The notes below the pieces were generated by a model. It was not told the origin of the DNA. It saw only the letters and a list, made by a program, of their open reading frames with translations, and ran no database searches. A DNA stretch of 64,000 bases, from assembly GCF_013337045.2 (NCBI RefSeq), contig NZ_CP118259.1, forward strand, positions 1,054,001 to 1,118,000, written 5' to 3'. This DNA comes from Agrobacterium vitis. Lineage in GTDB: Bacteria > Pseudomonadota > Alphaproteobacteria > Rhizobiales > Rhizobiaceae. A program made the position numbers and the translations under genes. Below are positions 1-64,000 of the stretch, piece after piece (position 1 is the first letter of the stretch; each line of letters opens with the position of its first letter).

Positions 1-1145
1 TTGAAGTGATGATGGTCGGCGTGTTCGTGTCGCTGGATATCGTGCTGTTCTACGTGTTCTTCGAAGCGGGCCTGATCCCGATGTTCATCATCATCGGTGT
101 CTGGGGTGGTAAGGACCGCGTCTATGCGTCCTACAAGTTCTTCCTCTATACGCTGCTTGGCTCCGTGTTGATGATGCTGGCGATTATGGCAATGTACTGG
201 GATGCCGGCACGACCGATATCGCAGCGCTTCTCGCTCATAAATTCCCGCCGCATCTGCAGACGGTGCTATGGCTGGCCTTCTTCGCTTCCTTCGCGGTGA
301 AGATGCCGATGTGGCCTGTCCACACCTGGCTTCCCGATGCGCACGTCCAGGCGCCGACCGCTGGTTCGGTCATTCTGGCGGGGATCATGCTGAAGCTCGG
401 TGGTTATGGGTTCATTCGCTTTTCGCTGGCGATGTTCCCGCTTGCCTCCGACTATTTCGCACCAGCGGTCTTTGCGCTCTCCGTTATCGCCATCATCTAC
501 ACTTCGCTTGTGGCGCTGATGCAGGAGGATATGAAGAAGCTAATCGCCTATTCCTCCATTGCTCATATGGGCTATGTGACGATTGGTATCTTTGCTGCCA
601 ATACCCAAGGCTTGCAGGGTGCGGTTTTCCAGATGATCAGCCACGGCTTTGTCTCAGGCGCGCTGTTTCTCTGCGTCGGCGTGATCTATGATCGCATGCA
701 TACCCGCGAAATCGTCGCCTATGGCGGTCTCGCCAACAACATGCCGAAATACGCGCTGGCCTTTATGATCTTCACCATGGCCAATGTCGGCCTGCCTGGC
801 ACCTCGGGCTTTATCGGCGAATTCCTGACGCTGATCGGTGCGTTCCGCGCCAATAGCTGGGTGGCGTTGTTTGCCGCCACCGGCGTTATCCTGTCGGCGG
901 CCTACGCGCTCTGGCTTTATCGCCGGGTCGTTTTCGGGGCGCTGGACAAGGAGAGTCTGAAAGCGCTTCTCGATCTGTCCTTCCGCGAAAAGGTCACGCT
1001 TTATCCGTTGATCGCGCTTACCATCCTGTTCGGTGTCTATCCGGCCCCGATCTTCGACGTGACGACGGCTTCGGTGGATGCGCTTTTGAATAACTACACC
1101 GCTGCTCTGCAGGCTGCGCAAAATGTTGCGCTCCTGGTGAACTGA
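1..1145 (+). CDS. nuoM: NADH-quinone oxidoreductase subunit M (partial, 5' end outside window)
   Basis: Membrane subunit M (ND4) of proton-pumping respiratory complex I in the inner membrane. The frame is already open at the left edge, so the start codon is missing; about 380 C-terminal residues of a family usually near 500 are visible. They form a series of hydrophobic helices with ND4 hallmarks: a membrane glutamate in [29 protein letters not shown], the lysine of [10 protein letters not shown], and [14 protein letters not shown]. It ends 17 bases before nuoN, as expected for the end of a nuo operon. Identification is certain; only the extent to the left is unknown. Confidence 0.97.
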
Positions 1146-1162
1146 CGACAGGATCATTGGAC

Positions 1163-2602
1163 ATGAATGCTGAAACTCTCCTTGCAAGCCTGCATCTCGC
1201 CACGCCGGAGCTTCTGCTTGCGGTTGGCGCGCTGGTATTGCTGATGATCGGCGTGTTCACCAACAAGACCTCGTTGGTGACGGGCCTGGCGGTGGCGCTT
1301 CTGGCCGCTGCCTGCGCGTGGATCCTGTTGATGCCCGCCGATGGCGTCGCCTTCGGCGGTGCCTATATCTCTGACGGCTATGCCCGTTTCATGAAGGTCC
1401 TGGCCCTGATTGGCTCCATCACCACGATGGTGATGGCGTTCGGTCAGGCACGCGCCAACGATCTCGACAAGTTCGAGTTTCCGGTCTTGCTGGTGCTGGC
1501 GACCCTCGGCATTCTCTTGATGATCTCGGCCAATAGCCTGATCTCTCTTTATATGTCGCTGGAACTCCAGTCTCTGGCGCTCTACGTCATCGCCGCCATG
1601 AACCGCGACAGCGCGCGGTCTTCGGAAGCTGGCCTGAAATATTTCGTGCTTGGTGCCCTGTCGTCGGGCATGTTGCTCTACGGCATGTCTCTGGTCTACG
1701 GCTTCACCGGCAATGTCGAGTTCGACAAGATCGCTGCCGTCCTGGCCGCTGGTCACACCAATCTCGGACTTATTTTCGGTCTGGTCTTCGTGCTGGCCGG
1801 TCTCGCCTTCAAGATTTCCGCCGTTCCCTTTCATATGTGGACACCGGATGTTTACGAAGGCGCGCCGACCCCCGTCACGGCCTTTCTTGCTGCCGCCCCA
1901 AAGGTTGGCGCCATGGCGATCCTGGTGCGCATCGTTATCGACGCCTTCCAGCCGATCACCGCCGAATGGCAGCAGATCGTCGTGTTCATCGCGATTGCCT
2001 CCATGGTTCTGGGCTCGGTCGCCGCCATCGGCCAGCGCAATATCAAGCGCCTGATGGCCTATTCCTCCATTGGTCATATGGGTTACGCTCTGGTCGGCCT
2101 GGCCGCTGGCTCCAAGCAGGGCATTGAGGGCGTTCTGCTCTATATGCTGATCTACCTGATTATGAATCTCGGTACCTTCGCCTGCATCATGGCGATGCGG
2201 ACCAAGGAGGGCGAAGCGCTTGAAACAGTGGATGATCTGGCTGGTCTGTCGCAGACCCGTCCGTTCATGGCCTTCGTTCTGACGGCACTGATGTTCTCGT
2301 TGGCCGGTATTCCGCCGCTCGCGGGCTTCTTCGGGAAGTATTTCGTCTTCCTGGCGGCTATCGAGGCCCATCTCTATGCCCTGGCGATCATCGGTGTTCT
2401 GGCCTCGGTTATCGGCGCCTACTACTACCTGCGCCTCGTCAAGGTCATGTGGTTCGACGATGCCAAGATCGAGTTTGCCGCGACGTCTGGCACGTTGCGG
2501 GTGGTCTTTGGCCTGTCCGGTCTGTTCGTCATTGCCTATGTGTTGATCGGTGGTCCGATCGGCAGTGCGGCGTCGGCAGCGGCAGCGACCTTGTTCCGTT
2601 GA
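1163..2602 (+). CDS. nuoN: NADH-quinone oxidoreductase subunit N
   Basis: Membrane subunit N (ND2) of complex I, one of the three antiporter-like proton-pumping subunits. The 479-residue product has the family length and is almost wholly hydrophobic helices. Signature stretches are [20 protein letters not shown] with its membrane glutamate, [19 protein letters not shown], and [21 protein letters not shown] at 1163 was chosen because an AGGA lies about ten bases upstream; an in-frame TTG at 1157 is too close to that site. The stop codon shares bases with the start of birA (TTGA), so the downstream gene is probably translationally coupled. Confidence 0.96.
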
Positions 2603-3387
2603 GCGACTATTCCACCCATCGTCGGAAGGCGCTCGACGCCTTCCGACATATTGCGCTGGACGAGGTGGATTCCACCAACCAGCAATGCCTGATCAGGGCC
2701 CGTGACGGTGATCCGGGTGATCTCTGGATCACGGCCAACCGCCAGACAGGCGGCCGGGGTCGTCGTGGCAGGCCTTGGGCCTCGGAGCCCGGCAATCTCT
2801 ATAGCTCTCTTTTATTGATCGATCCGGCGCCGTTGGCCGATCTGGCTTCGCTTCCCCTGGCCGTGGCCGTGGCCGTGCATGATGCGATTGGCGTCGTGTT
2901 GCCGCCGGGTGCGCCGCCTTTGGAAATCAAATGGCCGAATGACGTGCTGATCGGTCGTGCCAAGACCTCCGGCATTCTGCTGGAAGCCGAGCGGACGCCG
3001 GATGGCCGCAACGCCCTGGTCATCGGTATCGGCATCAATCTTGGTTTCAAGCCCACGGAAACGCCGTATCCCACGGCTTCCCTCGCCGAGCATGGCGCAG
3101 CCGTTACACCTGATGAGCTTTTCACGCATCTTTTTGCCGCCATGGCCGATGCCCTGGCGCTTTGGGATCGCGGACGCGGCGTCAAGGCAGTGATGCAGCG
3201 CTGGCGGCAGGTGGCGTGTGGGATCGGCGAGAAAATCACCGTCAATCTCCCGGATCGGTCGATTTCCGGTGTGTTTTCAGGAATCGATGATAAAGGGATA
3301 TTATTGCTCGACCGGGGCTCGCTAGGCATCACGCCAGTTGCGGCGGGAGATGTGTTTTTCGAGCCGAATGGGCCAAGGAAAGAATGA
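2599..3387 (+). CDS. birA: Biotin--[acetyl-CoA-carboxylase] ligase
   Basis: Attaches biotin to the lysine of biotin carboxyl carrier proteins such as AccB, encoded near 51.1 kb in this window. The 262-residue protein is the short monofunctional form: it starts directly with the catalytic domain and has no N-terminal DNA-binding helix-turn-helix, so it should not be a bio-operon repressor. The biotinyl-AMP loop GRGRRG is at residues 52-57, KWPNDV at about 111-116, followed by [11 protein letters not shown] with the conserved lysine. A short C-terminal SH3-like domain follows. The start is TTG at 2599, overlapping the nuoN stop; frame continuity upstream runs through nuoN out of frame and is not BirA-like. 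Confidence 0.93.
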
Positions 3388-5051
3388 CAAAGACAGACGA
3401 ACTGGTATTTCTGCCGCTGGGCGGCGTAGGTGAAATTGGCATGAACCTGGCGCTTTACGGCTTTGGCCCGCCGAAGAACCGGGAATGGATCATGGTGGAC
3501 TGCGGCGTGACCTTCCCTGGTCCCGATCTGCCGGGCGTGGATCTGGTGTTGCCTGACATCCGCTTCGTTCTCTCGCAGAAAAACCGGCTCAAGGCTATCT
3601 TCATCACCCACGCGCATGAAGATCATTATGGCGGATTGAACGATATCTGGCCGGGCCTGAATGTACCGGTCTATGCCTCGGGTTTTACCGCCGGCATGCT
3701 GGAAGCCAAGCGCAATTATGAGGGAACCCGGGCTGAAATTCCGGTAACGCCCTTCAAGCCAGGCGACAAGGTCCATGTCGGCCCCTTCGTTGTCGAGGCT
3801 TCGGATGTCAATCACTCGATTCCCGAGCCGATGTCGCTGATTATTCGCACGCCGCTTGGCAATGTCATCCATACCGGTGACTGGAAGATCGACCATGCGC
3901 CGTCGCTTGGCCCGCTGACCGATGAGGCGCGGTTCCGTGCTCTCGGCGACGAGGGCGTGCTGGCTGTCATGTGCGATAGCACCAACGCGATGCGCGAGGG
4001 CGTTTCTCCCTCCGAGCAGGAAGTCTCGGAAGGATTGCGCAAAATCATCAAGACGGCGGAAGGGCGCGTGGCAATTACCACGTTTTCGTCCAATGTCGGA
4101 CGTATCCGCTCGATTGCCAAGGCGGCCGAGGCTGCTGGGCGCGAAGTGCTGCTTCTGGGCAGTTCCTTGAAGCGGGTCGTCGGTGTGGCGCGCGATGTCG
4201 GTTTGATGGAAGGCGTGCAGCCTTTTATTGCCGAGGACGAATATGGCTATATTCCCCGCGACAAGGTTGTGGTGATCCTGACCGGCAGCCAAGGTGAGTC
4301 GCGCGCGGCACTTGCCAAGTTGTCACGCGATGAAATGCGCAATGTGGCGCTGACCAAAGGCGACACGGTGGTATTCTCGTCTCGCGCTATTCCGGGCAAT
4401 GAAAAGCCGATCAACGATATCAAGAATGGTCTGATCGAGCAGGGCGTAACCATCGTTACCGATAGCGACGCGCTGGTGCATGTCTCCGGCCATCCACGTC
4501 GCAACGAGCTTTTGCAGATGTACCAATGGACGCGCCCGCAAATTCTTGTCCCTGTTCATGGCGAGGCGGCTCACCTGACGGCGCAGCAGAAACTGGCTCT
4601 GGAAGCCGGGATTGCGCAGGTGCCGAAAGTGCGCAATGGCGACATTCTGCGGCTGGCGCCTGGTCCTGCCGAAGTCATCGGTGAAGCGCCGTATGGCCGG
4701 GTCTTCAAGGATGGCAAGCTGCTGGGCGATTTCGAGCAGATGGGCATTGGTGAGCGGCGTAAGCTGTCTTTTGCAGGCCATGTCTCGGTCAGCGTCCTCC
4801 TGGACGAACGCTTTGAGTTCCGCGACGATCCGGAAGTGGTTGCCCATGGCCTGCCAGCGGAAGATCTGGAAGGCGATGACATGGAGGATATTCTCTATGA
4901 CGCCGTGCTGAGCGCCGTCGAGAGCATTCCGCGCACCCGACGCAAGGATCTTGGCGCTCTGCGTGAAAGTATCCGTCGCGCTGTGCGCTCCACCGCCAAT
5001 GAGTGTTGGGGCAAGAAGCCGGTCGTTACGGTTTTTGTGACCAAGGTCTGA
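3384..5051 (+). CDS. rnj: Ribonuclease J
   Basis: A 555-residue metallo-beta-lactamase/beta-CASP ribonuclease with 5'-3' exonuclease and endonuclease activity, used in mRNA turnover and rRNA maturation. The zinc-binding motif HAHEDH is at about residues 76-81; the N-terminal LPLGGVGEIGMN and the beta-CASP segment with ILTGSQGE and SSRAIPGNE, then HVSGHPRRNEL and PVHGE, are characteristic. The ATG overlaps the birA stop as ATGA, so translation is probably coupled. Rhizobia commonly carry both RNase J and RNase E, and RNase E is encoded at 55.2-58.3 kb here. A hairpin follows 35 bases after the stop. Confidence 0.95.
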   Translation: MTKTDELVFLPLGGVGEIGMNLALYGFGPPKNREWIMVDCGVTFPGPDLPGVDLVLPDIRFVLSQKNRLKAIFITHAHEDHYGGLNDIWPGLNVPVYASGFTAGMLEAKRNYEGTRAEIPVTPFKPGDKVHVGPFVVEASDVNHSIPEPMSLIIRTPLGNVIHTGDWKIDHAPSLGPLTDEARFRALGDEGVLAVMCDSTNAMREGVSPSEQEVSEGLRKIIKTAEGRVAITTFSSNVGRIRSIAKAAEAAGREVLLLGSSLKRVVGVARDVGLMEGVQPFIAEDEYGYIPRDKVVVILTGSQGESRAALAKLSRDEMRNVALTKGDTVVFSSRAIPGNEKPINDIKNGLIEQGVTIVTDSDALVHVSGHPRRNELLQMYQWTRPQILVPVHGEAAHLTAQQKLALEAGIAQVPKVRNGDILRLAPGPAEVIGEAPYGRVFKDGKLLGDFEQMGIGERRKLSFAGHVSVSVLLDERFEFRDDPEVVAHGLPAEDLEGDDMEDILYDAVLSAVESIPRTRRKDLGALRESIRRAVRSTANECWGKKPVVTVFVTKV

Positions 5052-5086
5052 TTGCCGGAGCCCGAATAGGTCAGCTATAAACAGAC

Positions 5087-5123
5087 ATGGAGCGCCATTC
5101 ATCTCGTGATAATGGTGCTCCAT
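5087..5123 (+). terminator. Stem-loop between rnj and the epimerase gene
   Basis: ATGGAGCGCCAT (5087-5098) and ATGGTGCTCCAT (5112-5123) form a 12-bp stem, 11 Watson-Crick pairs plus one G-U pair, around a 13-nt loop. No U-run follows, so it is a weak candidate for intrinsic termination and may instead protect the rnj 3' end or reduce read-through into the epimerase gene 24 bases downstream. Confidence 0.55.
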
Positions 5124-5146
5124 GTGCGCAGATATGGGAGAAGGGT

Positions 5147-5551
5147 ATGCTGGGCCGGGTCAACCATATCGCCATCGCCGTGCCAGATCTTGGCTCTGCG
5201 GTGGAGACTTACGCTGACACGCTTGGCGCGACGGTTTCCGCTGCTCAAGCCTTGCCGGAGCATGGTGTGACGGTGGTTTTTGTCGAACTGCCAAATACCA
5301 AGGTCGAGCTGCTGGCACCGCTGGGCGAACATTCTCCGATCAAAGCCTTTCTCGAGAAATCACCCAATGGTGGCATGCACCATATTTGCTATGAGGTCGA
5401 TGATATTTATGCCGCGCGAGACCGCCTGATTTCCAAAGGCGCTCGCGTTTTGGGAGATGGCGAACCGAAAATCGGCGCGCATGGCAAGCCGGTTCTTTTT
5501 CTGCATCCCAAGGATTTTACTGGGACATTGATCGAACTCGAGCAACTCTAA
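5147..5551 (+). CDS. mce: Methylmalonyl-CoA epimerase
   Basis: A 134-residue vicinal-oxygen-chelate (glyoxalase-fold) protein that interconverts the epimers of methylmalonyl-CoA in propionate metabolism. It opens with GRVNHIAIAVPDL, has HHICYEVDD in the middle and ends with FTGTLIELEQL; the histidines and terminal glutamate of these motifs are the expected metal ligands. ATG 5147 follows GGAGAAGGGT closely; an in-frame ATG at 5087 would begin inside the upstream hairpin and adds non-conserved residues. Its position after rnj is typical in rhizobia. Confidence 0.92.
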   Translation: MLGRVNHIAIAVPDLGSAVETYADTLGATVSAAQALPEHGVTVVFVELPNTKVELLAPLGEHSPIKAFLEKSPNGGMHHICYEVDDIYAARDRLISKGARVLGDGEPKIGAHGKPVLFLHPKDFTGTLIELEQL

Positions 5552-5580
5552 GCAATCCCCGACTCTTTGACGGTTCTGTT

Positions 5581-5979
5581 TCAATGAATTTTTGGAATGC
5601 GGGCAATGACCTTTATTTCAAAATCGAAACCGGCAAGCCAGGTGACGCCAACAGCCGTCCAGTTCGGATAGGGTGCGCGGTGAAAGAACTCCTGCTTGAC
5701 AGGCATGATGATTGCAAACTGCTGTTCGGGGTCCGTGTGAAACGTCGTTACATCGACGATATCCTCCAAGCCGCATCCCGCAGCACCCAAGACAGCCCTA
5801 AGATTTTCAAAAGCCAGTTGGACTTGACGCTTGAAATCAGGCTCGGGTGTTCCATCGTCACGGCTGCCGACCTGACCTGAGACAAACAACAGGTCACCGG
5901 AGCGGATGGCGGCGGAATAACCGTGTTCTTCGTAAAGAGCATGTCGGTTGGCAGGAAAGATTGCTTCGCGTTCAGCCAT
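5581..5979 (-). CDS. RidA/YjgF-family protein lacking the deaminase arginine
   Basis: A 132-residue Rid-superfamily (YjgF/YER057c/UK114) protein. Typical stretches are the N-terminal half with YSAAIRSGDLLFVSGQVG and the middle QLAFENLRAVLGAAGCGLED. In catalytic RidA, an arginine near residue 105 (context PAR) holds the 2-iminobutanoate carboxylate; here the aligned context reads PNW, so imine deaminase activity is doubtful and it is better placed in a non-RidA Rid subgroup. ATG 5979 follows AGAGAAGAGAAA; a longer frame to 6039 would run into the operator region. It diverges from the tetR gene and is the likely target of that regulator. Confidence 0.85.
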   Translation of the reverse strand: MAEREAIFPANRHALYEEHGYSAAIRSGDLLFVSGQVGSRDDGTPEPDFKRQVQLAFENLRAVLGAAGCGLEDIVDVTTFHTDPEQQFAIIMPVKQEFFHRAPYPNWTAVGVTWLAGFDFEIKVIARIPKIH

Positions 5980-6043
5980 TTTTTCTCTTCTCTGTATTAT
6001 CGGATAAAAATGCGAGTGGGTCTGCGCGATGCTTCGCACTGAA

Positions 6044-6124
6044 ACCGGTATTTCGTATACGGTTCGTATGCGAAATACCGGTATACGAACCGTATGTCAA
6101 ATTCACATGCATTTCGTATGTGAA
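6044..6124. promoter_or_regulatory. Interlocked palindromes, probable TetR operator array
   Basis: Between the divergent Rid-family and tetR genes lie three inverted repeats. ACCGGTATTTCG (6044-6055) pairs perfectly with 6071-6082. ATACGGTTCGTAT (6057-6069) pairs perfectly with ATACGAACCGTAT (6083-6095), so the second palindrome interlocks with the first. TTCACAT (6102-6108) pairs with ATGTGAA (6118-6124), ending 11 bases before the tetR start. The word TTCGTAT recurs three times on the plus strand. Position and symmetry fit autoregulation by the TetR protein plus control of the divergent gene; binding is inferred. Confidence 0.7.
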
Positions 6125-6135
6125 ATGAGGTCTAA

Positions 6136-6729
6136 ATGATAAAGTCCCGACAAGAAACGATGCAGGAAAACCGCGTCAAGTTGATCGCGGCTGGACGAAA
6201 AGCCTTTGCTGAAAAGGGCTATTCGGCGGCGTCCATGGACGAGTTGACCGCCCATGCGGGGCTGACGCGCGGTGCGCTGTATCATAACTTTGGCGACAAG
6301 CGCGGTCTGCTGGCGGCGGTTGTCGACCAGATCGATTCGGAAATGGCCGCGCGCGCCCAGCAAATCGGTTCTCATGCCGCGACGGACTGGCAGCGCCTGC
6401 TGGCTGAGGGTGTGGCCTATATCGAAATGGCAATGGAGCCAGAGGTGCAGCGCATCGTGTTACTTGACGGCCCCGCAGTGTTGGGTGACCCCTCCCAATG
6501 GCCAAGCCAGAACACCTGTCTTCAAATAACCCGCCGGGCTTTGGAGAGCCTTATTGCTCAGGAAGTCCTAAAGCCGGTTGATGCGGAAGCCGCAGCACGG
6601 CTCCTGAGTGGGGCCGCCCTTGATGCGGCACTTTGGATTGCGGCCAGCGACGATCCGGAAAATGTCTTGCCAAAGGCAGTCGAGGCTTTCCGCGCCATGG
6701 CTGAAGGCCTGCTTCGCAATCCGCTTTGA
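6136..6729 (+). CDS. TetR/AcrR-family transcriptional regulator
   Basis: A 197-residue one-component regulator. Residues about 10-57 are a TetR helix-turn-helix, including AFAEKGYSAASMDELTAHAG and TRGALYHNFGDKRGLL; the remainder is an all-helical ligand-binding and dimerisation domain resembling TetR_C members with RIVLLDGPAVLG. ATG 6136 is preceded by GAGG at 6127-6130. It diverges from the Rid-family gene, and the space between holds several perfect inverted repeats that should be its operators. The ligand is unknown. Confidence 0.9.
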   Translation: MIKSRQETMQENRVKLIAAGRKAFAEKGYSAASMDELTAHAGLTRGALYHNFGDKRGLLAAVVDQIDSEMAARAQQIGSHAATDWQRLLAEGVAYIEMAMEPEVQRIVLLDGPAVLGDPSQWPSQNTCLQITRRALESLIAQEVLKPVDAEAAARLLSGAALDAALWIAASDDPENVLPKAVEAFRAMAEGLLRNPL

Positions 6730-6788
6730 TTGGTTGGCCCACACTGCCGGATTGAAGAACCACGGTGTGAAAGGCGCAACTGATAGGC

Positions 6789-6832
6789 TCGGGTTTTCCC
6801 CAGAACCGGTTTTCACTTTTCGGTCCGATGCT
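6789..6832 (-). repeat. Degenerate copy of an AACCGGTT-centred intergenic repeat
   Basis: Read on the minus strand this stretch contains GAAAAGTGAAAACCGGTTCT, matching the core of the elements at 11214-11252 and 34539-34579. The terminal TTTGTC/GACAAA ends are not preserved here. It lies between tetR and the DUF1467-like gene. Confidence 0.5.
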
Positions 6833-6885
6833 GTAGATTGCGTTCTTGCGACTGTGTTCGGGGTGCATTTCGGGGAGGAAAAGTG

Positions 6886-7155
6886 ATGTCCTGGGTTACC
6901 GGTGGAGCGATCTATTTCATTCTCTGGTGGGTTACGCTGTTTGCAGTCCTGCCCTTTGGAGTGCGGACGCAGGACGAAGAAAGCGACATTGTTCCAGGCA
7001 CTGTGGCCAGCGCCCCAGCAGGCTTCCGCTTCTGGCGGGTGATGGGCACCACGACGATTGTTGCCGCCGTCATCTTTTTTGGCTGGAATTTCGTGTCGGG
7101 CTATTTCGGCTTCAGTTTTTCCGATCTGCCGCACGTCATGCCTGATATTCGCTAA
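6886..7155 (+). CDS. DUF1467-like small membrane protein
   Basis: An 89-residue protein with two hydrophobic helices, roughly residues 5-25 (YFILWWVTLFAVLPFGV) and 47-68 (MGTTTIVAAVIFFGWNFV), separated by a charged loop with RTQDEESDIVPGT. This is the layout of the DUF1467 family found just upstream of proS in rhizobia; function unknown. ATG 6886 follows GGGGAGGA at a good distance. It stands 613 bases ahead of proS, with non-coding sequence and a probable opposite-strand sRNA in between. Confidence 0.8.
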   Translation: MSWVTGGAIYFILWWVTLFAVLPFGVRTQDEESDIVPGTVASAPAGFRFWRVMGTTTIVAAVIFFGWNFVSGYFGFSFSDLPHVMPDIR

Positions 7156-7178
7156 GCCCCGTTATTCGCAAAGCAATG

Positions 7179-7203
7179 GGTGTGTCCTGTAAGCGGACAC
7201 ACC
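7179..7203 (+). terminator. Hairpin downstream of the DUF1467-like gene
   Basis: GGTGTGTCC (7179-7187) and GGACACACC (7195-7203) form a perfect 9-bp stem with a 7-nt loop, 24 bases after the stop codon. There is no plus-strand U-run directly behind it, so it is a weak terminator or a 3'-end-stabilising hairpin. Confidence 0.5.
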
Positions 7204-7210
7204 ATATGGG

Positions 7211-7360
7211 CAAAAAAAAACAAGGCCCGAAGACCTTGTTATTGAAATGTCGCGTGACCTTTCACCAATTAAGGGGCTGCGAATGACCGCGCCTAAGATC
7301 TGATCCTCCCAAGACTTTAACCGCGAAATCGGCAGAAATTTAAGCTTTCTGCCTGTTTTG
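7211..7360 (-). ncRNA. Probable trans-encoded sRNA, alpha-r45 (Smr45C)-like by location
   Basis: On the minus strand AACAAGGTCTTCGGGCCTTG (stem 7219-7240) is followed by an unbroken run of nine U, a textbook intrinsic terminator with no minus-strand gene to serve. About 100 bases upstream, GGCAGAAA (7331-7338) and TTTCTGCC (7346-7353) give a perfect 8-bp hairpin suited to an sRNA 5' end. A region with TTGATG and GCTAGTTT near 7371-7400 could be the promoter. I recall that S. meliloti Smr45C lies between a small membrane protein gene and proS, which is this context. The 5' end is approximate. Confidence 0.55.
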
Positions 7361-7768
7361 TGAGCGTAAACTAGCTCAACAAGGCAGACTTGTCATCAAC
7401 TTTTTGCATTTTTGTTACAGCTTTCTAAAAAAAGAAAATGAGCTGGAAATTTTTGCTGATTTGTCAATATTTTGACATGGTTGAGCTGTGAGCGAATGCC
7501 CAGGCGAGAGTGATTTGCTCCTATTTTGGAGCAGAGTCTCGGTTGTTTGGTCAGCTGTTCAGTCATGGGCCAACCAGAGCAAGCCCATCTTCAAGATGTC
7601 TCTGCATGAGGCAGGTTGGGCCGCGGGCCTTGTTATCCTTCGCCGCCGTGAACAAAAGGACGGGGCGGGTTTTCTTCCGCGTGCGAAACGGTTAGAAGGC
7701 TTCAAGAAAAACCAGATATATGGCTGATTCCGCACGACAGGCGGCTCGCCTAACCAATGGAAGTCGGT
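7361..7768. other. Non-coding region upstream of proS
   Basis: This gap is AT-rich up to about 7480 and then regains coding-like GC. It holds the presumed sRNA promoter on the minus strand and, near 7450-7485, TTGTCAATATTTTGACA, a palindromic segment that could be promoter or operator sequence for proS. Open frames here (for example 7488-7727) lack a ribosome-binding site and any recognisable protein pattern, so none is called. Confidence 0.4.
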
Positions 7769-9091
7769 ATGCGTCTCTCCCGTTATTTTTTGCCCATCCT
7801 GAAGGAAAATCCCAAGGAAGCGGAAATCGTTTCTCATCGGCTGATGCTGCGCACCGGCATGATCCGGCAGCAGTCGCAGGGCATCTACTCCTGGCTGCCG
7901 CTGGGCAAGCGCGTGCTGGACAAGGTCAATGCGATCATTCGTCAGGAGCAAAACCGGGCAGGGGCAGTGGAATTGCTGATGCCGACGCTGCAATCGGCGG
8001 AGCTTTGGCAGGAAAGCGGTCGCTACGACGACTATGGCAAGGAAATGCTGCGGATCAAGGATCGCCAGGACCGGCCCATGCTGTACGGTCCCACCAATGA
8101 GGAAATGGTCACGGACATCTTCCGGTCCTATGTAAAGTCCTACAAGAGCCTGCCGTTGAACCTCTATCACATACAATTGAAATTCCGTGATGAGATCAGG
8201 CCGCGCTTCGGCACGATGCGGTCGCGCGAATTTCTGATGAAAGACGCCTATTCCTTCGATCTGACGAAGGAAGCCGCCATTCACTCCTATAACAAGATGT
8301 TTACCGCCTATCTCAGGACCTTCGACCAGCTTGGTCTGCGGGCCATTCCGATGCGCGCCGATACCGGCCCGATCGGCGGTAATCACAGCCATGAATTCAT
8401 CATTCTCGCCGATACCGGTGAATCGGAAGTGTTCTGTCACAAGAGCTTCTTGGATCGCGCCATTCCGGCTGCCGATACCGATTTTGATGATGTTGCTGGC
8501 CTTCAGGCGATTTTTGACGACTGGACGTCAAACTATGCCGCCACATCCGAAATGCATGATGAGGCGGCTTACGGCGCCATGCCCGATGATGCGAAGATTT
8601 CCGCGCGTGGTATCGAGGTCGGTCATATCTTCTATTTCGGCACCAAATATTCCGAGCCGATGGGCGCCAAGGTGCAGGGACCTGACGGTAAGGAACATCT
8701 TGTCCACATGGGATCCTACGGTATCGGTCCGACCCGCCTTGTTCCGGCCATTATCGAAGCTTCCCATGATGAAAATGGCATTATCTGGCCGGCTTCAGTC
8801 GCGCCGTTCGATGCTATCATCATCAACATGAAGGCTGGGGATGCCGGTTGCGATGGCGCATGCGACACCGTGTACGGGGCGCTGACCAAGGCCGGCAAGG
8901 ATGTTCTTCTCGACGATACCGATGATCGCGCCGGTGCGAAATTCGCACTCGCGGATTTGATCGGCGTTCCCTACCAGGTGATCGTCGGTCCGAGGTCGGT
9001 CGCCAATGGCGAAGTCGAGCTGAAGAACCGTAAAACCGGCGAGCGTGAAACCATGACCATCGAGGCCGCCATCAACCGTCTTGCCGGTTGA
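7769..9091 (+). CDS. proS: Prolyl-tRNA synthetase
   Basis: Class II aminoacyl-tRNA synthetase that charges tRNA-Pro. At 440 residues it is the short alphaproteobacterial form without the INS editing domain of the long bacterial enzyme, so mischarged Ala-tRNA-Pro must be cleared in trans. Class II motifs are visible: [18 protein letters not shown] (motif 2), LMKDAYSF, and [14 protein letters not shown] (motif 3), followed by the anticodon-binding domain with [17 protein letters not shown] 7769 follows GGAAG with 5-base spacing; ATG 7757 contains that site and is unlikely. Confidence 0.96.
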
Positions 9092-9110
9092 GCGACGCCA
9101 GGAGGCAAGA

Positions 9111-10418
9111 TTGAGCAGTGAAACCGGAAGCTCTGCGGCAGGCGATACCGCAGTGCCGTCATCCGCAAAGCCGTTTTCCGCATTCGAGCGCATGGTGGCC
9201 TGGCGCTACCTGCGCGCTCGGCGCAAGGAGGCGGTGATTTCGGTCATTGCCGGCTTTTCCTTCGTCGGCATTATGCTAGGGGTTGCGACCCTGATCATCG
9301 TCATGGCTGTCATGAACGGTTTTCGGACCGAGTTGATTTCTCGTATCCTCGGCATAAACGGGCATATGATCGTTCAGCCGGTCGATAGTCCCTTCACCGA
9401 CTTTGCCGATCTTGCCAAGAAATTCTCCGCCGTGCCCGGGGTCACCATGGCGCTGCCGTTGGTCGAGGGGCAGACTCTGGCCTCCGGCAAGGGCGGGGCT
9501 GGAACGGGTGCGCTGGTGCGCGGCATCCGCCCCGACGACCTGTTGAAGCTCAAGGAAGTAGCGGCAAATATCAAGACCGGCGACATGGTTGGCTTCACGT
9601 CCGGCCAAGGCGTGCTGATTGGTTCGCGCATGGCCAACGATCTCGGCTTGCAGGCGGGCGATTCCATCACCCTGGTCTCGCCAGAGGGGGACGTGACGCC
9701 GATGGGTGTCAACCCGCGGGTCAAATCCTACAAGATTTCCGGTACGTTTGAGATCGGCATGTCGGAATATGATTCTTCGATTATCTATATGCCGCTTGAA
9801 GAATCGCAGCTCTATTTCAACGCGGAAGGCGTGGTGCAATCCATCGAATTGTTTGTCACCAATCCTGACGACATCGATGAACTCCGTCCCAAGGTCGAGG
9901 CGGCAGCGGGTCGGCAGGTGTTTATCAGCGATTGGCGCCAGCGCAACCAGACCTTCTTCTCCGCCTTGCAGGTGGAGCGCAATGTGATGTTCATGATCCT
10001 GACATTGATCGTCATCGTCGCGGCGCTGAACATCATCTCCGGCCTGATCATGCTGGTAAAGGACAAGAGCAGCGATATCGCCATTCTGAAGACCATGGGC
10101 GCCAGTTCAAGTTCGATCCTTCGGATCTTCTTCATGACAGGTGCGGCCATCGGCATCGCTGGCACATTCGCAGGCGTGGGACTGGGCGTGCTGGTCTGTC
10201 TGAACATCGAATCGATCCGGAATTTCTTCTCCTGGGTCTCCGGTACTGTGTTGTTTGATCCGCAACTCTATTTCCTCAGCAAATTGCCAGCGGATATGAG
10301 CTTTGGTGAAACGGTTTCGGTGATTATCATGTCGCTGACCCTGTCCTTTATCGCCACCATCTTTCCGGCATGGCGGGCGGCCCGGCTCGATCCCGTGCAA
10401 GCCCTGCGTTACGAATAA
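9111..10418 (+). CDS. lolC: Lipoprotein-releasing ABC transporter permease (LolC/E family)
   Basis: Inner-membrane permease of the Lol system that extracts lipoproteins for transfer to the outer membrane. The 435 residues show the family layout: a first helix near residues 45-65 ([20 protein letters not shown]), a large periplasmic domain, and three C-terminal helices of an FtsX domain with ILKTMGAS as the coupling helix. A single LolC/E-type permease, not a C plus E pair, sits with LolD here. The start is TTG 9111, with AGGAGG six bases upstream; no equally placed ATG exists. LolD follows 14 bases after the stop. Confidence 0.92.
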
Positions 10419-10432
10419 GGAACAGCGGATCC

Positions 10433-11122
10433 ATGGCGAACAACCCTGTTCTTGAAATTTCGGAGGTCTCGCGCACCTATGGGGAAGGCGAAACCAAGCT
10501 TTCGATTCTGAAAGGTGCCGGACTAAAATTATACGAAGGCGAAACCGTCGCTCTGGTTGCTCCTTCGGGCACGGGCAAGTCCACCCTGCTGCATATTGCC
10601 GGGTTGCTGGAACATCCGACCGATGGCGACGTGCTGATTGGCGGCACCCGTTGCAATGAATTGTCCGAGGAAGGCCGCACGGCCATGCGCCGCACCAGCA
10701 TTGGCTTCGTCTATCAGTTCCATCACCTGTTGCCGGAGTTTTCGGCGCTTGAAAATATCATGATGCCGCAGATGATCGCGGGCCTGAGCATTCCGGAAGC
10801 CAGCAAGCGCGCCAAGGCTTTGCTCGATTACATGCGCATCGGTCATCGCGGCGACCACCGGCCCGCCGAGCTTTCCGGCGGCGAACAGCAGCGCGTGGCC
10901 ATTGCCCGGGCTGTCGCCAATGCACCGCTATTGCTGCTTGCGGACGAGCCGACCGGCAATCTCGATCCGGAAACCGCGGCTTACGTGTTTTCCGCCCTGG
11001 AAGCGCTGGTGCGCCAGTCTGGCCTTGCGGCGTTGATCGCCACCCATAATCATGAACTCGCCCGGCGGATGGACCGCTGCGTCACGCTTCAGGACGGCAG
11101 AATCGTCGATTTCGATTTGTAA
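10433..11122 (+). CDS. lolD: Lipoprotein-releasing system ATP-binding protein LolD
   Basis: ATPase of the Lol lipoprotein export complex, partner of the permease just upstream. The 229 residues contain Walker [10 protein letters not shown], the Q-loop region [17 protein letters not shown], the signature LSGGEQQR, Walker [11 protein letters not shown] and the switch histidine in [12 protein letters not shown] 10433 was chosen because homology begins immediately after it; an in-frame upstream ATG at 10370 lies inside the permease gene. The operon ends at a strong terminator about 40 bases after the stop. Confidence 0.95.
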
Positions 11123-11164
11123 TTGCCCACGGGTCTGGAAAGAACTTTTTACATTAGAGATATC

Positions 11165-11197
11165 AAAGCCCGTCGATCACTTTATCGGCGGGCTTTT
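11165..11197 (+). terminator. Rho-independent terminator of lolCD
   Basis: AAAGCCCGTCGAT (11165-11177) and ATCGGCGGGCTTT (11184-11196) form a 13-bp stem with one G-U pair and a 6-nt loop, ending in TTTT. It lies 42 bases after lolD. Confidence 0.85.
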
Positions 11198-11213
11198 CGT
11201 ATGGTGCATAGAG

Positions 11214-11252
11214 TTTGTCAGAGAAAAATGGAAACCGGTTTCGGCAGACAAA
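11214..11252 (+). repeat. Palindromic intergenic repeat (TTTGTC...AACCGGTT...GACAAA)
   Basis: A 39-base unit with ends TTTGTC (11214-11219) and GACAAA (11247-11252) and a GAAACCGGTTTC core. A close copy is at 34539-34579, with partial copies near 6789, 21322 and 24006. Units of this look are scattered between genes in rhizobia, like REP or RIME elements; the family name is from memory. Confidence 0.65.
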
Positions 11253-11270
11253 TGATTGGAAAAATTTCTG

Positions 11271-11294
11271 TTGACGAACAAACAAAAGGAGAAC
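11271..11294 (+). promoter_or_regulatory. LexA-box-like site overlapping a possible promoter
   Basis: TTGACG at 11271-11276 resembles a -35 element. Immediately beside it AAAC (11280-11283), seven bases and GAAC (11291-11294) match the alphaproteobacterial SOS box GAAC-N7-GAAC with one mismatch; an extra GAAC stands at 11276-11279. The A-rich spacer is typical of rhizobial boxes. It lies 33 bases ahead of the 28-residue peptide gene. Binding is inferred. Confidence 0.5.
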
Positions 11295-11326
11295 AAAGTG
11301 AATACATAACCAGACAGGAGTGAGCT

Positions 11327-11413
11327 ATGAGTGACATTCTGCATGACATCGCCGCATTCGCATCGCTGGCTGTTTTTATCGCCAGCTTGTCTGTTCTGGC
11401 GTTGGCTTTTTGA
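11327..11413 (+). CDS. 28-residue single-helix membrane peptide, SidA-like candidate
   Basis: ATG 11327 is preceded by AGGAG at 11316-11320, and the frame gives 28 residues: a short polar start (MSDILHDIAAFA) and a hydrophobic helix rich in Ala, Leu, Ser and Val to the end. A good ribosome-binding site and the LexA-like site upstream make it more than a chance frame. Caulobacter SidA is a 29-residue SOS-induced inner-membrane inhibitor of division that acts on FtsW, and I recall it lying beside dnaE, as here. Sequence homology to SidA is not shown; the likeness is in size, topology, context and control. Confidence 0.55.
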   Translation: MSDILHDIAAFASLAVFIASLSVLALAF

Positions 11414-11701
11414 AATGCCGGGCATCGTCTTGGCGCGATCTGACCTGGATGGGCCTGCCAAAGGCACACGTCGCTTTAAGGGGATAGGTGGCAGTGAGGC
11501 TGCATGTCTTCTGGACATGGCAGGCCAAACCTAGGACAATAACCTCCATACAGCGCCGTGCGTTTTGTTAAATGCACATCGGACGCGGTAACACTTTCAT
11601 CTGCTGCATTGCTTTTTCCTTGGGCCGATTTCGGTTTAACGAGAAGTTTTATGGCGGCGGTCTTCAGTGTGTAGCGGCGACAAGCAAGCAGGATGGATGC
11701 A
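11414..11701. other. Intergenic region upstream of dnaE
   Basis: No convincing gene. The first hundred bases after the peptide are GC-rich and featureless. From about 11548 comes a repeat-like element, listed separately, that runs close to the dnaE start. Its last part presumably holds the dnaE leader. Confidence 0.4.
11548..11640 (+). repeat. Rhizobial intergenic repeat with GTGCG...GCAC palindrome
   Basis: GCCGTGCGTTTTGTTAAATG starts an imperfect 20-base palindrome (11558-11577), followed by GGACGCGGTAACACTTTC and TGCTGCATTGCTTTTTCCTT. This succession resembles an abundant intergenic element I recall from Rhizobium and Agrobacterium genomes (palindrome, GGACGC-TGTAACACTTT, CTGCATG-T-rich). 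The first part recurs at 16601-16630. Confidence 0.55.
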
Positions 11702-14700
11702 ATGAGTAATATGGGCGCAAGCGGACAGGCTGTAGTGAAGGCGGGTCCAGGTTTCGTCCATTTGAGAGTGCATTCCGCCTATTCGCTGCTGGAAGGTGCG
11801 CTGCCGCTGAAGAAGATCCTGAGCAAGGTTGCGTCTGACCAGCAACCGGCCATTGCCATTACCGATACCAATAACCTGTTCATCGCTCTGGAATTTTCCC
11901 AGAAGGCGCTCGGCGATGGCTTGCAGCCGATCATTGGCTGTCAATTGTCCATCGATATGGAAGACGCCAGTGAGGAAAAGCGGGGCAATAGCTCTCTTGC
12001 CAAATATCCCGCCATCGTTCTTCTGGCTGCCGATCCGGCGGGTTACGAGCGGTTGGTGGACCTCGTCAGTCGTGCCTATCTTCAAGGCGACAATAATCAA
12101 TCCGTGCATATCACCGCATCCTGGCTGGAAGAGATCGGCACGGATGGCCTGATCGCCCTGACGGGTGCATCAGGCGGTCCGGTCGATCTGCCGTTGAAGG
12201 ACGGCCATCACGCCCAGGCGCTGTCGCGGCTTCAGACGCTCAAATCCCTGTTCGGTGATCGGCTTTATCTCGAATTGCAGCGCCACCAAGGCTATGACCG
12301 GGTGCATGAAAGCCGGATGATCGCGCTGGCTTATGATCACGACATTCCATTGGTTGCCACCAATGAGGCCTTCTTTCCCAGCCGTGACGATTATGATGCC
12401 CATGACGCGCTGATGGCGGTTGCCCATAATGCCATCGTGTCCGACGACCGCCGGTTTCGCCTGACACCGGATCATTATCTGAAAAGTCGCAAGGAAATGC
12501 AGGCCTTGTTTAAGGATCTGCCGGAAGCGCTTGAAAACACGGTGGAGATTGCCAGCCGCTGTTCTTTCGTTCTCGATACCCGCAATCCTATATTGCCGCG
12601 CTTTACCGGTGGCAGTGACGATCCGGAAGAGGCCGAGCGCGCTGAAGCCGGGGAGTTACGCCGTCAAGCTATCGAGGGATTGGACGACCGGCTGGCGAAG
12701 CTTGGCATGGCGCCAGGCTACGAGGAAAAGGAATATCGAGACCGGCTGGATTTCGAACTCGGCGTCATTGAGCGGATGAAATTTCCCGGCTACTTCCTGA
12801 TCGTTGCCGACTTCATCAAATGGGCCAAGAGCCAGGACATTCCAGTTGGCCCCGGCCGTGGTTCCGGTGCGGGTTCGCTGGTTGCCTATGCCCTGACCAT
12901 TACCGATGTCGATCCGCTGCGGTTCTCCCTGCTGTTCGAACGCTTCCTCAATCCTGAGCGCGTCTCGATGCCCGACTTCGACATCGACTTCTGCCAGGAT
13001 CGCCGTGAAGAGGTGATCCGTTATGTGCAGCGCAAATATGGGCGCGAACAGGTGGCGCAGATCATCACCTTCGGGTCGCTCCAGGCCCGTGCAGCCTTGC
13101 GTGACGTTGGCCGGGTGCTGGAAATGCCCTATGGGCAGGTCGACAGGATCTGCAAGCTGGTGCCGAACAATCCGGCCAATCCGACCCCCTTGTCCAAGGC
13201 GATTGAAGAAGAGCCAAAGTTTCAGGAGGAGGCGGAGAAGGAACCGGTCGTCGCCCGTCTGCTGGATATCGCCCAGAAGATCGAGGGGCTTTATCGCCAC
13301 GCCTCCACCCATGCCGCCGGTATTGTTATCGGTGACCGCCCGCTGTCCAAGCTGGTGCCGATGTATCGCGATCCGCGTTCGGATATGCCGGTCACCCAGT
13401 TCAACATGAAATGGGTGGAACAGGCCGGGCTGGTCAAGTTCGACTTTCTCGGATTGAAGACGCTGACGGTGCTGAAAACCGCTGTGGATTTCTGCCGGCT
13501 GCGCGATATCGAGATCGATCTGGCGACCATTCCGCTGGACGACGAAAAAACCTATCAAATGCTGTCACGCGGTGAGACCGTCGGTGTGTTCCAGGTGGAA
13601 AGTGCCGGCATGCGCAAGGCGCTGATCGGCATGCGGCCCGACTGTATCGAGGATATTATCGCGCTAGTGGCGCTTTATCGCCCTGGCCCGATGGAAAATA
13701 TTCCGGTCTACAATGCCCGCAAGCATGGCGAGGAGGAGATCGAATCGATCCATCCGACCATCGATTACCTGCTGAAGGAAACCCAGGGGGTTATCGTCTA
13801 TCAGGAGCAGGTCATGCAGGTGGCCCAGGTTCTGTCGGGCTATTCGCTCGGTGAAGCGGATCTTCTGCGCCGCGCCATGGGTAAGAAGATCAAGGAGGAA
13901 ATGGATAAGCAGCGCGCCCGTTTCGTCGATGGTGCGGTGAAGAATGGGGTCTCAAAGCCCCAGGCCGACAACATTTTCGACCTGTTGGCAAAGTTTGCCA
14001 ATTACGGCTTCAACAAATCCCACGCTGCCGCCTATGCCATTGTCTCCTACCAGACCGCCTATATGAAGGCGCATTATCCGGTGGAGTTTCTGGCCGCGTC
14101 GATGACACTCGATATGGCCAATACCGAAAAACTGGTGGATTTTCGCCAGGACGCCGGGCGTCTCGGTATTGAGGTGGTGCCGCCCTCGGTGCAGACGTCT
14201 TTCCGGCACTTCCAGACCGGTCCGAACAGGATTTACTATTCATTGGCCGCCTTGAAGGGCGTCGGTGATGCAGCCGTCGAGCATATCGTGGCGGTCCGCG
14301 CCGATACGCCCTTTGCCGATCTGGAGGATTTTTGTCTGCGGATCGACCCGAAGCAGATCAATCGCCGGGTGTTTGAAAGCCTGATTTTTGCCGGTGCCTT
14401 CGATTGCTTTGGCCGCGATCGTCCCGAACTGTTGGCTGGCATGGACCGGATCATCGGCTATGCGCAGCGCGCCCAGGAAAATGCCGTCAGCGGCCAGTCG
14501 GATATGTTCGGCTCTGGCGGCGCCACAGGGCCGGAACGGATTTCCTTTCCGACCTATACGCCCTGGCTGCCATCTGAAAAGCTGATGCGGGAGTTTCAGG
14601 TTCTGGGTTTCTATCTGTCGGCTCATCCGCTCGACACCTATAAACCGCTGCTGGAAAAGATGCGCGTGCAGAATTTCGCTGACTTTTCCGGCGCTGTGCG

Positions 14701-15190
14701 CCAGGGTGCGACGGCTGGCCGGCTGGCTGGGACGGTGATTTCAAAGCAGGAGCGCAAGACGCGAACCGGAAACAAAATGGGCATCGTTACCTTCTCGGAT
14801 GCCACTGGCCAGTTCGAGGCGGTGCTGTTTTCGGAAGGCTTGAACCAGTATCGCGACCTGCTCGAATCGGGCAAGTCATTGGTGATCACGGTTGCTGCCG
14901 AAGAACGACCGGAAGGCATTGGTCTTCGTATCCAGACGGCGCAATCTCTGGAAGAGAAATCCTTGCAGATGCAAAAGACGCTGCGCGTCTATCTGCGCGA
15001 TTCCGGCCCCTTGCGGGCGCTGGCCGCCCATCTCAACACCAAGGGCGATGGACTGGTTTCCTTCGTCGTGATCAAGGAGGATGGCCGCCGCGAAATCGAG
15101 GTCGAACTCAATCAACGTTTCCGCATCACGCCCGAAATTGCCGCCGCCATGCGGTCCGCGCCGGGCGTGGTGGATGTTGAATTGGTATAG
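11702..15190 (+). CDS. dnaE: DNA polymerase III subunit alpha
   Basis: Replicative polymerase catalytic subunit, about 1162 residues, the normal length for DnaE1. The N-terminal PHP domain begins at FVHLRVHSAYSLLEGALPLK; the palm carries VGPGRGSGAGSLVAYAL and the catalytic aspartates of MPDFDIDF; FNKSHAAAYAIVSYQTAYMK lies in the fingers, and a C-terminal OB fold (GTVISKQERKTRTGNKMGIV) binds single-stranded DNA. ATG 11702 follows AGGATGG at good spacing; ATG 11693 in the same frame is possible and would add three residues. It stands alone, preceded by a short peptide gene and intergenic repeats. Confidence 0.95.
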   Translation: MSNMGASGQAVVKAGPGFVHLRVHSAYSLLEGALPLKKILSKVASDQQPAIAITDTNNLFIALEFSQKALGDGLQPIIGCQLSIDMEDASEEKRGNSSLAKYPAIVLLAADPAGYERLVDLVSRAYLQGDNNQSVHITASWLEEIGTDGLIALTGASGGPVDLPLKDGHHAQALSRLQTLKSLFGDRLYLELQRHQGYDRVHESRMIALAYDHDIPLVATNEAFFPSRDDYDAHDALMAVAHNAIVSDDRRFRLTPDHYLKSRKEMQALFKDLPEALENTVEIASRCSFVLDTRNPILPRFTGGSDDPEEAERAEAGELRRQAIEGLDDRLAKLGMAPGYEEKEYRDRLDFELGVIERMKFPGYFLIVADFIKWAKSQDIPVGPGRGSGAGSLVAYALTITDVDPLRFSLLFERFLNPERVSMPDFDIDFCQDRREEVIRYVQRKYGREQVAQIITFGSLQARAALRDVGRVLEMPYGQVDRICKLVPNNPANPTPLSKAIEEEPKFQEEAEKEPVVARLLDIAQKIEGLYRHASTHAAGIVIGDRPLSKLVPMYRDPRSDMPVTQFNMKWVEQAGLVKFDFLGLKTLTVLKTAVDFCRLRDIEIDLATIPLDDEKTYQMLSRGETVGVFQVESAGMRKALIGMRPDCIEDIIALVALYRPGPMENIPVYNARKHGEEEIESIHPTIDYLLKETQGVIVYQEQVMQVAQVLSGYSLGEADLLRRAMGKKIKEEMDKQRARFVDGAVKNGVSKPQADNIFDLLAKFANYGFNKSHAAAYAIVSYQTAYMKAHYPVEFLAASMTLDMANTEKLVDFRQDAGRLGIEVVPPSVQTSFRHFQTGPNRIYYSLAALKGVGDAAVEHIVAVRADTPFADLEDFCLRIDPKQINRRVFESLIFAGAFDCFGRDRPELLAGMDRIIGYAQRAQENAVSGQSDMFGSGGATGPERISFPTYTPWLPSEKLMREFQVLGFYLSAHPLDTYKPLLEKMRVQNFADFSGAVRQGATAGRLAGTVISKQERKTRTGNKMGIVTFSDATGQFEAVLFSEGLNQYRDLLESGKSLVITVAAEERPEGIGLRIQTAQSLEEKSLQMQKTLRVYLRDSGPLRALAAHLNTKGDGLVSFVVIKEDGRREIEVELNQRFRITPEIAAAMRSAPGVVDVELV

Positions 15191-15262
15191 GCACCTTTGT
15201 GGCGTCGCTCTCGCAAAACTGCGGCACGGGCTCAGACCACGCGGATTATTTCGGCATTGCCG

Positions 15263-16498
15263 TTATCCCGGCAGGTAGGTGATGAAGTCAGTGCCGTCAA
15301 CCGTATCCTGGCCTAGTCCATGGTCGGTAATCGTCATCACGGTGCCTGTCGTCATGGTCGTTTCAATACGCTCGCGGATGTCGTCCGGGATGTGAATGCG
15401 ATTGAGAACCGTATCCAACCCATTGGGGGCGGTTGGTTGAGGCTTGCCAATGATGACAATCGACGAATTTGAGACCGCCGGAGCCGGCTCAAGGCTGGTT
15501 ACCTGCCAATCGACCGTTCCATGGGCACTCTCTATGTTCGCCGCGAAAAAATGCGTGCCAAGTGGTTTTTCCGGCTGGTCGATGACAATAGGCGCGTCGA
15601 AGACCGGCTTGAATGCCTGGCGCACATAGATTTGGCCAGTGGGTGGCATCGGCTTGCCAGCGCTTTGATAGAGAGCGCTCAGGAATGTCGGCGTAATAAG
15701 GGGCCCCTTCAGGGGCAGACCTTTCCACCGTTTGAAGCCCTGGATGGCGGTCCGTGTTAGAGGACCGGCATGACCATCATGACCGCCGGTCTCAAATCCC
15801 ATGTCTTGCAAGATAAGTTGGGCGTCATGAATGGTTTCGGTTTCACCCCGGAAGGTGATTAACAGGCTCAAAGGTGGTTGTCCGGCAATCGCGGGCTGGG
15901 GTTTGGGGCGGGGCAGATCGGCCATTGCCACTTCCACCGGTTCTGTGCTGCTGGTGCCATCCGTACCGCGCAGTCGGGCGTCAGACAGGATCTGTGGACC
16001 TTGCTGTTGTTGCACCGGGCTGAACAGAAACGGATGCTCGATAGGAACTGGCGTGACCGGAGCGTCGCTGATCAGCACATGCGCACCCAGCCGGGTCATG
16101 CCGTAGAGCTCACGGGCAAATTGGCCTGGCAGGCGCACGCAGCCATGCGAGGCTGGCCGGCTTGGCACACTGTTTGATTCATGCAAGGCAACGCCGGACC
16201 AGGTGATGCGTTGCATCCAGGGCATGGGCGCATTCGAATAGAGGTTGGATTCGTGATATTTCGCCTTCTGGATGATCGAGAAGATGCCTGATGGCGTCGT
16301 ATGACCTTCCTTACCGGTCGAAACCTTCGAAGAGGCGACGATCCGTTCTCCATCATAGACCGTGAGAGATTGCGTCTGTTTCGACACGATGATTTGCAAT
16401 ACGCTGCCGTCTCTGGCTGAGGCCTGCGATAGGGTCGCGCTCAACGCAAGCACGGAAGCGGACAGGAACATCGAACGAAACATGGTGCGGACCGTCAT
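15263..16498 (-). CDS. L,D-transpeptidase (YkuD) with peptidoglycan-binding domain
   Basis: A 411-residue periplasmic enzyme of peptidoglycan cross-linking or of anchoring to the wall. A signal peptide covers about residues 1-28 (FRSMFLSASVLALSATLSQA). The YkuD domain follows, with the catalytic motif SHGCVRLPG; further on, LILQDMGFETGGHDGHAGPL begins a peptidoglycan_binding_1-like repeat. The C-terminal third is proline- and threonine-rich without a recognised domain. ATG 16498 is preceded by GAGGG on the minus strand; a longer frame to 16693 reads through the intergenic palindrome and is not credible. It converges on dnaE. Confidence 0.9.
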   Translation of the reverse strand: MTVRTMFRSMFLSASVLALSATLSQASARDGSVLQIIVSKQTQSLTVYDGERIVASSKVSTGKEGHTTPSGIFSIIQKAKYHESNLYSNAPMPWMQRITWSGVALHESNSVPSRPASHGCVRLPGQFARELYGMTRLGAHVLISDAPVTPVPIEHPFLFSPVQQQQGPQILSDARLRGTDGTSSTEPVEVAMADLPRPKPQPAIAGQPPLSLLITFRGETETIHDAQLILQDMGFETGGHDGHAGPLTRTAIQGFKRWKGLPLKGPLITPTFLSALYQSAGKPMPPTGQIYVRQAFKPVFDAPIVIDQPEKPLGTHFFAANIESAHGTVDWQVTSLEPAPAVSNSSIVIIGKPQPTAPNGLDTVLNRIHIPDDIRERIETTMTTGTVMTITDHGLGQDTVDGTDFITYLPG

Positions 16499-16600
16499 GG
16501 TGCCCTCATTATGCAAACCGGGAAAAACTGGGCCTTCAAAAGGTCGCCTGATCATGTAAGCAACGATGTGCCGAGAAATCAGTTGGTAAACGCCTATACC

Positions 16601-16630
16601 GCCGTGCGTTTTATAAAACGCACAAAGGGT
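16601..16630. repeat. Perfect 20-bp palindrome, intergenic repeat copy
   Basis: GTGCGTTTTATAAAACGCAC (16604-16623) is a perfect palindrome, flanked by GCC and AAAGG. It repeats the first part of the element at 11548-11640. It lies about 105 bases upstream of the L,D-transpeptidase gene and could be a protein-binding site or a repeat unit. Confidence 0.65.
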
Positions 16631-16734
16631 GCAGTCGCGTGCGGGCCGAATCCTAAAATAAACGTCGATCTTTAACGATTGCTTACCCGGCATGGCCGCT
16701 CACACAAAGTTGACGGGCAATGCTTTGATAGTGG

Positions 16735-18033
16735 CTATTTTTTAGTGCTGCCGAAGGTGAAGCCGGTTTCGACCATGCCCTTGCCGAATTTCATCCGCAA
16801 TTGGTCCATGGCGGCTTCCGCCTTGGCGCGGCGGGCGGCGTCTGGATCGACCAGATCCGGTGGGTCGGCCAGATTTGGATCGGCAAAATCGCTGACGCCG
16901 ATACCGATCAGCCGAAATTTTGTGCCATCGGCTTCCTTCTCCAGCAATTGCAGGCCCGTGCGAAAGATCCGGTCGGCGAGCTGGGTGGGGTCGTCCAAGC
17001 GACGATTGCGGGTGCGCAGTTTGAAATCGGCGCTCTTCAGCTTCAAGATAACAGTGTGTCCAGCCAGTTCCTGCTTTTTCAAGCGCCATGCGACTTTCTC
17101 CGAGAGCTTGCGCAGATGGGGAACAAGGTCTTCCCGGCGGGAAATATCGTCAAAGAACGTGGTTTCAGCGGAGACGCTTTTAGCCGCGTCATTGATATGA
17201 ACATCCCGGTCGTCGATGCCTTTTGATAGCCGGGCCAGTCGTTGGCCCATGCTGCCATAGCGCCGGATCAGGTCGCTTTCCTGCATGGTTTGCAATTGCC
17301 CGATGGTGCGAATGCCGTCTTTTTCCAAGGTGGCGGCGAAGGCCTTGCCGACGCCCCAGATCGTGGTGACAGGGCGGGGCGCCAGAAAATCCAGCGCTTC
17401 AGCCTCGCCGATGACCGAAAATCCCCGTGGTTTTTGCAGGTCGGACGCCACTTTCGCCAGAAATTTACAATAGGAGAGACCAACGGAAACGGTGATGCCG
17501 ATCTCGCTTTCGATACGCCGGGCAAGCCGTGCCAGCACAAGGGCGGGTGGCGCGTGGTGCAGGGTTTCTGTGCCTTTCAATTCCAAAAAGGCCTCATCAA
17601 TGGACAGGGGTTGCACCAGAGGGGTCAGTTCCTCCATCATCGCCCGCACTTGCCGTCCGACGCGGGAATATTTTTCCATATTCGGCGGAATGACCACCGC
17701 GTCAGGGCAGGCTTCCAGCGCCTTGAACATCGGCATGGCCGAGCGCACGCCATGGATGCGGGCCACATAACAGGCGGTGGAAACCACGCCGCGCTTACCG
17801 CCGCCAATGATCAATGGCTTGTCGATCAGGTCTGGATTGTCGCGCTTTTCAACCGAGGCATAAAAGGCGTCGCAATCGATATGGGCCAATGTCAGCTTGA
17901 ACAGTTCAGGGTGATAGACGAGGCGAGGGCTGCCGCAAGCCGTGCATCTCCGCTTGCCTTCCGCCTGTAGCGAAAGGCAATCACGACAAAAGCCGGAACG
18001 GAGTGGCGGCGCAGCAGACATGGGCGAGAACAT
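16735..18033 (-). CDS. dinB: DNA polymerase IV (DinB) with N-terminal zinc ribbon
   Basis: Y-family translesion polymerase of 432 residues, longer than the usual ~350. Before the polymerase comes an extension with two cysteine pairs, FCRDC and CTAC, about 15 residues apart, that should bind zinc. The palm has [16 protein letters not shown] and the catalytic SIDEAFLEL; the helix-hairpin-helix [17 protein letters not shown] and the little-finger domain follow. ATG 18033 is used, but no strong Shine-Dalgarno is visible and ATG 18021 (MSAAPPL) is equally possible. No clear LexA box was found upstream; instead a four-unit G-rich repeat lies in its leader. Confidence 0.92.
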
Positions 18034-18090
18034 AAGTTGAACATCGCCACCATAAGCCGGGTTTTCAAGGCCTGCAAGTGGATACCCTGC

Positions 18091-18119
18091 CAATCCCCAA
18101 TCCCCAATCCCCAATCCCC
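18091..18119 (-). repeat. Four-unit heptamer repeat, predicted G-quadruplex
   Basis: CAATCCC is repeated four times exactly. On the minus strand, the coding strand for both flanking genes, this gives four GGGG runs separated by ATT, an ideal three-nt-loop G-quadruplex in RNA or DNA. It lies about 60 bases upstream of the dinB start and 25 bases after the preceding gene's stop. Confidence 0.8.
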
Positions 18120-18143
18120 GAAAATGTAAAAGACGGGAGTGGA

Positions 18144-18791
18144 TCAGATCCGCGCCTGGAAATGGCGGAGAACGCGCTCGCTGGCATCGTGCCAATCGTT
18201 TGCACGCAGTACATGGGGGCCAGGCGGCGGCGCGTGGCGATGAATTTCTGACTGCGGCCCGATTTGCACCAGCAGGCAGTCCGGCGCATGCTCTCCCACG
18301 GAATGGAGATTGTGGGCCATGTCATCCATGAAGGCGAAGGGCAGGGGCCGGTCTCCATGCAGGGCTTTCACGACTGGCCCCTTTGGGCTTTCCGTGGCCA
18401 ACAGCGGGAAATCCAGCCCTAGCCGATCCAGCAGACGGCGTCGCTGGGCGGTAAAGGCGGGGGGCATGGCTGTCAGAAAGACAATATCGGCAATCTTGCC
18501 GATGCGTTGCAGCACGGCCACGGCATCGCCAAACGGGGTTTGCCACTCTTCCTGCTTTTCGAAAAATGTCAGCAGCAGATTCGTGACGATCTGATCTTCC
18601 AGCGCAAGCTGATCCTTGGCTGACACGATATTGCCATGCAGTCGGAACGATTTCGGCAAGAGACGATGGCCCAGGCTGTCGAGATAGGCCTCGAAGGGCA
18701 CCAGGAATTCCAGCACGACGTCATCGACATCGCTGATCAGCAACGGCCGGTCCACTAGACGAACATGGTTGAAGTCAACGATCTCACCCAT
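18144..18791 (-). CDS. HAD-like hydrolase family protein
   Basis: A 215-residue protein with a HAD-type start, [19 protein letters not shown], where DVDD supplies the nucleophile/acid aspartates. [10 protein letters not shown] matches motif II with its threonine, and [14 protein letters not shown] fits the aspartate pair of motif IV. The substrate cannot be read from sequence. Its ATG overlaps the stop of the DUF3572 gene by one base (TGATG), suggesting coupled translation, and this pair sits divergently from divK in rhizobia. Confidence 0.75.
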
Positions 18792-19099
18792 CAGATTTCA
18801 CCGGAATCAAGTGCAGGCCGAACATAGACGTGATAGGCTGCAATAACATCTTCCGGTCGGGTCTGTGTGGCGGAGCAGAATTCCAGCAAGGTCGGCTCAT
18901 GCTGCATGAGAAACTCCAGAAGTCCGGCTAGAAATTCCGGGTCATTGACGGCCAGACGCAATTGCTTAGGCTCCAGACCTGTCAGGGACAGAAAGCGTCC
19001 CAGCATGTCCGGCTCACTCGCCAGCCAACCCAGCACGGCAATCGCCGTTTGTTCGGCATGCTCTGCTGAAACCGTCTTGATCGTCACTTTGTTTCGCAC
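18791..19099 (-). CDS. DUF3572 family protein
   Basis: A small helical protein of 102 residues with AIAVLGWLASEPDMLGRFLS and LTGLEPKQLRLAVNDPEFLA, typical of the DUF3572 family that lies divergent to divK in Rhizobiales. Function is unknown. No signal peptide or membrane segment is visible. The shared intergenic region with divK (19100-19341) is AT-rich and should carry both promoters; TTAA half-sites near 19157 and 19191 are too far apart for a standard CtrA box. Confidence 0.8.
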   Translation of the reverse strand: MRNKVTIKTVSAEHAEQTAIAVLGWLASEPDMLGRFLSLTGLEPKQLRLAVNDPEFLAGLLEFLMQHEPTLLEFCSATQTRPEDVIAAYHVYVRPALDSGEI

Positions 19100-19341
19100 A
19101 GTCTAGGCCCATTTCAGTTTGTTTCGTCCGGCAGCTCGTTCCACCCGGTCAACTCGCTTAAATCGGTTGTTATTTTTGGTTTATCACGGTTAAATTGTCT
19201 TGACTGACTTGTGTCGCAATGTGCCGGGGAATTACCTATTTCTCAACCAAATCGCGCTAAATTCTATTTCACAAAAGAATGAATCTTTATGTCTGTTACT
19301 CCTGTCATCCACCATGGAGGGCGGGAAAGCAAGGATTGAAA

Positions 19342-19713
19342 ATGCCGAAAAAGGTCATGATCGTTGAAGATAACGAGCTGAACATGAAACTGTTTCGTGA
19401 TCTGATCGAAGCGTCGGGCTATGCGACTATCCAGACCCGTAACGGCATGGAAGCGCTGGAACTGGCACGCAAGCATCATCCCGATCTGATTCTGATGGAC
19501 ATACAGCTACCGGAAGTTTCCGGCCTGGAAGTGACCAAATGGCTGAAGCAGGATAGCGAGTTGCACGTCATTCCCGTGATCGCGGTCACTGCCTTTGCCA
19601 TGAAGGGCGATGAAGAACGTATTCGCCAAGGTGGGTGTGAGGCCTATGTGTCGAAGCCGATTTCCGTGCCGAAATTTCTGGAAACGATCAAGACCTATCT
19701 GGGAGACGCCTGA
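19342..19713 (+). CDS. divK: Single-domain response regulator DivK
   Basis: A 123-residue stand-alone receiver domain: [20 protein letters not shown], phosphoacceptor D53 in [15 protein letters not shown] in [13 protein letters not shown] and the lysine of YVSKPIS. In Caulobacter, DivK works with PleC and DivJ and controls CtrA through CckA via DivL; the downstream pleD gene makes the same assignment here near-certain. ATG 19342 follows AAGGATTG; the in-frame ATG at 19279 adds residues with no receiver pattern. Confidence 0.94.
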
Positions 19714-19891
19714 GGCGCAGGTAGCGCGGGCGTCTTAACCCCATAGCAGATCGTCGTGAGACCTGGGCAAATGCCTGAAGGACCGTGGCGCTCAGAATTT
19801 TATATGAAACGCCAGTCTGCCGGGTTGGCGCAATGTCCATGCAGAGCCGGTAGCGCGTGCGCGCCAGGCTTGCTTCAAGGGGTGATGGCTG

Positions 19892-21262
19892 ATGACAGCC
19901 CGTATTCTGGTTGTTGATGATGTTCCTGCCAATGTGAAGCTGCTGGAAACACGGCTGCTGGCGGAATATTTTGAGGTATTGACGGCCGAAGACGGATTGA
20001 AGGCTCTGGATATCTGCGACCGCACCCAGGTGGACGTCGTTCTTCTCGATGTCATGATGCCAGGCATTGATGGTTTTGAAGTTTGCGAGCGGCTGAAATC
20101 CAGCCCGCGCACGGCCCATATTCCCGTGGTGATGGTCACGGCACTGGACCAGCCTTCGGACCGGGTGAGGGGATTGAAGGCTGGCGCTGACGATTTTCTG
20201 ACCAAGCCGGTTAACGATCTACAACTGATCTCCCGGGTCAAAAGCCTGGTACGGTTGAAAACTCTCTCCGATGAATTGCGCATCCGCGCCGAGACGGCGC
20301 AGAAAATGGGCATAGACAGCAACCTTCATCTCGGGGACGGACGTATGGACGAGGTCGGCCAAGTCTTGCTGGTCGACAGCCGCGCCAGTTCGCAGGAGCG
20401 CATCATCAAGGCGTTGAAGCCTGTGGCTGATGTTGTTGCGATGTCCGACGCTCAGGCCGCGCTGTTTGAAGCGGCGGAAAGCAATTTCGACCTGGTGATC
20501 GTCAATGGCACGCTGGAGGATTACGATCCGCTGCGCCTGTGTTCGCAATTGCGGTCGCTGGAACGCACCCGATTCATTCCGATTTTGCTGATTGCCGACC
20601 AAGGCGAGGAACACTTGATCGTGCGGGCCTTGGATCTGGGCGTCAACGATTACATTGTCCGGCCGGTAGACACCAATGAACTGCTGGCGCGCACGCTGAC
20701 CCAGCTGCGCCGCAAACGGTATAATGACAGGCTGCGCAGCAGCGTGCAGCAAACCATCGAACTGGCGGTGACTGACGATCTTACCGGCCTTCACAATCGG
20801 CGCTATCTCGATACTCATATCAAAGTGTTGTTTGAGCGATCCAGCCTGCGCAAACAGCCTCTTTCGGTATGTCTTGTCGATATCGATCGGTTCAAGCTGG
20901 TCAATGACACCTATGGCCATGAGGCGGGCGATGACGTTCTGCGGGAGTTTGCCGCTCGTATTCGCGCCACCGTGCGCGGCGCCGATCTTGCTTGCCGCTT
21001 TGGCGGTGAGGAATTCGTGGTCATCATGCCGGATACGTCGCAGGAGATGGCCGGCACGGTCGCTGAACGCCTGCGCGAGATGGTAGAGAAGAAACCGTTT
21101 CGGTTGCAATCTGGTGGCGAACTGAGTGTTACGGCATCGTTTGGCATCGCCACGGTGGGCGATGAGATCGCCACTCCGGAACACTTGCTAAGACAGGCCG
21201 ACCGCGCGCTCTATCAGGCCAAAACCGAAGGCCGTAACAGGGTGGTGTTGGCAGCAGCCTAG
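19892..21262 (+). CDS. pleD: Response regulator diguanylate cyclase PleD
   Basis: A 456-residue protein with receiver domain 1 (phosphoacceptor D53 in VVLLDVMMPGIDG), a degenerate second receiver (about 155-270) and a GGDEF domain with GGEEF at residues 371-375. The inhibitory site RGAD stands at about 362-365, so product inhibition by c-di-GMP is expected. DDLTGLHNRRYLDTH marks the domain start. In Caulobacter PleD drives the swarmer-to-stalked transition; in rhizobia it shares phosphorelay inputs with DivK. ATG 19892 is preceded by AAGGGG. Confidence 0.95.
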   Translation: MTARILVVDDVPANVKLLETRLLAEYFEVLTAEDGLKALDICDRTQVDVVLLDVMMPGIDGFEVCERLKSSPRTAHIPVVMVTALDQPSDRVRGLKAGADDFLTKPVNDLQLISRVKSLVRLKTLSDELRIRAETAQKMGIDSNLHLGDGRMDEVGQVLLVDSRASSQERIIKALKPVADVVAMSDAQAALFEAAESNFDLVIVNGTLEDYDPLRLCSQLRSLERTRFIPILLIADQGEEHLIVRALDLGVNDYIVRPVDTNELLARTLTQLRRKRYNDRLRSSVQQTIELAVTDDLTGLHNRRYLDTHIKVLFERSSLRKQPLSVCLVDIDRFKLVNDTYGHEAGDDVLREFAARIRATVRGADLACRFGGEEFVVIMPDTSQEMAGTVAERLREMVEKKPFRLQSGGELSVTASFGIATVGDEIATPEHLLRQADRALYQAKTEGRNRVVLAAA

Positions 21263-22036
21263 GGCACCGTGTAGAAAATTGGAACCAGCGCGATGCTCTC
21301 CGTTTTTGTGTGTGCATCGGATGTATCCGAAAGCCCGTTTCCATTTTTCCGGTCCGAGCTGTAATACCAGGTCTCGAAGATGCTCACGCATCCTCGACTT
21401 GAACAAATTCAAAATATCACAAATGCGCCTTTGTATTTTGGTTCTCGCGGAGCTGGCTCTTCCGCGTCATCAAAAATTCATCTGCCGTGATTTTCCGTTA
21501 CATGCAGGCGCGAATTCAAGGATACGGTTTTGCAAAAATTTGCCCCCAACATGGAAAGCCATGTTTGGCCGGACTTTTCCAAAGGCTTGTAGATGCGCTC
21601 GATACATGTCTATTCTCTTTTAAAAATACAAAAAATATACCATAAATAGATAAGGGTATATTCTCATTTTTTTACTCTGTTCTGGATAGAAATAGTGCTT
21701 CAATAGAAAATTATGTTTTTCGAATTTTTGATAACCACGCTTTTGCGTCGATATCGAGAGTTTTTCGTAGAAAATACTTGCCTCTCTGAAATGTTAATTC
21801 TATTTGTTTTTGACAAGAGGAAATGAACAGAATTTAACCATGCCGACATCGAAAAGATGCAACGGTTAAGAAAATGTTGATTTTTTCTTTCACATGCGCA
21901 TAGTTGGGACAACTACGGTTCATCCATAGCAAGCTGTGTTTTCACGAGCGCTTTGGTTCTTCATAAATGCCGTTTTTATAAGCTGCTTAAAGATATCCAT
22001 CGATCTCTATGGATCTAAGGAATTACGCAGTAAAAA
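21263..22036. other. AT-rich intergenic region downstream of pleD
   Basis: From 21589 to about 22000 the base composition drops sharply against neighbouring genes. It starts with a degenerate AACCGGTT-type repeat (about 21322-21360). AACATGG and CCATGTT near 21549-21566 form a small hairpin. A 37-codon plus-strand frame starts at ATG 21712, and a 70-codon minus-strand frame covers 21700-21912; neither has a ribosome-binding site or a recognisable product. The region may be a decayed insertion or regulatory DNA for the sRNA that follows. Confidence 0.4.
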
Positions 22037-22065
22037 TTGACGAATAACAGGTTTAACCAATACCC
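22037..22065 (+). promoter_or_regulatory. Candidate sigma-70 promoter of the pleD-rpmG intergenic sRNA
   Basis: TTGACG (22037-22042) is a good -35 element; 16-17 bases on, AATACC/ATACCC (22059-22065) is a weak -10. Transcription would begin near 22072, giving an RNA that ends exactly at the terminator at 22175-22206. Confidence 0.45.
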
Positions 22066-22071
22066 CATGGT

Positions 22072-22206
22072 GCTCAGGTCCGCCGCATCTCCTGGGTCGT
22101 GGGGTTGGTCGGCAGGTGTGCGATTATCAAGCGGTTCCTCGTGCCGTTATTGCATACCCGCCGACCCCCATTCCAACGCCGCTTCTTTTCCAGGAGGCGG
22201 CGTTTT
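22072..22206 (+). ncRNA. Probable trans-encoded sRNA, alpha-r9 (Smr9C)-like by location
   Basis: A roughly 135-nt unit with no open frame of its own and strong secondary structure. GGTCGGC (22107-22113) pairs with GCCGACC (22160-22166), extended inward by GGT/ACC and GTGC/GCAT and outward by GGG/CCC, giving one long arm. An intrinsic terminator closes it. I recall the S. meliloti sRNA Smr9C (alpha-r9 family) lying between pleD and rpmG, the context seen here. The start is estimated from the promoter-like TTGACG. Confidence 0.6.
22175..22206 (+). terminator. Rho-independent terminator of the sRNA
   Basis: AACGCCGC (22175-22182) pairs perfectly with GCGGCGTT (22197-22204), extended inward by three more pairs, followed by TTTT. 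No plus-strand protein gene precedes it closely, so it most likely ends the sRNA. Confidence 0.75.
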
Positions 22207-22373
22207 GCGTTTCACGGTCAGGATGGTTTCCGATGCGCTCTCTCCTGCGGGGCCCATGCGCGGGTTCACGATGCTCGCGCCGACAGCATCCTTACGCCTA
22301 TTGCCACAGGCAGTATCGGGCTCGGCTTTTAGAGCTGGTCTGCGTGGTGTGCTGGCCCATCCTCAAAAAGGCA

Positions 22374-22405
22374 TAAAAAAAGCGCGCCGGATGGGGCGCG
22401 CTTTT
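22374..22405 (-). terminator. Rho-independent terminator of rpmG
   Basis: On the minus strand an 11-bp stem AAAAGCGCGCC / GGCGCGCTTTT (22378-22388 with 22395-22405) has a 6-nt loop and is followed by a run of U. It lies 25 bases after the rpmG stop. Confidence 0.85.
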
Positions 22406-22429
22406 CAATCTTCTCACGAAGAACCAGGA

Positions 22430-22597
22430 TCACTTGATCTTGGTTTCCTTGAACTCGACATGCTTACGAGCGATCGGGTCGTATTTGGTCTTCGTCATCT
22501 TGTCCGTCATTGTACGGCTGTTCTTGGTGGTGACGTAGAAGAAACCCGTATCGGCTGTCGACAGCAGCTTGATCTTGATGGTTGTAGCCTTGGCCAT
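22430..22597 (-). CDS. rpmG: 50S ribosomal protein L33
   Basis: A 55-residue ribosomal protein of the large subunit. It begins [20 protein letters not shown], continues with [20 protein letters not shown] and ends with VEFKETKIK, an unmistakable L33. It contains no cysteine, so it is the zinc-independent C-minus form, and no paralogue is visible in the window. The frame is short, so easily missed; it is followed by a strong terminator. Its location beside pleD is conserved in rhizobia. Confidence 0.97.
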
Positions 22598-22690
22598 GGT
22601 CGTCCTGCCTTACATGAATAACACAAAGCCGTGACGACCTTCAGGGCCCACGGCAAATCTGGGCGGAAACTACAAATCGCCACCGAAAAG

Positions 22691-23875
22691 TCAACCCCGC
22701 GCACCCTTGAAAAACAATCGTGCGACGGAAAGAACCACATATAACGCAAAGAAGCCGGCAATCGACCAGGCAAAACCGGCATTTCCGCCCATGTCAATCG
22801 CTGCACCCACCACTTGTGGTCCGGCCACCGTGCCAACGGCGTAGCAGAAAACGAAGGCGGCATTGGCGGCGGCAAGGTCAGATCCTGTGAGTCGGGAACC
22901 CAGATGGCTGAGGCCGATCGTGTAGAGGCCGGAGACGCAGCCGCCCCAGAACAGCAGGATGACGGCCATCGCCATCCAGCTATGGGAAATCAGCGGCAGC
23001 AGCAGCGATCCGATCAGGCCGACTGTCGCCAAGGCGCCGAGCAGCAATCGTCGATCCTTAAGCTTGTCGGAGAGCATGCCAAGCGGGATCTGGAACACCA
23101 TGTTGCCAACCCCCATCACAGTGAGCAGCAGGGCTGACTGGGCCTCTGTGAAGCCGATACGGGTCGCGTAGACGGGCATCAGTGACAGTCCGCCGACTTC
23201 GACCGCGCCGAACACGAAGACCGCGGCTGTGGCGGTTGGCACCAGGAAGATATAGCGGAAGAAATGCATCTCCGGCTTTTCATCCAGCGCCGGGCTTTCG
23301 TTGCGGGCAACGAAGATCGGCACCGCTGCCATCATTATGGCAACCGCGCCGATGGCAAAGGGAAGCACGCCCTCACTACCGACAATTGAAAACAGCAAGG
23401 GGCCTGCGGCAAAGCCGACCGACAGGACGGTGGCATAAATGCCGAGCACCAGCCCGCGCCGCGATGGCGGGGCGGCGGCGTTGATCCAGAATTCCGACAG
23501 GATGAACAGAGTGGTCGTGGCGCCGTGAAACACCAGCCGCAGGGGAAACCACATCCAGAAGGCTTCGGCGTAATAGAAGCCGAGCGAACTGAGCGCTGCC
23601 AGCAGCACCGCCCAGATCATCGTCTGCGCCACACCGAAACGGTGCGCGAGCCTGGTGGTGATCGGCGCGGCAATCATCGCCGCCACCCCTGCCATGGCTG
23701 AATTCAGCCCGATCAGGGTGGAGGGAATACCGCGTTTTTCCAGAATGATGCTGAGCAGCGGCAATCCCAGCCCGATGGCAATGCCAACAGCGGAAATCGA
23801 CGAGACGGCGGCAATCAGCGAGGGCCAGTGGATCTCTTCGCGATGTCCGGTAACAGGGTCTCTGGTGTCAGACAT
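22691..23875 (-). CDS. MFS transporter (YcaD/UPF0226-like)
   Basis: A 394-residue major facilitator with twelve predicted helices. The loop after helix 2 (ITTRLAHRFGVAQTM) and that after helix 8 (PLGMLSDKLKDRRLLL) match the MFS A-motif region. The overall pattern (early ISAVGIAIGLGLPLLSIILE, then SEFWINAAAPPSRRG) resembles YcaD-type carriers whose substrates are undefined. ATG 23875 is preceded by GAGGACC. It stands alone between rpmG and the DUF983 gene. Confidence 0.85.
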   Translation of the reverse strand: MSDTRDPVTGHREEIHWPSLIAAVSSISAVGIAIGLGLPLLSIILEKRGIPSTLIGLNSAMAGVAAMIAAPITTRLAHRFGVAQTMIWAVLLAALSSLGFYYAEAFWMWFPLRLVFHGATTTLFILSEFWINAAAPPSRRGLVLGIYATVLSVGFAAGPLLFSIVGSEGVLPFAIGAVAIMMAAVPIFVARNESPALDEKPEMHFFRYIFLVPTATAAVFVFGAVEVGGLSLMPVYATRIGFTEAQSALLLTVMGVGNMVFQIPLGMLSDKLKDRRLLLGALATVGLIGSLLLPLISHSWMAMAVILLFWGGCVSGLYTIGLSHLGSRLTGSDLAAANAAFVFCYAVGTVAGPQVVGAAIDMGGNAGFAWSIAGFFALYVVLSVARLFFKGARG

Positions 23876-24005
23876 GGAAGGTCCTCAGAAGAAAATGCAC
23901 GCAATGCGCGGTGAAGGATAACGGCGCAAGGCGTCATGCCAGGGCAACAAAGGCCGATTACATTTCATAATATGCCAGCGATCCTCCGGGGCTTTACTCC
24001 ATAAC

Positions 24006-24040
24006 GGCAAAAATCGAAACCGGTTTAAGCCAAGATGTAG
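24006..24040 (+). repeat. Degenerate AACCGGTT-type intergenic repeat
   Basis: CAAAAATCGAAACCGGTTTA matches the core of the elements at 11214 and 34539, but the TTTGTC/GACAAA ends are lost. It lies between the MFS and DUF983 genes; the rest of that gap shows nothing recognisable. Confidence 0.4.
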
Positions 24041-24144
24041 AAAAACTACTTATTCGATTGTCGTAATACGTCGAATGCCAGAATTTGGCCTGACCGGATT
24101 TGGCCCTGCTTGACTGGTCCATCCGATATGGGGTGGTGAAACCG

Positions 24145-24600
24145 TCACTTTGGCGGATAGCGCTCGTCGTAGTCCTCAATCACCTCTGGTTCTTCCCCGA
24201 AGCCGTGCATACGCAGCGCCCATTGCAGCCCCACCACGCCGCCCTTGATGGGCTGGATGATCAGCAGAGAGGTGATGACGGCAATCGGCGTCCAGATCGC
24301 CAGATGCGCCCAGGTCGATAGCACGAAGACCAGATCGGTCATCATATAGCCACCCAGCAGCACATGGCCGACGATCATGATGACGATATAGGGCGGCAGA
24401 TCGTCGGCCCTCTGGTGGGAAAGATCCTCGTCGCAGACTGCGCAGGTGTCGACCGGCTTAAGGAAGGCCTTGAACAGCCGACCGGAGCCGCAGGCGGGAC
24501 AGGTGCACATCAGGCCGCGCAGAATGGAGCGTCCAAGCGGGCGAACCGCATCCTTGCCGCCGCCGAAGCGGATAACGGGGGGAGACTGGCTGACAGACAT
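24145..24600 (-). CDS. DUF983 family membrane protein
   Basis: A 151-residue protein with a cytosolic zinc-ribbon-like start, CPACGSGRLF and CAVCDEDLSHQRADD, followed by two membrane helices (about residues 70-90 and 95-120). This is the DUF983 layout; function unknown. ATG 24600 has a clear AGGAGGAA upstream. It is downstream of rnr on the same strand, and a perfect 25-bp hairpin separates the two, so independent 3' ends are likely. Confidence 0.85.
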   Translation of the reverse strand: MSVSQSPPVIRFGGGKDAVRPLGRSILRGLMCTCPACGSGRLFKAFLKPVDTCAVCDEDLSHQRADDLPPYIVIMIVGHVLLGGYMMTDLVFVLSTWAHLAIWTPIAVITSLLIIQPIKGGVVGLQWALRMHGFGEEPEVIEDYDERYPPK

Positions 24601-24693
24601 GCGGTTCCTCCTGAACTTCTATCAAATCCTATAGGCTTTGATCAAAGATGGGGCATGAAAGTTGATATTTCATCGCGGCATTTGCGCACAAGT

Positions 24694-24751
24694 GCGCCGA
24701 GTTCGTATATCTGGGCTTCGTATACCAAGCCCAGATATACGAACTCGGCGC
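24694..24751. repeat. Perfect 25-bp inverted repeat just after rnr
   Basis: Bases 24694-24718 and 24727-24751 are exact reverse complements, separated by CGTATACC. The arm reads GCGCCGAGTTCGTATATCTG and five more bases. It begins 7 bases beyond the rnr stop on the minus strand. No U-run follows. The TTCGTATA word also dominates the tetR operator array near 6050. Confidence 0.85.
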
Positions 24752-24757
24752 GCGGTT

Positions 24758-27130
24758 TCAACGCCTGCCGCGCGGTGGTCTGGTTCCCGGTGTCTTGCCG
24801 GGGCCGGGTCGGCCGCGCCGCGTCGCCTTGTGGAAGGAACGGATGCCGGTCGGCATTTTCTTGCCTTCGCTGAGGATTTCAAACCGCAAGGCACCGGCAA
24901 GCGGCACAGCTTCCACCAGCTTGACGCTGACGCTGTCGCCCAATTGATAGCCAAGCCCTGTCTTTTCGCCGGTCAGCGCCTGATGTGCCTCGTCATAGAT
25001 GAAATAATCGCGGCCAAGTGTCGAGACCGGAATGAAGCCATCGGCGCCATATTGCGGCAGGGAGATAAACAGGCCGGATTTGGTGACGCCGGAAACCTGC
25101 CCGTCGAATTCATCACCGATCCGTGTTGCCAGGTGGTGGGCGATCAACCGGTTGATCGTGTCGCGCTCGGCCGCCATGGCGCGGCGCTCGAAGGTGGAGA
25201 TTTCGGCGGCGACATCGGCCAGCGCCGCTTCTTCATCGGATGTAATGCCGCCTTCGCCAAGCCCCAGCGTGCCGACCAGCGCCCGATGCACGATCAGGTC
25301 GGCGTAGCGGCGGATGGGGGAGGTGAAATGCGCGTATTTCAGCAGGTTCAGGCCGAAATGGCCGATATTTTCAGGGCTATAGACCGCCTGGCTCTGGGAG
25401 CGCAGCACCATTTCGTTGACGATGGTCTGGTGCGGCGTGTCCTGGGCCTTGGCGAGAATGCCATTGAACGAATTGGAGCGCAGATTACCGCCCTTGGCCA
25501 GCGAAAAGCCGATCGTGGCTAGGAACTCGCGCAGCACTTCTTGCTTGGCCAATGTCGGCGTGTCGTGGATACGGTAGACCAGCGGCTGTTTTTTCTTTTC
25601 CAGCGTTTCGGCGGCGGCCACATTGGCCTGGATCATCATTTCCTCGATCAGCTTATGGGCGTCCAGCCGTTCGGGCACGAAGACCCGATCTACCGTGCCA
25701 TCGGCTTTGAGGATGATCTTGCGCTCCGGCATGTCCAGTTCCAGCGGCTGGCGGCGGTCGCGGCCACGCTTCAGGATCGCATAGGCGGCCCAGAGCGGTT
25801 TCAGGATCGGCTCTAGCAACGGTCCGGCCTTGTCGTCCGGGTTGCCGTCGATGGCGGCCTGCGCCTGTTGGTAGGATAATTTGGCCGCACTCTTCATCAT
25901 GATGCGATGAAAGGTGTGGCCTGCCTTGCGGCCTTCATGGGAAAACACCATGCGCACGGCCAGTGCTGGCCGGTCAACGCCCTCGCGTAGCGAGCAGAGA
26001 TCGTTGGAAATCCGCTCCGGCAGCATCGGTACGACCCGGTCGGGGAAATAGACCGAATTGCCGCGCTTCAGCGCCTCGCGGTCCAAGGCTGACTTACTGC
26101 GAATATAGTAGGAGACATCGGCAATCGCCACGGTGACGATCACGCCACCCGGATTATCGGGCGAGGGGTCCGGCTCGGCATGAACAGCGTCGTCATGGTC
26201 CTTGGCATCATGCGGGTCGATGGTGACCAGCGGCAAGCTGCGCCAATCCTCCCGATGCGCCATGCTGGCCGGTTTGGCGGCCTCGGCCTCGTCCAGCACC
26301 GATTGCGGGAAGATATGCGGAATGCCATGGGCGTGGATGGCGATCATCGAGATCGCTTTTTCCGAGGCCACCGAGCCGATCACTGACAGAACCTTGGCGC
26401 GGGCAAGACCCAGACGGCTGGAGAGCCGCCCGACTTCCACCTCGACCAAATCGCCGTCGCGGGCGTCGCCGACATCTGACGCTTCGATGACCATTTCCTC
26501 GCCGCGGCGCTCGATTGGCATCAGCCTGCCGCCGCCATCTCCGGCCATTTCGCGGTAAACGCCCAAAAGCGCGCCGCGCCGCTTGTCGATCACTTTGATG
26601 ATCCGGGCGGTATAGGCGGGACCGATATGGTCCTTGGAGGGGAAAATCTTTGCCAGAACCCGGTCGCCTAGCCCGCCAACGGGCGTCTTGCACTTGGCGC
26701 GGTCCGCGCTGGACTGACGAATGGAGACCGCAGGGGCAGCGCCCAATTCATCCGGCCATTCGGCGGGGCGCCCGATCAGGTCGCCATCCTTGTCGCGGGT
26801 GGTGATGTCGAGAACGGTCACGGGCGGCAGCGCGCCGGGTCGGCTCAGGGACTTACGGTTCTTGTTGACCAGACCATCTTCTTCCAGCGCCCGCAAGGCT
26901 TCCTTCAGCTCGATCCGAGCTTCGCCCTTCAGGCCGAAAGCCTTGGCGATTTCGCGCTTGGAGGCCCGGTCGGGATTGTCGGTGATGAACTGCATCAGGA
27001 TCTCGCGGGGCGGCACCGCCCCGTGAATGATCACCGTTTCATTTTTGTCCGCCGCCTTTTGCGCCGCAAGCTCCGCCTTCCGCGTTCTGTTGGTGAGGCT
27101 GCGGGTGTCGGGTCGCGGGGATTTGCTCAA
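24758..27130 (-). CDS. rnr: Ribonuclease R
   Basis: A 790-residue processive 3'-5' exoribonuclease that degrades structured RNA. An N-terminal winged-helix (ILMQFITDNPDRASKREIAK) precedes cold-shock domains, the RNB domain with catalytic aspartates in VTIDPHDAKDHDDAVHAE, PDRVVPMLPERISNDLCSL, and FTSPIRRYADLIVHRAL, then an S1 domain (GLFISLPQYGADGFIPVSTL) and a short basic tail. The ATG starts two bases beyond the topA stop, so the two are one transcript. The gene ends at the large perfect hairpin. Confidence 0.96.
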   Translation of the reverse strand: MSKSPRPDTRSLTNRTRKAELAAQKAADKNETVIIHGAVPPREILMQFITDNPDRASKREIAKAFGLKGEARIELKEALRALEEDGLVNKNRKSLSRPGALPPVTVLDITTRDKDGDLIGRPAEWPDELGAAPAVSIRQSSADRAKCKTPVGGLGDRVLAKIFPSKDHIGPAYTARIIKVIDKRRGALLGVYREMAGDGGGRLMPIERRGEEMVIEASDVGDARDGDLVEVEVGRLSSRLGLARAKVLSVIGSVASEKAISMIAIHAHGIPHIFPQSVLDEAEAAKPASMAHREDWRSLPLVTIDPHDAKDHDDAVHAEPDPSPDNPGGVIVTVAIADVSYYIRSKSALDREALKRGNSVYFPDRVVPMLPERISNDLCSLREGVDRPALAVRMVFSHEGRKAGHTFHRIMMKSAAKLSYQQAQAAIDGNPDDKAGPLLEPILKPLWAAYAILKRGRDRRQPLELDMPERKIILKADGTVDRVFVPERLDAHKLIEEMMIQANVAAAETLEKKKQPLVYRIHDTPTLAKQEVLREFLATIGFSLAKGGNLRSNSFNGILAKAQDTPHQTIVNEMVLRSQSQAVYSPENIGHFGLNLLKYAHFTSPIRRYADLIVHRALVGTLGLGEGGITSDEEAALADVAAEISTFERRAMAAERDTINRLIAHHLATRIGDEFDGQVSGVTKSGLFISLPQYGADGFIPVSTLGRDYFIYDEAHQALTGEKTGLGYQLGDSVSVKLVEAVPLAGALRFEILSEGKKMPTGIRSFHKATRRGRPGPGKTPGTRPPRGRR

Positions 27131-27132
27131 GG

Positions 27133-29850
27133 TCAGGCTTTCTCTGTTTTTGCGGCGGGCTTTGCCTTGGGCTTCGTCGCCTTCGGCTTGGCGGCTGCTT
27201 TCTTTGGTTTGGCGTCTGCGGCATCATCATCCGCATCGGCCTTGGCGGCTTTCGCAGCCGGTTTTTTCGCAGGCGCCTTCTTTGCGCTGGCGGATTTGGC
27301 GGCAGGTTTCGCCTTGGTCTTGCCGCTGCCTTCCTTGGCGGCGCGCTCAACGATCAGGGCAATTGCCTCTTCCATGGTTACGGCTTGCGGGTCCATGCCT
27401 TTGGGAATGGTCGCGTTGATCTTACCCCAATTCACGTAGGGACCATAGCGGCCATCGCGCACGGTAATCGCGCCGCCATCGGGATGATCGCCGATCTCCT
27501 TCAGGGCGGCAGGTGCTGCGCGGCCACGGCCACCGGGGTTCGCCTGCTTTTCCGCCAGAACGGTGACGGCACGATTGAGGCCGATGGTCAGCACATCCTC
27601 GATACCGTCGAGATTGGCATAGGTGCCATCATGCAGCACGAAAGGTCCGTAGCGGCCAAGTCCTGCCGTCATCATCTTGCCGGTTTCCGGGTGAAGACCG
27701 ACTTCACGCGGCAGCGACAGCAGTGACAGCGCCTTATCGAAATCCACATCGGTCGGCGACCAGCCCTTGGGTAGGGACGAACGCTTGGCTTCCTTGCCAT
27801 CGCCACGCTGGACGTAGGGGCCGAAGCGGCCACTGCGAAGCGTGATCTGTTCGCCGGTTGCGGGATCTTCACCCAGGGCCTTCGGTTCATTGCCGACGGC
27901 TTCCGCCTCCGTGCCGCCATCGGCGGACAATTGGCGGGTGAAATTGCATTCCGGATAGTTGGAGCAGCCGACGAAGGCGCCGTATTTACCAAGCTTCAGC
28001 GAAAGATTGCCAGTGCCACAAACCTGGCAGATGCGCGGGTCCGAGCCGTCTTCGCGCTTCGGGAACACCAGCGGGGCTAGCGCCTCATTCAGCGCGTCGA
28101 GCACGTTGGTGACGCGTAATTCCTTGGTGCCTTCGATCTGGGCAAAGAAATTCTGCCAGAATTCGCGCAGCACGTCCTTCCAGTTCAGTTCGCCAGCAGA
28201 AATCTTGTCGAGCTTTTCTTCAAGATCCGCGGTGAAATCATATTCGACATAGCGGGTGAAGAAGCTTTCCAGGAATGCTGTCACCAATCGGCCCTTGGCT
28301 TCGGGGATCAGCTTGCGCTTGTCGATAACAACATATTCGCGGTCGCTGAGCGTCTTCAGCGTTGCGGCATAGGTGGAAGGCCGGCCAATGCCAAGCTCTT
28401 CCATCTTCTTGATCAGGGTCGCTTCCGAATAGCGCGGCGGCGGTTCGGTGAAATGCTGGGTGGCATTGACCTTTTGCTTGGCCAGCGCCTCACGGGCGTT
28501 GATCTCCGGCAGGCGGCCATCTTCATCGTCGTCCTCGCTCTTTTCACCTTCTTCACGGTGATCAGTATAGGCAGCGATAAAGCCGTCGAAACGGATGACC
28601 GAGCCAACGGCGCGTAAACCGGCCTTTTCACCGGCCTTGTCGGCGAGGATTTCAGCGGTAGTCCGCTCGATTTCGGCAGAGGCCATCTGGCTGGCAATGC
28701 CACGCTTCCAGACCAGATCGTAAAGACGCAACTGGTCGGCATCGAGATAACGGCGGACCTGATCCGGTGTCCGGTTGAAATCGGTCGGACGGATGGCTTC
28801 ATGCGCTTCCTGGGCGTTTTTCGCCTTGGTGGAATAGAAGCGTGGCTTTTCCGGCATGTAGCGCGGGCCGAATTGCTGGGTAATCGCGGAGCGGGCGGCC
28901 TCAATAGCTTCCGGCGCCATCTGTACGCCATCGGTACGCATATAGGTGATCAGACCGACGGTCTCGCCGCCGATATCGACACCTTCATAAAGCTTCTGCG
29001 CCACCTGCATGGTGCGCGATGCGGAAAAACCGAGCTTGGAGGAGGCGGCTTGTTGTAGCGTAGAGGTTGTAAAGGGTGGTGATGGGTTGCGCTTGACGGG
29101 CTTTGCCTCAATCGATTCCACCACATAGTTGGCGCCGTCGAGCAGGTCTTTCAGCCGGTTGGCCATTTCGCCATTGCCGACGCTGCGCGCTTGCAAGCGC
29201 TTGCCATCGGCAGACACCAGACGGGCCAGGAATTCATCGCCGCGTGGGGTTTTCAGCAGCGCCGACAGGTTCCAGTATTCTTCCGAGACGAAGCGTTCGA
29301 TCTCGTTTTCCCGGTCGCAAACCAGCCGCAGCGCCACCGATTGCACCCGGCCTGCCGAACGGGCACCAGGCAGCTTGCGCCACAGGACGGGCGACAGGTT
29401 GAAGCCGACCAGATAGTCCATGGCACGGCGCGCCAGATAGGCATCGACCAGATCGCCATCGATATCACGCGGGGCAGCCATGGCGTCGAGCACGGCCTTC
29501 TTGGTGATGGCGTTGAAAACCACGCGCTTCACCGGCTTGTCGCCGATCACCTTCTTCTTTTTGAGGAGATCCAGCACATGCCAGGAAATCGCTTCACCCT
29601 CACGATCCGGGTCGGTTGCGAGAAACAAGGCGTCGGCCCCCTTCATCGCATCGGCAATGTCCTTCATGCGTTTGGCAGAGGCGGTGTCCACTTCCCATAG
29701 CATTTCGAAATCCTGATCCGGCAGGACCGAGCCGTCCTTGGCAGGCAGGTCGCGGACATGGCCGAAGGAAGCGAGCACCTTATATCCCGGTCCGAGATAC
29801 TTGTTGATCGTCTTGGCTTTGGCAGGGGATTCGACAACGACTACATTCAT
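27133..29850 (-). CDS. topA: DNA topoisomerase I
   Basis: A 905-residue type IA topoisomerase relaxing negative supercoils. TOPRIM begins at VVVESPAKAKTINKYL and has ATDPDREGEAISWHV; the catalytic tyrosine is in GLITYMRTDGVQM; the C-terminal part holds one four-cysteine zinc finger (CQVCGTGNLSLKLGKYGAFV, then GCSNYPEC) and several topoisomerase C-terminal repeats of the RFGPYVQRGDG type. The last ~60 residues are an Ala/Lys/Pro tail common in alphaproteobacterial TopA. ATG 29850 begins at the conserved N terminus. Confidence 0.97.
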   Translation of the reverse strand: MNVVVVESPAKAKTINKYLGPGYKVLASFGHVRDLPAKDGSVLPDQDFEMLWEVDTASAKRMKDIADAMKGADALFLATDPDREGEAISWHVLDLLKKKKVIGDKPVKRVVFNAITKKAVLDAMAAPRDIDGDLVDAYLARRAMDYLVGFNLSPVLWRKLPGARSAGRVQSVALRLVCDRENEIERFVSEEYWNLSALLKTPRGDEFLARLVSADGKRLQARSVGNGEMANRLKDLLDGANYVVESIEAKPVKRNPSPPFTTSTLQQAASSKLGFSASRTMQVAQKLYEGVDIGGETVGLITYMRTDGVQMAPEAIEAARSAITQQFGPRYMPEKPRFYSTKAKNAQEAHEAIRPTDFNRTPDQVRRYLDADQLRLYDLVWKRGIASQMASAEIERTTAEILADKAGEKAGLRAVGSVIRFDGFIAAYTDHREEGEKSEDDDEDGRLPEINAREALAKQKVNATQHFTEPPPRYSEATLIKKMEELGIGRPSTYAATLKTLSDREYVVIDKRKLIPEAKGRLVTAFLESFFTRYVEYDFTADLEEKLDKISAGELNWKDVLREFWQNFFAQIEGTKELRVTNVLDALNEALAPLVFPKREDGSDPRICQVCGTGNLSLKLGKYGAFVGCSNYPECNFTRQLSADGGTEAEAVGNEPKALGEDPATGEQITLRSGRFGPYVQRGDGKEAKRSSLPKGWSPTDVDFDKALSLLSLPREVGLHPETGKMMTAGLGRYGPFVLHDGTYANLDGIEDVLTIGLNRAVTVLAEKQANPGGRGRAAPAALKEIGDHPDGGAITVRDGRYGPYVNWGKINATIPKGMDPQAVTMEEAIALIVERAAKEGSGKTKAKPAAKSASAKKAPAKKPAAKAAKADADDDAADAKPKKAAAKPKATKPKAKPAAKTEKA

Positions 29851-30038
29851 TCTGTTTCTCTGAACATGGCCCCGTTTGTTGCATATGGCGTCGATTCTGG
29901 CGAGGGTTCAAGCATCGATGGTTCGACATGGACAGGGATTGCGCCGGGGTCAAGTCCCCTCATGCATTTTATCCATTACACGTTTGCACAACCGACAGTT
30001 TATGAAAATGGTATTGCAATCATAAATCATTTCTGTAT

Positions 30039-30053
30039 CCTATGTTGCATAGG
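30039..30053. promoter_or_regulatory. Short palindrome upstream of a conserved small gene
   Basis: CCTATG-TTG-CATAGG (30039-30053) is a perfect inverted repeat 48 bases ahead of the 68-residue gene, in an AT-rich intergenic segment. It may be an operator; no regulator is assigned. Confidence 0.35.
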
Positions 30054-30100
30054 TAGCAAATATACATATTCAGGTTGTATTTCCACGACGGGAACACGTA

Positions 30101-30307
30101 ATGACGGGCAGTGGCGCAGCGGAACTTCATAGCCGGGAAAGCATAGCCTATGTGCGCCAGATGCTGGGCGAATTACGGCTGGTTGCCGAAAAGGAGGGGG
30201 CACAAATGCTGTGCTACCTGATCGAGATGGCCTTTGAAGAGGCCGGCGACCTTCAACGCCGCCATAAAGCGCCGAGAATGATCTCAAACACCAAAAGATC
30301 GCTTTGA
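30101..30307 (+). CDS. Conserved small hypothetical protein (rhizobial)
   Basis: A 68-residue helical, cytosolic protein, with ESIAYVRQMLGELRLVAEKE and MLCYLIEMAFEEAGDLQRRH. I recall similar short proteins at this place between topA and dprA in other rhizobia but no function. The coding density looks right; the ribosome-binding site before ATG 30101 is weak (GACGGGAA about 11 bases upstream). It runs opposite to both neighbours. A 15-bp palindrome is in its upstream region. Confidence 0.65.
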   Translation: MTGSGAAELHSRESIAYVRQMLGELRLVAEKEGAQMLCYLIEMAFEEAGDLQRRHKAPRMISNTKRSL

Positions 30308-30469
30308 AAATCTTTGGTTTTGTCTTGTTCTGATAGAGCCAGAGTACGCGACACAGACGTTTTCAGTTGTGCCTCCCCCCATCGGCCGTGCCAGGCAGAT
30401 TGTCGCGTCCATTGCTTTCGCTGATCTTTTTGGACGACCCGGTTTCGACTTTTCCTAAGGCAGCCTTGT

Positions 30470-31621
30470 TTAATCCAGCGGTACAATCGAAACCAGGCCA
30501 CCGGGATGCCGGTGCAGGCGACCTGCAATATCCAGTTCCAGCATCACCAGATAGACAGCGGATGGTGGCAATTGGGTGTGGCGAATGATATCATCGACTT
30601 CGACCGGCGTTATGCCCAGCGCATCGATGATCCGGCTGCGATCGTGTTCTCCGGGCGGCTGGTTGAAGGTCTCGCTTTCTTCATAGACCGGTTCTTCCAC
30701 CTGCGGCTGGGAAAACAAGTCAATACTGCTGAGCGGGGATAGCGCCTCGAGAATATCCCGGGCCTCGGTGGTGATCGTCGCACCGTTTTTCAACAATCCA
30801 TTGGTACCATGACAGCGCGGATCGAGCGGCGAGCCAGGTACTGCAAACACCAGTCGTCCGAAATCGGCGGCCAGCCGTGCGGTAATCAGTGAACCGGAGC
30901 GGCTGGCGGCTTCGATGACTACAACCCCAAGTGAGGTTCCGGCAATCAACCGGTTGCGTCTTGGAAAGTCACGGGCGCGGGGCTCCCAGCCAAATGGCAT
31001 TTCGCTGATCGCCACACCCTTGCCATCCCAGATGTCTTTCAAGAGATCGACATTCTCAGGCGGATAGGGCCGGTCGAGCCCACCGGCCAGAGCTGCCATC
31101 GTGCCGGTGTCCAGGCTTGCTCGATGCGCGCCCGCATCGATGCCGCGCGCCAGGCCTGAAGTGATGGTGTAGCCGGTTGTGCCGCAATCGCGTGCCAGCA
31201 GTGCTGCCATTTTCACGCCGCTGATCGAGGCATTTCGTGAGCCGACGATACCGATCGACGGGCGAATGGCGGTACTGCCCAAGCCTTTCATCGCCAGAAG
31301 CGGCGGTGCCGCGTCGATCTGGCGCAGGGCGGGAGGATAGTCCGGTTCGCCGATCCCAACGAATCGCGCACCGAATTTGCGGGCAAATTCCAGCTCACGT
31401 TCAGCCTCGGCCACTGTGGCGATGCGGATAGAGCGGGTAGCGCCGCCGCGCTGCGACAATTCCGGCAGCATGTCCAGGGCGCGTTCGGCGGTGCCGAAAT
31501 TGTTGATCAGGTCGCGAAAGGTGGCCGGGCCAACATTGTCGGAACGTATCAACCTCAGCCAGGCGGTTCTTTGTTTTTCCGTCAGGGCGATCCCCGAGCG
31601 TCCAGAACCGCCTGCCGACAT
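30470..31621 (-). CDS. dprA: DNA-processing protein DprA
   Basis: A 383-residue Smf/DprA protein that loads RecA onto incoming single-stranded DNA. A short helical start (SDNVGPATFRDLINNFGTAE) leads into a Rossmann-like domain with GIVGSRNAS, TSGLARGIDAGAHRASL, FPRRNRLIAGTSLGVVVIEA and VPGSPLDPRCHGTN. The C-terminal 60 residues resemble the winged-helix DML1-like domain (IIDALGITPVEVDDIIRH). It is 6 bases downstream of plsY. Presence of DprA does not by itself show natural competence. Confidence 0.94.
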   Translation of the reverse strand: MSAGGSGRSGIALTEKQRTAWLRLIRSDNVGPATFRDLINNFGTAERALDMLPELSQRGGATRSIRIATVAEAERELEFARKFGARFVGIGEPDYPPALRQIDAAPPLLAMKGLGSTAIRPSIGIVGSRNASISGVKMAALLARDCGTTGYTITSGLARGIDAGAHRASLDTGTMAALAGGLDRPYPPENVDLLKDIWDGKGVAISEMPFGWEPRARDFPRRNRLIAGTSLGVVVIEAASRSGSLITARLAADFGRLVFAVPGSPLDPRCHGTNGLLKNGATITTEARDILEALSPLSSIDLFSQPQVEEPVYEESETFNQPPGEHDRSRIIDALGITPVEVDDIIRHTQLPPSAVYLVMLELDIAGRLHRHPGGLVSIVPLD

Positions 31622-31627
31622 TGTGTG

Positions 31628-32257
31628 CTATCCTTTTTTACCGATCTTGCTCTCGGTGCCTGAAATAAGTCTTTCAATATTTGCCTTGTGCTTGCCCCAG
31701 GTGATCACGGTCATTGCAGACGTGATCATGGCAGCTTCCGGCTGACCGAGTATCCACAATGCAACCGGAATGACAAGGGTTGCAACCAATGCTGATAGCG
31801 AGGAATAGCGGCTGAGAAAAGCAATCGATAGCCAGACGATGGCAAAGACCAGCACCATCAACGGAAAAATCCCGAGCAATGTGCCGATATAGGTAGCCAC
31901 GCCCTTGCCGCCCTTGAAGCCCAGCCAGACCGGGAACAGGTGGCCGATAAAGGCAGCAAAGCCGCCAAGCAGGCCCGGCAGATGCACCGTATCGGAGCCG
32001 AACAATTTCTGGGCGATCAGCGCCGCAGCCGTTGCCTTCAGCGCGTCGAGCAGCAGGGTGGCAGCCGCGAGCTTCTTGTTGCCAGTGCGCAGAACATTGG
32101 TGGCGCCAATATTGCCGGATCCGATATTGCGCACGTCGCCCAGACCTGCCATCCGGGTCAGGATCAGTCCGAAGGGAATGGAGCCGAGCAGATAGCCGAT
32201 CGCCAGCGAGGCGATAAGGGCGGTGATCGTCACCTGGCTGTAATCGAGGCTGGGCAT
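31628..32257 (-). CDS. plsY: Glycerol-3-phosphate acyltransferase PlsY
   Basis: A 209-residue integral membrane acyltransferase that uses acyl-phosphate to make lysophosphatidate, the first step of phospholipid synthesis. The three family motifs are visible: [32 protein letters not shown], and [17 protein letters not shown]. Multiple membrane helices cover the rest. ATG 32257 begins 17 bases after the pyrC-like gene; the order pyrB-pyrC-plsY-dprA on one strand suggests a single operon. Confidence 0.95.
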
Positions 32258-32274
32258 GGCCGGCTCCTATACGT

Positions 32275-33567
32275 TCAAGACAGAGAAAATACCGAACGGC
32301 CTGCCACATAGGTGGCAACAGCGCGGCCGGAGAAGCGGGCGTCTTCAAAGGGTGTATTCTTGGAGCGCGACAACAGCGTCTCCTTGGCAACCAACCATGG
32401 CTCGTCCAGATCGATGAGCACGATATCGGCCTTTGCGCCGGGCTTCAATGTGCCTGCATCCAGACCGAAAATTTCGGCAGGCCGGGTGGACATTGCATCA
32501 ATCAGCCGCATCAGCGGCACCTGACCGGCGTGATGCAGTCTGAGAGCCGCTGCCAGCAAGGTTTCCAGGCCGACCGCGCCATCGGCGGCATCGGCAAATG
32601 GCAGGCGCTTGGTATCGACATCCTGCGGATCATGGGCCGAAACGATGATGTCGATATCGCCATTTGCCAAGGCCTCGACCATCGCCACCCGATCATCCTC
32701 GGCTCGCAGCGGCGGCGCCAGCTTGAAGAATGTCCGGTATTCGCCGATATCGTTTTCATTCAGCGACAGATTGTTGATGGAAATGCCGCAGGTAACGTTC
32801 GCGCCGCGTGAGCGGGCAAGCTTGATGGCCTCCACCGAGCCCGGCACCGAAATCTTGGCGGCATGATATTTTGCCCGCGTCAGCCCGGCGATGCGCAGAT
32901 CGCGTTCCAGCGGAATGATTTCGGCCTCCCTCGGCACGCCGGACAAGCCCAGCCAGCTGGCAAACAGGCCCTCGTTCATCACGCCATTGCCGAGATATTT
33001 TTCGTGCAGTTCCAGCGAAATGACCGCGCCGAATTCCCGCGCATAGGTCATCGCCCGGCGCAGCACAAGCGTATCGTCCAGCCCGTGGCGGCCATTGGTG
33101 AAGCAGACGGCGCCCGCCTGTTGCAACAGGCCGAATTCGGTCATTTCCTCGCCGCGCAGCCGACGGGTCAGGGCCGCGGCCGGATAGATATTGACCGGCG
33201 ATTTTTCCCGCGCCGCATTTTTGATGAATTCCACCAGGGCGATGTCGTCGATGACAGGATCGGTATCCGGCATCATCACGAAGGAGGTCACGCCGCCTGC
33301 CGCTGCGGCCTTGCCGGCGGAGGCCAGTGTTTCGCGGTGTTCACCGCCGGGTTCGCCGACAAACACCTGCGCATCCACCAGACCCGGTGCTGCGACCAGA
33401 CCTTTGCAGTCCCTGACCTCGGCACCCTCGGGTGCGCCCTGATTGCGGGCATCGGCACCGGCGGCCAGAATGCTGCCATCGGCACCGACGATAATGCTGC
33501 CAACCTCATCCAGCGAACGCGACGGGTCGATAATGCGGGCATTGTTGAAGACAAGCGGCTTGTTCAT
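32275..33567 (-). CDS. pyrC: Dihydroorotase homologue, probably non-catalytic
   Basis: A 430-residue amidohydrolase-fold protein encoded directly after pyrB (4-base overlap ATGA). The zinc motif that should read D-x-H-x-H reads [10 protein letters not shown], so both metal histidines are gone. Later ligand positions are altered too: SLELHEKYL stands where HCED is usual, [10 protein letters not shown] where PHH is usual, and VSAHDPQD where TDHAP is usual. The scaffold ([30 protein letters not shown]) remains. It is best read as the structural pseudo-dihydroorotase known to associate with PyrB in some bacteria; a catalytic PyrC would be elsewhere. Confidence 0.88.
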
Positions 33568-34526
33568 GCGCCAACTCCTTCGCTACGCGGGCCGTTATTG
33601 TCCGAGATCAGCAGCGATTCCATCACGGCCATGCGCACGGCGACGCCCATCTCGACCTGGCTTTCGATGACGCTTTGCGGCCCATCGGCCACATCGGAGG
33701 CGATTTCCACCCCTCGGTTCATTGGGCCGGGATGCATGACCAGGGCGTCTTCCTTGGCGGCTTTCAGCTTTTCAGCATCAAGCCCGTAGAAGTGGAAATA
33801 TTCGCGGATCGATGGGACAAACGACCCTGCCATGCGCTCGCGCTGCAAGCGCAGCATCATCACGACATCGGCGCCCTTCAGGCCTTCCTTCATATCGTGG
33901 AAGACTTCGACGCTCATATCGGCAATGCCAGAGGGCAGCAGCGTGGCGGGGGCCACGACCCTGACCCGCGCGCCCATCGCATTGAGCAGGAGAATATTGG
34001 AACGGGCCACGCGCGAATGCAGCACGTCGCCGCAGATCGCGACGATGATCCGCGACAGCTTGCCCTTGGCGCGCCGGATGGTCAGTGCGTCGAGTAGCGC
34101 CTGGGTCGGATGTTCATGCTGGCCGTCGCCGGCATTGATCACCGCGCAGGCGACTTTTTGCGACAGAAGGGCTGCGGCACCGGCCGAGGCATGGCGCACC
34201 ACCAGCACGTCCGGATGCATGGCATTCAGCGTCATCGCCGTATCGATCAGCGTTTCGCCTTTCTTGACCGACGAATTGCCGACCGACATGTTCATCACAT
34301 CGGCACCGAGCCGCTTGCCCGCCAACTCGAAGGATGACTGGGTGCGGGTGGAAGCCTCAAAAAACAGGTTGATCTGGGTCAGACCGCGCAGGGTCGAGGT
34401 CTTTTTTTCGCGCTGGCGGCTGATTTTTACCGCTTCGTCAGCTTTATCGAGCAGATAGGTAATATCGGTTTCGGTAAGGCCCTTGATGCCAATCAGATGG
34501 CGATGGGGAAAGAAGACCATGCGCAT
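33564..34526 (-). CDS. pyrB: Aspartate carbamoyltransferase catalytic subunit
   Basis: A 320-residue enzyme that condenses carbamoyl phosphate with aspartate in pyrimidine synthesis. Carbamoyl phosphate motif [15 protein letters not shown], then [24 protein letters not shown], and the aspartate-site [11 protein letters not shown] are all intact. No regulatory pyrI is adjacent. ATG 34526 and ATG 34520 are both in frame; AGGAG is 3 bases before the first and 9 before the second, so the second may be used. An AACCGGTT-type repeat lies directly upstream. Confidence 0.96.
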
Positions 34527-34538
34527 GTTCTCCTAGGA

Positions 34539-34579
34539 TTTGTCAGGGAAAAGTGGCAACCGGTTTTCCGAAAGACAAA
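34539..34579 (-). repeat. Palindromic intergenic repeat (TTTGTC...AACCGGTT...GACAAA)
   Basis: A 41-base unit with ends TTTGTC (34539-34544) and GACAAA (34574-34579) around GGCAACCGGTTTTCC. It is the best match to the unit at 11214-11252. It sits 12 bases upstream of the pyrB start. Confidence 0.65.
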
Positions 34580-34827
34580 CGATAATAAAAGACTTCAGAA
34601 TTTTTCGGTTTCACGATGGAACCAGGGGACTCCGAAGGGATCGCGCGGTCTATAAAGACTGCGATGATCAGGAGCAAGCCTGCTTGAGGCGTGCAAGCCT
34701 TTGTCCCCCGTTTTGGTCGGTTGGTCCGACCCATGCTGTCGCAAATCTGCGCAAACGTGTTAAAGACCATCGACAAAGATCGATTTGCGGCATTGCTGTA
34801 AGACTAAAGATAAAAATTGGAACGCGG
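34580..34827. other. Divergent intergenic region, pyrB / aidB-like
   Basis: Nothing certain is encoded. A plus-strand frame runs through from 34540 into the acyl-CoA dehydrogenase but has no family residues before 34828. AT-rich sequence at 34580-34610 and 34800-34820 probably holds the divergent promoters. Confidence 0.35.
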
Positions 34828-36471
34828 ATGAGCCGTACGGAAGACAAATTGCTGGAACTCAATCAGCCAAGGCCCTGGTCCGGCGTGAACGCCTTTCGCA
34901 CCGATCCGCTGGTGGTCGATATTACCAATGGCCTCAGCCGCAACCTGCGCGATGAATATGATACGCTTGGCCGCTATGTAACCTCGCATGAGGCGCAGGA
35001 ACTGGCCCGCATGGCCAACCACAATCCGCCGGAACTGCGCACCCACGGGCCGCGCGGCGAGCGGCTGGATGTGGTGGAGTTTCATCCGGCCTGGCATGCG
35101 CTGATGCGCCGCTCCATGGCGACCGGCCTGCATTCCTCCGTCTGGGAAAATTTAGCTGATGCACGCGGCCAGGATCACAAGGCCCGCGCCGTGCGATTCT
35201 ATCTCACCGCCCAGCTTGAATGCGGCCATCTCTGCCCGCTGACCATGACCAGCGCCTCGGTCGCCGCCCTGATGGGCTCGCCCCGAGTGCAGAAGGAATG
35301 GGCGCCGAAGATTCTCTCGCGTAAATATGACAGTTCCAACCGCCCCGCCATGCAGAAATCCGCCATTACCATTGGCATGGGCATGACGGAGAAACAGGGC
35401 GGCACCGATGTGCGCGCCAATATCTCCACCGCCACGCGGGTAGGCGAGGGGATCTACCGGCTGTCCGGCCACAAATGGTTCATGTCGGCACCGATGAGCG
35501 ATGGTTTCGTCATGCTGGCGCAAATGCCTGAGGGCGTTGGCTGTTTCCTGGTGCCGCGCCTGTTGGAAGACGGTTCGGCCAATGGCTTGCAGTTCCAGCG
35601 GCTGAAGGACAAGATCGGCAACCGGTCCAATGCCTCCTCCGAGGTCGAATTTACCGATGCCTTCGGCTTCCTGCTGGGCGAGCAGGGCGGCGGCATCCGC
35701 ACCATCCTGGAAATGGTGACCTTGACCCGGCTGGATTGCGCGCTGGCCTCTGCGGGCATAATGCGCGCTTCGATGGCAGAGGCTGTCCACCATGTGCGGG
35801 GCCGCTCCGTATTCGGCAAGAAGCTGGTGGACCAGCCGATCATGACCCGCGTTCTGGCCGATATGGCACTGGATGTGGCGGCGGCTACGGCGCTGTCCTT
35901 CCGGCTGGCCGAGGCCTTCGACCGTGCCCGTGACAATCCCGCCGATGCGGCTTACGCACGAGTAATGACGCCGGTGGTGAAATACTGGGTCTGCAAGATG
36001 GCGCCGCCGCTGATCTATGAAGCGATGGAATGCATTGGCGGCAGCGGCTATGTCGAAGAACGCGCCATTGCCCGCCATTACCGCGAGGCCCCTGTTAACG
36101 CCATCTGGGAAGGCTCCGGCAATGTCATGGCGCTGGACGTATTGCGCGTTCTCGCCCGCGGCAAGGACCTGTTCGAAATGGTGTTTGCCGAGTTGGAGCG
36201 CGATCTCGGCCCATCCGGCCGCAAGACCGTCGAAGTGCTGCGCGCCGCCATGGCGCTCTGCGAACGCGACGAGGGCGCGGCCCGCCTGCTGGTCGAACAA
36301 ATGGCGCTGGCTGCCGCCGCCGCCGAGCTTTACCGCATGGGGGCAGGCAAAATCGCTGATGCCTTTCTGGAGACACGCCTGACGGGCGGCTGGCGCAATA
36401 CTTACGGCGTGCTCGATGCGCGATTCGACAGCCGGTATTTGATTGATTTGCTGTATCCGGCGGTGGATTGA
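34828..36471 (+). CDS. AidB-like acyl-CoA dehydrogenase
   Basis: A 547-residue flavoprotein of the acyl-CoA dehydrogenase superfamily, AidB branch. The first 40 residues (SGVNAFRTDPLVVDITNGLS) and GMTEKQGGTDVRANIS match AidB, and ECIGGSGYVEE with PVNAIWEGSGNVMALDVLRV is the flavin-domain C-terminal signature. E. coli AidB is induced by alkylating agents and binds DNA; whether this copy works in repair or in acyl-CoA metabolism cannot be told. ATG 34828 is where homology begins; the ribosome-binding site is modest (GGAACGCGG). Confidence 0.88.
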   Translation: MSRTEDKLLELNQPRPWSGVNAFRTDPLVVDITNGLSRNLRDEYDTLGRYVTSHEAQELARMANHNPPELRTHGPRGERLDVVEFHPAWHALMRRSMATGLHSSVWENLADARGQDHKARAVRFYLTAQLECGHLCPLTMTSASVAALMGSPRVQKEWAPKILSRKYDSSNRPAMQKSAITIGMGMTEKQGGTDVRANISTATRVGEGIYRLSGHKWFMSAPMSDGFVMLAQMPEGVGCFLVPRLLEDGSANGLQFQRLKDKIGNRSNASSEVEFTDAFGFLLGEQGGGIRTILEMVTLTRLDCALASAGIMRASMAEAVHHVRGRSVFGKKLVDQPIMTRVLADMALDVAAATALSFRLAEAFDRARDNPADAAYARVMTPVVKYWVCKMAPPLIYEAMECIGGSGYVEERAIARHYREAPVNAIWEGSGNVMALDVLRVLARGKDLFEMVFAELERDLGPSGRKTVEVLRAAMALCERDEGAARLLVEQMALAAAAAELYRMGAGKIADAFLETRLTGGWRNTYGVLDARFDSRYLIDLLYPAVD

Positions 36472-36547
36472 CGTGTTTACAGCTTTGCGCGTCGGCGAAA
36501 ATCTCATTTGATAGTGCCTTGGAATAATGCACACGGAAACGAGGAAA

Positions 36548-36979
36548 ATGAATAACCTCTGCAATGAATCTCAAGGGTTTCCGCAGTTGCGCTGGAGATA
36601 TTGTTGTCTGATCTGCGTCCTGTATATGCCCGGAGTGTTATCCGCTCTCTTTTACACCGGTGGCTTCTTTCTCCCGATGTATCTATTAATTTGCCTGGTT
36701 ATTATGTTCGTGGTTCGTACGAAAACGGTAGATTACAAAGTTAGTCCGTTTTTAGTGAAAATTAATAATCCAAAAAACACCCAAGAGCGAATTTCGGCTC
36801 AGGAATCCCGATGGATGGCGCCTTCATTTTTAATAGGGATGATGATGTACACAGTTGTTAACGCTCTCTTCCGCGGGGAATTAGACGGCTTGCCACGTCT
36901 TTTGGCCATTGTCGTATTTGTTATATTTGCTGCCGTATCGGTAATGGAATATTTCAGACGTGTTGAGTGGAAATTTTAG
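36548..36979 (+). CDS. Unrecognised membrane protein in an AT-richer insert
   Basis: A 143-residue protein with about four hydrophobic segments: near residues 18-36 (CCLICVLYMPGVLSALFY), 39-58 (FFLPMYLLICLVIMFVV), 91-110 (FLIGMMMYTVVNALF) and 118-138. ATG 36548 follows CGAGGAAA; ATG 36527 in frame is an alternative. Base composition is lower in GC than in neighbours, suggesting acquisition. It lies 17 bases before a decayed Imm26-like immunity gene, so it may belong to the same former toxin-immunity cluster, but I recognise no family. Confidence 0.6.
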   Translation: MNNLCNESQGFPQLRWRYCCLICVLYMPGVLSALFYTGGFFLPMYLLICLVIMFVVRTKTVDYKVSPFLVKINNPKNTQERISAQESRWMAPSFLIGMMMYTVVNALFRGELDGLPRLLAIVVFVIFAAVSVMEYFRRVEWKF

Positions 36980-36996
36980 AGCCTGACCGAAGAGAG

Positions 36997-37483
36997 ATGT
37001 CTAAAAACTTGGTTTACAATGAAGGGAGCTTATTTGTAATGCCCTTGGGCAATGGTGGCTATGCCAGAGGTGTCGTTGCAGGGGCGGCTCCGCGTGGTAC
37101 TGTGCTCTTTGGATGTTTTTTGGTCCTCATATAGTGCATCCAGATGAGGCTGATTATGAAGGCATACATCCGGAACACGCCTTGGGTCAGATGATTTTTG
37201 GCGATCTTGGCTTGATAAAAGGGAGAATGGAAGATCGTAGGAACGCTTTCTGAATGGCATCAGCCGTTCTGGAAATGCCCTATTTTTAAGGCGAGAGCCT
37301 ATCAGCAAGCGTGCTTGGATCGTGTATCGTTCAGATATCGAACCGTCGAAAATCGAATTTGAATAGCCTGTTGACTTCGATGTCAATCTGCTGCCCGACA
37401 GCACCTTTGGATATTGCGCTGTCGAGCTAAAATTTAACAAAGCTCAATGGATAGGATACTTGATCTCGCGGCCCCTTGAATGA
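36997..37483 (+). pseudogene. Imm26-like immunity protein gene, frameshifted
   Basis: Three frames in succession read as one protein. Frame A from ATG 36997 gives YNEGSLFVMPLGNGGYARGV and GTVLFG. A one-base loss in the T-run 37116-37121 moves it to FFGPHIVHPDEADYEGIHPE and MIFGDLGLIKGR. A second shift near 37226 gives WKIVGTLSEWHQPFWKCPIF. A third near 37290-37298 gives RAWIVYRSDIEPSKIEFE, a stop at 37364, then PVDFDVNLLPDSTFGYCAVE. These pieces match the order of the Imm26 family (annotated as immunity 26 / HocA family). Three frameshifts plus a stop mean no full product. Confidence 0.75.
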
Positions 37484-37599
37484 GGGGACGCTCTATCCAC
37501 AGCCCCTCCCTTAAAAATTAACCTTAATAAAAGGTTTACGTTGTGCGGCATTCATTAACCGTTAACTCTGCTGGTGAATGCAACCAATAGGGGCGGGTA

Positions 37600-37815
37600 A
37601 TGATGACTGGCCTTCGGAAATATGTGGCACTGGGCGTCATGATGGCGTTTTTTGCCGTTTTGGCATTGGATATTGCGGTGCCGGCATTGGTGCTGTCTGT
37701 CATGGCGGCGCTCAATTGGCTGGTGCTGAAGGCACCGGATGATCTTTTCGATCATCTCCTGCCGCGTCAGTCCGTCTCGGCCCACTCCCTCTCGATCAAG
37801 GGGAGGCTGGCATGA
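37600..37815 (+). CDS. Small membrane protein upstream of DUF6105 gene
   Basis: A 71-residue protein whose first half is one or two hydrophobic helices (ALGVMMAFFAVLALDIAVPA, LVLSVMAALNWLVL), followed by a polar tail. I do not recognise a named family. ATG 37600 follows GGGGCGGGT; ATG 37603 is also possible. Its stop overlaps the next start as ATGA, so the two are co-translated. Upstream, 37500-37590 contains TTAACC and TTAAC words, including TTAACCGTTAAC, which recall CtrA half-sites but without the standard spacing. Confidence 0.65.
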   Translation: MMTGLRKYVALGVMMAFFAVLALDIAVPALVLSVMAALNWLVLKAPDDLFDHLLPRQSVSAHSLSIKGRLA

Positions 37816-38132
37816 AATATCTGCTGATCTTCTGGGCCGGGCCAATCCTGCTTTTGGGAAGCTGGTATTATCTGTCGCTTAACGACATGAGCTTCGGTTT
37901 TTTCATGCTGACCCGCCAGACCCATGATCTGGTCTTTACCATCTATGGCAATGTTCTGGGCATCGCGCCGGAGAGCATTCCGCCGCTGGTCATGCGGGCC
38001 ATCGTCGTCGATAGCACTGTGCTGTTCAGCCTGGTTGCTTTTCGCCGCCGCAAGCAGATTGCCGCCTGGTGGAAAGCGCGTCAGCTTCAGAGCGTCGATG
38101 CAAGGCCAGACAGCCTGTCCAGCGCCCCTTGA
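37812..38132 (+). CDS. DUF6105-like membrane protein
   Basis: A 106-residue protein with an N-terminal helix ([19 protein letters not shown]) and a second helix near residues 65-80, plus the conserved-looking middle [20 protein letters not shown] and [13 protein letters not shown]. It resembles a short rhizobial family (DUF6105 by memory); function unknown. Its last 46 bases overlap the 3' end of ruvX on the other strand. Confidence 0.7.
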
Positions 38133-38563
38133 AGAATGAAGCTGGCGGCGGCCGAATCAATCCGTTCGGCACGCTTGGCTCGCGACACGTCCATTTCCAG
38201 CAGCGCCCGCGTTGCCGCGACTGTTGATAGCCGCTCATCCCAGTAGACGAAGGGTATGTCGGTTTTTTCGGCCATGGCGCGCACAAAGGCGCGGGTGGCC
38301 TGGACACGCGGCCCGGAAGAACCATCCATGTTGATCGGCAGGCCAATGACGAAGGCGGCGACTTTTTCTTTCGCGGCAAAAGCCAGCAGAACCTCGGCGT
38401 CTTTGGTAAATTTCGTCCGCTTGATCACCGTGCGCGGCGAGGCGAAGCGGCGCCCAAGATCCGACATGGCAAGACCGATGGTCTTAGTGCCGAGATCAAG
38501 CCCCGCTATGGCCTGACCCGGTTGCAGGCTTTGCGCCAATTCTTCGATATCAAGGGTCGCCAT
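38087..38563 (-). CDS. ruvX: Holliday junction resolvase-like protein RuvX/YqgF
   Basis: A 158-residue RNase H-fold protein needed for pre-16S rRNA 5' maturation and annotated as a putative Holliday junction resolvase. Visible motifs are [18 protein letters not shown] with the first catalytic aspartate, [31 protein letters not shown] with the glutamate, and [15 protein letters not shown] with the last aspartate. The C-terminal coding end overlaps the convergent DUF6105 gene by 46 bases. Confidence 0.93.
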
Positions 38564-38707
38564 AACTGTTTCTCAAAATGTGAATAGTGTGTTCATGCCA
38601 AACCGTGGGGATACGGGGATATCCTAGTGGTTTGGTCTTTTCTTGCGCTGCTTATGCCATATGTCTTGGCGGGCAAACCATTTTCATTCATCCATAGAGG
38701 ATATTCC

Positions 38708-39412
38708 ATGAAACTCACCTGGCTAGGCCATTCGGCTTTTCGTCTCGAAACTGCCAAGGCCACCATTCTGATCGACCCGTTCCTCACCCACAATGCCAGC
38801 TTTTCCGGGCTGGATATGAAGGATATGACCAAGGGCGTCACTCATATTCTTCTGACCCACGGTCATGGCGACCATGTCGGCGATACGGTGGCAATTGCCA
38901 ATGATACCGGCGCAACCGTGCTGGCCAATGCCGATCTGGCTGCCTGGCTTGGCGCCAAGGGTGTGTCCAAAATCGAAATGGGCAATACGGGCGGCACGAT
39001 CGATCTCGGCGGCTTTACCGCGACCTTCACCAATGCGCTGCATTCCTCCGCGCAGATCACCGAGGATGGCGTGTCGCATGCGCTCGGCAATGCCAATGGG
39101 TTGATGCTGCATTTCCAAGATGAAGCGTCCCTGCTGCATATGGGCGATACCGATATTTTCTCGGATATGGCGCTGATCAACGAGCTGCATCAGCCTGATA
39201 TCGGCATCGTACCGATTGGTGACCGATTTACTATGGGCGGTGCCGTTGCAGCACTTGCCTGCCAGCGATTCTTCAAATTCAAGACCGCTATCCCCGCCCA
39301 TTACGGCACGTTTCCGATCATCGATCAGACCCCGGAAAAATTCGTGGGCGGCATGGAAGGCTCGAAAACCGAGGTCAAGGCACCCAAGCCGGGCGAAACG
39401 CTGTCGCTTTGA
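38708..39412 (+). CDS. UPF0173 metal-dependent hydrolase
   Basis: A 234-residue metallo-beta-lactamase-fold hydrolase of the UPF0173 group. It begins [20 protein letters not shown], has the metal motif [20 protein letters not shown] and [17 protein letters not shown]. The substrate is unknown. ATG 38708 follows GAGGATATT; an in-frame upstream start at 38627 adds non-family residues. It lies upstream of gatC but is separated from it by a hairpin, so it is probably its own unit. Confidence 0.92.
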
Positions 39413-39442
39413 AATGATGCCCTGCTAAAAATTTCAGTCTTG

Positions 39443-39465
39443 CCCCTGGAACAGTATTCCAGGGG
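39443..39465 (+). terminator. Hairpin after the UPF0173 gene
   Basis: CCCCTGGAA (39443-39451) and TTCCAGGGG (39457-39465) form a perfect 9-bp stem with loop CAGTA. A U-run is missing, so termination would be weak or Rho-assisted. Confidence 0.55.
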
Positions 39466-39573
39466 TGAAAATCTGGGCCAAAGGCGAAAATTCGAGGGTG
39501 GTAAAAACCTGCCCGTTGCGCAGGCGCGGTTCGGCGATTATAGCGGGTCTGATAATCGATCTGGAGAATGCCG

Positions 39574-39861
39574 ATGTCCGTTGATCTCGCCACTGTCAAG
39601 CGTGTTGCCAAGCTTGCCCGTATTGCTCTGCCCGAAGACGAGGCCGAGCGGGTGATGGGAGAGTTGAATGGCATTCTCGGCTTTGTCGAGCAATTGTCGG
39701 AAGTGAATGTCGATGGCGTCGAGCCGATGACCTCTGTCATGCCGATGGCGATGCGCAAGCGCAAGGACGCCGTTACCGATGGCGGCAAGGCTGATGACAT
39801 CGTTGCCAATGCGCCGGAAACCGACCGCCATTTCTTCCTGGTGCCGAAGGTTGTCGAATAA
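39574..39861 (+). CDS. gatC: Asp-tRNA(Asn)/Glu-tRNA(Gln) amidotransferase subunit C
   Basis: The 95-residue GatC subunit, which clamps GatA to GatB in the transamidase that makes Gln-tRNA and Asn-tRNA from mischarged precursors. It begins [18 protein letters not shown], has [20 protein letters not shown] and ends with the [11 protein letters not shown] signature. ATG 39574 is 7 bases from GGAG; ATG 39568 overlaps that spacing and is less likely. gatA follows after 71 bases. Confidence 0.95.
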
Positions 39862-39932
39862 GCCCGCCCGGTTTTCCACCGAGCCATCGACGCCTTCGAC
39901 GCAGCCGCGCCAACTATAAAGTGACCGTATTC

Positions 39933-41414
39933 ATGAGCGAACTCACCAGCCTCACCATTGCCGAAGCCCGCGAAAAGCTGGTTTCCAAGGATATCACCGC
40001 CATCGAGTTGACCGATGCCTATCTGGGCGCCATCGAGGCTGCCAATGGTGCCATCAATGCCTATGTGACGGTGACGCCGGAGATCGCCCGCGACATGGCC
40101 AAGGCCTCGGATGCGCGGCTGGCCAGCGGCAAGGCTGGCGCGCTGGAAGGCATTCCGCTCGGCGTCAAGGACCTGTTCGCCACCCGCGACGTCCATACCC
40201 AGGCCTGCTCGAACATTCTCGACGGCTTTAAGCCGAAATACGAATCGACCGTTACCCAAAACCTCTGGAATGAGGGCGCGGTGATGTTGGGCAAGCTGAA
40301 CATGGACGAATTCGCCATGGGCTCGTCCAACGAAAACTCCTTCTATGGTCCGGTGGTCAATCCGTGGCGCGCCACGGGCTCTGAGGAAAAGCTGGTGCCG
40401 GGCGGCTCATCCGGTGGCTCGGCGGCAGCTGTCGCCGCACGGCTCTGCGCGGGTGCCACTGCCTCCGATACCGGCGGCTCCATCCGCCAGCCGGCAGCCT
40501 TTACAGGCACAGTCGGCATCAAGCCCACCTATGGCCGCTGCTCGCGTTGGGGCATTGTTGCCTATGCCTCGTCGCTTGATCAGGCTGGGCCTATTGCCCG
40601 CGATGTGCGCGATGCCGCGATCCTGCTCAAATCCATGGCCAGCATAGACGAGAAGGACACGACCTCGGTCGATCTGCTCGCTCCAAACTATGAGGCGGCC
40701 ATTGGCCAGTCCGTCAAGGGCATGAAGATCGGCATTCCCAAGGAATATCGTGTTGATGGCATGCCGGAAGAAATCGAGGCTCTTTGGCAGAAGGGCATGG
40801 CCTGGCTGAAGGAGGCCGGTGCCGAGATTGTCGACATCTCACTGCCACATACCAAATATGCATTGCCAGCCTATTATATCGTCGCCTCCGCCGAAGCCTC
40901 ATCGAACCTCGCCCGCTATGATGGCGTGCGCTACGGTTTGCGCGTCGACGGCAAGGACATTGCCGACATGTATGAAAAGAGCCGTGCGGCGGGCTTCGGC
41001 AAGGAAGTGCAGCGCCGTATCCTGATGGGCACCTATGTGCTTTCGGCTGGCTATTACGATGCCTACTACTTGCGCGCCCAGAAAGTCCGCACCCTGATCA
41101 AGCGCGATTTCGAACAGGTGTTTGCCGCAGGGGTCGATGCGATCCTGACGCCGATCACCCCGTCCTCAGCCTTTGCCATTGGCGACAAGGATCTGGCCGC
41201 CGATCCGGTGAAAATGTATCTGAATGACATCTTCTCGGTAACGTTGAACATGGCGGGTCTGCCGGGCCTTTCGGTTCCCGCTGGTCTCGACGCCAAGGGT
41301 CTGCCGCTCGGCCTGCAACTGATTGGCAAGCCCTTCGAGGAAGAAACCCTTTTCAAGACCGCTCATGTCATCGAACAGGCTGCCGGAAAGTTCACACCCG
41401 CTCAATGGTGGTAA
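39933..41414 (+). CDS. gatA: Asp-tRNA(Asn)/Glu-tRNA(Gln) amidotransferase subunit A
   Basis: The 493-residue amidase subunit, which releases ammonia from glutamine for transamidation. The Ser-cisSer-Lys triad is visible: lysine in [15 protein letters not shown], serines in [17 protein letters not shown] and [17 protein letters not shown] 39933 starts the conserved N terminus ([15 protein letters not shown]); GTG 39921 in frame is possible. gatB is not adjacent: it lies 4 kb on, beyond two GNAT genes and a minus-strand cassette. A GNAT gene starts 5 bases after the stop. Confidence 0.96.
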
Positions 41415-41418
41415 GCCA

Positions 41419-41898
41419 TTGATCCTGAGGCCGATGGAGGAGGCTGACCGGCAGATGGTCGGCCACGTCGGCTGGGACAGCTGGCGCTCCACCGGGCCGC
41501 TGGATCGCGCCATGACCGATCCGGCTATTGCGCAAAAGGTCAAGGAAGCGTTTTTGCGCTTCCCCTTCGGGCCTGCGCTGGATGTCATTGTTGCCGAGAT
41601 CGAAGGCGCGATTGCCGGTTGGGGCGCGCGTGAGGCGCAACGGGATGTGATTTCCGATATCTGGATCTCGCCTGACCGCCAGCGGCGTGGCATTGGCCGG
41701 TGTCTGGTGCTGCATTTTTGCGAGACGATGCGACGCGAAGGCGTGAAGCAGGCCCGAATTTCCACCCATCAGAATAATTTTGCGGCCCAGGCCCTTTATA
41801 AAAGCTGCGGATTTGAGACCGTCTGGCAAGGTATGGAGCGCGACGCGGTCATGGAATTGGAAATTCCCAAGGTCCGGCTGCGGCGACGGCTTTACTGA
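41419..41898 (+). CDS. GNAT-family N-acetyltransferase
   Basis: A 159-residue acetyltransferase. The acetyl-CoA loop is DIWISPDRQRRGIGRCLV; the C-terminal part has HQNNFAAQALYKSCGFETVW. TTG 41419 is proposed since it begins the first beta strand (ILRPMEEAD) and follows GGTGGTAAG; ATG 41434 is an alternative. It is coupled to gatA. It shares the G-W-x-A-R-E and I-S-D-x-W-I-x-P-D pattern with the next GNAT, so the two look like tandem duplicates. Substrate unknown. Confidence 0.82.
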   Translation: MILRPMEEADRQMVGHVGWDSWRSTGPLDRAMTDPAIAQKVKEAFLRFPFGPALDVIVAEIEGAIAGWGAREAQRDVISDIWISPDRQRRGIGRCLVLHFCETMRREGVKQARISTHQNNFAAQALYKSCGFETVWQGMERDAVMELEIPKVRLRRRLY

Positions 41899-41994
41899 AC
41901 CGCGCCCTCAGCAAAGTGTTCATAAAACCTTAACGCCACTGGCGCTGTTGCATTCCTGGTGATCTACTCAACCGATCATCCAGGTGAGGAGCCG

Positions 41995-42513
41995 ATGTCG
42001 ACGATTCGCAGCGCGCATTCCGACGAAGCAGGGATTTTGGCCGATATCGGCTTTCGCGCCTGGGAACAGGCGATGATTCCCGTCGGCGAAACGCGGACGA
42101 TGGTCGATACTGCCCGCAGCGCATTTATCAATTTCGCCCGCTCGAACCTGATTACCATGTCCGTGGTCGAACATGCAGGCCACCCCGTTGGCTGGGCGGC
42201 GCGCGAAAATCTCGATGATAAGATCTCCGATTTCTGGATCGATCCCGATTACCAGCGGCGCGGCTATAGTAGGACGCTGCTCGCCTCCATCGAGGAGGAT
42301 ATCGTTCACTTGGGCTTTGAGGAAGCGCATCTCGAAACTCATGCGCGCAACCGTCAGGCCGTCGGTTTTTTCGAGCACCACGGATATAGCGTCCACTGGC
42401 TGTCGGTGGTCTATAATCCGAAGCTTGACCGGGATGTGGAGACGGTCGGCATGTCTAAGCGTCTCGTTGAAAAACGCAGCTTTACCTATGGCCCCGGCGG
42501 CGGGTTTGAGTAG
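41995..42513 (+). CDS. GNAT-family N-acetyltransferase (paralogue of preceding gene)
   Basis: A 172-residue acetyltransferase, with DFWIDPDYQRRGYSRTLLAS as acetyl-CoA loop and HARNRQAVGFFEHHGYSVHW near the C terminus. ATG 41995 has GAGGAG at good distance; the in-frame start at 41959 lies before it and adds non-family residues. The sequence pattern is close to the preceding GNAT, indicating a tandem duplication followed by divergence. It ends 12 bases from the convergent glycosyltransferase gene. Confidence 0.85.
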   Translation: MSTIRSAHSDEAGILADIGFRAWEQAMIPVGETRTMVDTARSAFINFARSNLITMSVVEHAGHPVGWAARENLDDKISDFWIDPDYQRRGYSRTLLASIEEDIVHLGFEEAHLETHARNRQAVGFFEHHGYSVHWLSVVYNPKLDRDVETVGMSKRLVEKRSFTYGPGGGFE

Positions 42514-42525
42514 GACGCAAGGGGT

Positions 42526-43968
42526 TTATGTCAGCTGGTTGGTCAGGCAGCTGGCGGAAATCGCGTAGGCTTTCAGCTTGCGTCCCATGAGATAGCCATC
42601 CTTGGGTGTCAGGTCCGCCACAGGATCGACCACCGCGCCGTGGCAGGTGACATTGGCTCCGGTCACATACAGCACGGTTTCCGTGCCGAGCGCCGAGGTC
42701 AGCGGAAATTCCTGCTCATAGTAATTGCGCGGAAAACCACCGGTGGTCCGGGCCTTGATGGCGAAGGGTTCGTCGCGCAGCGTGTGAAACAGATCGGCAA
42801 GAATATCGCGGTTATCAGCGACGATGGTGGCTGTGCCGGTCCTCGCGGCCGTCGTGGCAATCGCCCAGCTCAGATCGGTTCGTCCCAGATAGCGGGCCAG
42901 CACCGATTGGCCTTTTGGTGTCGTGACGTGCTGAGGAAAAGCCGTCAGCAGCGGAAAGGCTATGGCGATGATGCCATTGATCGCCAGCGAGATCTTCAGC
43001 GCCCGAGGCGAGGACTGGAGAAGATACCAGACCGCCAGCATGGTGCCTGCTGCGTAAGCGGTGGCTGCCCAATTGGCATAGGCACGCGACATCAAGGCCT
43101 GGAAAACGATGGCGAGAATGATTGGCCAAGACAGGATGAACAGATGTTTTTCGGTCGTGGAGGCACGCCCCCGCAGCAGCCGGTAAAACACGATCAGCAG
43201 AGCGGCAAACAACACCGGTCCGACCACGCCGAACTGACTGCCGAGAAACTCTGCTGCCTTGCCGATCTTGAAGTTCAGCCCGTGCCAATCGGCATTTTCC
43301 GACGTGTGTTTCAGCGTCGCGCCGCCATGGGTGCTATTCCACCAGATATTCGGAGCGATAACAACGACTGCCGCGAAGACGGCAAGCATGGTGTCTCTCA
43401 GCGCGATGCGCGCCTTGGGCAGGGTGATCGCGGCAATGATTGCGGTCGCGGCGAAATACAGCATCGCATATTTTGACAGGGTGCCGCAGCCGATGGCGAT
43501 GCCCATCAAAACTGCATAGCCAGCCGAGCGTCGCTCGATCAGACGCGAATAGCACAGCAGTGTCAGCGCCAGGAAAGGAAACAGGATCGTGTCGGTGGAC
43601 ATGAACACCGATGACAGCGCCACGCCCGGCAGGATCGCATAGCTTAGTCCTGTCCACAGCCCGGCCTTTTCAGAACCGGTCAGCCTGGACGTCGCCGGGA
43701 TCAGCAGCAGCGCCGTTGCCATATGGAACAACGGACTTGCCACACGGACCCAGAAAATATCCTGGCTGCCGCCGATCAGCGTGAACAGATGGATCACCCA
43801 GGCGATCATCGGCGGCTTGGAATAATAGCCGAAGTCGAGATGGGTTGACCACAGCCAGTATTGCGCCTCATCCACAAACAGGTCGGTGCCGTCGAAATGC
43901 AGCATCACGATCCGGTAGAGCGTGATGGCAAGGATGAGGAAGACGCTGGTGGTCAGGGTGATGCGCAT
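42526..43968 (-). CDS. GT39/ArnT-like membrane glycosyltransferase (RgtD-like)
   Basis: A 480-residue polytopic transferase using a lipid-phosphate sugar donor. The first periplasmic loop holds the catalytic-type acid DLFVDEAQYWLWSTHLDFGY and YSKPPMIAWVI, as in PMT_2 (ArnT, Rgt) enzymes. About ten hydrophobic helices follow, then a periplasmic C-terminal domain. It is the last gene of a minus-strand trio with a GT2 and a LAB_N protein. In Rhizobium, RgtE and RgtF make dodecaprenyl-phosphate galacturonate and RgtD passes it to lipid A; the trio here fits that set, by inference. Confidence 0.82.
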   Translation of the reverse strand: MRITLTTSVFLILAITLYRIVMLHFDGTDLFVDEAQYWLWSTHLDFGYYSKPPMIAWVIHLFTLIGGSQDIFWVRVASPLFHMATALLLIPATSRLTGSEKAGLWTGLSYAILPGVALSSVFMSTDTILFPFLALTLLCYSRLIERRSAGYAVLMGIAIGCGTLSKYAMLYFAATAIIAAITLPKARIALRDTMLAVFAAVVVIAPNIWWNSTHGGATLKHTSENADWHGLNFKIGKAAEFLGSQFGVVGPVLFAALLIVFYRLLRGRASTTEKHLFILSWPIILAIVFQALMSRAYANWAATAYAAGTMLAVWYLLQSSPRALKISLAINGIIAIAFPLLTAFPQHVTTPKGQSVLARYLGRTDLSWAIATTAARTGTATIVADNRDILADLFHTLRDEPFAIKARTTGGFPRNYYEQEFPLTSALGTETVLYVTGANVTCHGAVVDPVADLTPKDGYLMGRKLKAYAISASCLTNQLT

Positions 43969-43981
43969 CAGGGCCGCCGGT

Positions 43982-44305
43982 TTATGATTTGGATTCGGAG
44001 GGCAGGTCGGTCTTGCGGCCCTGATGCAACAGCATCAGGTTGCGGATATAGACGATGATGCCAAGCCCCTGGCCAAGCATGATGATCGGCTCGCCACGGT
44101 GAATGCCATAGGCCAGCAGCATGATACCCCCGATCACCGAAAACCACCAGAAGGCGGCGGGAATCACGGAGCGTTTCTGCTTTTCAGACACCAGCCACTG
44201 GATGATGAACCGTAGCGAAAACATCAACTGGGCAATCACCCCCAGCGCCAGCCAGATCAGGTCGTTGGTGTCATGGATTTTGAAATAGGCGAGAAGATCA
44301 TTCAT
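43982..44305 (-). CDS. Lipid-A-disaccharide synthase N-terminal domain protein (RgtF-like)
   Basis: A 107-residue membrane protein with three hydrophobic helices, made only of the LAB_N domain: LGVIAQLMFSLRFIIQWLVS, PAAFWWFSVIGGIMLLAYGI and GQGLGIIVYIRNLMLLH. It is not lipid-A-disaccharide synthase itself. Stand-alone LAB_N proteins accompany GT2 and GT39 enzymes in lipid-linked sugar pathways. Its start overlaps the upstream GT2 gene by 8 bases and the GT39 gene follows after 13 bases. Confidence 0.88.
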   Translation of the reverse strand: MNDLLAYFKIHDTNDLIWLALGVIAQLMFSLRFIIQWLVSEKQKRSVIPAAFWWFSVIGGIMLLAYGIHRGEPIIMLGQGLGIIVYIRNLMLLHQGRKTDLPSESKS

Positions 44306-45047
44306 GGGATGACGGTCCGATATCTTGCGGGCGCACGGTCTTGCGGCGTTTGATCAGCCAGCTGACGCCGATCAGGTCATGAATGCCGACCAGGGCGCGC
44401 TGAAGATTGTTGTAATTTGAAGTTCCGGCATGGCGGTGCCGATGGCCGACATCCACATGCGCCACCCGCCAGCCATAGGCGGAAAACAGGGCCGGCAGAT
44501 AGCGGTGCATGTGATTGAAAAACGGCAGGTCCAGAAAGGCATCGCGCCGAAAGGCTTTTAGCCCGCAGCCAGTGTCGCGGGTGTTGTCCTGCAAGATGCT
44601 CTGGCGGATGCCATTGGCAAGACGCGAGGCGATCTTCTTCGACAAAGTGTCCTGCCGCTTGGCCCGCTGCCCGGCGACCAGGCCCAGATCGGGAGCGATG
44701 TTATCGCCCAAAAGCGGAGCGACGAGCCGGGGGATTTCCGAGGGCGGGTTCTGGCCGTCGCCATCCATGGTGCAGATGATCGGCGCACGCGCCGCGTTGA
44801 CGCCCGAATGGATCGCTGCCGATTGACCGCCGGAGACGGGATGATGCAGCACGCGCACCCATGGCTTGAGGCTGGCTGCTTGCCTTAGCCGGGCAAGCGT
44901 GGCGTCCGTCGATCCGTCATCCACGAAAATCGCCTCGAAATTCTCGCCCTGACAGGCAGATTCGATCTCCCCGATCAGCAGGTCGATGTTATCCGCCTCA
45001 TTCTTCATGGGGACGACAACGGCAAAGCGGGGCAATTGGGCGTTCAT
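44298..45047 (-). CDS. GT2 polyprenyl-phosphate sugar transferase (RgtE-like)
   Basis: A 249-residue GT2 enzyme of the DPM1/ArnC type, cytosolic face of the membrane. Motifs are AVVVPMKNEADNIDLLIGEI, the metal-binding IFVDDGSTDAT, MDGDGQNPPSEIP, and RDTGCGLKAFRRDAF. There is no C-terminal pair of membrane helices, which the LAB_N partner could supply. ATG 45047 starts the family sequence; longer frames to 45155 are Lys/Gly-rich and unlikely. It is the first gene of the trio, so its promoter should be in 45048-45396. Confidence 0.87.
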   Translation of the reverse strand: MNAQLPRFAVVVPMKNEADNIDLLIGEIESACQGENFEAIFVDDGSTDATLARLRQAASLKPWVRVLHHPVSGGQSAAIHSGVNAARAPIICTMDGDGQNPPSEIPRLVAPLLGDNIAPDLGLVAGQRAKRQDTLSKKIASRLANGIRQSILQDNTRDTGCGLKAFRRDAFLDLPFFNHMHRYLPALFSAYGWRVAHVDVGHRHRHAGTSNYNNLQRALVGIHDLIGVSWLIKRRKTVRPQDIGPSSHE

Positions 45048-45396
45048 GTCTGTTTCCAAGGGCTGTTCTCCGCCGCCCCCATAGCCTGTTTTCCAAGGCG
45101 CGTCATCCGCCTTGAACGGCTGTTTAGGCTGCTTTGCCCTGCATTTTGCGAGCAACCGCTAATTTTGCCACGTCATCCGCTTTTTTCAGTGGTGCCGGGC
45201 CATTCCTTGACAGGCGAGGTCACTGCGCCGTCTTGCGCCTTGCGCGCATTTGTTTTAACCGGGAAGGTGAAAATCACCTGTCGGAGCATTGCTGTTTTTT
45301 CCCGATCGCCGACCGCTCCGGCTTCTTTATGTTTGTGCAATTCCTCAGGCGAAATCTCTCGTGTTTTTGCCGGAATTGGTCTGAAAAGAGCATGTC
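45048..45396. other. Divergent intergenic region, GT2 / gatB
   Basis: No gene is supported; frames on the plus strand here have no family pattern. TTGACA at 45207-45212 could be a -35 for gatB with a poor -10 (GTCTTG) 17 bases on. Both gatB and the GT2 trio must start from this segment. Confidence 0.35.
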
Positions 45397-46899
45397 ATGA
45401 CCCTTGTCGATACGCGCACCCCCGACCCGAAACGCCTGATTCCCGGCGCCACCGGCGATTGGGAAATCGTTATCGGCATGGAAGTTCATGCTCAGGTGTT
45501 GAGCCAGTCCAAGCTGTTTTCCGGGGCCTCAACCACATTCGGCAATGCACCGAACGACAATGTGTCGCTGGTCGATGCGGCCATGCCCGGCATGTTGCCT
45601 GTCATCAACGAGGAATGCGTTCGCCAGGCGGTGCGCACCGGTCTCGGCCTGAAGGCGAAAATCAACAAGCGTTCGATTTTTGACCGCAAGAACTATTTCT
45701 ATCCCGACCTGCCGCAGGGCTATCAGATCTCGCAGTTCAAGGACCCGATTGTTGGCGAAGGCAAGATCATCATTTCGCTCGGCCCCGATCGTCAGGGGAA
45801 TTTCGAGGATATCGAAATCGGCATCGAACGGCTGCATCTGGAACAGGATGCCGGCAAGTCGATGCATGACCAGCATCCGACCATGTCCTATGTCGATCTG
45901 AACCGCTCCGGCGTGGCGCTGATGGAAATCGTCTCGAAGCCGGACATGCGCTCGTCTGATGAAGCCAAGGCCTATATGACCAAGCTGCGCTCTATCGTGC
46001 GCTATCTCGGCACCTGCGACGGCAATATGGACGAAGGCTCGATGCGCGCCGACGTCAACGTCTCGGTGCGCAAGCCGGGCGGCGAATTCGGCACGCGCTG
46101 CGAAATCAAGAACGTCAATTCCATCCGCTTCATCGGCCAGGCCATCGAGTATGAAGCTCGTCGCCAGATCGCTATTCTGGAGGATGGCGGCTCGATTGAT
46201 CAGGAAACCCGGCTGTTTGATCCGGGCAAGGGCGAGACCCGCTCAATGCGCTCCAAGGAGGACGCACATGATTATCGCTATTTCCCCGATCCCGACCTGC
46301 TGCCGCTGGAGTTCGATGATGCCTTCGTGCAGGCCTTGAAGAAGGATCTGCCGGAATTGCCCGACGACAAGAAGGCGCGTTTTGTCGCCTCCCTGGGCCT
46401 TTCCGTCTACGATGCCTCGGTGCTGGTGTCTGAAAAGGCGATTGCTGATTATTACGAAGCCGTGGCTGCGGGTCGCGATGGCAAGATTGCCGCCAACTGG
46501 GTGATCAATGACTTGCTGGGTGCCTTGAACAAAGCCGGCAAAGGCATTGAAGAGACCCCGGTTTCACCTGCCCAGCTCGGTGGTATCATCGATCTGATCA
46601 AGGCGGAGACCATTTCCGGCAAGATCGCCAAGGACCTGTTTGAAATCGTCTTCAACGAGGGCGGTGATCCCGCCGATATCGTTGAAAGCCGGGGCATGAA
46701 ACAGGTGACCGACACCGGCGCCATCGAAAAGGCTGTGGACGAGATCATCGCCGCCAATCCCGATCAGGTCGCCAAGGTGCTGGCCAAGCCGACGCTGGCT
46801 GGCTGGTTCGTCGGTCAGGTGATGAAGGCGACTGGCGGCAAGGCCAATCCGCAGGCGGTGCAGGCGCTGGTCAAGGCCAAACTGGGCCTGGAGGAGTAA
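45397..46899 (+). CDS. gatB: Asp-tRNA(Asn)/Glu-tRNA(Gln) amidotransferase subunit B
   Basis: The 500-residue GatB subunit, which binds the mischarged tRNA, activates its carboxylate and transfers ammonia supplied by Gat[21 protein letters not shown] opens the conserved part; [18 protein letters not shown] is the kinase-like site, [13 protein letters not shown] and [18 protein letters not shown] follow, and a YqeY-like tail ends the protein. ATG 45397 is preceded by AAAGAG. It is separated from gatCA by about 4 kb, and a GNAT gene starts 6 bases after the stop. Confidence 0.97.
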
Positions 46900-46905
46900 A
46901 GTCCG

Positions 46906-47424
46906 ATGTTCTTCATCCGCACCGCCAATGATCGGGATCTGGAAAAGGTGCGGGTGCTGCTGGGGGAAACCTGGCATGCCACCTATGACGCCCTCTATGG
47001 CGTGGCCAAGGTGCAGAAGATTATCGATACCTGGCATTCGGCTGCCGCGCTGAAAGCGCGGCTGGCCAAAAAGGGTGGAGAATTTCTGGTGGCTGACGAT
47101 GGCAAGCGCCTCGGCGGCATGGGGTTTGCTGCCATGGCGGATAATATGGTCAAGACCGCCATTCTGCATCAGCTTTATGTCCACCCGAGTTTTCACCGTC
47201 AGGGCATTGGCACTGATATTCTGGCCGAACTGGAAACCTGCTTTCCGGACGCCGAGATCCTGCGGCTGGACGTGGAGCCCAAAAATACTGGTGCCGTCAC
47301 TTTTTACACCGCTCACGGCTTCGTGGAGGTCGATCGCACCCAGAATTGCGGGGCAGCGGGCAGCGGCATCGAAGGCTTGGTCATGGAAAAGCCGCTGGTC
47401 AATGTTTTATCCGGGCCATTCTAG
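46906..47424 (+). CDS. GNAT-family N-acetyltransferase downstream of gatB
   Basis: A 172-residue acetyltransferase with QLYVHPSFHRQGIGTDILAE as acetyl-CoA loop and NTGAVTFYTAHGFVEVDRTQ. The ribosome-binding site GGAGGAG is inside the end of gatB, so it is co-transcribed and probably coupled. Substrate unknown. It is less similar to the gatA-linked pair than those are to each other. Confidence 0.88.
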   Translation: MFFIRTANDRDLEKVRVLLGETWHATYDALYGVAKVQKIIDTWHSAAALKARLAKKGGEFLVADDGKRLGGMGFAAMADNMVKTAILHQLYVHPSFHRQGIGTDILAELETCFPDAEILRLDVEPKNTGAVTFYTAHGFVEVDRTQNCGAAGSGIEGLVMEKPLVNVLSGPF

Positions 47425-47463
47425 GGCGCTTATAACCCTCAGCCCGAAACCTTCAGGATCATC

Positions 47464-47925
47464 ATGCCCCCGTTGACCATTCGCCCGGCGCAAGAATCGG
47501 ATATTGCCGCCATCGTGGCGCTGTTTGCCGTTGACGATCTCGGCGGCCATGGCGATACCACGGACCCTGATGCCCTACCGGATTACCTTACTGCTTTCCG
47601 ACGCATTGCCGCATCGAGCAATGAGATCCTGTATGTTGCGGAGCGTGATGGCGCGGTGGTTGGCACCTTCCAGACCATGGTTACCACGACATTGACCGGA
47701 CGCGGTTCGTCTTCGATGATCGTTGAGGCTGTGCAGACACGGGCCGATTGCCGGGGGCAGGGGATCGGGGCGCAGATGATCGAATTTTGCCTTGAACAGG
47801 CACGGGAGCAGGGCTTGCAGCAGGTGCAATTGACGTCAAACGCAGTGCGGCTTGACGCGCATCGGTTTTATGAGCGGCTGGGCTTCAAGAAGAGTCATTT
47901 CGGCTTCAAGTTCAAGCTGAAATGA
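47464..47925 (+). CDS. GNAT-family N-acetyltransferase
   Basis: A 153-residue acetyltransferase: LTIRPAQESDIAAIVALFAV at the start, VEAVQTRADCRGQGIGAQMI as acetyl-CoA loop, and DAHRFYERLGFKKSHFGFKF near the end. The last pattern is typical of GNATs acting on small molecules. ATG 47464 has AGGATC just upstream. It follows the previous GNAT after 39 bases on the same strand. Confidence 0.88.
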   Translation: MPPLTIRPAQESDIAAIVALFAVDDLGGHGDTTDPDALPDYLTAFRRIAASSNEILYVAERDGAVVGTFQTMVTTTLTGRGSSSMIVEAVQTRADCRGQGIGAQMIEFCLEQAREQGLQQVQLTSNAVRLDAHRFYERLGFKKSHFGFKFKLK

Positions 47926-48025
47926 ACAGGGCTTTGACCCGACTCTCTGGACAAGAGCCCGTCAAGGCGTCATAAGCAAATCATCATTGAAAGCCGCCGG
48001 ACCGTGGCGGAGCCGAGGAAAAGAC

Positions 48026-48424
48026 ATGAAGCAGCTTTTGTTGCAGATTTTCACCTGGTGGAGTGGCCAGACCGTCGGAACCCGTTTCTTCACCTGGCGT
48101 GAAGGTAAGCGCGTTGGTGAAGACGAGGCAGGTAATGTCTATTATGAAGGCGGCATGAGCAGCTTCGGCCTGCAACGCCGCTGGGTGATTTACAACGGTT
48201 ATGCCGATGCCTCTGCCATTCCGCCTGGCTGGCATGGCTGGATGCATCACCGCACCGATGTTCCGCCTACCAAGGACAATTACGTGCCACGGGAATGGGA
48301 AAAGCCGCATGAGGCAAACCTGACCGGCACCGCCAAAGCCTATCGTCCGCAGGGCTCTATTGCCGCGACCGGTGCTCGTCCGCGCGTCACCGGCGACTAC
48401 GACGCCTGGACACCCGGCAATTAA
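48026..48424 (+). CDS. NDUFA12-like complex I assembly/accessory subunit
   Basis: A 132-residue homologue of the mitochondrial complex I accessory subunit NDUFA12 (B17.2), known as a true complex I subunit in several alphaproteobacteria. Typical parts are FFTWREGKRVGEDEAGNVYY, RRWVIYNGYADASAIPPGWH and WMHHRTDVPPT. ATG 48026 follows GAGGAAAAG; an in-frame start at 47987 is not family-like. It belongs functionally with nuoMN at the left edge of the window and is followed by the DUF2155 gene, a usual alphaproteobacterial pairing. Confidence 0.92.
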   Translation: MKQLLLQIFTWWSGQTVGTRFFTWREGKRVGEDEAGNVYYEGGMSSFGLQRRWVIYNGYADASAIPPGWHGWMHHRTDVPPTKDNYVPREWEKPHEANLTGTAKAYRPQGSIAATGARPRVTGDYDAWTPGN

Positions 48425-48642
48425 CAGAGACTTTATGAGCGCATGACGGGTTACGCGTTGTGCGCTCTTCCGGTTTTGGCCACAAATTTCCGGTACATGG
48501 GTTTGTCAGCGCGTTCCTGCTGACATTTGTTTTGCGCGTAGGGCGGACGTGTCTGCAATTCGGATCACCGGTCCAATTGCTGGCGCATTTGAAAATTGGC
48601 CCATCTGAGCGACGACGGCCGGAAACGACAGGAATACGATCT

Positions 48643-49068
48643 GTGAAACAGACGAAAAGGGTGTTGAGAGCGGTTCTGGCAGCAACCAGCCTCACCGTAG
48701 CGTTCTCGATAACGGCCACTGTTCCAGCCGATGCCGCCCGCATTTCCAACGCCGTTGCGGTTTTTTCGGGATTGGACAAGATCACCGGGCGGATTACCGA
48801 ATTCGACGTCTATATCAATGAGACAGTCCAGTTCGGTGCCTTGCAGGTGACGCCCAAGGCCTGTTATTCCCGTGATGAAACGGAGGCTCAGCATGTCGAT
48901 GCCTTCGTGCAGGTCGAGGAAATTACCCTGGATCGCCGTATCCGCCAGATCTTTTCAGGCTGGATGTTTGCCGATAGCCCGGCACTAAACGCCATTGAGC
49001 ACCCGATCTACGATGTCTGGCTGAAAGATTGCAAGCAAACCTCCGACGTGCCGAAGCCGGTAAAATAA
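48643..49068 (+). CDS. DUF2155 exported protein
   Basis: A 141-residue protein with a signal peptide (LRAVLAATSLTVAFSITATV, cleavage after an Ala-rich stretch) and the DUF2155 core GLDKITGRITEFDVYINETV, FGALQVTPKACYSRDETEAQ and QIFSGWMFADSPALNAIEHP. It is probably periplasmic, function unknown. GTG 48643 is chosen: AGGAA stands about 9 bases before it and the signal peptide starts there; longer frames from 48460 add odd sequence. Confidence 0.87.
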   Translation: MKQTKRVLRAVLAATSLTVAFSITATVPADAARISNAVAVFSGLDKITGRITEFDVYINETVQFGALQVTPKACYSRDETEAQHVDAFVQVEEITLDRRIRQIFSGWMFADSPALNAIEHPIYDVWLKDCKQTSDVPKPVK

Positions 49069-49095
49069 GGCAAAAATCGGAATGTCGAAAACCGG

Positions 49096-49734
49096 CTATT
49101 CTGGGCTGATTTCTTCCGGCAGTAGAAATGGCACATTGGCCATGGTTACGGCCTCGTCCAGCATTTTGCTGTACTCGTCTTTTGCCACATCTATCGCTCC
49201 GAAGGTTTTCAGATGCTCGGTGGTGAACTGGGTGTCGAGCAGCACGAAGCCCTGTGCCCGCAGCCTGTCGACCAGATGCACAAGACAGATTTTCGATGCA
49301 TTGGAACGGCGGGAAAACATGCTTTCGCCGAAGAAGGCCGCCCCCAGAGACACGCCGTAAAGGCCGCCGACCAGTTCATCGCCCTCAAAGGCTTCGACGC
49401 TATGGGCGTGGCCCATGTGAAACAGGGCTGTGTAGAGGTCGCGGATTGTCTGGTTGATCCAGGTGCTGGGCCGGTCCGGCGCAGGCTCGGCGCATTTGTC
49501 CAGAACCGCCGCAAAAGCCGTATCGAAGCGGATATCAAACGGCTTTTGCCGGATGATCTTGGCCAGACTTTTGGAATAGTGAAAACTCTCGAGGGGAATG
49601 ATGCCCCGTAGGTCCGGCTCGACCCAGAACAGCTCCGGGTCGTCGCTGGATTCGGCCATGGGAAACAGGCCGATGGAATAGGCGCGCAGCAGGATGTCGG
49701 GTGTGATGCTTCTATCCTTGCTGCGCCGACCCAT
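49096..49734 (-). CDS. aat: Leucyl/phenylalanyl-tRNA--protein transferase
   Basis: A 212-residue enzyme that adds Leu or Phe to N-terminal Lys/Arg of proteins, making them N-end-rule substrates for ClpS/ClpAP. Signature sequences: [73 protein letters not shown] and [18 protein letters not shown]. It begins 9 bases downstream of accC on the same strand and is likely co-transcribed with accBC; this linkage is common in alphaproteobacteria. Confidence 0.95.
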
Positions 49735-49743
49735 TCTATGTCC

Positions 49744-51096
49744 TTATTTCGTGGACGTTTTGGCCAGATAGTGCTCCAGCCAATGTATGTCGTAATCACC
49801 CTTGGCAATATCCGGATTGTTGATCAGATCCTGGAACAATGGCAGGGTCGTCTTGATCCCGTCAATAACGAATTCATCGAGAACCCGGCGCAGACGCATC
49901 ATGCATTCTTCGCGGGTGCGGCCATGCACGATCAGCTTGCCGATCAAGCTATCATAGTAAGGTGGGATCTTGTAGCCAGCGTAAGCGCCGGAATCCACCC
50001 GCACCCCAAGTCCACCAGGAGCGTGGAAATGGGTGATTGTGCCAGGCGACGGCGTGAAGGTGCGCGGGTCTTCGGCATTGATGCGGCATTCGATGGCATG
50101 GCCACGGAATTCCACTTCTTCCTGCGTCACGGAAAGACCAGCGCCCGATGCAACGCGGATCTGTTCATAGACTAGATCGATGCCGGTAATGGCTTCCGTC
50201 ACCGGATGCTCCACCTGCAAACGGGTGTTCATTTCGATGAAATAGAACTCGCCGTTTTCATAGAGGAACTCGATCGTGCCAGCGCCGCGATATTTCAGCT
50301 TCTTCATGGCGTCGGCGCAGATCTGGCCGATCTTCATCCGCTGTTCCTGGGTCAGGGCAGGGGAATTGGCCTCTTCCCAGACCTTCTGGTGGCGGCGCTG
50401 AAGCGAGCAATCGCGTTCGCCCAGGTGAATGGCATTGCCTTCACCGTCGCCGAATACCTGGATTTCGATATGCCGGGGCGTACCGAGGTATTTTTCCATA
50501 TAAACGGCGTCGTTACCGAAAGCAGCTGCGGCTTCCGAACGGGCCGTGGACACGGCTTCTTCCAGCTCTGCTTCGGTGTTCGCGACTTTCATGCCGCGTC
50601 CACCGCCGCCAGCCGTTGCCTTGATCAGCACTGGAAAGCCGATTTCTCGGGCGATTTCCAGCGCAGTTTCCGGCTTAACTTCGCCAGCGGAACCGGGAAC
50701 CACGGGAATGCCGAGGGATTTTGCGGTTTCCTTGGCGGTAATCTTATCGCCCATCAGCCGGATATGATCGGCGGTCGGTCCGATGAAGGTAATGCCGTGG
50801 GCATCGAGAATATCGGCGAACTTGGAATTTTCCGAGAGGAAGCCATAGCCGGGATGGACGGCATCCGCCCCGGTGATTTCGCAGGCGGCAACGATCTGGT
50901 GGATGTTCAGATAGCTGTCACGCGAGGGCGGCGGGCCGATGCAGACGCTTTCGTCGGCGAGGCGCACATGCATGGCGTCGGCATCCGCGGTGGAATGCAC
51001 GGCAACGGAGGCAATGCCAAGCTCCTTGCAAGCGCGCAGCACGCGAAGGGCGATTTCGCCGCGATTGGCGATGAGTATTTTTGAGATGACTGGCAT
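49744..51096 (-). CDS. accC: Biotin carboxylase subunit of acetyl-CoA carboxylase
   Basis: The 450-residue ATP-grasp enzyme that carboxylates biotin on AccB, first half-reaction of acetyl-CoA carboxylase. Clear motifs are [20 protein letters not shown], the glycine-rich ATP loop [30 protein letters not shown], and [18 protein letters not shown] 51096 is 4 bases beyond the accB stop; longer frames into accB are not family sequence. The pair accB-accC with BirA at 2.6 kb completes the biotin route visible in this window. Confidence 0.97.
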
Positions 51097-51100
51097 CGGC

Positions 51101-51589
51101 TTACTCGATGATGACCATGGCTTCGCCATATTCGACCGGGCTTGCATCGTCGATGAGGATTTCGACGACCTTGCCGGAACGAGGCGAAGGGATCTGGTTC
51201 ATTGTCTTCATGGCTTCGATGATCAGCAGCGTCTGGCCTTCCTTGACCGTCGAGCCGACTTCGATGAAGGGCTTTGAACCGGGGGCGGGGGACATATAGA
51301 CCGTACCGACCATGGGAGCCGTTACGGCTTTGGACAGATCGCGGGCAGCAGGAGCCGCGACCGCGACCGGAGCAGGCGCTGCGGCAGGTGCCGGGGCACC
51401 GTAAGGCGCGCCATACTGCATCTGCGGCATCGCCATCATTTGCGGAGCCACCATTTGCGGCGCAGCGCGGGAAACGCGAATTCTCAGCGCATCCTGTTCC
51501 ACTTCGATCTCGCTCAGATCGGTCTCGTTCAAGATATTCGCCAGCTCGCGGATAAGCGCCTGATCGATGCCGGTTTTCTTCTCTGCCAT
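51101..51589 (-). CDS. accB: Biotin carboxyl carrier protein of acetyl-CoA carboxylase
   Basis: A 162-residue carrier. An N-terminal helical part ([20 protein letters not shown]) is followed by a flexible Pro/Ala/Met-rich linker (about residues 60-90) and the biotinyl domain, with the target lysine in [11 protein letters not shown] and the final YGEAMVIIE. BirA should modify it. ATG 51589 follows a GGGACAACCTCC-type leader on the minus strand; the in-frame start at 51634 would overlap most of the gap to aroQ. It is preceded by aroQ. Confidence 0.96.
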
Positions 51590-51614
51590 GGAGGTTGTCC
51601 CTGAATTTCTTGTT

Positions 51615-52052
51615 CTATCGTGTGAGGTTATCAAGCGCTTGCAGCGCCAGGAGGTAGGAATGCGGTCCGAAGCCGCAAATAACTCCCTTGGCGGCGGGCG
51701 CTATCATCGAGGTGTGGCGGAATTCTTCCCGCGCGTGGACATTCGAAATATGAACTTCGATGACCGGAACAGTAATCGCCCGCATGGCGTCATGCAGTGC
51801 GATCGATGTATGCGTATAGGCACCGGCATTGAGCGCGACACCGACAGCTTTATCGCCGGCTTCATGCAACCAATCGACCAGATCGCCCTCATGATTGCTC
51901 TGGCGGCAGTCGACGGAAATGCCGAGCTGCTCACCCAATCGAACGCAATCCGTTTCGATGTCGGCCAATGTCTTGCCACCGTAAATCCCGGGTTCCCGCT
52001 TGCCAAGCGCATTGAGATTGGGGCCGTTCAGCACGAAAATTGTTCTGCTCAT
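51615..52052 (-). CDS. aroQ: Type II 3-dehydroquinate dehydratase
   Basis: A 145-residue dodecameric enzyme for the third step of the shikimate pathway. Catalytic parts are VLNGPNLNALGKREPGIYG with the active tyrosine, the histidine of ALNAGAYTHTSIALHDAM, and VIEVHISNVHAREEFRHTS. The end GVICGFGPHSYLLALQAL is also typical. It stands 25 bases upstream of accB on the same strand, an association seen in many bacteria. Confidence 0.96.
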   Translation of the reverse strand: MSRTIFVLNGPNLNALGKREPGIYGGKTLADIETDCVRLGEQLGISVDCRQSNHEGDLVDWLHEAGDKAVGVALNAGAYTHTSIALHDAMRAITVPVIEVHISNVHAREEFRHTSMIAPAAKGVICGFGPHSYLLALQALDNLTR

Positions 52053-52177
52053 TGCTGTTCCGTCGCGTTTTCGACCGCCTCCTATAAACCGGCATCCGTT
52101 GAAGGAAAAGCCCTTTGCGCTTTTCTCCCTATGGCTTCACTGTAAAATCAGCTGGATATCGCGACTATCTGGTGGAT

Positions 52178-52939
52178 TCAGCAGGTTGATTTGCCGCAGG
52201 TGCGAACATTCGTCAGCTTCTCCTGGAGAGCATCTGCACCAATGGCACCGGAAACCAGTTCATTGCCGATCACATAGGCGGGTGTGCCGTTAATGCCCAG
52301 GTCCTGGGCCAGTTGATAGACCTTTTTGACCGATGTGTCATTGGGGCTGTCAGCCATTTCCTTGCGAAGGGCTGCTTCGGAAATCCCCAAGGTCACACCG
52401 GCGTCAATGGCGCTTGCTTCCGTAGCTCGGCCTTCACTGCCCAGAAGTGCGTGGTGGAAGTCGCTGTATTTTTCCGGTGCCAGCTTGCGAAAAGCGTCTG
52501 CAACCCGGTGGGCGGCCACCGAATCCGGCCCAAGGATCGGGAATTCCTTCAGGACGAACCGCACATTCTTGTCAGTCTTCAGAATGGTGTCCATGTCCGC
52601 CAGCGCATGGCGGCAATAGCCGCAATTGTAATCGAAGAACTCGACAATCGTCACATCGCCCTTTGGATTGCCAAGGACGATATCATCCTTCGAATTGAAG
52701 ATCTCTGCCTTGTTGCGTTCGATGCCGCTGGAGGCCTGGCTGGCGCGGGCCGCTTCCTGTTTCTTTTGCAGGGCGTCCTGCACGTCGAGCATGATTTCCG
52801 GGTGGGCGATCAGATATTCCTTGATGAAGGCGCCGATTTCTTGCTTCTGCTTGTCATCCAGCGCGTAGGCTGGTGCGCCGAGGCCGGTCGTGGCAATGAG
52901 CGTTGCCAGAACGGCGCTGCGAAAAAATCGTGTCTTCAT
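52178..52939 (-). CDS. DsbA-family thiol:disulfide oxidoreductase
   Basis: A 253-residue periplasmic thioredoxin-fold protein. Residues 1-26 are a signal peptide (SAVLATLIATTGLGAPAYA). A helical, Lys/Gln-rich N-terminal extension (to about 85) precedes the DsbA domain with active site CGYC in FFDYNCGYCRHALADMDTI, and the cis-proline loop GTPAYVIG. Such proteins resemble ScsC/BdbD-type DsbA, some of which trimerise through the N-terminal helix and act as isomerases. Two more cysteines end the chain (TCGKSTC). Confidence 0.9.
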   Translation of the reverse strand: MKTRFFRSAVLATLIATTGLGAPAYALDDKQKQEIGAFIKEYLIAHPEIMLDVQDALQKKQEAARASQASSGIERNKAEIFNSKDDIVLGNPKGDVTIVEFFDYNCGYCRHALADMDTILKTDKNVRFVLKEFPILGPDSVAAHRVADAFRKLAPEKYSDFHHALLGSEGRATEASAIDAGVTLGISEAALRKEMADSPNDTSVKKVYQLAQDLGINGTPAYVIGNELVSGAIGADALQEKLTNVRTCGKSTC

Positions 52940-53252
52940 GTCAATCCTCGTCTCTGGCCATTGTCTTCGGCCATTATTTTCGGCCTACGTGTTCGGCGGC
53001 ATGCATGTCCGCCCTGCCGGTCTTCGGGCTTTGTGCCAGCCGCAGCGCTGGCGGTCTAGTCTGTCCGGTTATTTTCGTGGTCAATCCACCTCGAATTGGA
53101 CGTGTGACCGTAGCTCATTCCCTGACCGGGAAAAGCGGGAAAACGCTTTCCGGCATGGCTCTTACCATTGTGATAGGGTGCGCAATGCGGCAAATGTCAG
53201 GCGCATTTCTGTTTCAGCCTCCTAATAGATTAGAAAGAGATCCATCTTGGTT
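52940..53252. other. Divergent intergenic region, dsbA-like / aminotransferase
   Basis: No supported gene. The first 130 bases after the dsbA-like start are rich in repeated TTCGGCC-like words. No clear promoter can be named. AGAGA at 53234-53240 is the likely ribosome-binding site of the aminotransferase. Confidence 0.35.
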
Positions 53253-54404
53253 ATGCTTTCCACCCGTAGTGCTGTCGAACCGTTTCACGCCATGGATATT
53301 CTGGCTGAGGCCAACCGTTTGAAGGCCGCTGGCCATAAGGTGATTTCTCTGGCAGTCGGCCAGCCAGGCGCGCCAGCGCCCGAGCGGGCAATACGGGCGG
53401 CGGAAGTCGCCTTGCGGGCGGGCCAGATCGGCTATACCGACGCCTTGGGCCGCGCCGACCTGCGTCAGGGGCTTTCCGATTATTATCATCGTCGCCACGG
53501 CACGGAGGTCGCGGCGGAGCGGATCATGGTGACGACTGGCTCGTCGGCGGGCTTCAACCTGGCATTTCTGACGCTGTTTGATGCAGGCGACGCGGTGGCC
53601 ATTGCCCGTCCTGGCTATCCCGCCTATCGCAACATCCTGAAGGCGCTGGGATTGGTGGTGATTGAAGTGCCTGTTGGCCCCGAGACTGATTTCACCCTGA
53701 CGCCCGACAGTCTGGAGCGCGCGGCAAGGGCTGCGGGTGTTCGGCTGAAAGGCGTGCTTCTGGCCAGCCCCGCCAATCCCACCGGCACGGTCACAGGCCG
53801 GGCTTCGTTACAGCGTCTGGCACTGTGGTGCGACGACAACGGCGTCAGCTTTATCTCCGACGAGATCTATCACGGCCTGACCTATGGCGTGGAGGAAGCG
53901 AGCGCGGTGGAATTTGCGCCTGACGCCGTCGTCATTAATTCCTTCTCCAAATATTATCGGATGACTGGCTGGCGGATCGGCTGGATGGTCCTGCCACCAG
54001 CCTTGGTGCGTGGCGTGGAATGCGTGGCCCAGAGCCTCTATATTTCGGCGCCCGAATTATCGCAGATTGCCGCCATGGCCGCGCTGGAAGCAGGCGATGA
54101 ATTGGAAGAATACCGAGCCGGTTGCCGCGCCAATCGTGATTTTCTCCAGGCTCGGCTGCCTGCGTTGGGCATGCCGCTGCTCTCTCCCATGGATGGCGCG
54201 TTCTATGCCTATGTCGATGTCAGCCGCTTCACCAATGACAGTATGGAATTTGCCCGCAGATTGCTGGCGCAAACCCATGTGGCGGCAACGCCTGGCCTCG
54301 ATTTCGATCCGCTGGAAGGCCACCGGGCATTGCGGATTTCCTATGCGGGAACACTGGCCGACCTGACCGATGCCACCGACAGAATCGCCAACTGGCTTGC
54401 GTGA
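53253..54404 (+). CDS. Class I/II pyridoxal-phosphate aminotransferase
   Basis: A 383-residue fold-type I aminotransferase of the aspartate/AlaT-like group. PLP-site motifs: ASPANPTGTV, FISDEIYHGLTYG, and the Schiff-base lysine in NSFSKYYRMTGWRIGWMVLP; the C-terminal arginine is in ALRISYAGT. SLAVGQPGAPAPERAI marks the N-terminal substrate loop. The exact amino donor cannot be assigned. ATG 53253 is preferred; TTG 53247 is closer to the optimal distance from AGAGA and may be the true start. Confidence 0.9.
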   Translation: MLSTRSAVEPFHAMDILAEANRLKAAGHKVISLAVGQPGAPAPERAIRAAEVALRAGQIGYTDALGRADLRQGLSDYYHRRHGTEVAAERIMVTTGSSAGFNLAFLTLFDAGDAVAIARPGYPAYRNILKALGLVVIEVPVGPETDFTLTPDSLERAARAAGVRLKGVLLASPANPTGTVTGRASLQRLALWCDDNGVSFISDEIYHGLTYGVEEASAVEFAPDAVVINSFSKYYRMTGWRIGWMVLPPALVRGVECVAQSLYISAPELSQIAAMAALEAGDELEEYRAGCRANRDFLQARLPALGMPLLSPMDGAFYAYVDVSRFTNDSMEFARRLLAQTHVAATPGLDFDPLEGHRALRISYAGTLADLTDATDRIANWLA

Positions 54405-54527
54405 GTTTTATGAGATATCAATGACTTGAGATCGATTTCAGACTCAATGTGGCAAGCTCTTGAATCAATCTGTGAAAGGGTTGATTCTGTTTGTCAGGAT
54501 CGTTCAAGACGCAGCAGGGGATGTCAA

Positions 54528-55100
54528 ATGCAGGATGAGCCAATGATGTCGCGCGTGCCTGTTCTTGAAACCGAAAGGCTGCGATTGCGCGGTCATCGCC
54601 TCGAGGATTTCGAGGCATCGGCCCGGATGTGGGCGGACGAGAGAGTGGTGCGCTATATCAGCGGGAAGCCATCGAGCCGCTCCGACAGCTGGTCGCGGCT
54701 GCTGCGCTATATCGGCCATTGGCAGGCGCTATCCTTCGGCTATTGGGTCGTTGAAGACCGTATCAGCGGCGATTTTCTCGGTGAAGTCGGCTTCGCCAAT
54801 TACAAGCGCGATATCACCCCACCCTTGGACGAGGTGCCGGAAATTGGCTGGGTGCTGATTGCCGATGCCCATGGCCGGGGGATTGCAACCGAAGCCGTCG
54901 CGGCCGCGCTTGGCTGGGCCGATCGGCATTTTGCCCATGCAGAAACAGTCTGCCTTTTCGACCCACAGCACCAGGCGTCGATCCGGGTCGCAGAGAAAAG
55001 CGGTTATTGTCGTAAGGGTGAGGCGACCTATATGGGCAGACCGACGCTGGTCATGCAGCGCATGAGGCCATTATTGGTCGCAGCGCCGGACTTCGGTTGA
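54528..55100 (+). CDS. GNAT-family N-acetyltransferase (RimJ/RimL-like)
   Basis: A 190-residue acetyltransferase of the RimJ/RimL type, with VLETERLRLRGHRLEDFEAS at the start, EIGWVLIADAHGRGIATEAV as acetyl-CoA loop and NYKRDITPP before it. RimJ/L-like enzymes act on ribosomal or other protein N termini, but many are of unknown target. ATG 54528 follows AGGGG; ATG 54543/54546 are alternatives. It converges on rne with a shared terminator. Confidence 0.87.
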   Translation: MQDEPMMSRVPVLETERLRLRGHRLEDFEASARMWADERVVRYISGKPSSRSDSWSRLLRYIGHWQALSFGYWVVEDRISGDFLGEVGFANYKRDITPPLDEVPEIGWVLIADAHGRGIATEAVAAALGWADRHFAHAETVCLFDPQHQASIRVAEKSGYCRKGEATYMGRPTLVMQRMRPLLVAAPDFG

Positions 55101-55149
55101 TCACACCGTTTCACAGACCATAGGACTGATGGACGCTTACCATTAAACG

Positions 55150-55180
55150 AAAACGGCCACGCTGGAGCGTGGCCGTTTTT
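55150..55180. terminator. Bidirectional terminator between GNAT and rne
   Basis: AAACGGCCACGC (55151-55162) and GCGTGGCCGTTT (55167-55178) form a perfect 12-bp stem with loop TGGA. TTTTT follows on the plus strand and TTTTCGTTT on the minus strand, so it can end both convergent transcripts. Confidence 0.9.
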
Positions 55181-55204
55181 GAATGTTTAAGACGCAAATC
55201 CCTC

Positions 55205-58200
55205 CTAGAGGAAACCGCGCTTCTGCCACCATCCGCCCTTCTTGGGCTTCGGAGCTTCGTCGCCGTTGGTCACCGAGGTAACGACCGGTTCGGATGTGCT
55301 GACATTGGACGACCGATTGGCGCGCACCGGCTTTTCGGCACTGGCATCACTTACGGCCTCTGGCTCGCTCGCAACTTCAGGAGCAGGCGCTTCGACCGCA
55401 GGCTCTGGCGACGAGACGTCCTGAGCAGGTGCCGGTACTGACGTCTCTTCCGAGACGGGGGAGGCGGCGACAGGCTCGACAGCAGCCGGTGCTTCGACAA
55501 CCACAGCCTCAGGTTCCGTGACCGTTTCGACGCTGCCAGCGGCTTCGGTTTTGGCTGACGCTTTCGGCTTGCGAGCCCGGCGTGGCTTGGCAGCCACTGG
55601 CTCATCGGCTTTCACGGCCTCTGTTGCTGGGACACTGACTTCGGCAGCCACCGCAACACTGTCGGCGACGGCTTCGGACGGAACCTCAGCGACGGCGACA
55701 GCCTGATCGGCATCGGCCTGCGCCGACTCTTCAGAAGAGTCGTCATCTTCAGCAGTGTCATTACCTTCGGCATCGGCGCTCACACCATTTTCATCGCGAC
55801 CGCGACGTCCACCGCGTTTGCCGCGACGGCGGCGCTTGCGGCGCTGGCTTTCGCTGTTGCCGTCTTCAGAAGCTTCAGAGGCCTCGACGCTATCATCGCG
55901 GTCTTCTGCCGTATCTTCGGCGTCGTCCTCGCCTTCGCTGTCATCGTCGCCTTCGTCACCGCCGGCAGCGTTCTGCTGTCCATCGGCATGGCCATTGCCA
56001 TTCTTGCCACGGCGGCGGCGGCGGCGCTTGCGCTTGCGATTACCGTCTTCGGCGGCGCTTGCTGCGGCATTGCCACTTGATGCGGTCTGCGCCTGAACAG
56101 GAGCCTCGACGACGTCCTCGTCATCCTCTTCCTCGATCTCGATGATCGGATCGTCTTCTTCCGGCTCGCTGATCAGCGGCAGCAAGGTTTCGATGCGGAC
56201 CGGATTGGCAACCGGCTCGCCCTTGTCGATGGCGAAATGCTGGTGGCCGACGCTGGCATCCGAGTCGATGATGATCGACACGCCGAAGCGGTTTTCATAA
56301 TCGACTATCGACCCGCGCTTGTGATTGAGCAGGTAAAGCGCTGTTTCGGGCAGGGTACGCACGGTAATGTCGTGAGTGGTGCTTTTCAGCAGATATTCCT
56401 CGACGCCGCGCAACACATGCAGGGCAACGGAGGATTGCGAACGGATCAGGCCCGTGCCGGAGCAATGCTGGCAGACCTGGGTGGTCGATTCCAACACGCT
56501 GGCGCGAATGCGCTGACGCGACATTTCCAGCAGACCGAAATGCGAAATACGTCCGACCTGAATACGGGCGCGGTCGTTTTTCAGGCAATCCTTCAGCTTC
56601 TTCTCGACGGAGCGGTTGTTGCGCTTCTCTTCCATGTCGATGAAGTCGATGACGATCAGACCTGCAAGGTCACGCAGGCGTAGCTGACGAGCCACTTCTT
56701 CCGCTGCTTCCAGATTGGTTTGCAGCGCCGTGTCTTCGATGGAATATTCGCGGGTCGAACGACCCGAGTTCACGTCGATGGACACCAGAGCTTCGGTCTG
56801 GTTGATGATGATATAACCACCCGACTTCAGCGTGACCTGCGGCTGCAACATCCGGTCCAGTTGTGCCTCGATGCCGGAGCGCGAGAAGATCGGGTGAATG
56901 TCGCGGTAGGGCTGAACCACCTTGGCATGGCTCGGCATCAGCATTTTCATGAAGTCTTTCGCTTCACGATAGCCTTCTTCGCCTGATACCACGATCTCGC
57001 TGATATCCTTGTTGTAGAGGTCGCGGATCGAGCGCTTGATCAGCGATCCTTCCTCATAGACGAGGCAAGGCGCGGTGGAATTCAGCGTCAGGGTGCGAAC
57101 GTTTTCCCAGAGACGCATCAGATATTCGAAATCGCGCTTGACCTCGACCTTGGTGCGATTGGCGCCTGCCGTGCGCAGGATAACGCCCATGCCCAGCGGC
57201 ACTTCCAGATCGCGGGCCACTTCCTTCAACCGCTTGCGGTCGGCAGGGTTGGTGATCTTGCGGGAAATGCCACCGCCGCGTGCCGTATTCGGCATCAGAA
57301 CAGAATAGCGGCCTGCCAGAGACAGGTAGGTGGTCAGCGCAGCACCCTTGTTGCCACGTTCTTCCTTGGCGACCTGCACCAGCAGGATCTGGCGGCGCTT
57401 GATGACTTCCTGGATGCGATATTGCTTGCGCGGTGTCCGGCGTACGCGGTCGGGAACCTCTTCCATGGCGTCTTCAGCGCCGACGGATTCGATCTCTTCC
57501 TTCTCGCCGTCATCGTCATCATCATCATCGTCGTCATCGTGGCGATGGCGGCTATCGGCGTCTTCTGAAATAGAATCCGTATCGACCATGGCGGCCATGC
57601 TACCATTGTTCGATCCATCATCCGGTGTCTCGTCGCTTTCGACGGCGATAGGGTCTACGGCGGCTTCATCGGCGCTTGCCTCAACCTCGCCGGCCTTCTT
57701 GCGGGGCTTGCGCGGGCGGCGGGCCTTGGGCTTTGCGGCGGCTTCAGGGGCTGCCTCCTCCGCCTGTGGCTCGGCAATTGCTGCGTCGGGCTCCTGCGCC
57801 TCTACAGGCGCGACAAGAATTTCTGTGGGCTGCTCGGTTGTGGTTTCGGCGTGATCGTCATCGGCGCGATTGACAGCGAGACCGGCTACTTCTTCGGCTT
57901 CATTGGCGAATTCAGCGGGATCGGCGACAACCGGCTGGTCGCGTTCGCCAGGATCTCTGCTGCGCACCGGCTCGAAATCACCGTCGTCGTGACGGCCATG
58001 CTCTTCGGCTTCGGCCTTCAGCAGGGCCTGACGATCGGCAAGCGGGATCTGATAATAATCGGGATGGATTTCTGCAAAAGCCAGGAAACCGTGGCGATTG
58101 CCGCCGTAATCGACGAAGGCGGCCTGCAAGGAAGGCTCGACCCGTGTGACTTTGGCCAGATAGATGTTGCCGCGGATCTGTTTCTTATGCTGGGATTCAA

Positions 58201-58288
58201 AATCGAATTCTTCGATCCTGTTACCGCGAACGACAACGACGCGCGTCTCTTCTTCGTGAGACGCATCGATTAGCATTTTGTCTGCCAT
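55205..58288 (-). CDS. rne: Ribonuclease E
   Basis: A 1027-residue endoribonuclease and degradosome scaffold. The S1 domain (from IYLAKVTRVEPSLQAAFVDY) is interrupted at about residues 105-280 by an acidic, Ala/Glu/Asp-rich insert with a run of ten aspartates, as in alphaproteobacteria; S1 resumes near RRQILLVQVAKEERGNKGAA. The catalytic core has VSIDVNSGRSTREYSIEDTA, LAGLIVIDFIDME and the zinc-link cysteines of VCQHCSGTGL. The C-terminal third is disordered with Arg-rich and acidic blocks. The extreme end GGWWQKRGFL contains the GWW motif that in Caulobacter recruits PNPase. ATG 58288 has GAGGAG upstream. Confidence 0.96.
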   Translation of the reverse strand: MADKMLIDASHEEETRVVVVRGNRIEEFDFESQHKKQIRGNIYLAKVTRVEPSLQAAFVDYGGNRHGFLAFAEIHPDYYQIPLADRQALLKAEAEEHGRHDDGDFEPVRSRDPGERDQPVVADPAEFANEAEEVAGLAVNRADDDHAETTTEQPTEILVAPVEAQEPDAAIAEPQAEEAAPEAAAKPKARRPRKPRKKAGEVEASADEAAVDPIAVESDETPDDGSNNGSMAAMVDTDSISEDADSRHRHDDDDDDDDDDGEKEEIESVGAEDAMEEVPDRVRRTPRKQYRIQEVIKRRQILLVQVAKEERGNKGAALTTYLSLAGRYSVLMPNTARGGGISRKITNPADRKRLKEVARDLEVPLGMGVILRTAGANRTKVEVKRDFEYLMRLWENVRTLTLNSTAPCLVYEEGSLIKRSIRDLYNKDISEIVVSGEEGYREAKDFMKMLMPSHAKVVQPYRDIHPIFSRSGIEAQLDRMLQPQVTLKSGGYIIINQTEALVSIDVNSGRSTREYSIEDTALQTNLEAAEEVARQLRLRDLAGLIVIDFIDMEEKRNNRSVEKKLKDCLKNDRARIQVGRISHFGLLEMSRQRIRASVLESTTQVCQHCSGTGLIRSQSSVALHVLRGVEEYLLKSTTHDITVRTLPETALYLLNHKRGSIVDYENRFGVSIIIDSDASVGHQHFAIDKGEPVANPVRIETLLPLISEPEEDDPIIEIEEEDDEDVVEAPVQAQTASSGNAAASAAEDGNRKRKRRRRRRGKNGNGHADGQQNAAGGDEGDDDSEGEDDAEDTAEDRDDSVEASEASEDGNSESQRRKRRRRGKRGGRRGRDENGVSADAEGNDTAEDDDSSEESAQADADQAVAVAEVPSEAVADSVAVAAEVSVPATEAVKADEPVAAKPRRARKPKASAKTEAAGSVETVTEPEAVVVEAPAAVEPVAASPVSEETSVPAPAQDVSSPEPAVEAPAPEVASEPEAVSDASAEKPVRANRSSNVSTSEPVVTSVTNGDEAPKPKKGGWWQKRGFL

Positions 58289-58945
58289 GTAAGCTCTGCT
58301 CCTCGGCGCGACCGGTGGCGAGCAATGCCGCAGGCCTGGTGCCAAGCGGGGCTGATCTCGTGAGCGATGCGCCGGATATCGGTGCTCTCGTCTGCGGTAT
58401 CTTTCCTGGCAGCAGTCCGTCAGCGTTCAGGGCATCAAAGGCCCCAAGGCGGACAACATTGGACAAAGGCTGCTGCAACGACATCAAATACCAAAACAAA
58501 AGCGACAATGACAAAGGCCTTTTGATAAGGCCCAATGAATGCTCAAAAGAGCGTTTAGCGGTTTCCCGCCCTGTTATTTTGCCGGAGATTCCGGCTGGAC
58601 GATTCAGTTTCGGGACAAAAATGCCTTGGCGGCGGATGAAAAATCAGACAAATGGCGCCAGGTCCGTTATTGGTTGGCAGCCGTCGGATGACTCTATCCC
58701 GTCGACAATTTTAACCCTTATTTCTGTTGTATGTCGTCTGTGTCACATTGGCAAGCGGCAAAGCCTGCCCTGCCATAATATTGATAAGACCAATAGATTA
58801 GAATTGTTGCACTTGCGTGCGGCGATGAGGAATGATGGATAGTCGGTATGCGCGCTCCGGTTTATGTTTAGGATCGCATCCTGTGCCGCCGATGGTTGCA
58901 ATTTCCGGTCGTCCGGTCGGTCCGGCGTTTGAGTAGGGTTGAAGG
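58289..58945. other. Long divergent leader region, rne / amidase
   Basis: A 657-base gap without a supported gene. On the minus strand it would contain the rne leader. GGCCTT and AAGGCC near 58518-58534 form a hairpin, GCTC-AAAA-GAGC another near 58541-58552. The AT-rich part 58690-58810 is the best place for the divergent promoters. In enterobacteria the rne leader mediates autoregulation; a similar role here is only suggested by length and structure. Confidence 0.45.
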
Positions 58946-60250
58946 ATGGGCGTGAATGATCAAGGCGCTCAAAGCGTGAGCGAAATGGTGTCATGGCATG
59001 GACGGGTGGTGCGTTTGACGATGGAAAGGATAGGGCAAGGCAAGCGGCCCGGCGTGATGATTCTGTGGCTACTGGCCTGTATTATAGCGGGTTTTGCGCC
59101 TGCAAAGGCCTTTTCTGCGGAACGTCTTGCGGCGTTTGCGGCTCGCATCGCCGGTGACGATGCCCGCACCCGTATCGTCATGGATTTCGACCAGAAGCCG
59201 GAAGCAACCGTGCGCTATATCGGCAATCCGGATCGCATCGTCGTCGATCTGCCTGCCGCCGTCTTTGCCTTTCCAGCCGAGGCACTGGCAGCCCGTGGCC
59301 TGTTTCGGGATATCCGTTTCGGCTCCATCGACGCCACCCATTCCCGTATTGTCCTAACGACTGCTCGCCCTGCCAAACTCGTCCTGACCGACATTCGCAA
59401 GAATGACGAGGGGCAGGGGTTTCGGCTGATTCTCGATGCGGAGATGACCGATAATGATACATTTTCCAAACTGGTCGCCTCCCAGGCCTGGGATGCCGAT
59501 GCCTACAGCAATGGCAAGAGCCCGCGCATAGAACAGGCGGCGCCGGCGACGGATGGCGAGTTTCTGATTGCCGTCGATGCCGGCCATGGCGGCATCGATA
59601 CCGGGGCCACAGGCAAGACTACCAATACGCCGGAAAAAACCGTGACGCTGGGCTTTGCCCGGGCGCTGGCTGTCGAGCTTAACCGGCAGAAGGGCGTCAA
59701 GGCCTTCTTGACCCGTGACGGCGATACGTTCCTGTCCCTGTCGCAGCGCGTGACGCTGGCGCGGCAGAAGGGCGCAAACCTGTTTATTTCGCTGCATGCC
59801 GACATGCTGGGTCAGGCCAATATTCGTGGCGCGACAGTTTATACCATTTCCGACAAGGCATCAGACCATCTTGCCGAAGCGGCGGCGGCGCGTGAAAACC
59901 AATCGGACGAGGTTGGCGGTGTCGATGCGAGCGCCGAACCACAGGAGGTTTCCGACATCCTGGCGGACCTCACCCGGCGCGAGACCCAGGCCTTTTCCAT
60001 TGCCATGGCCAAATCGGTGGTGACGTCGTTCGACGGGCAGATCAACCTGATCAACAATCCGCATCGCTTTGCCGGCTTCCGAGTGTTGCAGGCCCAGGAT
60101 GTACCGTCCGTGCTGCTCGAACTTGGGTTTCTGTCCAACAAGGACGACGAGAAGCTGTTGCTCGATCCGGCCTGGCGCAGCAAAGTGGTGAAACTGATCG
60201 CTGAGGCGGTGAAGAAATATCGCCAGCCGCTTGTTGCCAAAGGTGGTTGA
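58946..60250 (+). CDS. N-acetylmuramoyl-L-alanine amidase (AmiC-type)
   Basis: A 434-residue periplasmic peptidoglycan amidase that splits daughter-cell septa. A hydrophobic export segment is at about residues 38-57 (ILWLLACIIAGFAPAKAF), preceded by an unusually long N-terminal stretch. An AMIN domain (about 65-170) targets it to the septum; Amidase_3 (about 205-425) has zinc ligands in AVDAGHGGIDTGA, PEKTVTLGFA and FISLHADM, and catalytic LLELGFLSN. ATG 58946 follows GAAGG; internal ATG 59023 or 59057 would give a more normal signal peptide. mrcA follows on the same strand. Confidence 0.92.
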   Translation: MGVNDQGAQSVSEMVSWHGRVVRLTMERIGQGKRPGVMILWLLACIIAGFAPAKAFSAERLAAFAARIAGDDARTRIVMDFDQKPEATVRYIGNPDRIVVDLPAAVFAFPAEALAARGLFRDIRFGSIDATHSRIVLTTARPAKLVLTDIRKNDEGQGFRLILDAEMTDNDTFSKLVASQAWDADAYSNGKSPRIEQAAPATDGEFLIAVDAGHGGIDTGATGKTTNTPEKTVTLGFARALAVELNRQKGVKAFLTRDGDTFLSLSQRVTLARQKGANLFISLHADMLGQANIRGATVYTISDKASDHLAEAAAARENQSDEVGGVDASAEPQEVSDILADLTRRETQAFSIAMAKSVVTSFDGQINLINNPHRFAGFRVLQAQDVPSVLLELGFLSNKDDEKLLLDPAWRSKVVKLIAEAVKKYRQPLVAKGG

Positions 60251-60566
60251 CGCTAAACCGCGAGCCACTTCGGCTGGAAATGCTCTAACGGCAAAGCCTG
60301 GGTGTTTACATCGAATGCATCGGCGGACGCCGATTTATCGAAGAATAAAGCGGCAACACGAAAGTTGATCGCGATGGCTGTGTGTAAAACGGGTAAGGCC
60401 CTATTTTACGCACATTGTCACAACAACACCAGGAAAGACCCGGGCGGTGGTGTTCAATGCGCCTCCCGACTTGTAATTGGTGGCGTCGTATGCAAAACGC
60501 CACGATATAAGCGATGCTTGACATACAGGCGTATGCGAACCGAAAGCGATTGCCGGTAGCTTCACG
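60251..60566. other. Intergenic region, amidase / mrcA
   Basis: No gene supported. GTGGCGT (60480-60486) and ACGCCAC (60497-60503) form a 7-bp hairpin with a 10-nt loop. TTGACA at 60518-60523 may be a -35 for mrcA, though a good -10 is not evident. Confidence 0.4.
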
Positions 60567-63023
60567 ATGATAAGACTGATTGGATATCTCTTCGGATTGG
60601 CTTCCGTTGCCGCGCTTGCCGCGGCGGCCGCTGCTGCCATCTATCTGACGACCATTACCAAGGATCTGCCTGATTATGAGGTGTTGAGCCGGTATGCGCC
60701 GCCCGTGATGACCCGCGTCCATGCCGGTAACGGCGCGCTGATTGCCGAATATGCCCATGAACGGCGGCTGTTCATGCCGATCCAGGCCATTCCTGATCGT
60801 GTGAAGGCGGCTTTCCTGTCGGCGGAAGACAAGAATTTCTATACCCATCCCGGTGTCGATATCTGGGGCCTTGGCCGCGCCATCCTGGTAAACTTGCAGA
60901 ATTTCGGCTCCGGTCGCCGTCCTGTCGGCGCTTCGACCATCACCCAGCAGGTCGCCAAGAACTTTCTTCTGTCCTCCGACCAGACCATGGACCGCAAGAT
61001 CAAGGAGGCCATTCTCTCCTTCCGCATCGAGCAGGCCTATTCCAAGGACAAGATCCTCGAGCTTTATCTGAACGAGATTTTCTTCGGCCTGAATTCCTAT
61101 GGTATCGCGGCGGCGGCTCTGACCTATTTTGACAAGCCGGTCACCGAACTGACCATTGCCGAAACCGCTTACCTTGCCTCGCTGCCCAAAGGTCCGGCCA
61201 ATTACCATCCCTATCGCCATACCCAGGCCGCTATCGAGCGCCGCAATTGGGTTATCGACCGGCTGGTGGAAAACGGCTTCGTCAGCCAAGCCGATGGCGA
61301 CACCGCCAAGAAGGAAGACCTGGGCGTCAACCTGCGGCGCGGTGGCGGCAATGTGTTTGCCTCGGATTATTTCTCCGAAGAAGTCCGCCGTCAGATTATC
61401 GATAAATACGGCAACAAGTCGCTTTATGAAGGTGGACTTTCGGTGCGCACCTCGCTCGATCCAGAGCTTCAGGTCGCGGCCCGTAAGGCATTGCAGGATG
61501 GTTTGCTGAGCTATGACGAACGGCGCGGCTATCGCGGCCCGATCACCCATATTGACATGGGGTCTGATTGGGGCGTGCCGCTGGCCGATGTGGCAAGCCT
61601 TGCCGACGTGCCTGAATGGGAAGTTGCGGTCGTGCTTTCGACCTCCAAGACCGAGGTGCAGATTGGCCTGAAACCGGATCGTGACGGCGCGGGCAAAGTC
61701 GTGCCGGAGCGTCTGACAGGCACGATCAAGGCCGATGCCATGGACTGGGCCTATCGCTCGGGACGTGGCGACCGCAAGACGGCGAAATCACCTGACGGTG
61801 TGTTGCAGCCCGGGGATGTCGTCTATGCGGAAAAAATCGGGGCTGATACCTCCACCAATTATCGCCTGCGGCAGCCGCCGAAAGTACAGGGTGGTTTCGT
61901 TGCCATGGACCCGCATACGGGCCGCGTTCTGGCGCTGGTTGGCGGCTTTTCCTACGCCCAGTCGGAATTCAACCGCGCGACACAGGCCATGCGCCAGCCG
62001 GGTTCGTCCTTCAAGCCGTTCGTCTATGCGGCGGCGCTCGATAGCGGCTATACGCCAGCCTCCGTCGTTCTCGATGCACCGGTGGAATTCGTGTCCGGCG
62101 GCGAAGTCTGGCGGCCGCAAAACGACGGCGGTGGCTCCATCGGCCCGGCGACGCTGCGCTTTGCCATCGAGCATTCGCGCAATCTGATGACGGTGCGCCT
62201 GGCCAATGATATGGGCATGAATCTGGTGGCCGAATATGCCGAGCGCTTTGGCATTTACGATCATATGCAGCCCGTGCTGTCCATGTCGCTTGGGGCAGGG
62301 GAAACCACTGTCATGCGCATGGTGTCCGCTTACGCGGTAATCGCCAATGGCGGCAAGCAGATCAAGCCAACCCTGATCGACCGAATTCAGGATCGCTACG
62401 GCAAGACGATTTTCAAGCATGAAGAGCGGATTTGCGAAGGCTGTAATGCCGACGAATGGCACAATCAGGACGAGCCGGTTCTGGCCGATAACCGGTTGCA
62501 GGTGCTTGATCCGATGACCTCCTATCAGATCACCTCGATGATGCAGGGCGTCATCCAGCGCGGTACCGCCTATGGCAAGATCAAGCTGGACCGCGACGTA
62601 GCGGGCAAAACCGGCACCACCAACGACGCCAAGGATACCTGGTTCGTCGGTTTCACCCCGAATATCGTCGCCGGTGTGTATATCGGTTATGACAATCCCA
62701 CCCCGATGGGCCGGGGTGCGACGGGTGGCTCGATGTCGGCGCCGGTGTTCAATGAATTCATGCAGACCGCAGTGAAGGGCACACCGCCCAGCAAGTTCAA
62801 AGTGCCTGATGGGATGCAGATGATTGCCGTCAACCGCAAGACCGGCATGGCGGCGGTTGAGGGTGATCCGGATACGATTGTCGAGGCGTTCAAGCCCGGC
62901 ACCGGCCCGGCCGACAGCCTCTCGGTCATCGGTATGGATAGCAATATGCAGCCGGATGAGATCATGAAAAGCTCGCCGCAGGTCAATCAGGCCGTTCAGT
63001 CCGGGACGCCCGGACTGTTTTAA
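60567..63023 (+). CDS. mrcA: Penicillin-binding protein 1A (bifunctional transglycosylase/transpeptidase)
   Basis: An 818-residue class A PBP that polymerises and cross-links peptidoglycan. One N-terminal anchor helix (about 5-28) precedes the GT51 domain, with SAEDKNFYTHPGVD holding the catalytic glutamate, GASTITQQVAKNFLLS and ILELYLNEIFFG. The transpeptidase has SxxK in PGSSFKPF, SxN in EHSRNL, and KTG in AGKTGTTNDAKDTW. The middle includes the OB-like domain of PBP1a. ATG 60567 begins right before the anchor; its ribosome-binding site is weak. A terminator hairpin covers its last codons. Confidence 0.96.
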   Translation: MIRLIGYLFGLASVAALAAAAAAAIYLTTITKDLPDYEVLSRYAPPVMTRVHAGNGALIAEYAHERRLFMPIQAIPDRVKAAFLSAEDKNFYTHPGVDIWGLGRAILVNLQNFGSGRRPVGASTITQQVAKNFLLSSDQTMDRKIKEAILSFRIEQAYSKDKILELYLNEIFFGLNSYGIAAAALTYFDKPVTELTIAETAYLASLPKGPANYHPYRHTQAAIERRNWVIDRLVENGFVSQADGDTAKKEDLGVNLRRGGGNVFASDYFSEEVRRQIIDKYGNKSLYEGGLSVRTSLDPELQVAARKALQDGLLSYDERRGYRGPITHIDMGSDWGVPLADVASLADVPEWEVAVVLSTSKTEVQIGLKPDRDGAGKVVPERLTGTIKADAMDWAYRSGRGDRKTAKSPDGVLQPGDVVYAEKIGADTSTNYRLRQPPKVQGGFVAMDPHTGRVLALVGGFSYAQSEFNRATQAMRQPGSSFKPFVYAAALDSGYTPASVVLDAPVEFVSGGEVWRPQNDGGGSIGPATLRFAIEHSRNLMTVRLANDMGMNLVAEYAERFGIYDHMQPVLSMSLGAGETTVMRMVSAYAVIANGGKQIKPTLIDRIQDRYGKTIFKHEERICEGCNADEWHNQDEPVLADNRLQVLDPMTSYQITSMMQGVIQRGTAYGKIKLDRDVAGKTGTTNDAKDTWFVGFTPNIVAGVYIGYDNPTPMGRGATGGSMSAPVFNEFMQTAVKGTPPSKFKVPDGMQMIAVNRKTGMAAVEGDPDTIVEAFKPGTGPADSLSVIGMDSNMQPDEIMKSSPQVNQAVQSGTPGLF
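62997..63021 (+). terminator. Intrinsic terminator overlapping the mrcA stop codon
   Basis: CAGTCCGGG (62997-63005) and CCCGGACTG (63009-63017) form a perfect 9-bp stem with loop ACG, followed by TTTT whose last T starts the TAA stop. Coding and termination signals therefore share sequence. Confidence 0.75.
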
Positions 63024-63045
63024 CAGAACGATCAAGCTTGTCGCC

Positions 63046-63072
63046 ATGCCCCGGACTTTACTTCCGGGGCAT
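63046..63072 (+). terminator. Second hairpin between mrcA and prfB
   Basis: ATGCCCCGGA (63046-63055) pairs perfectly with TCCGGGGCAT (63063-63072), loop CTTTACT. No U-run follows. It lies 55 bases before prfB. Confidence 0.55.
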
Positions 63073-63127
63073 CGGCAATTATGGACCGGGCACGATATCG
63101 AAAAACCAGATTCCGAGAAAAGGACCC

Positions 63128-64000
63128 ATGCGTAACGAAATCGAAAATGTCGTCGACGAAATCAAGCAGGCCATAAGCCTGCTGAGGAGGCATCTTTGAC
63201 TGGGATCAGGCGGTAAGACGACTGGACTGGTTGAATAACAAGGCAGAGGACCCCAACCTCTGGAACGACGCGGCTGAGGCCCAGAAGCTGATGCGCGAGC
63301 GCCAGCAGCTGGAAGACAGCATTGCCGGCGTGCGCCGTCTTGAACAGCAGATGAAGGATAATATCGAGCTGATCGAGATGGGTGAGGAAGAGGGCGACGA
63401 GAGCATCGTCAAGGAGGCTGAGGAAGGCCTGAAAGCCCTCAAGGCCGAATCCGGTAAATTGCAGGTCGAAGCGATGCTTTCGGGTGAAGCCGATGGCAAT
63501 GACACCTATGTCGAAGTGCATTCGGGTGCTGGTGGCACGGAAAGCCAGGACTGGGCCAACATGCTATTGCGCATGTATACCCGTTGGGCTGAGCGCAGCG
63601 GTTTCAAGGTGGAATTGCTGGAAGTGCATGACGGCGAAGAAGCTGGCATCAAGTCGGCCACCATCCTGGTCAAGGGACATAATGCCTATGGCTGGATGAA
63701 GACCGAATCGGGCGTGCATCGGCTGGTGCGCATTTCGCCTTATGACAGCAATGCACGGCGCCATACTTCGTTTTCCTCCATCTGGGTCTATCCGGTGGTC
63801 GATGATTCGATTCAGATCGACATCAACGAAAGCGATTGCCGTATCGATACCTACCGCTCCTCCGGTGCGGGCGGCCAGCACGTCAATACCACCGACTCGG
63901 CAGTGCGTATCACCCATATTCCAAGCGGGATCGCGGTCTCGTGTCAGCAGGAACGGTCGCAGCATAAGAACAAGGCCAAGGCCTGGGACATGTTGCGCGC
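63128..64000 (+). CDS. prfB: Peptide chain release factor 2, with programmed +1 frameshift (3' end outside window)
   Basis: Release factor for UGA and UAA codons. ATG 63128 opens a 23-codon frame that ends at in-frame TGA 63197-63199. The site reads AGG AGG CAT CTT TGA C: a Shine-Dalgarno-like AGGAGG three bases before CTT, then slippery CTT-T. Slipping by one base gives CTT GAC TGG GAT CAG, and the second frame stays open to the right edge with RF2 sequence ([20 protein letters not shown]). GGQ is at 63870-63878 in [15 protein letters not shown]. The codon-recognition tripeptide region reads SPY in [15 protein letters not shown]. About 290 residues are visible. Confidence 0.95.

Follow-up and report, generated by a model that had tools for sequence, protein, structure and literature searches.

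A 28-codon gene upstream of dnaE in Agrobacterium vitis: a candidate rhizobial counterpart of the SOS division inhibitor SidA

The window analysed here, a stretch of 64,000 nucleotides from Agrobacterium vitis, contains a 28-codon open reading frame (ORF) between a LolD-type transporter gene and dnaE. Judging from its conservation, this ORF is a real gene, and its product looks like a divergent offshoot of the SidA division inhibitors. As an explanation of the whole locus we propose, with a probability of roughly 0.78, that this short gene encodes an SOS checkpoint peptide of the SidA type, which would be controlled by LexA and would block cell division. The features of the locus are collected in Table 1.

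Table 1. Features of the peptide gene locus and of the dinB control site (window coordinates)
Feature	Position	Strand	Remark
LolD-type ABC-transporter ATPase, upstream neighbour	10370..11122	+	named from its own sequence and the LolC-like ORF 9081-10418
-35-like hexamer TTGACG	11271..11276	+	read from the sequence; in front of the LexA-type site
Candidate LexA-type operator AAAC-N7-GAAC	11280..11294	+	one mismatch to GAAC-N7-GAAC
Second, overlapping degenerate site GAAC-N7-ATAC	11291..11305	+	from matrix rank
AGGAG ribosome-binding site	11316..11320	+	read from the sequence
28-codon peptide gene	11327..11413	+	ATG to stop; predicted SidA-like single-helix membrane peptide
dnaE, replicative DNA polymerase III alpha subunit, downstream neighbour	11693..15190	+	named from its own sequence
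Exact LexA box GAAC-N7-GAAC, in-window control	18028..18042	+	at the 5' end of dinB (ORF 16735-18195, - strand)

The peptide gene and its conservation

The 28-residue product of the ORF (MSDILHDIAAFASLAVFIASLSVLALAF) consists of a short polar N-terminus (D3, H6 and D7) followed by an uncharged hydrophobic helix. A preliminary description of this DNA had reported the frame and the AGGAG in front of it, both of which were found again at the places given in Table 1, and had characterised the peptide as almost wholly one hydrophobic helix, which is borne out by an 18-residue hydropathy mean of 2.39, a measure of hydropathy only. The window contains 1,467 start-to-stop frames of 24 to 55 codons, alternative starts being counted separately; an 18-residue hydropathy of at least 2.3, a threshold chosen just below the value of the peptide itself, is reached by 14 of them, and within these 14 the peptide ORF is the only one with a near-LexA box at most 90 bases upstream. 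No match to the peptide was found in Pfam, and a few members of its alignment gave weak and unrelated matches (best E 0.024).

The downstream gene, dnaE, served as the anchor for locating the corresponding loci in other genomes. The closest named records to the N-terminus of its product are those of three Agrobacterium vitis strains (97-99% over 136 residues), and in the window 279 bases separate the stop codon of the peptide gene from the first dnaE ATG. dnaE was located in 150 of the 151 genomes of the family, and 110 of these 150 upstream regions were read. Each of the 30 best loci in the family, among them that of the own genome, carries a 28-residue ORF with an ATG upstream of dnaE, and in the region of the ribosome-binding site these loci show 93% conservation at the -10 column, counted from the ATG. 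Differences per codon position amount to 0.33, 0.12 and 0.53, and conservation drops past the stop codon. pN is smaller than pS in each of the 435 pairs of these loci, with a median dN/dS of 0.25 (159 pairs with usable pS). Judged from these substitution patterns, the peptide ORF is under purifying selection, acting on the amino acids.

A further 80 of the other 120 dnaE-bearing family genomes were read as well. In 31 of the 80, dnaE is preceded by a small hydrophobic ORF that has an exact box, compared with 0 of 80 on the reverse strand and 1 of 1,600 shuffled controls, which here and in the class scan below keep base content only and not dinucleotides. Five more of these 80 loci were recovered by the HMM, so that the peptide gene is found upstream of dnaE in 66 of the 110 family loci read in total. 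From the named records, the best 80 of 438 confirmed loci were kept, in which some species may overlap with the family set. Their labels are Agrobacterium, Rhizobium, Neorhizobium, Ciceribacter, Allorhizobium, Peteryoungia and others, together with two odd ones, an Arenimonas MAG and a Nostoc contig, that are probably mislabelled or contaminant. The ORF is present in all 80 of these best loci, with 28 residues in 77 and 30 residues in 3, and within 75 bases upstream GAAC-N7-GAAC is exact in 62 loci and occurs in a one-mismatch form covered by the pattern in 14, with neither form in 4. The check across relatives that had been proposed beforehand thus came out positive and, because the frame, its length and the box are all conserved, this is the deciding evidence that the ORF is a real gene.

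The 44 family genomes without a peptide gene at dnaE were searched with a broader alignment of the family (A3), together with five known-positive genomes. A match elsewhere in the genome at E <= 0.01 was obtained in 36 of the 44, and in all five controls. Of the eight genomes in which nothing matched, six do not exceed 2.0 Mb; the other two have completeness ratings of 76% and 92%, the latter at a size of 4.2 Mb. The 25 best of the 36 loci were read, the other 11 being weaker matches (E 1.2e-5 to 0.007); 24 of the 25 encode 28 residues and one encodes 29, and the LexA box is exact in 24 and has one mismatch in one. The peptide gene is preceded by a LolD motif in 19 of the 25, and no dnaE motif lies downstream in 24, whereas in the remaining one it is 1.5 kb away. 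The LexA-type box therefore travels with the peptide gene and not with dnaE, which weakens any reading of the ORF as a leader peptide.

Two repeated sequences were observed in the DNA on either side of the peptide gene. Between this gene and dnaE, a 94-base element (11549-11642) has at least three further copies in the same genome (78-80% identity) and copies of 70-80% identity in several other genomes of the family, and it belongs to no Rfam family; these copies suggest an unclassified dispersed repeat or regulatory element. A motif of about 33 bases (11209-11241), which directly precedes the promoter, has matches of 84-94% identity in 10 of 121 family genomes, some of which carry several copies, and occurs a second time in the window at 34539-34566 (89% over 28 bases). 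It resembles a short extragenic repeat of the dispersed type.

The operator-like site and the promoter region

The preliminary description had placed a site with one mismatch to the LexA box 33 bases before the ATG and had it abut a -35-like element. The site was confirmed by reading the sequence, but 32 bases were counted between it and the ATG, and the TTGACG hexamer, although present, does not abut the box, from which it is separated by 3 bases. TTGAC occurs near the same place in most of the relatives shown (family and named loci), and a generic sigma-70 promoter scan reported no promoter at the operator.

One-mismatch LexA boxes are present in the window at chance frequency (43 observed versus 44.6 expected), so that this site proves nothing alone. 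Over the whole genome the exact GAAC-N7-GAAC is no commoner than a reversed-pattern control (151 versus 207). As matches to the simple pattern are at chance level, matrices and conservation were used instead. A four-site SOS matrix was made of the boxes before the imuA-like, uvrA/ssb, comM-like and dinB genes of the same genome, which were chosen by eye from translated starts (imuA, uvrA/ssb and comM among 20 regions, dinB in the window). A six-site matrix contained in addition two boxes of an unassigned tandem site, and a third matrix was made of the boxes of 29 relatives, own genome excluded. Among approximately 128,000 window positions, the candidate operator ranks third, second and first with the four-site, six-site and relatives' matrices, respectively, so that the matrix scan suggested at the outset spoke for the site. 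The overlapping degenerate site ranks fourth with the six-site and third with the relatives' matrix and is not among the best eight of the four-site matrix; a second box at this spacing is found in 10 of the 29 relatives. The dinB box, which is a fair control for the relatives' matrix only, being absent from that matrix, is the second-best window site with it.

As the dinB box overlaps an in-frame ATG, translation of dinB probably begins at another ATG a little further downstream. Elsewhere in the same genome (L216, G000:C1:1020291-1020316), two overlapping exact LexA boxes (GAACAAAATATGAACAAAAAGCGAAC) are followed by a single listed ORF of 102 codons with a TTG start. This locus is a candidate for an unrecognised SOS target.

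Relation to SidA and occurrence in other families

The NCBIfam model of SidA (NF033228, div_inhib_SidA) has a cut-off of 35 bits and gave no match to the window peptide at E <= 1. It made one contact only with the 28 members of the rhizobial alignment (E 0.031) and none at E <= 10 with ten relatives. At E <= 1, its matches in the own genome were at two other places only and none was at the peptide gene, and over 240 class genomes it had matches in 93, none of them above the cut-off. A weak match in the genome G213 adjoins dnaE on its upstream side and pointed to the SidA family. Within the family of G213, which is taken to be Caulobacteraceae (label f66), 61 of 99 genomes exceed the 35-bit cut-off, and among 14 named control genomes Caulobacter vibrioides alone does so. 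The 30 best of these 61 SidA loci were read, with dnaE placed by tblastn. Each of the 30 encodes a peptide of 29 residues and has dnaE approximately 70-130 bp behind the SidA ATG, codon 1 being extrapolated from the tblastn match. The position of sidA next to dnaE, given in the preliminary description, thus holds throughout the curated loci read. An exact LexA-type box was found by pattern in 21 of the 30 and is absent in 9.

A rhizobial profile (A1, 28 of the 30 family loci) was compared by hhalign with a SidA profile (A2, 16 of the 30 SidA loci). The two align without gaps over columns 1-22, colinear from M1, with a probability of 81% and an E value of 1.2e-5. The score of 22.2 was not reached in any of 200 column shuffles of A2 (maximum 16.7), and a reversed profile gave a probability of 0.4%. 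M1, A10, S13 and F17 are invariant in the 28 rows of A1 and also in the 16 rows of A2. R6-[DE]7 is common to both profiles, the window peptide itself having H6, and no K, R, D or E occurs past position 7 in any row of either. All 16 SidA rows have W19, M20 and C22, for which rhizobia mostly have A, S and S. The wider-family alignment A3 shows A or S at position 10 and S, T or A at position 13, leaving D7 and F17 alone as near-invariant.

The idea that this is the rhizobial counterpart of SidA therefore stands as regards register, position, size and operator-like site; it needs amending in that the peptide falls below the NF033228 cut-off and is not always encoded at dnaE. A peptide that lies below this cut-off, yet has a SidA-like register, position, size and operator, looks like a diverged branch of SidA rather than a formal member of the family.

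A search of 385 class genomes with the A1 HMM returned the own genome and one weak match (E 0.0065, inside a 268-codon frame), and nothing convincing outside the family. Upstream regions were also compared by position and box. Outside the family, 99 loci were read of the 368 class genomes with dnaE, namely the 29 best (own genome apart), the 30 best of 59 selected genomes and 40 hand-chosen ones, a sampling that favoured larger genomes and took few per family. An exact box is present upstream of dnaE in 20 of the 99 (none of 99 on the reverse strand and none of 990 shuffles), and at each of these 20 loci a hydrophobic ORF of 29-47 residues starts at most 90 bases after the box. The other 79 have no boxed ORF upstream of dnaE. 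The boxed ORFs, among them MFKIFVEEAAALASITLFVGMIAIWAQVIPQL (L087) and MARWVREMLSLASCGGFVWMAWQAALLAY (L141), span 11 family labels in the range f2 to f125, in which f66 denotes the SidA family. In the window's own family, two loci (L254 and L276) have a longer W-[AV]-[DE]-I tail, as in other families, so that there is no sharp boundary between the forms.

Position, box and size, and not sequence, suggest that even the most distant of these class ORFs are homologous. Similarities in position, LexA box, size and single helix suggest that the SidA family extends into further alphaproteobacterial families. On balance we incline, though only slightly, to the view that SidA is no speciality of Caulobacter but the ancestral SOS checkpoint effector across much of the Alphaproteobacteria. 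It would be a fast-evolving membrane peptide of approximately 27-47 residues encoded in the lolD-dnaE interval, would retain its own LexA operator where it is separated from dnaE, and would arrest division through a small-x2-small-x3-F face (A10, S13 and F17 in the closest branches) docking on FtsW/FtsI/FtsN. Upstream of dnaE at the loci L169 and L087, boxes of the two types GAAC-N7-GAAC and GTTC-N7-GTTC both precede the small ORF, which perhaps reflects denser LexA control.

Proposed function and comparison with known systems

SidA of Caulobacter is reported to block division at the FtsW/FtsI/FtsN step (PMC4211646), and the filamentation of a Caulobacter delta-lexA mutant is attributed to sidA, since the delta-lexA delta-sidA double mutant does not filament (PMC12700426). 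For rhizobia, we infer LexA binding, damage induction and FtsW targeting along the same lines. In the undamaged cell the gene would be off, with LexA on the operator that is recognised here from its sequence, downstream of the -35-like element and before the start codon. Upon DNA damage, RecA-driven cleavage of LexA would release the promoter and allow the 28-residue peptide to be made. The peptide would then insert into the inner membrane by its predicted helix and, as SidA does, bind the late divisome (FtsW/FtsI/FtsN) and block cytokinesis. The contact might be made through the helix face formed by positions 10, 13 and 17, which read A-S-F in every A1 and A2 row, and the helix positions shared with SidA are no more than suggestive of FtsW as the target.

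Alternatively, the peptide might be an SOS-induced toxin whose target is the membrane itself, which it would disturb, and not the divisome. TisB of Escherichia coli, a tiny SOS-linked peptide of the inner membrane, is amphipathic, whereas the 28 rhizobial rows carry no charge after position 7. Toxins of the TisB/DinQ type have a long structured leader and an antisense RNA antitoxin; here the operator lies just 32 bases from the ATG, which may speak against such a leader, and an Rfam scan of 11000-11800 gave nothing near a gathering score. Size and operator alone do not discriminate, since DinQ of Escherichia coli is also a tiny SOS-linked inner-membrane peptide (PMC3567139), but profile and position link the rhizobial peptide to SidA, and a toxin of this kind appears unlikely.

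Somewhat less likely again is a LexA-controlled SidA homologue whose target has changed in the rhizobial branch, for example to the polar-growth machinery. Many rhizobia do grow from the pole, and the rhizobial peptides have not retained W19, M20 and C22 of SidA; against such a change, positions 10, 13 and 17 and the R6-[DE]7 pair (H6 in the window) are common to the close rhizobial and the SidA alignments.

The location upstream of dnaE in 66 of the 110 family loci would also fit a leader peptide or upstream ORF (uORF) whose role is to adjust dnaE expression and whose product is inert, and PMC10117765 counts a small ORF in the dnaE1 5'-UTR of Sinorhizobium meliloti, sORF25, among possible uORFs. 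A uORF should remain tied to the gene that it regulates, whereas 36 of the 44 genomes without a dnaE-linked copy have a match elsewhere, with the exact box in 24 of the 25 loci read and the dnaE motif missing downstream in as many. The selection on amino acids and the 279 bases up to the first dnaE ATG in the window speak against it too, and we regard this reading as very improbable. That a chance ORF lies behind a chance box, as the chance frequency of one-mismatch boxes in the window would permit, has a negligible probability in view of the conservation of frame and box across relatives.

A SidA-type checkpoint peptide, the reading preferred here, would provide a 28-codon candidate, with its likely switch, for damage-induced division arrest in the named species surveyed. 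A literature search, in which subscription papers, including the original SidA paper, lay outside the coverage, found no description of a rhizobial SidA and no named gene that halts division on DNA damage in rhizobia and agrobacteria. Deletion of the gene is predicted to remove much of the SOS filamentation. With a rhizobial branch beside SidA of Caulobacter, the few helix positions in common stand out as the probable contact surface, so that the mechanism can be tested directly.

Among the known systems, sORF25 of Sinorhizobium meliloti was identified by Ribo-seq as a novel translated small ORF (PMC10117765). It resembles the window gene in its position in the dnaE1 5'-UTR, and its authors discuss a possible uORF; from this position only, it is plausibly the orthologue of the peptide gene. 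DidA of Caulobacter is likewise a small, single-helix, damage-induced division inhibitor, but differs from the window peptide in that it has 71 residues, is independent of SOS and interacts with FtsN (PMC4211646). The toxin/RNA-antitoxin layout of TisB and DinQ is not seen at the window locus, and the helix in the 28 rhizobial rows is uncharged. The differences from SidA itself are the absence of W19-M20-C22, a D instead of an R at position 3 and the lack of a match to NF033228. Shared with SidA are the length of 28-29 residues, the single hydrophobic helix, the [R]-[DE] pair at positions 6-7, A10, S13 and F17 (in the close rhizobial alignment), a gene directly upstream of dnaE and a LexA-type box in front of it.
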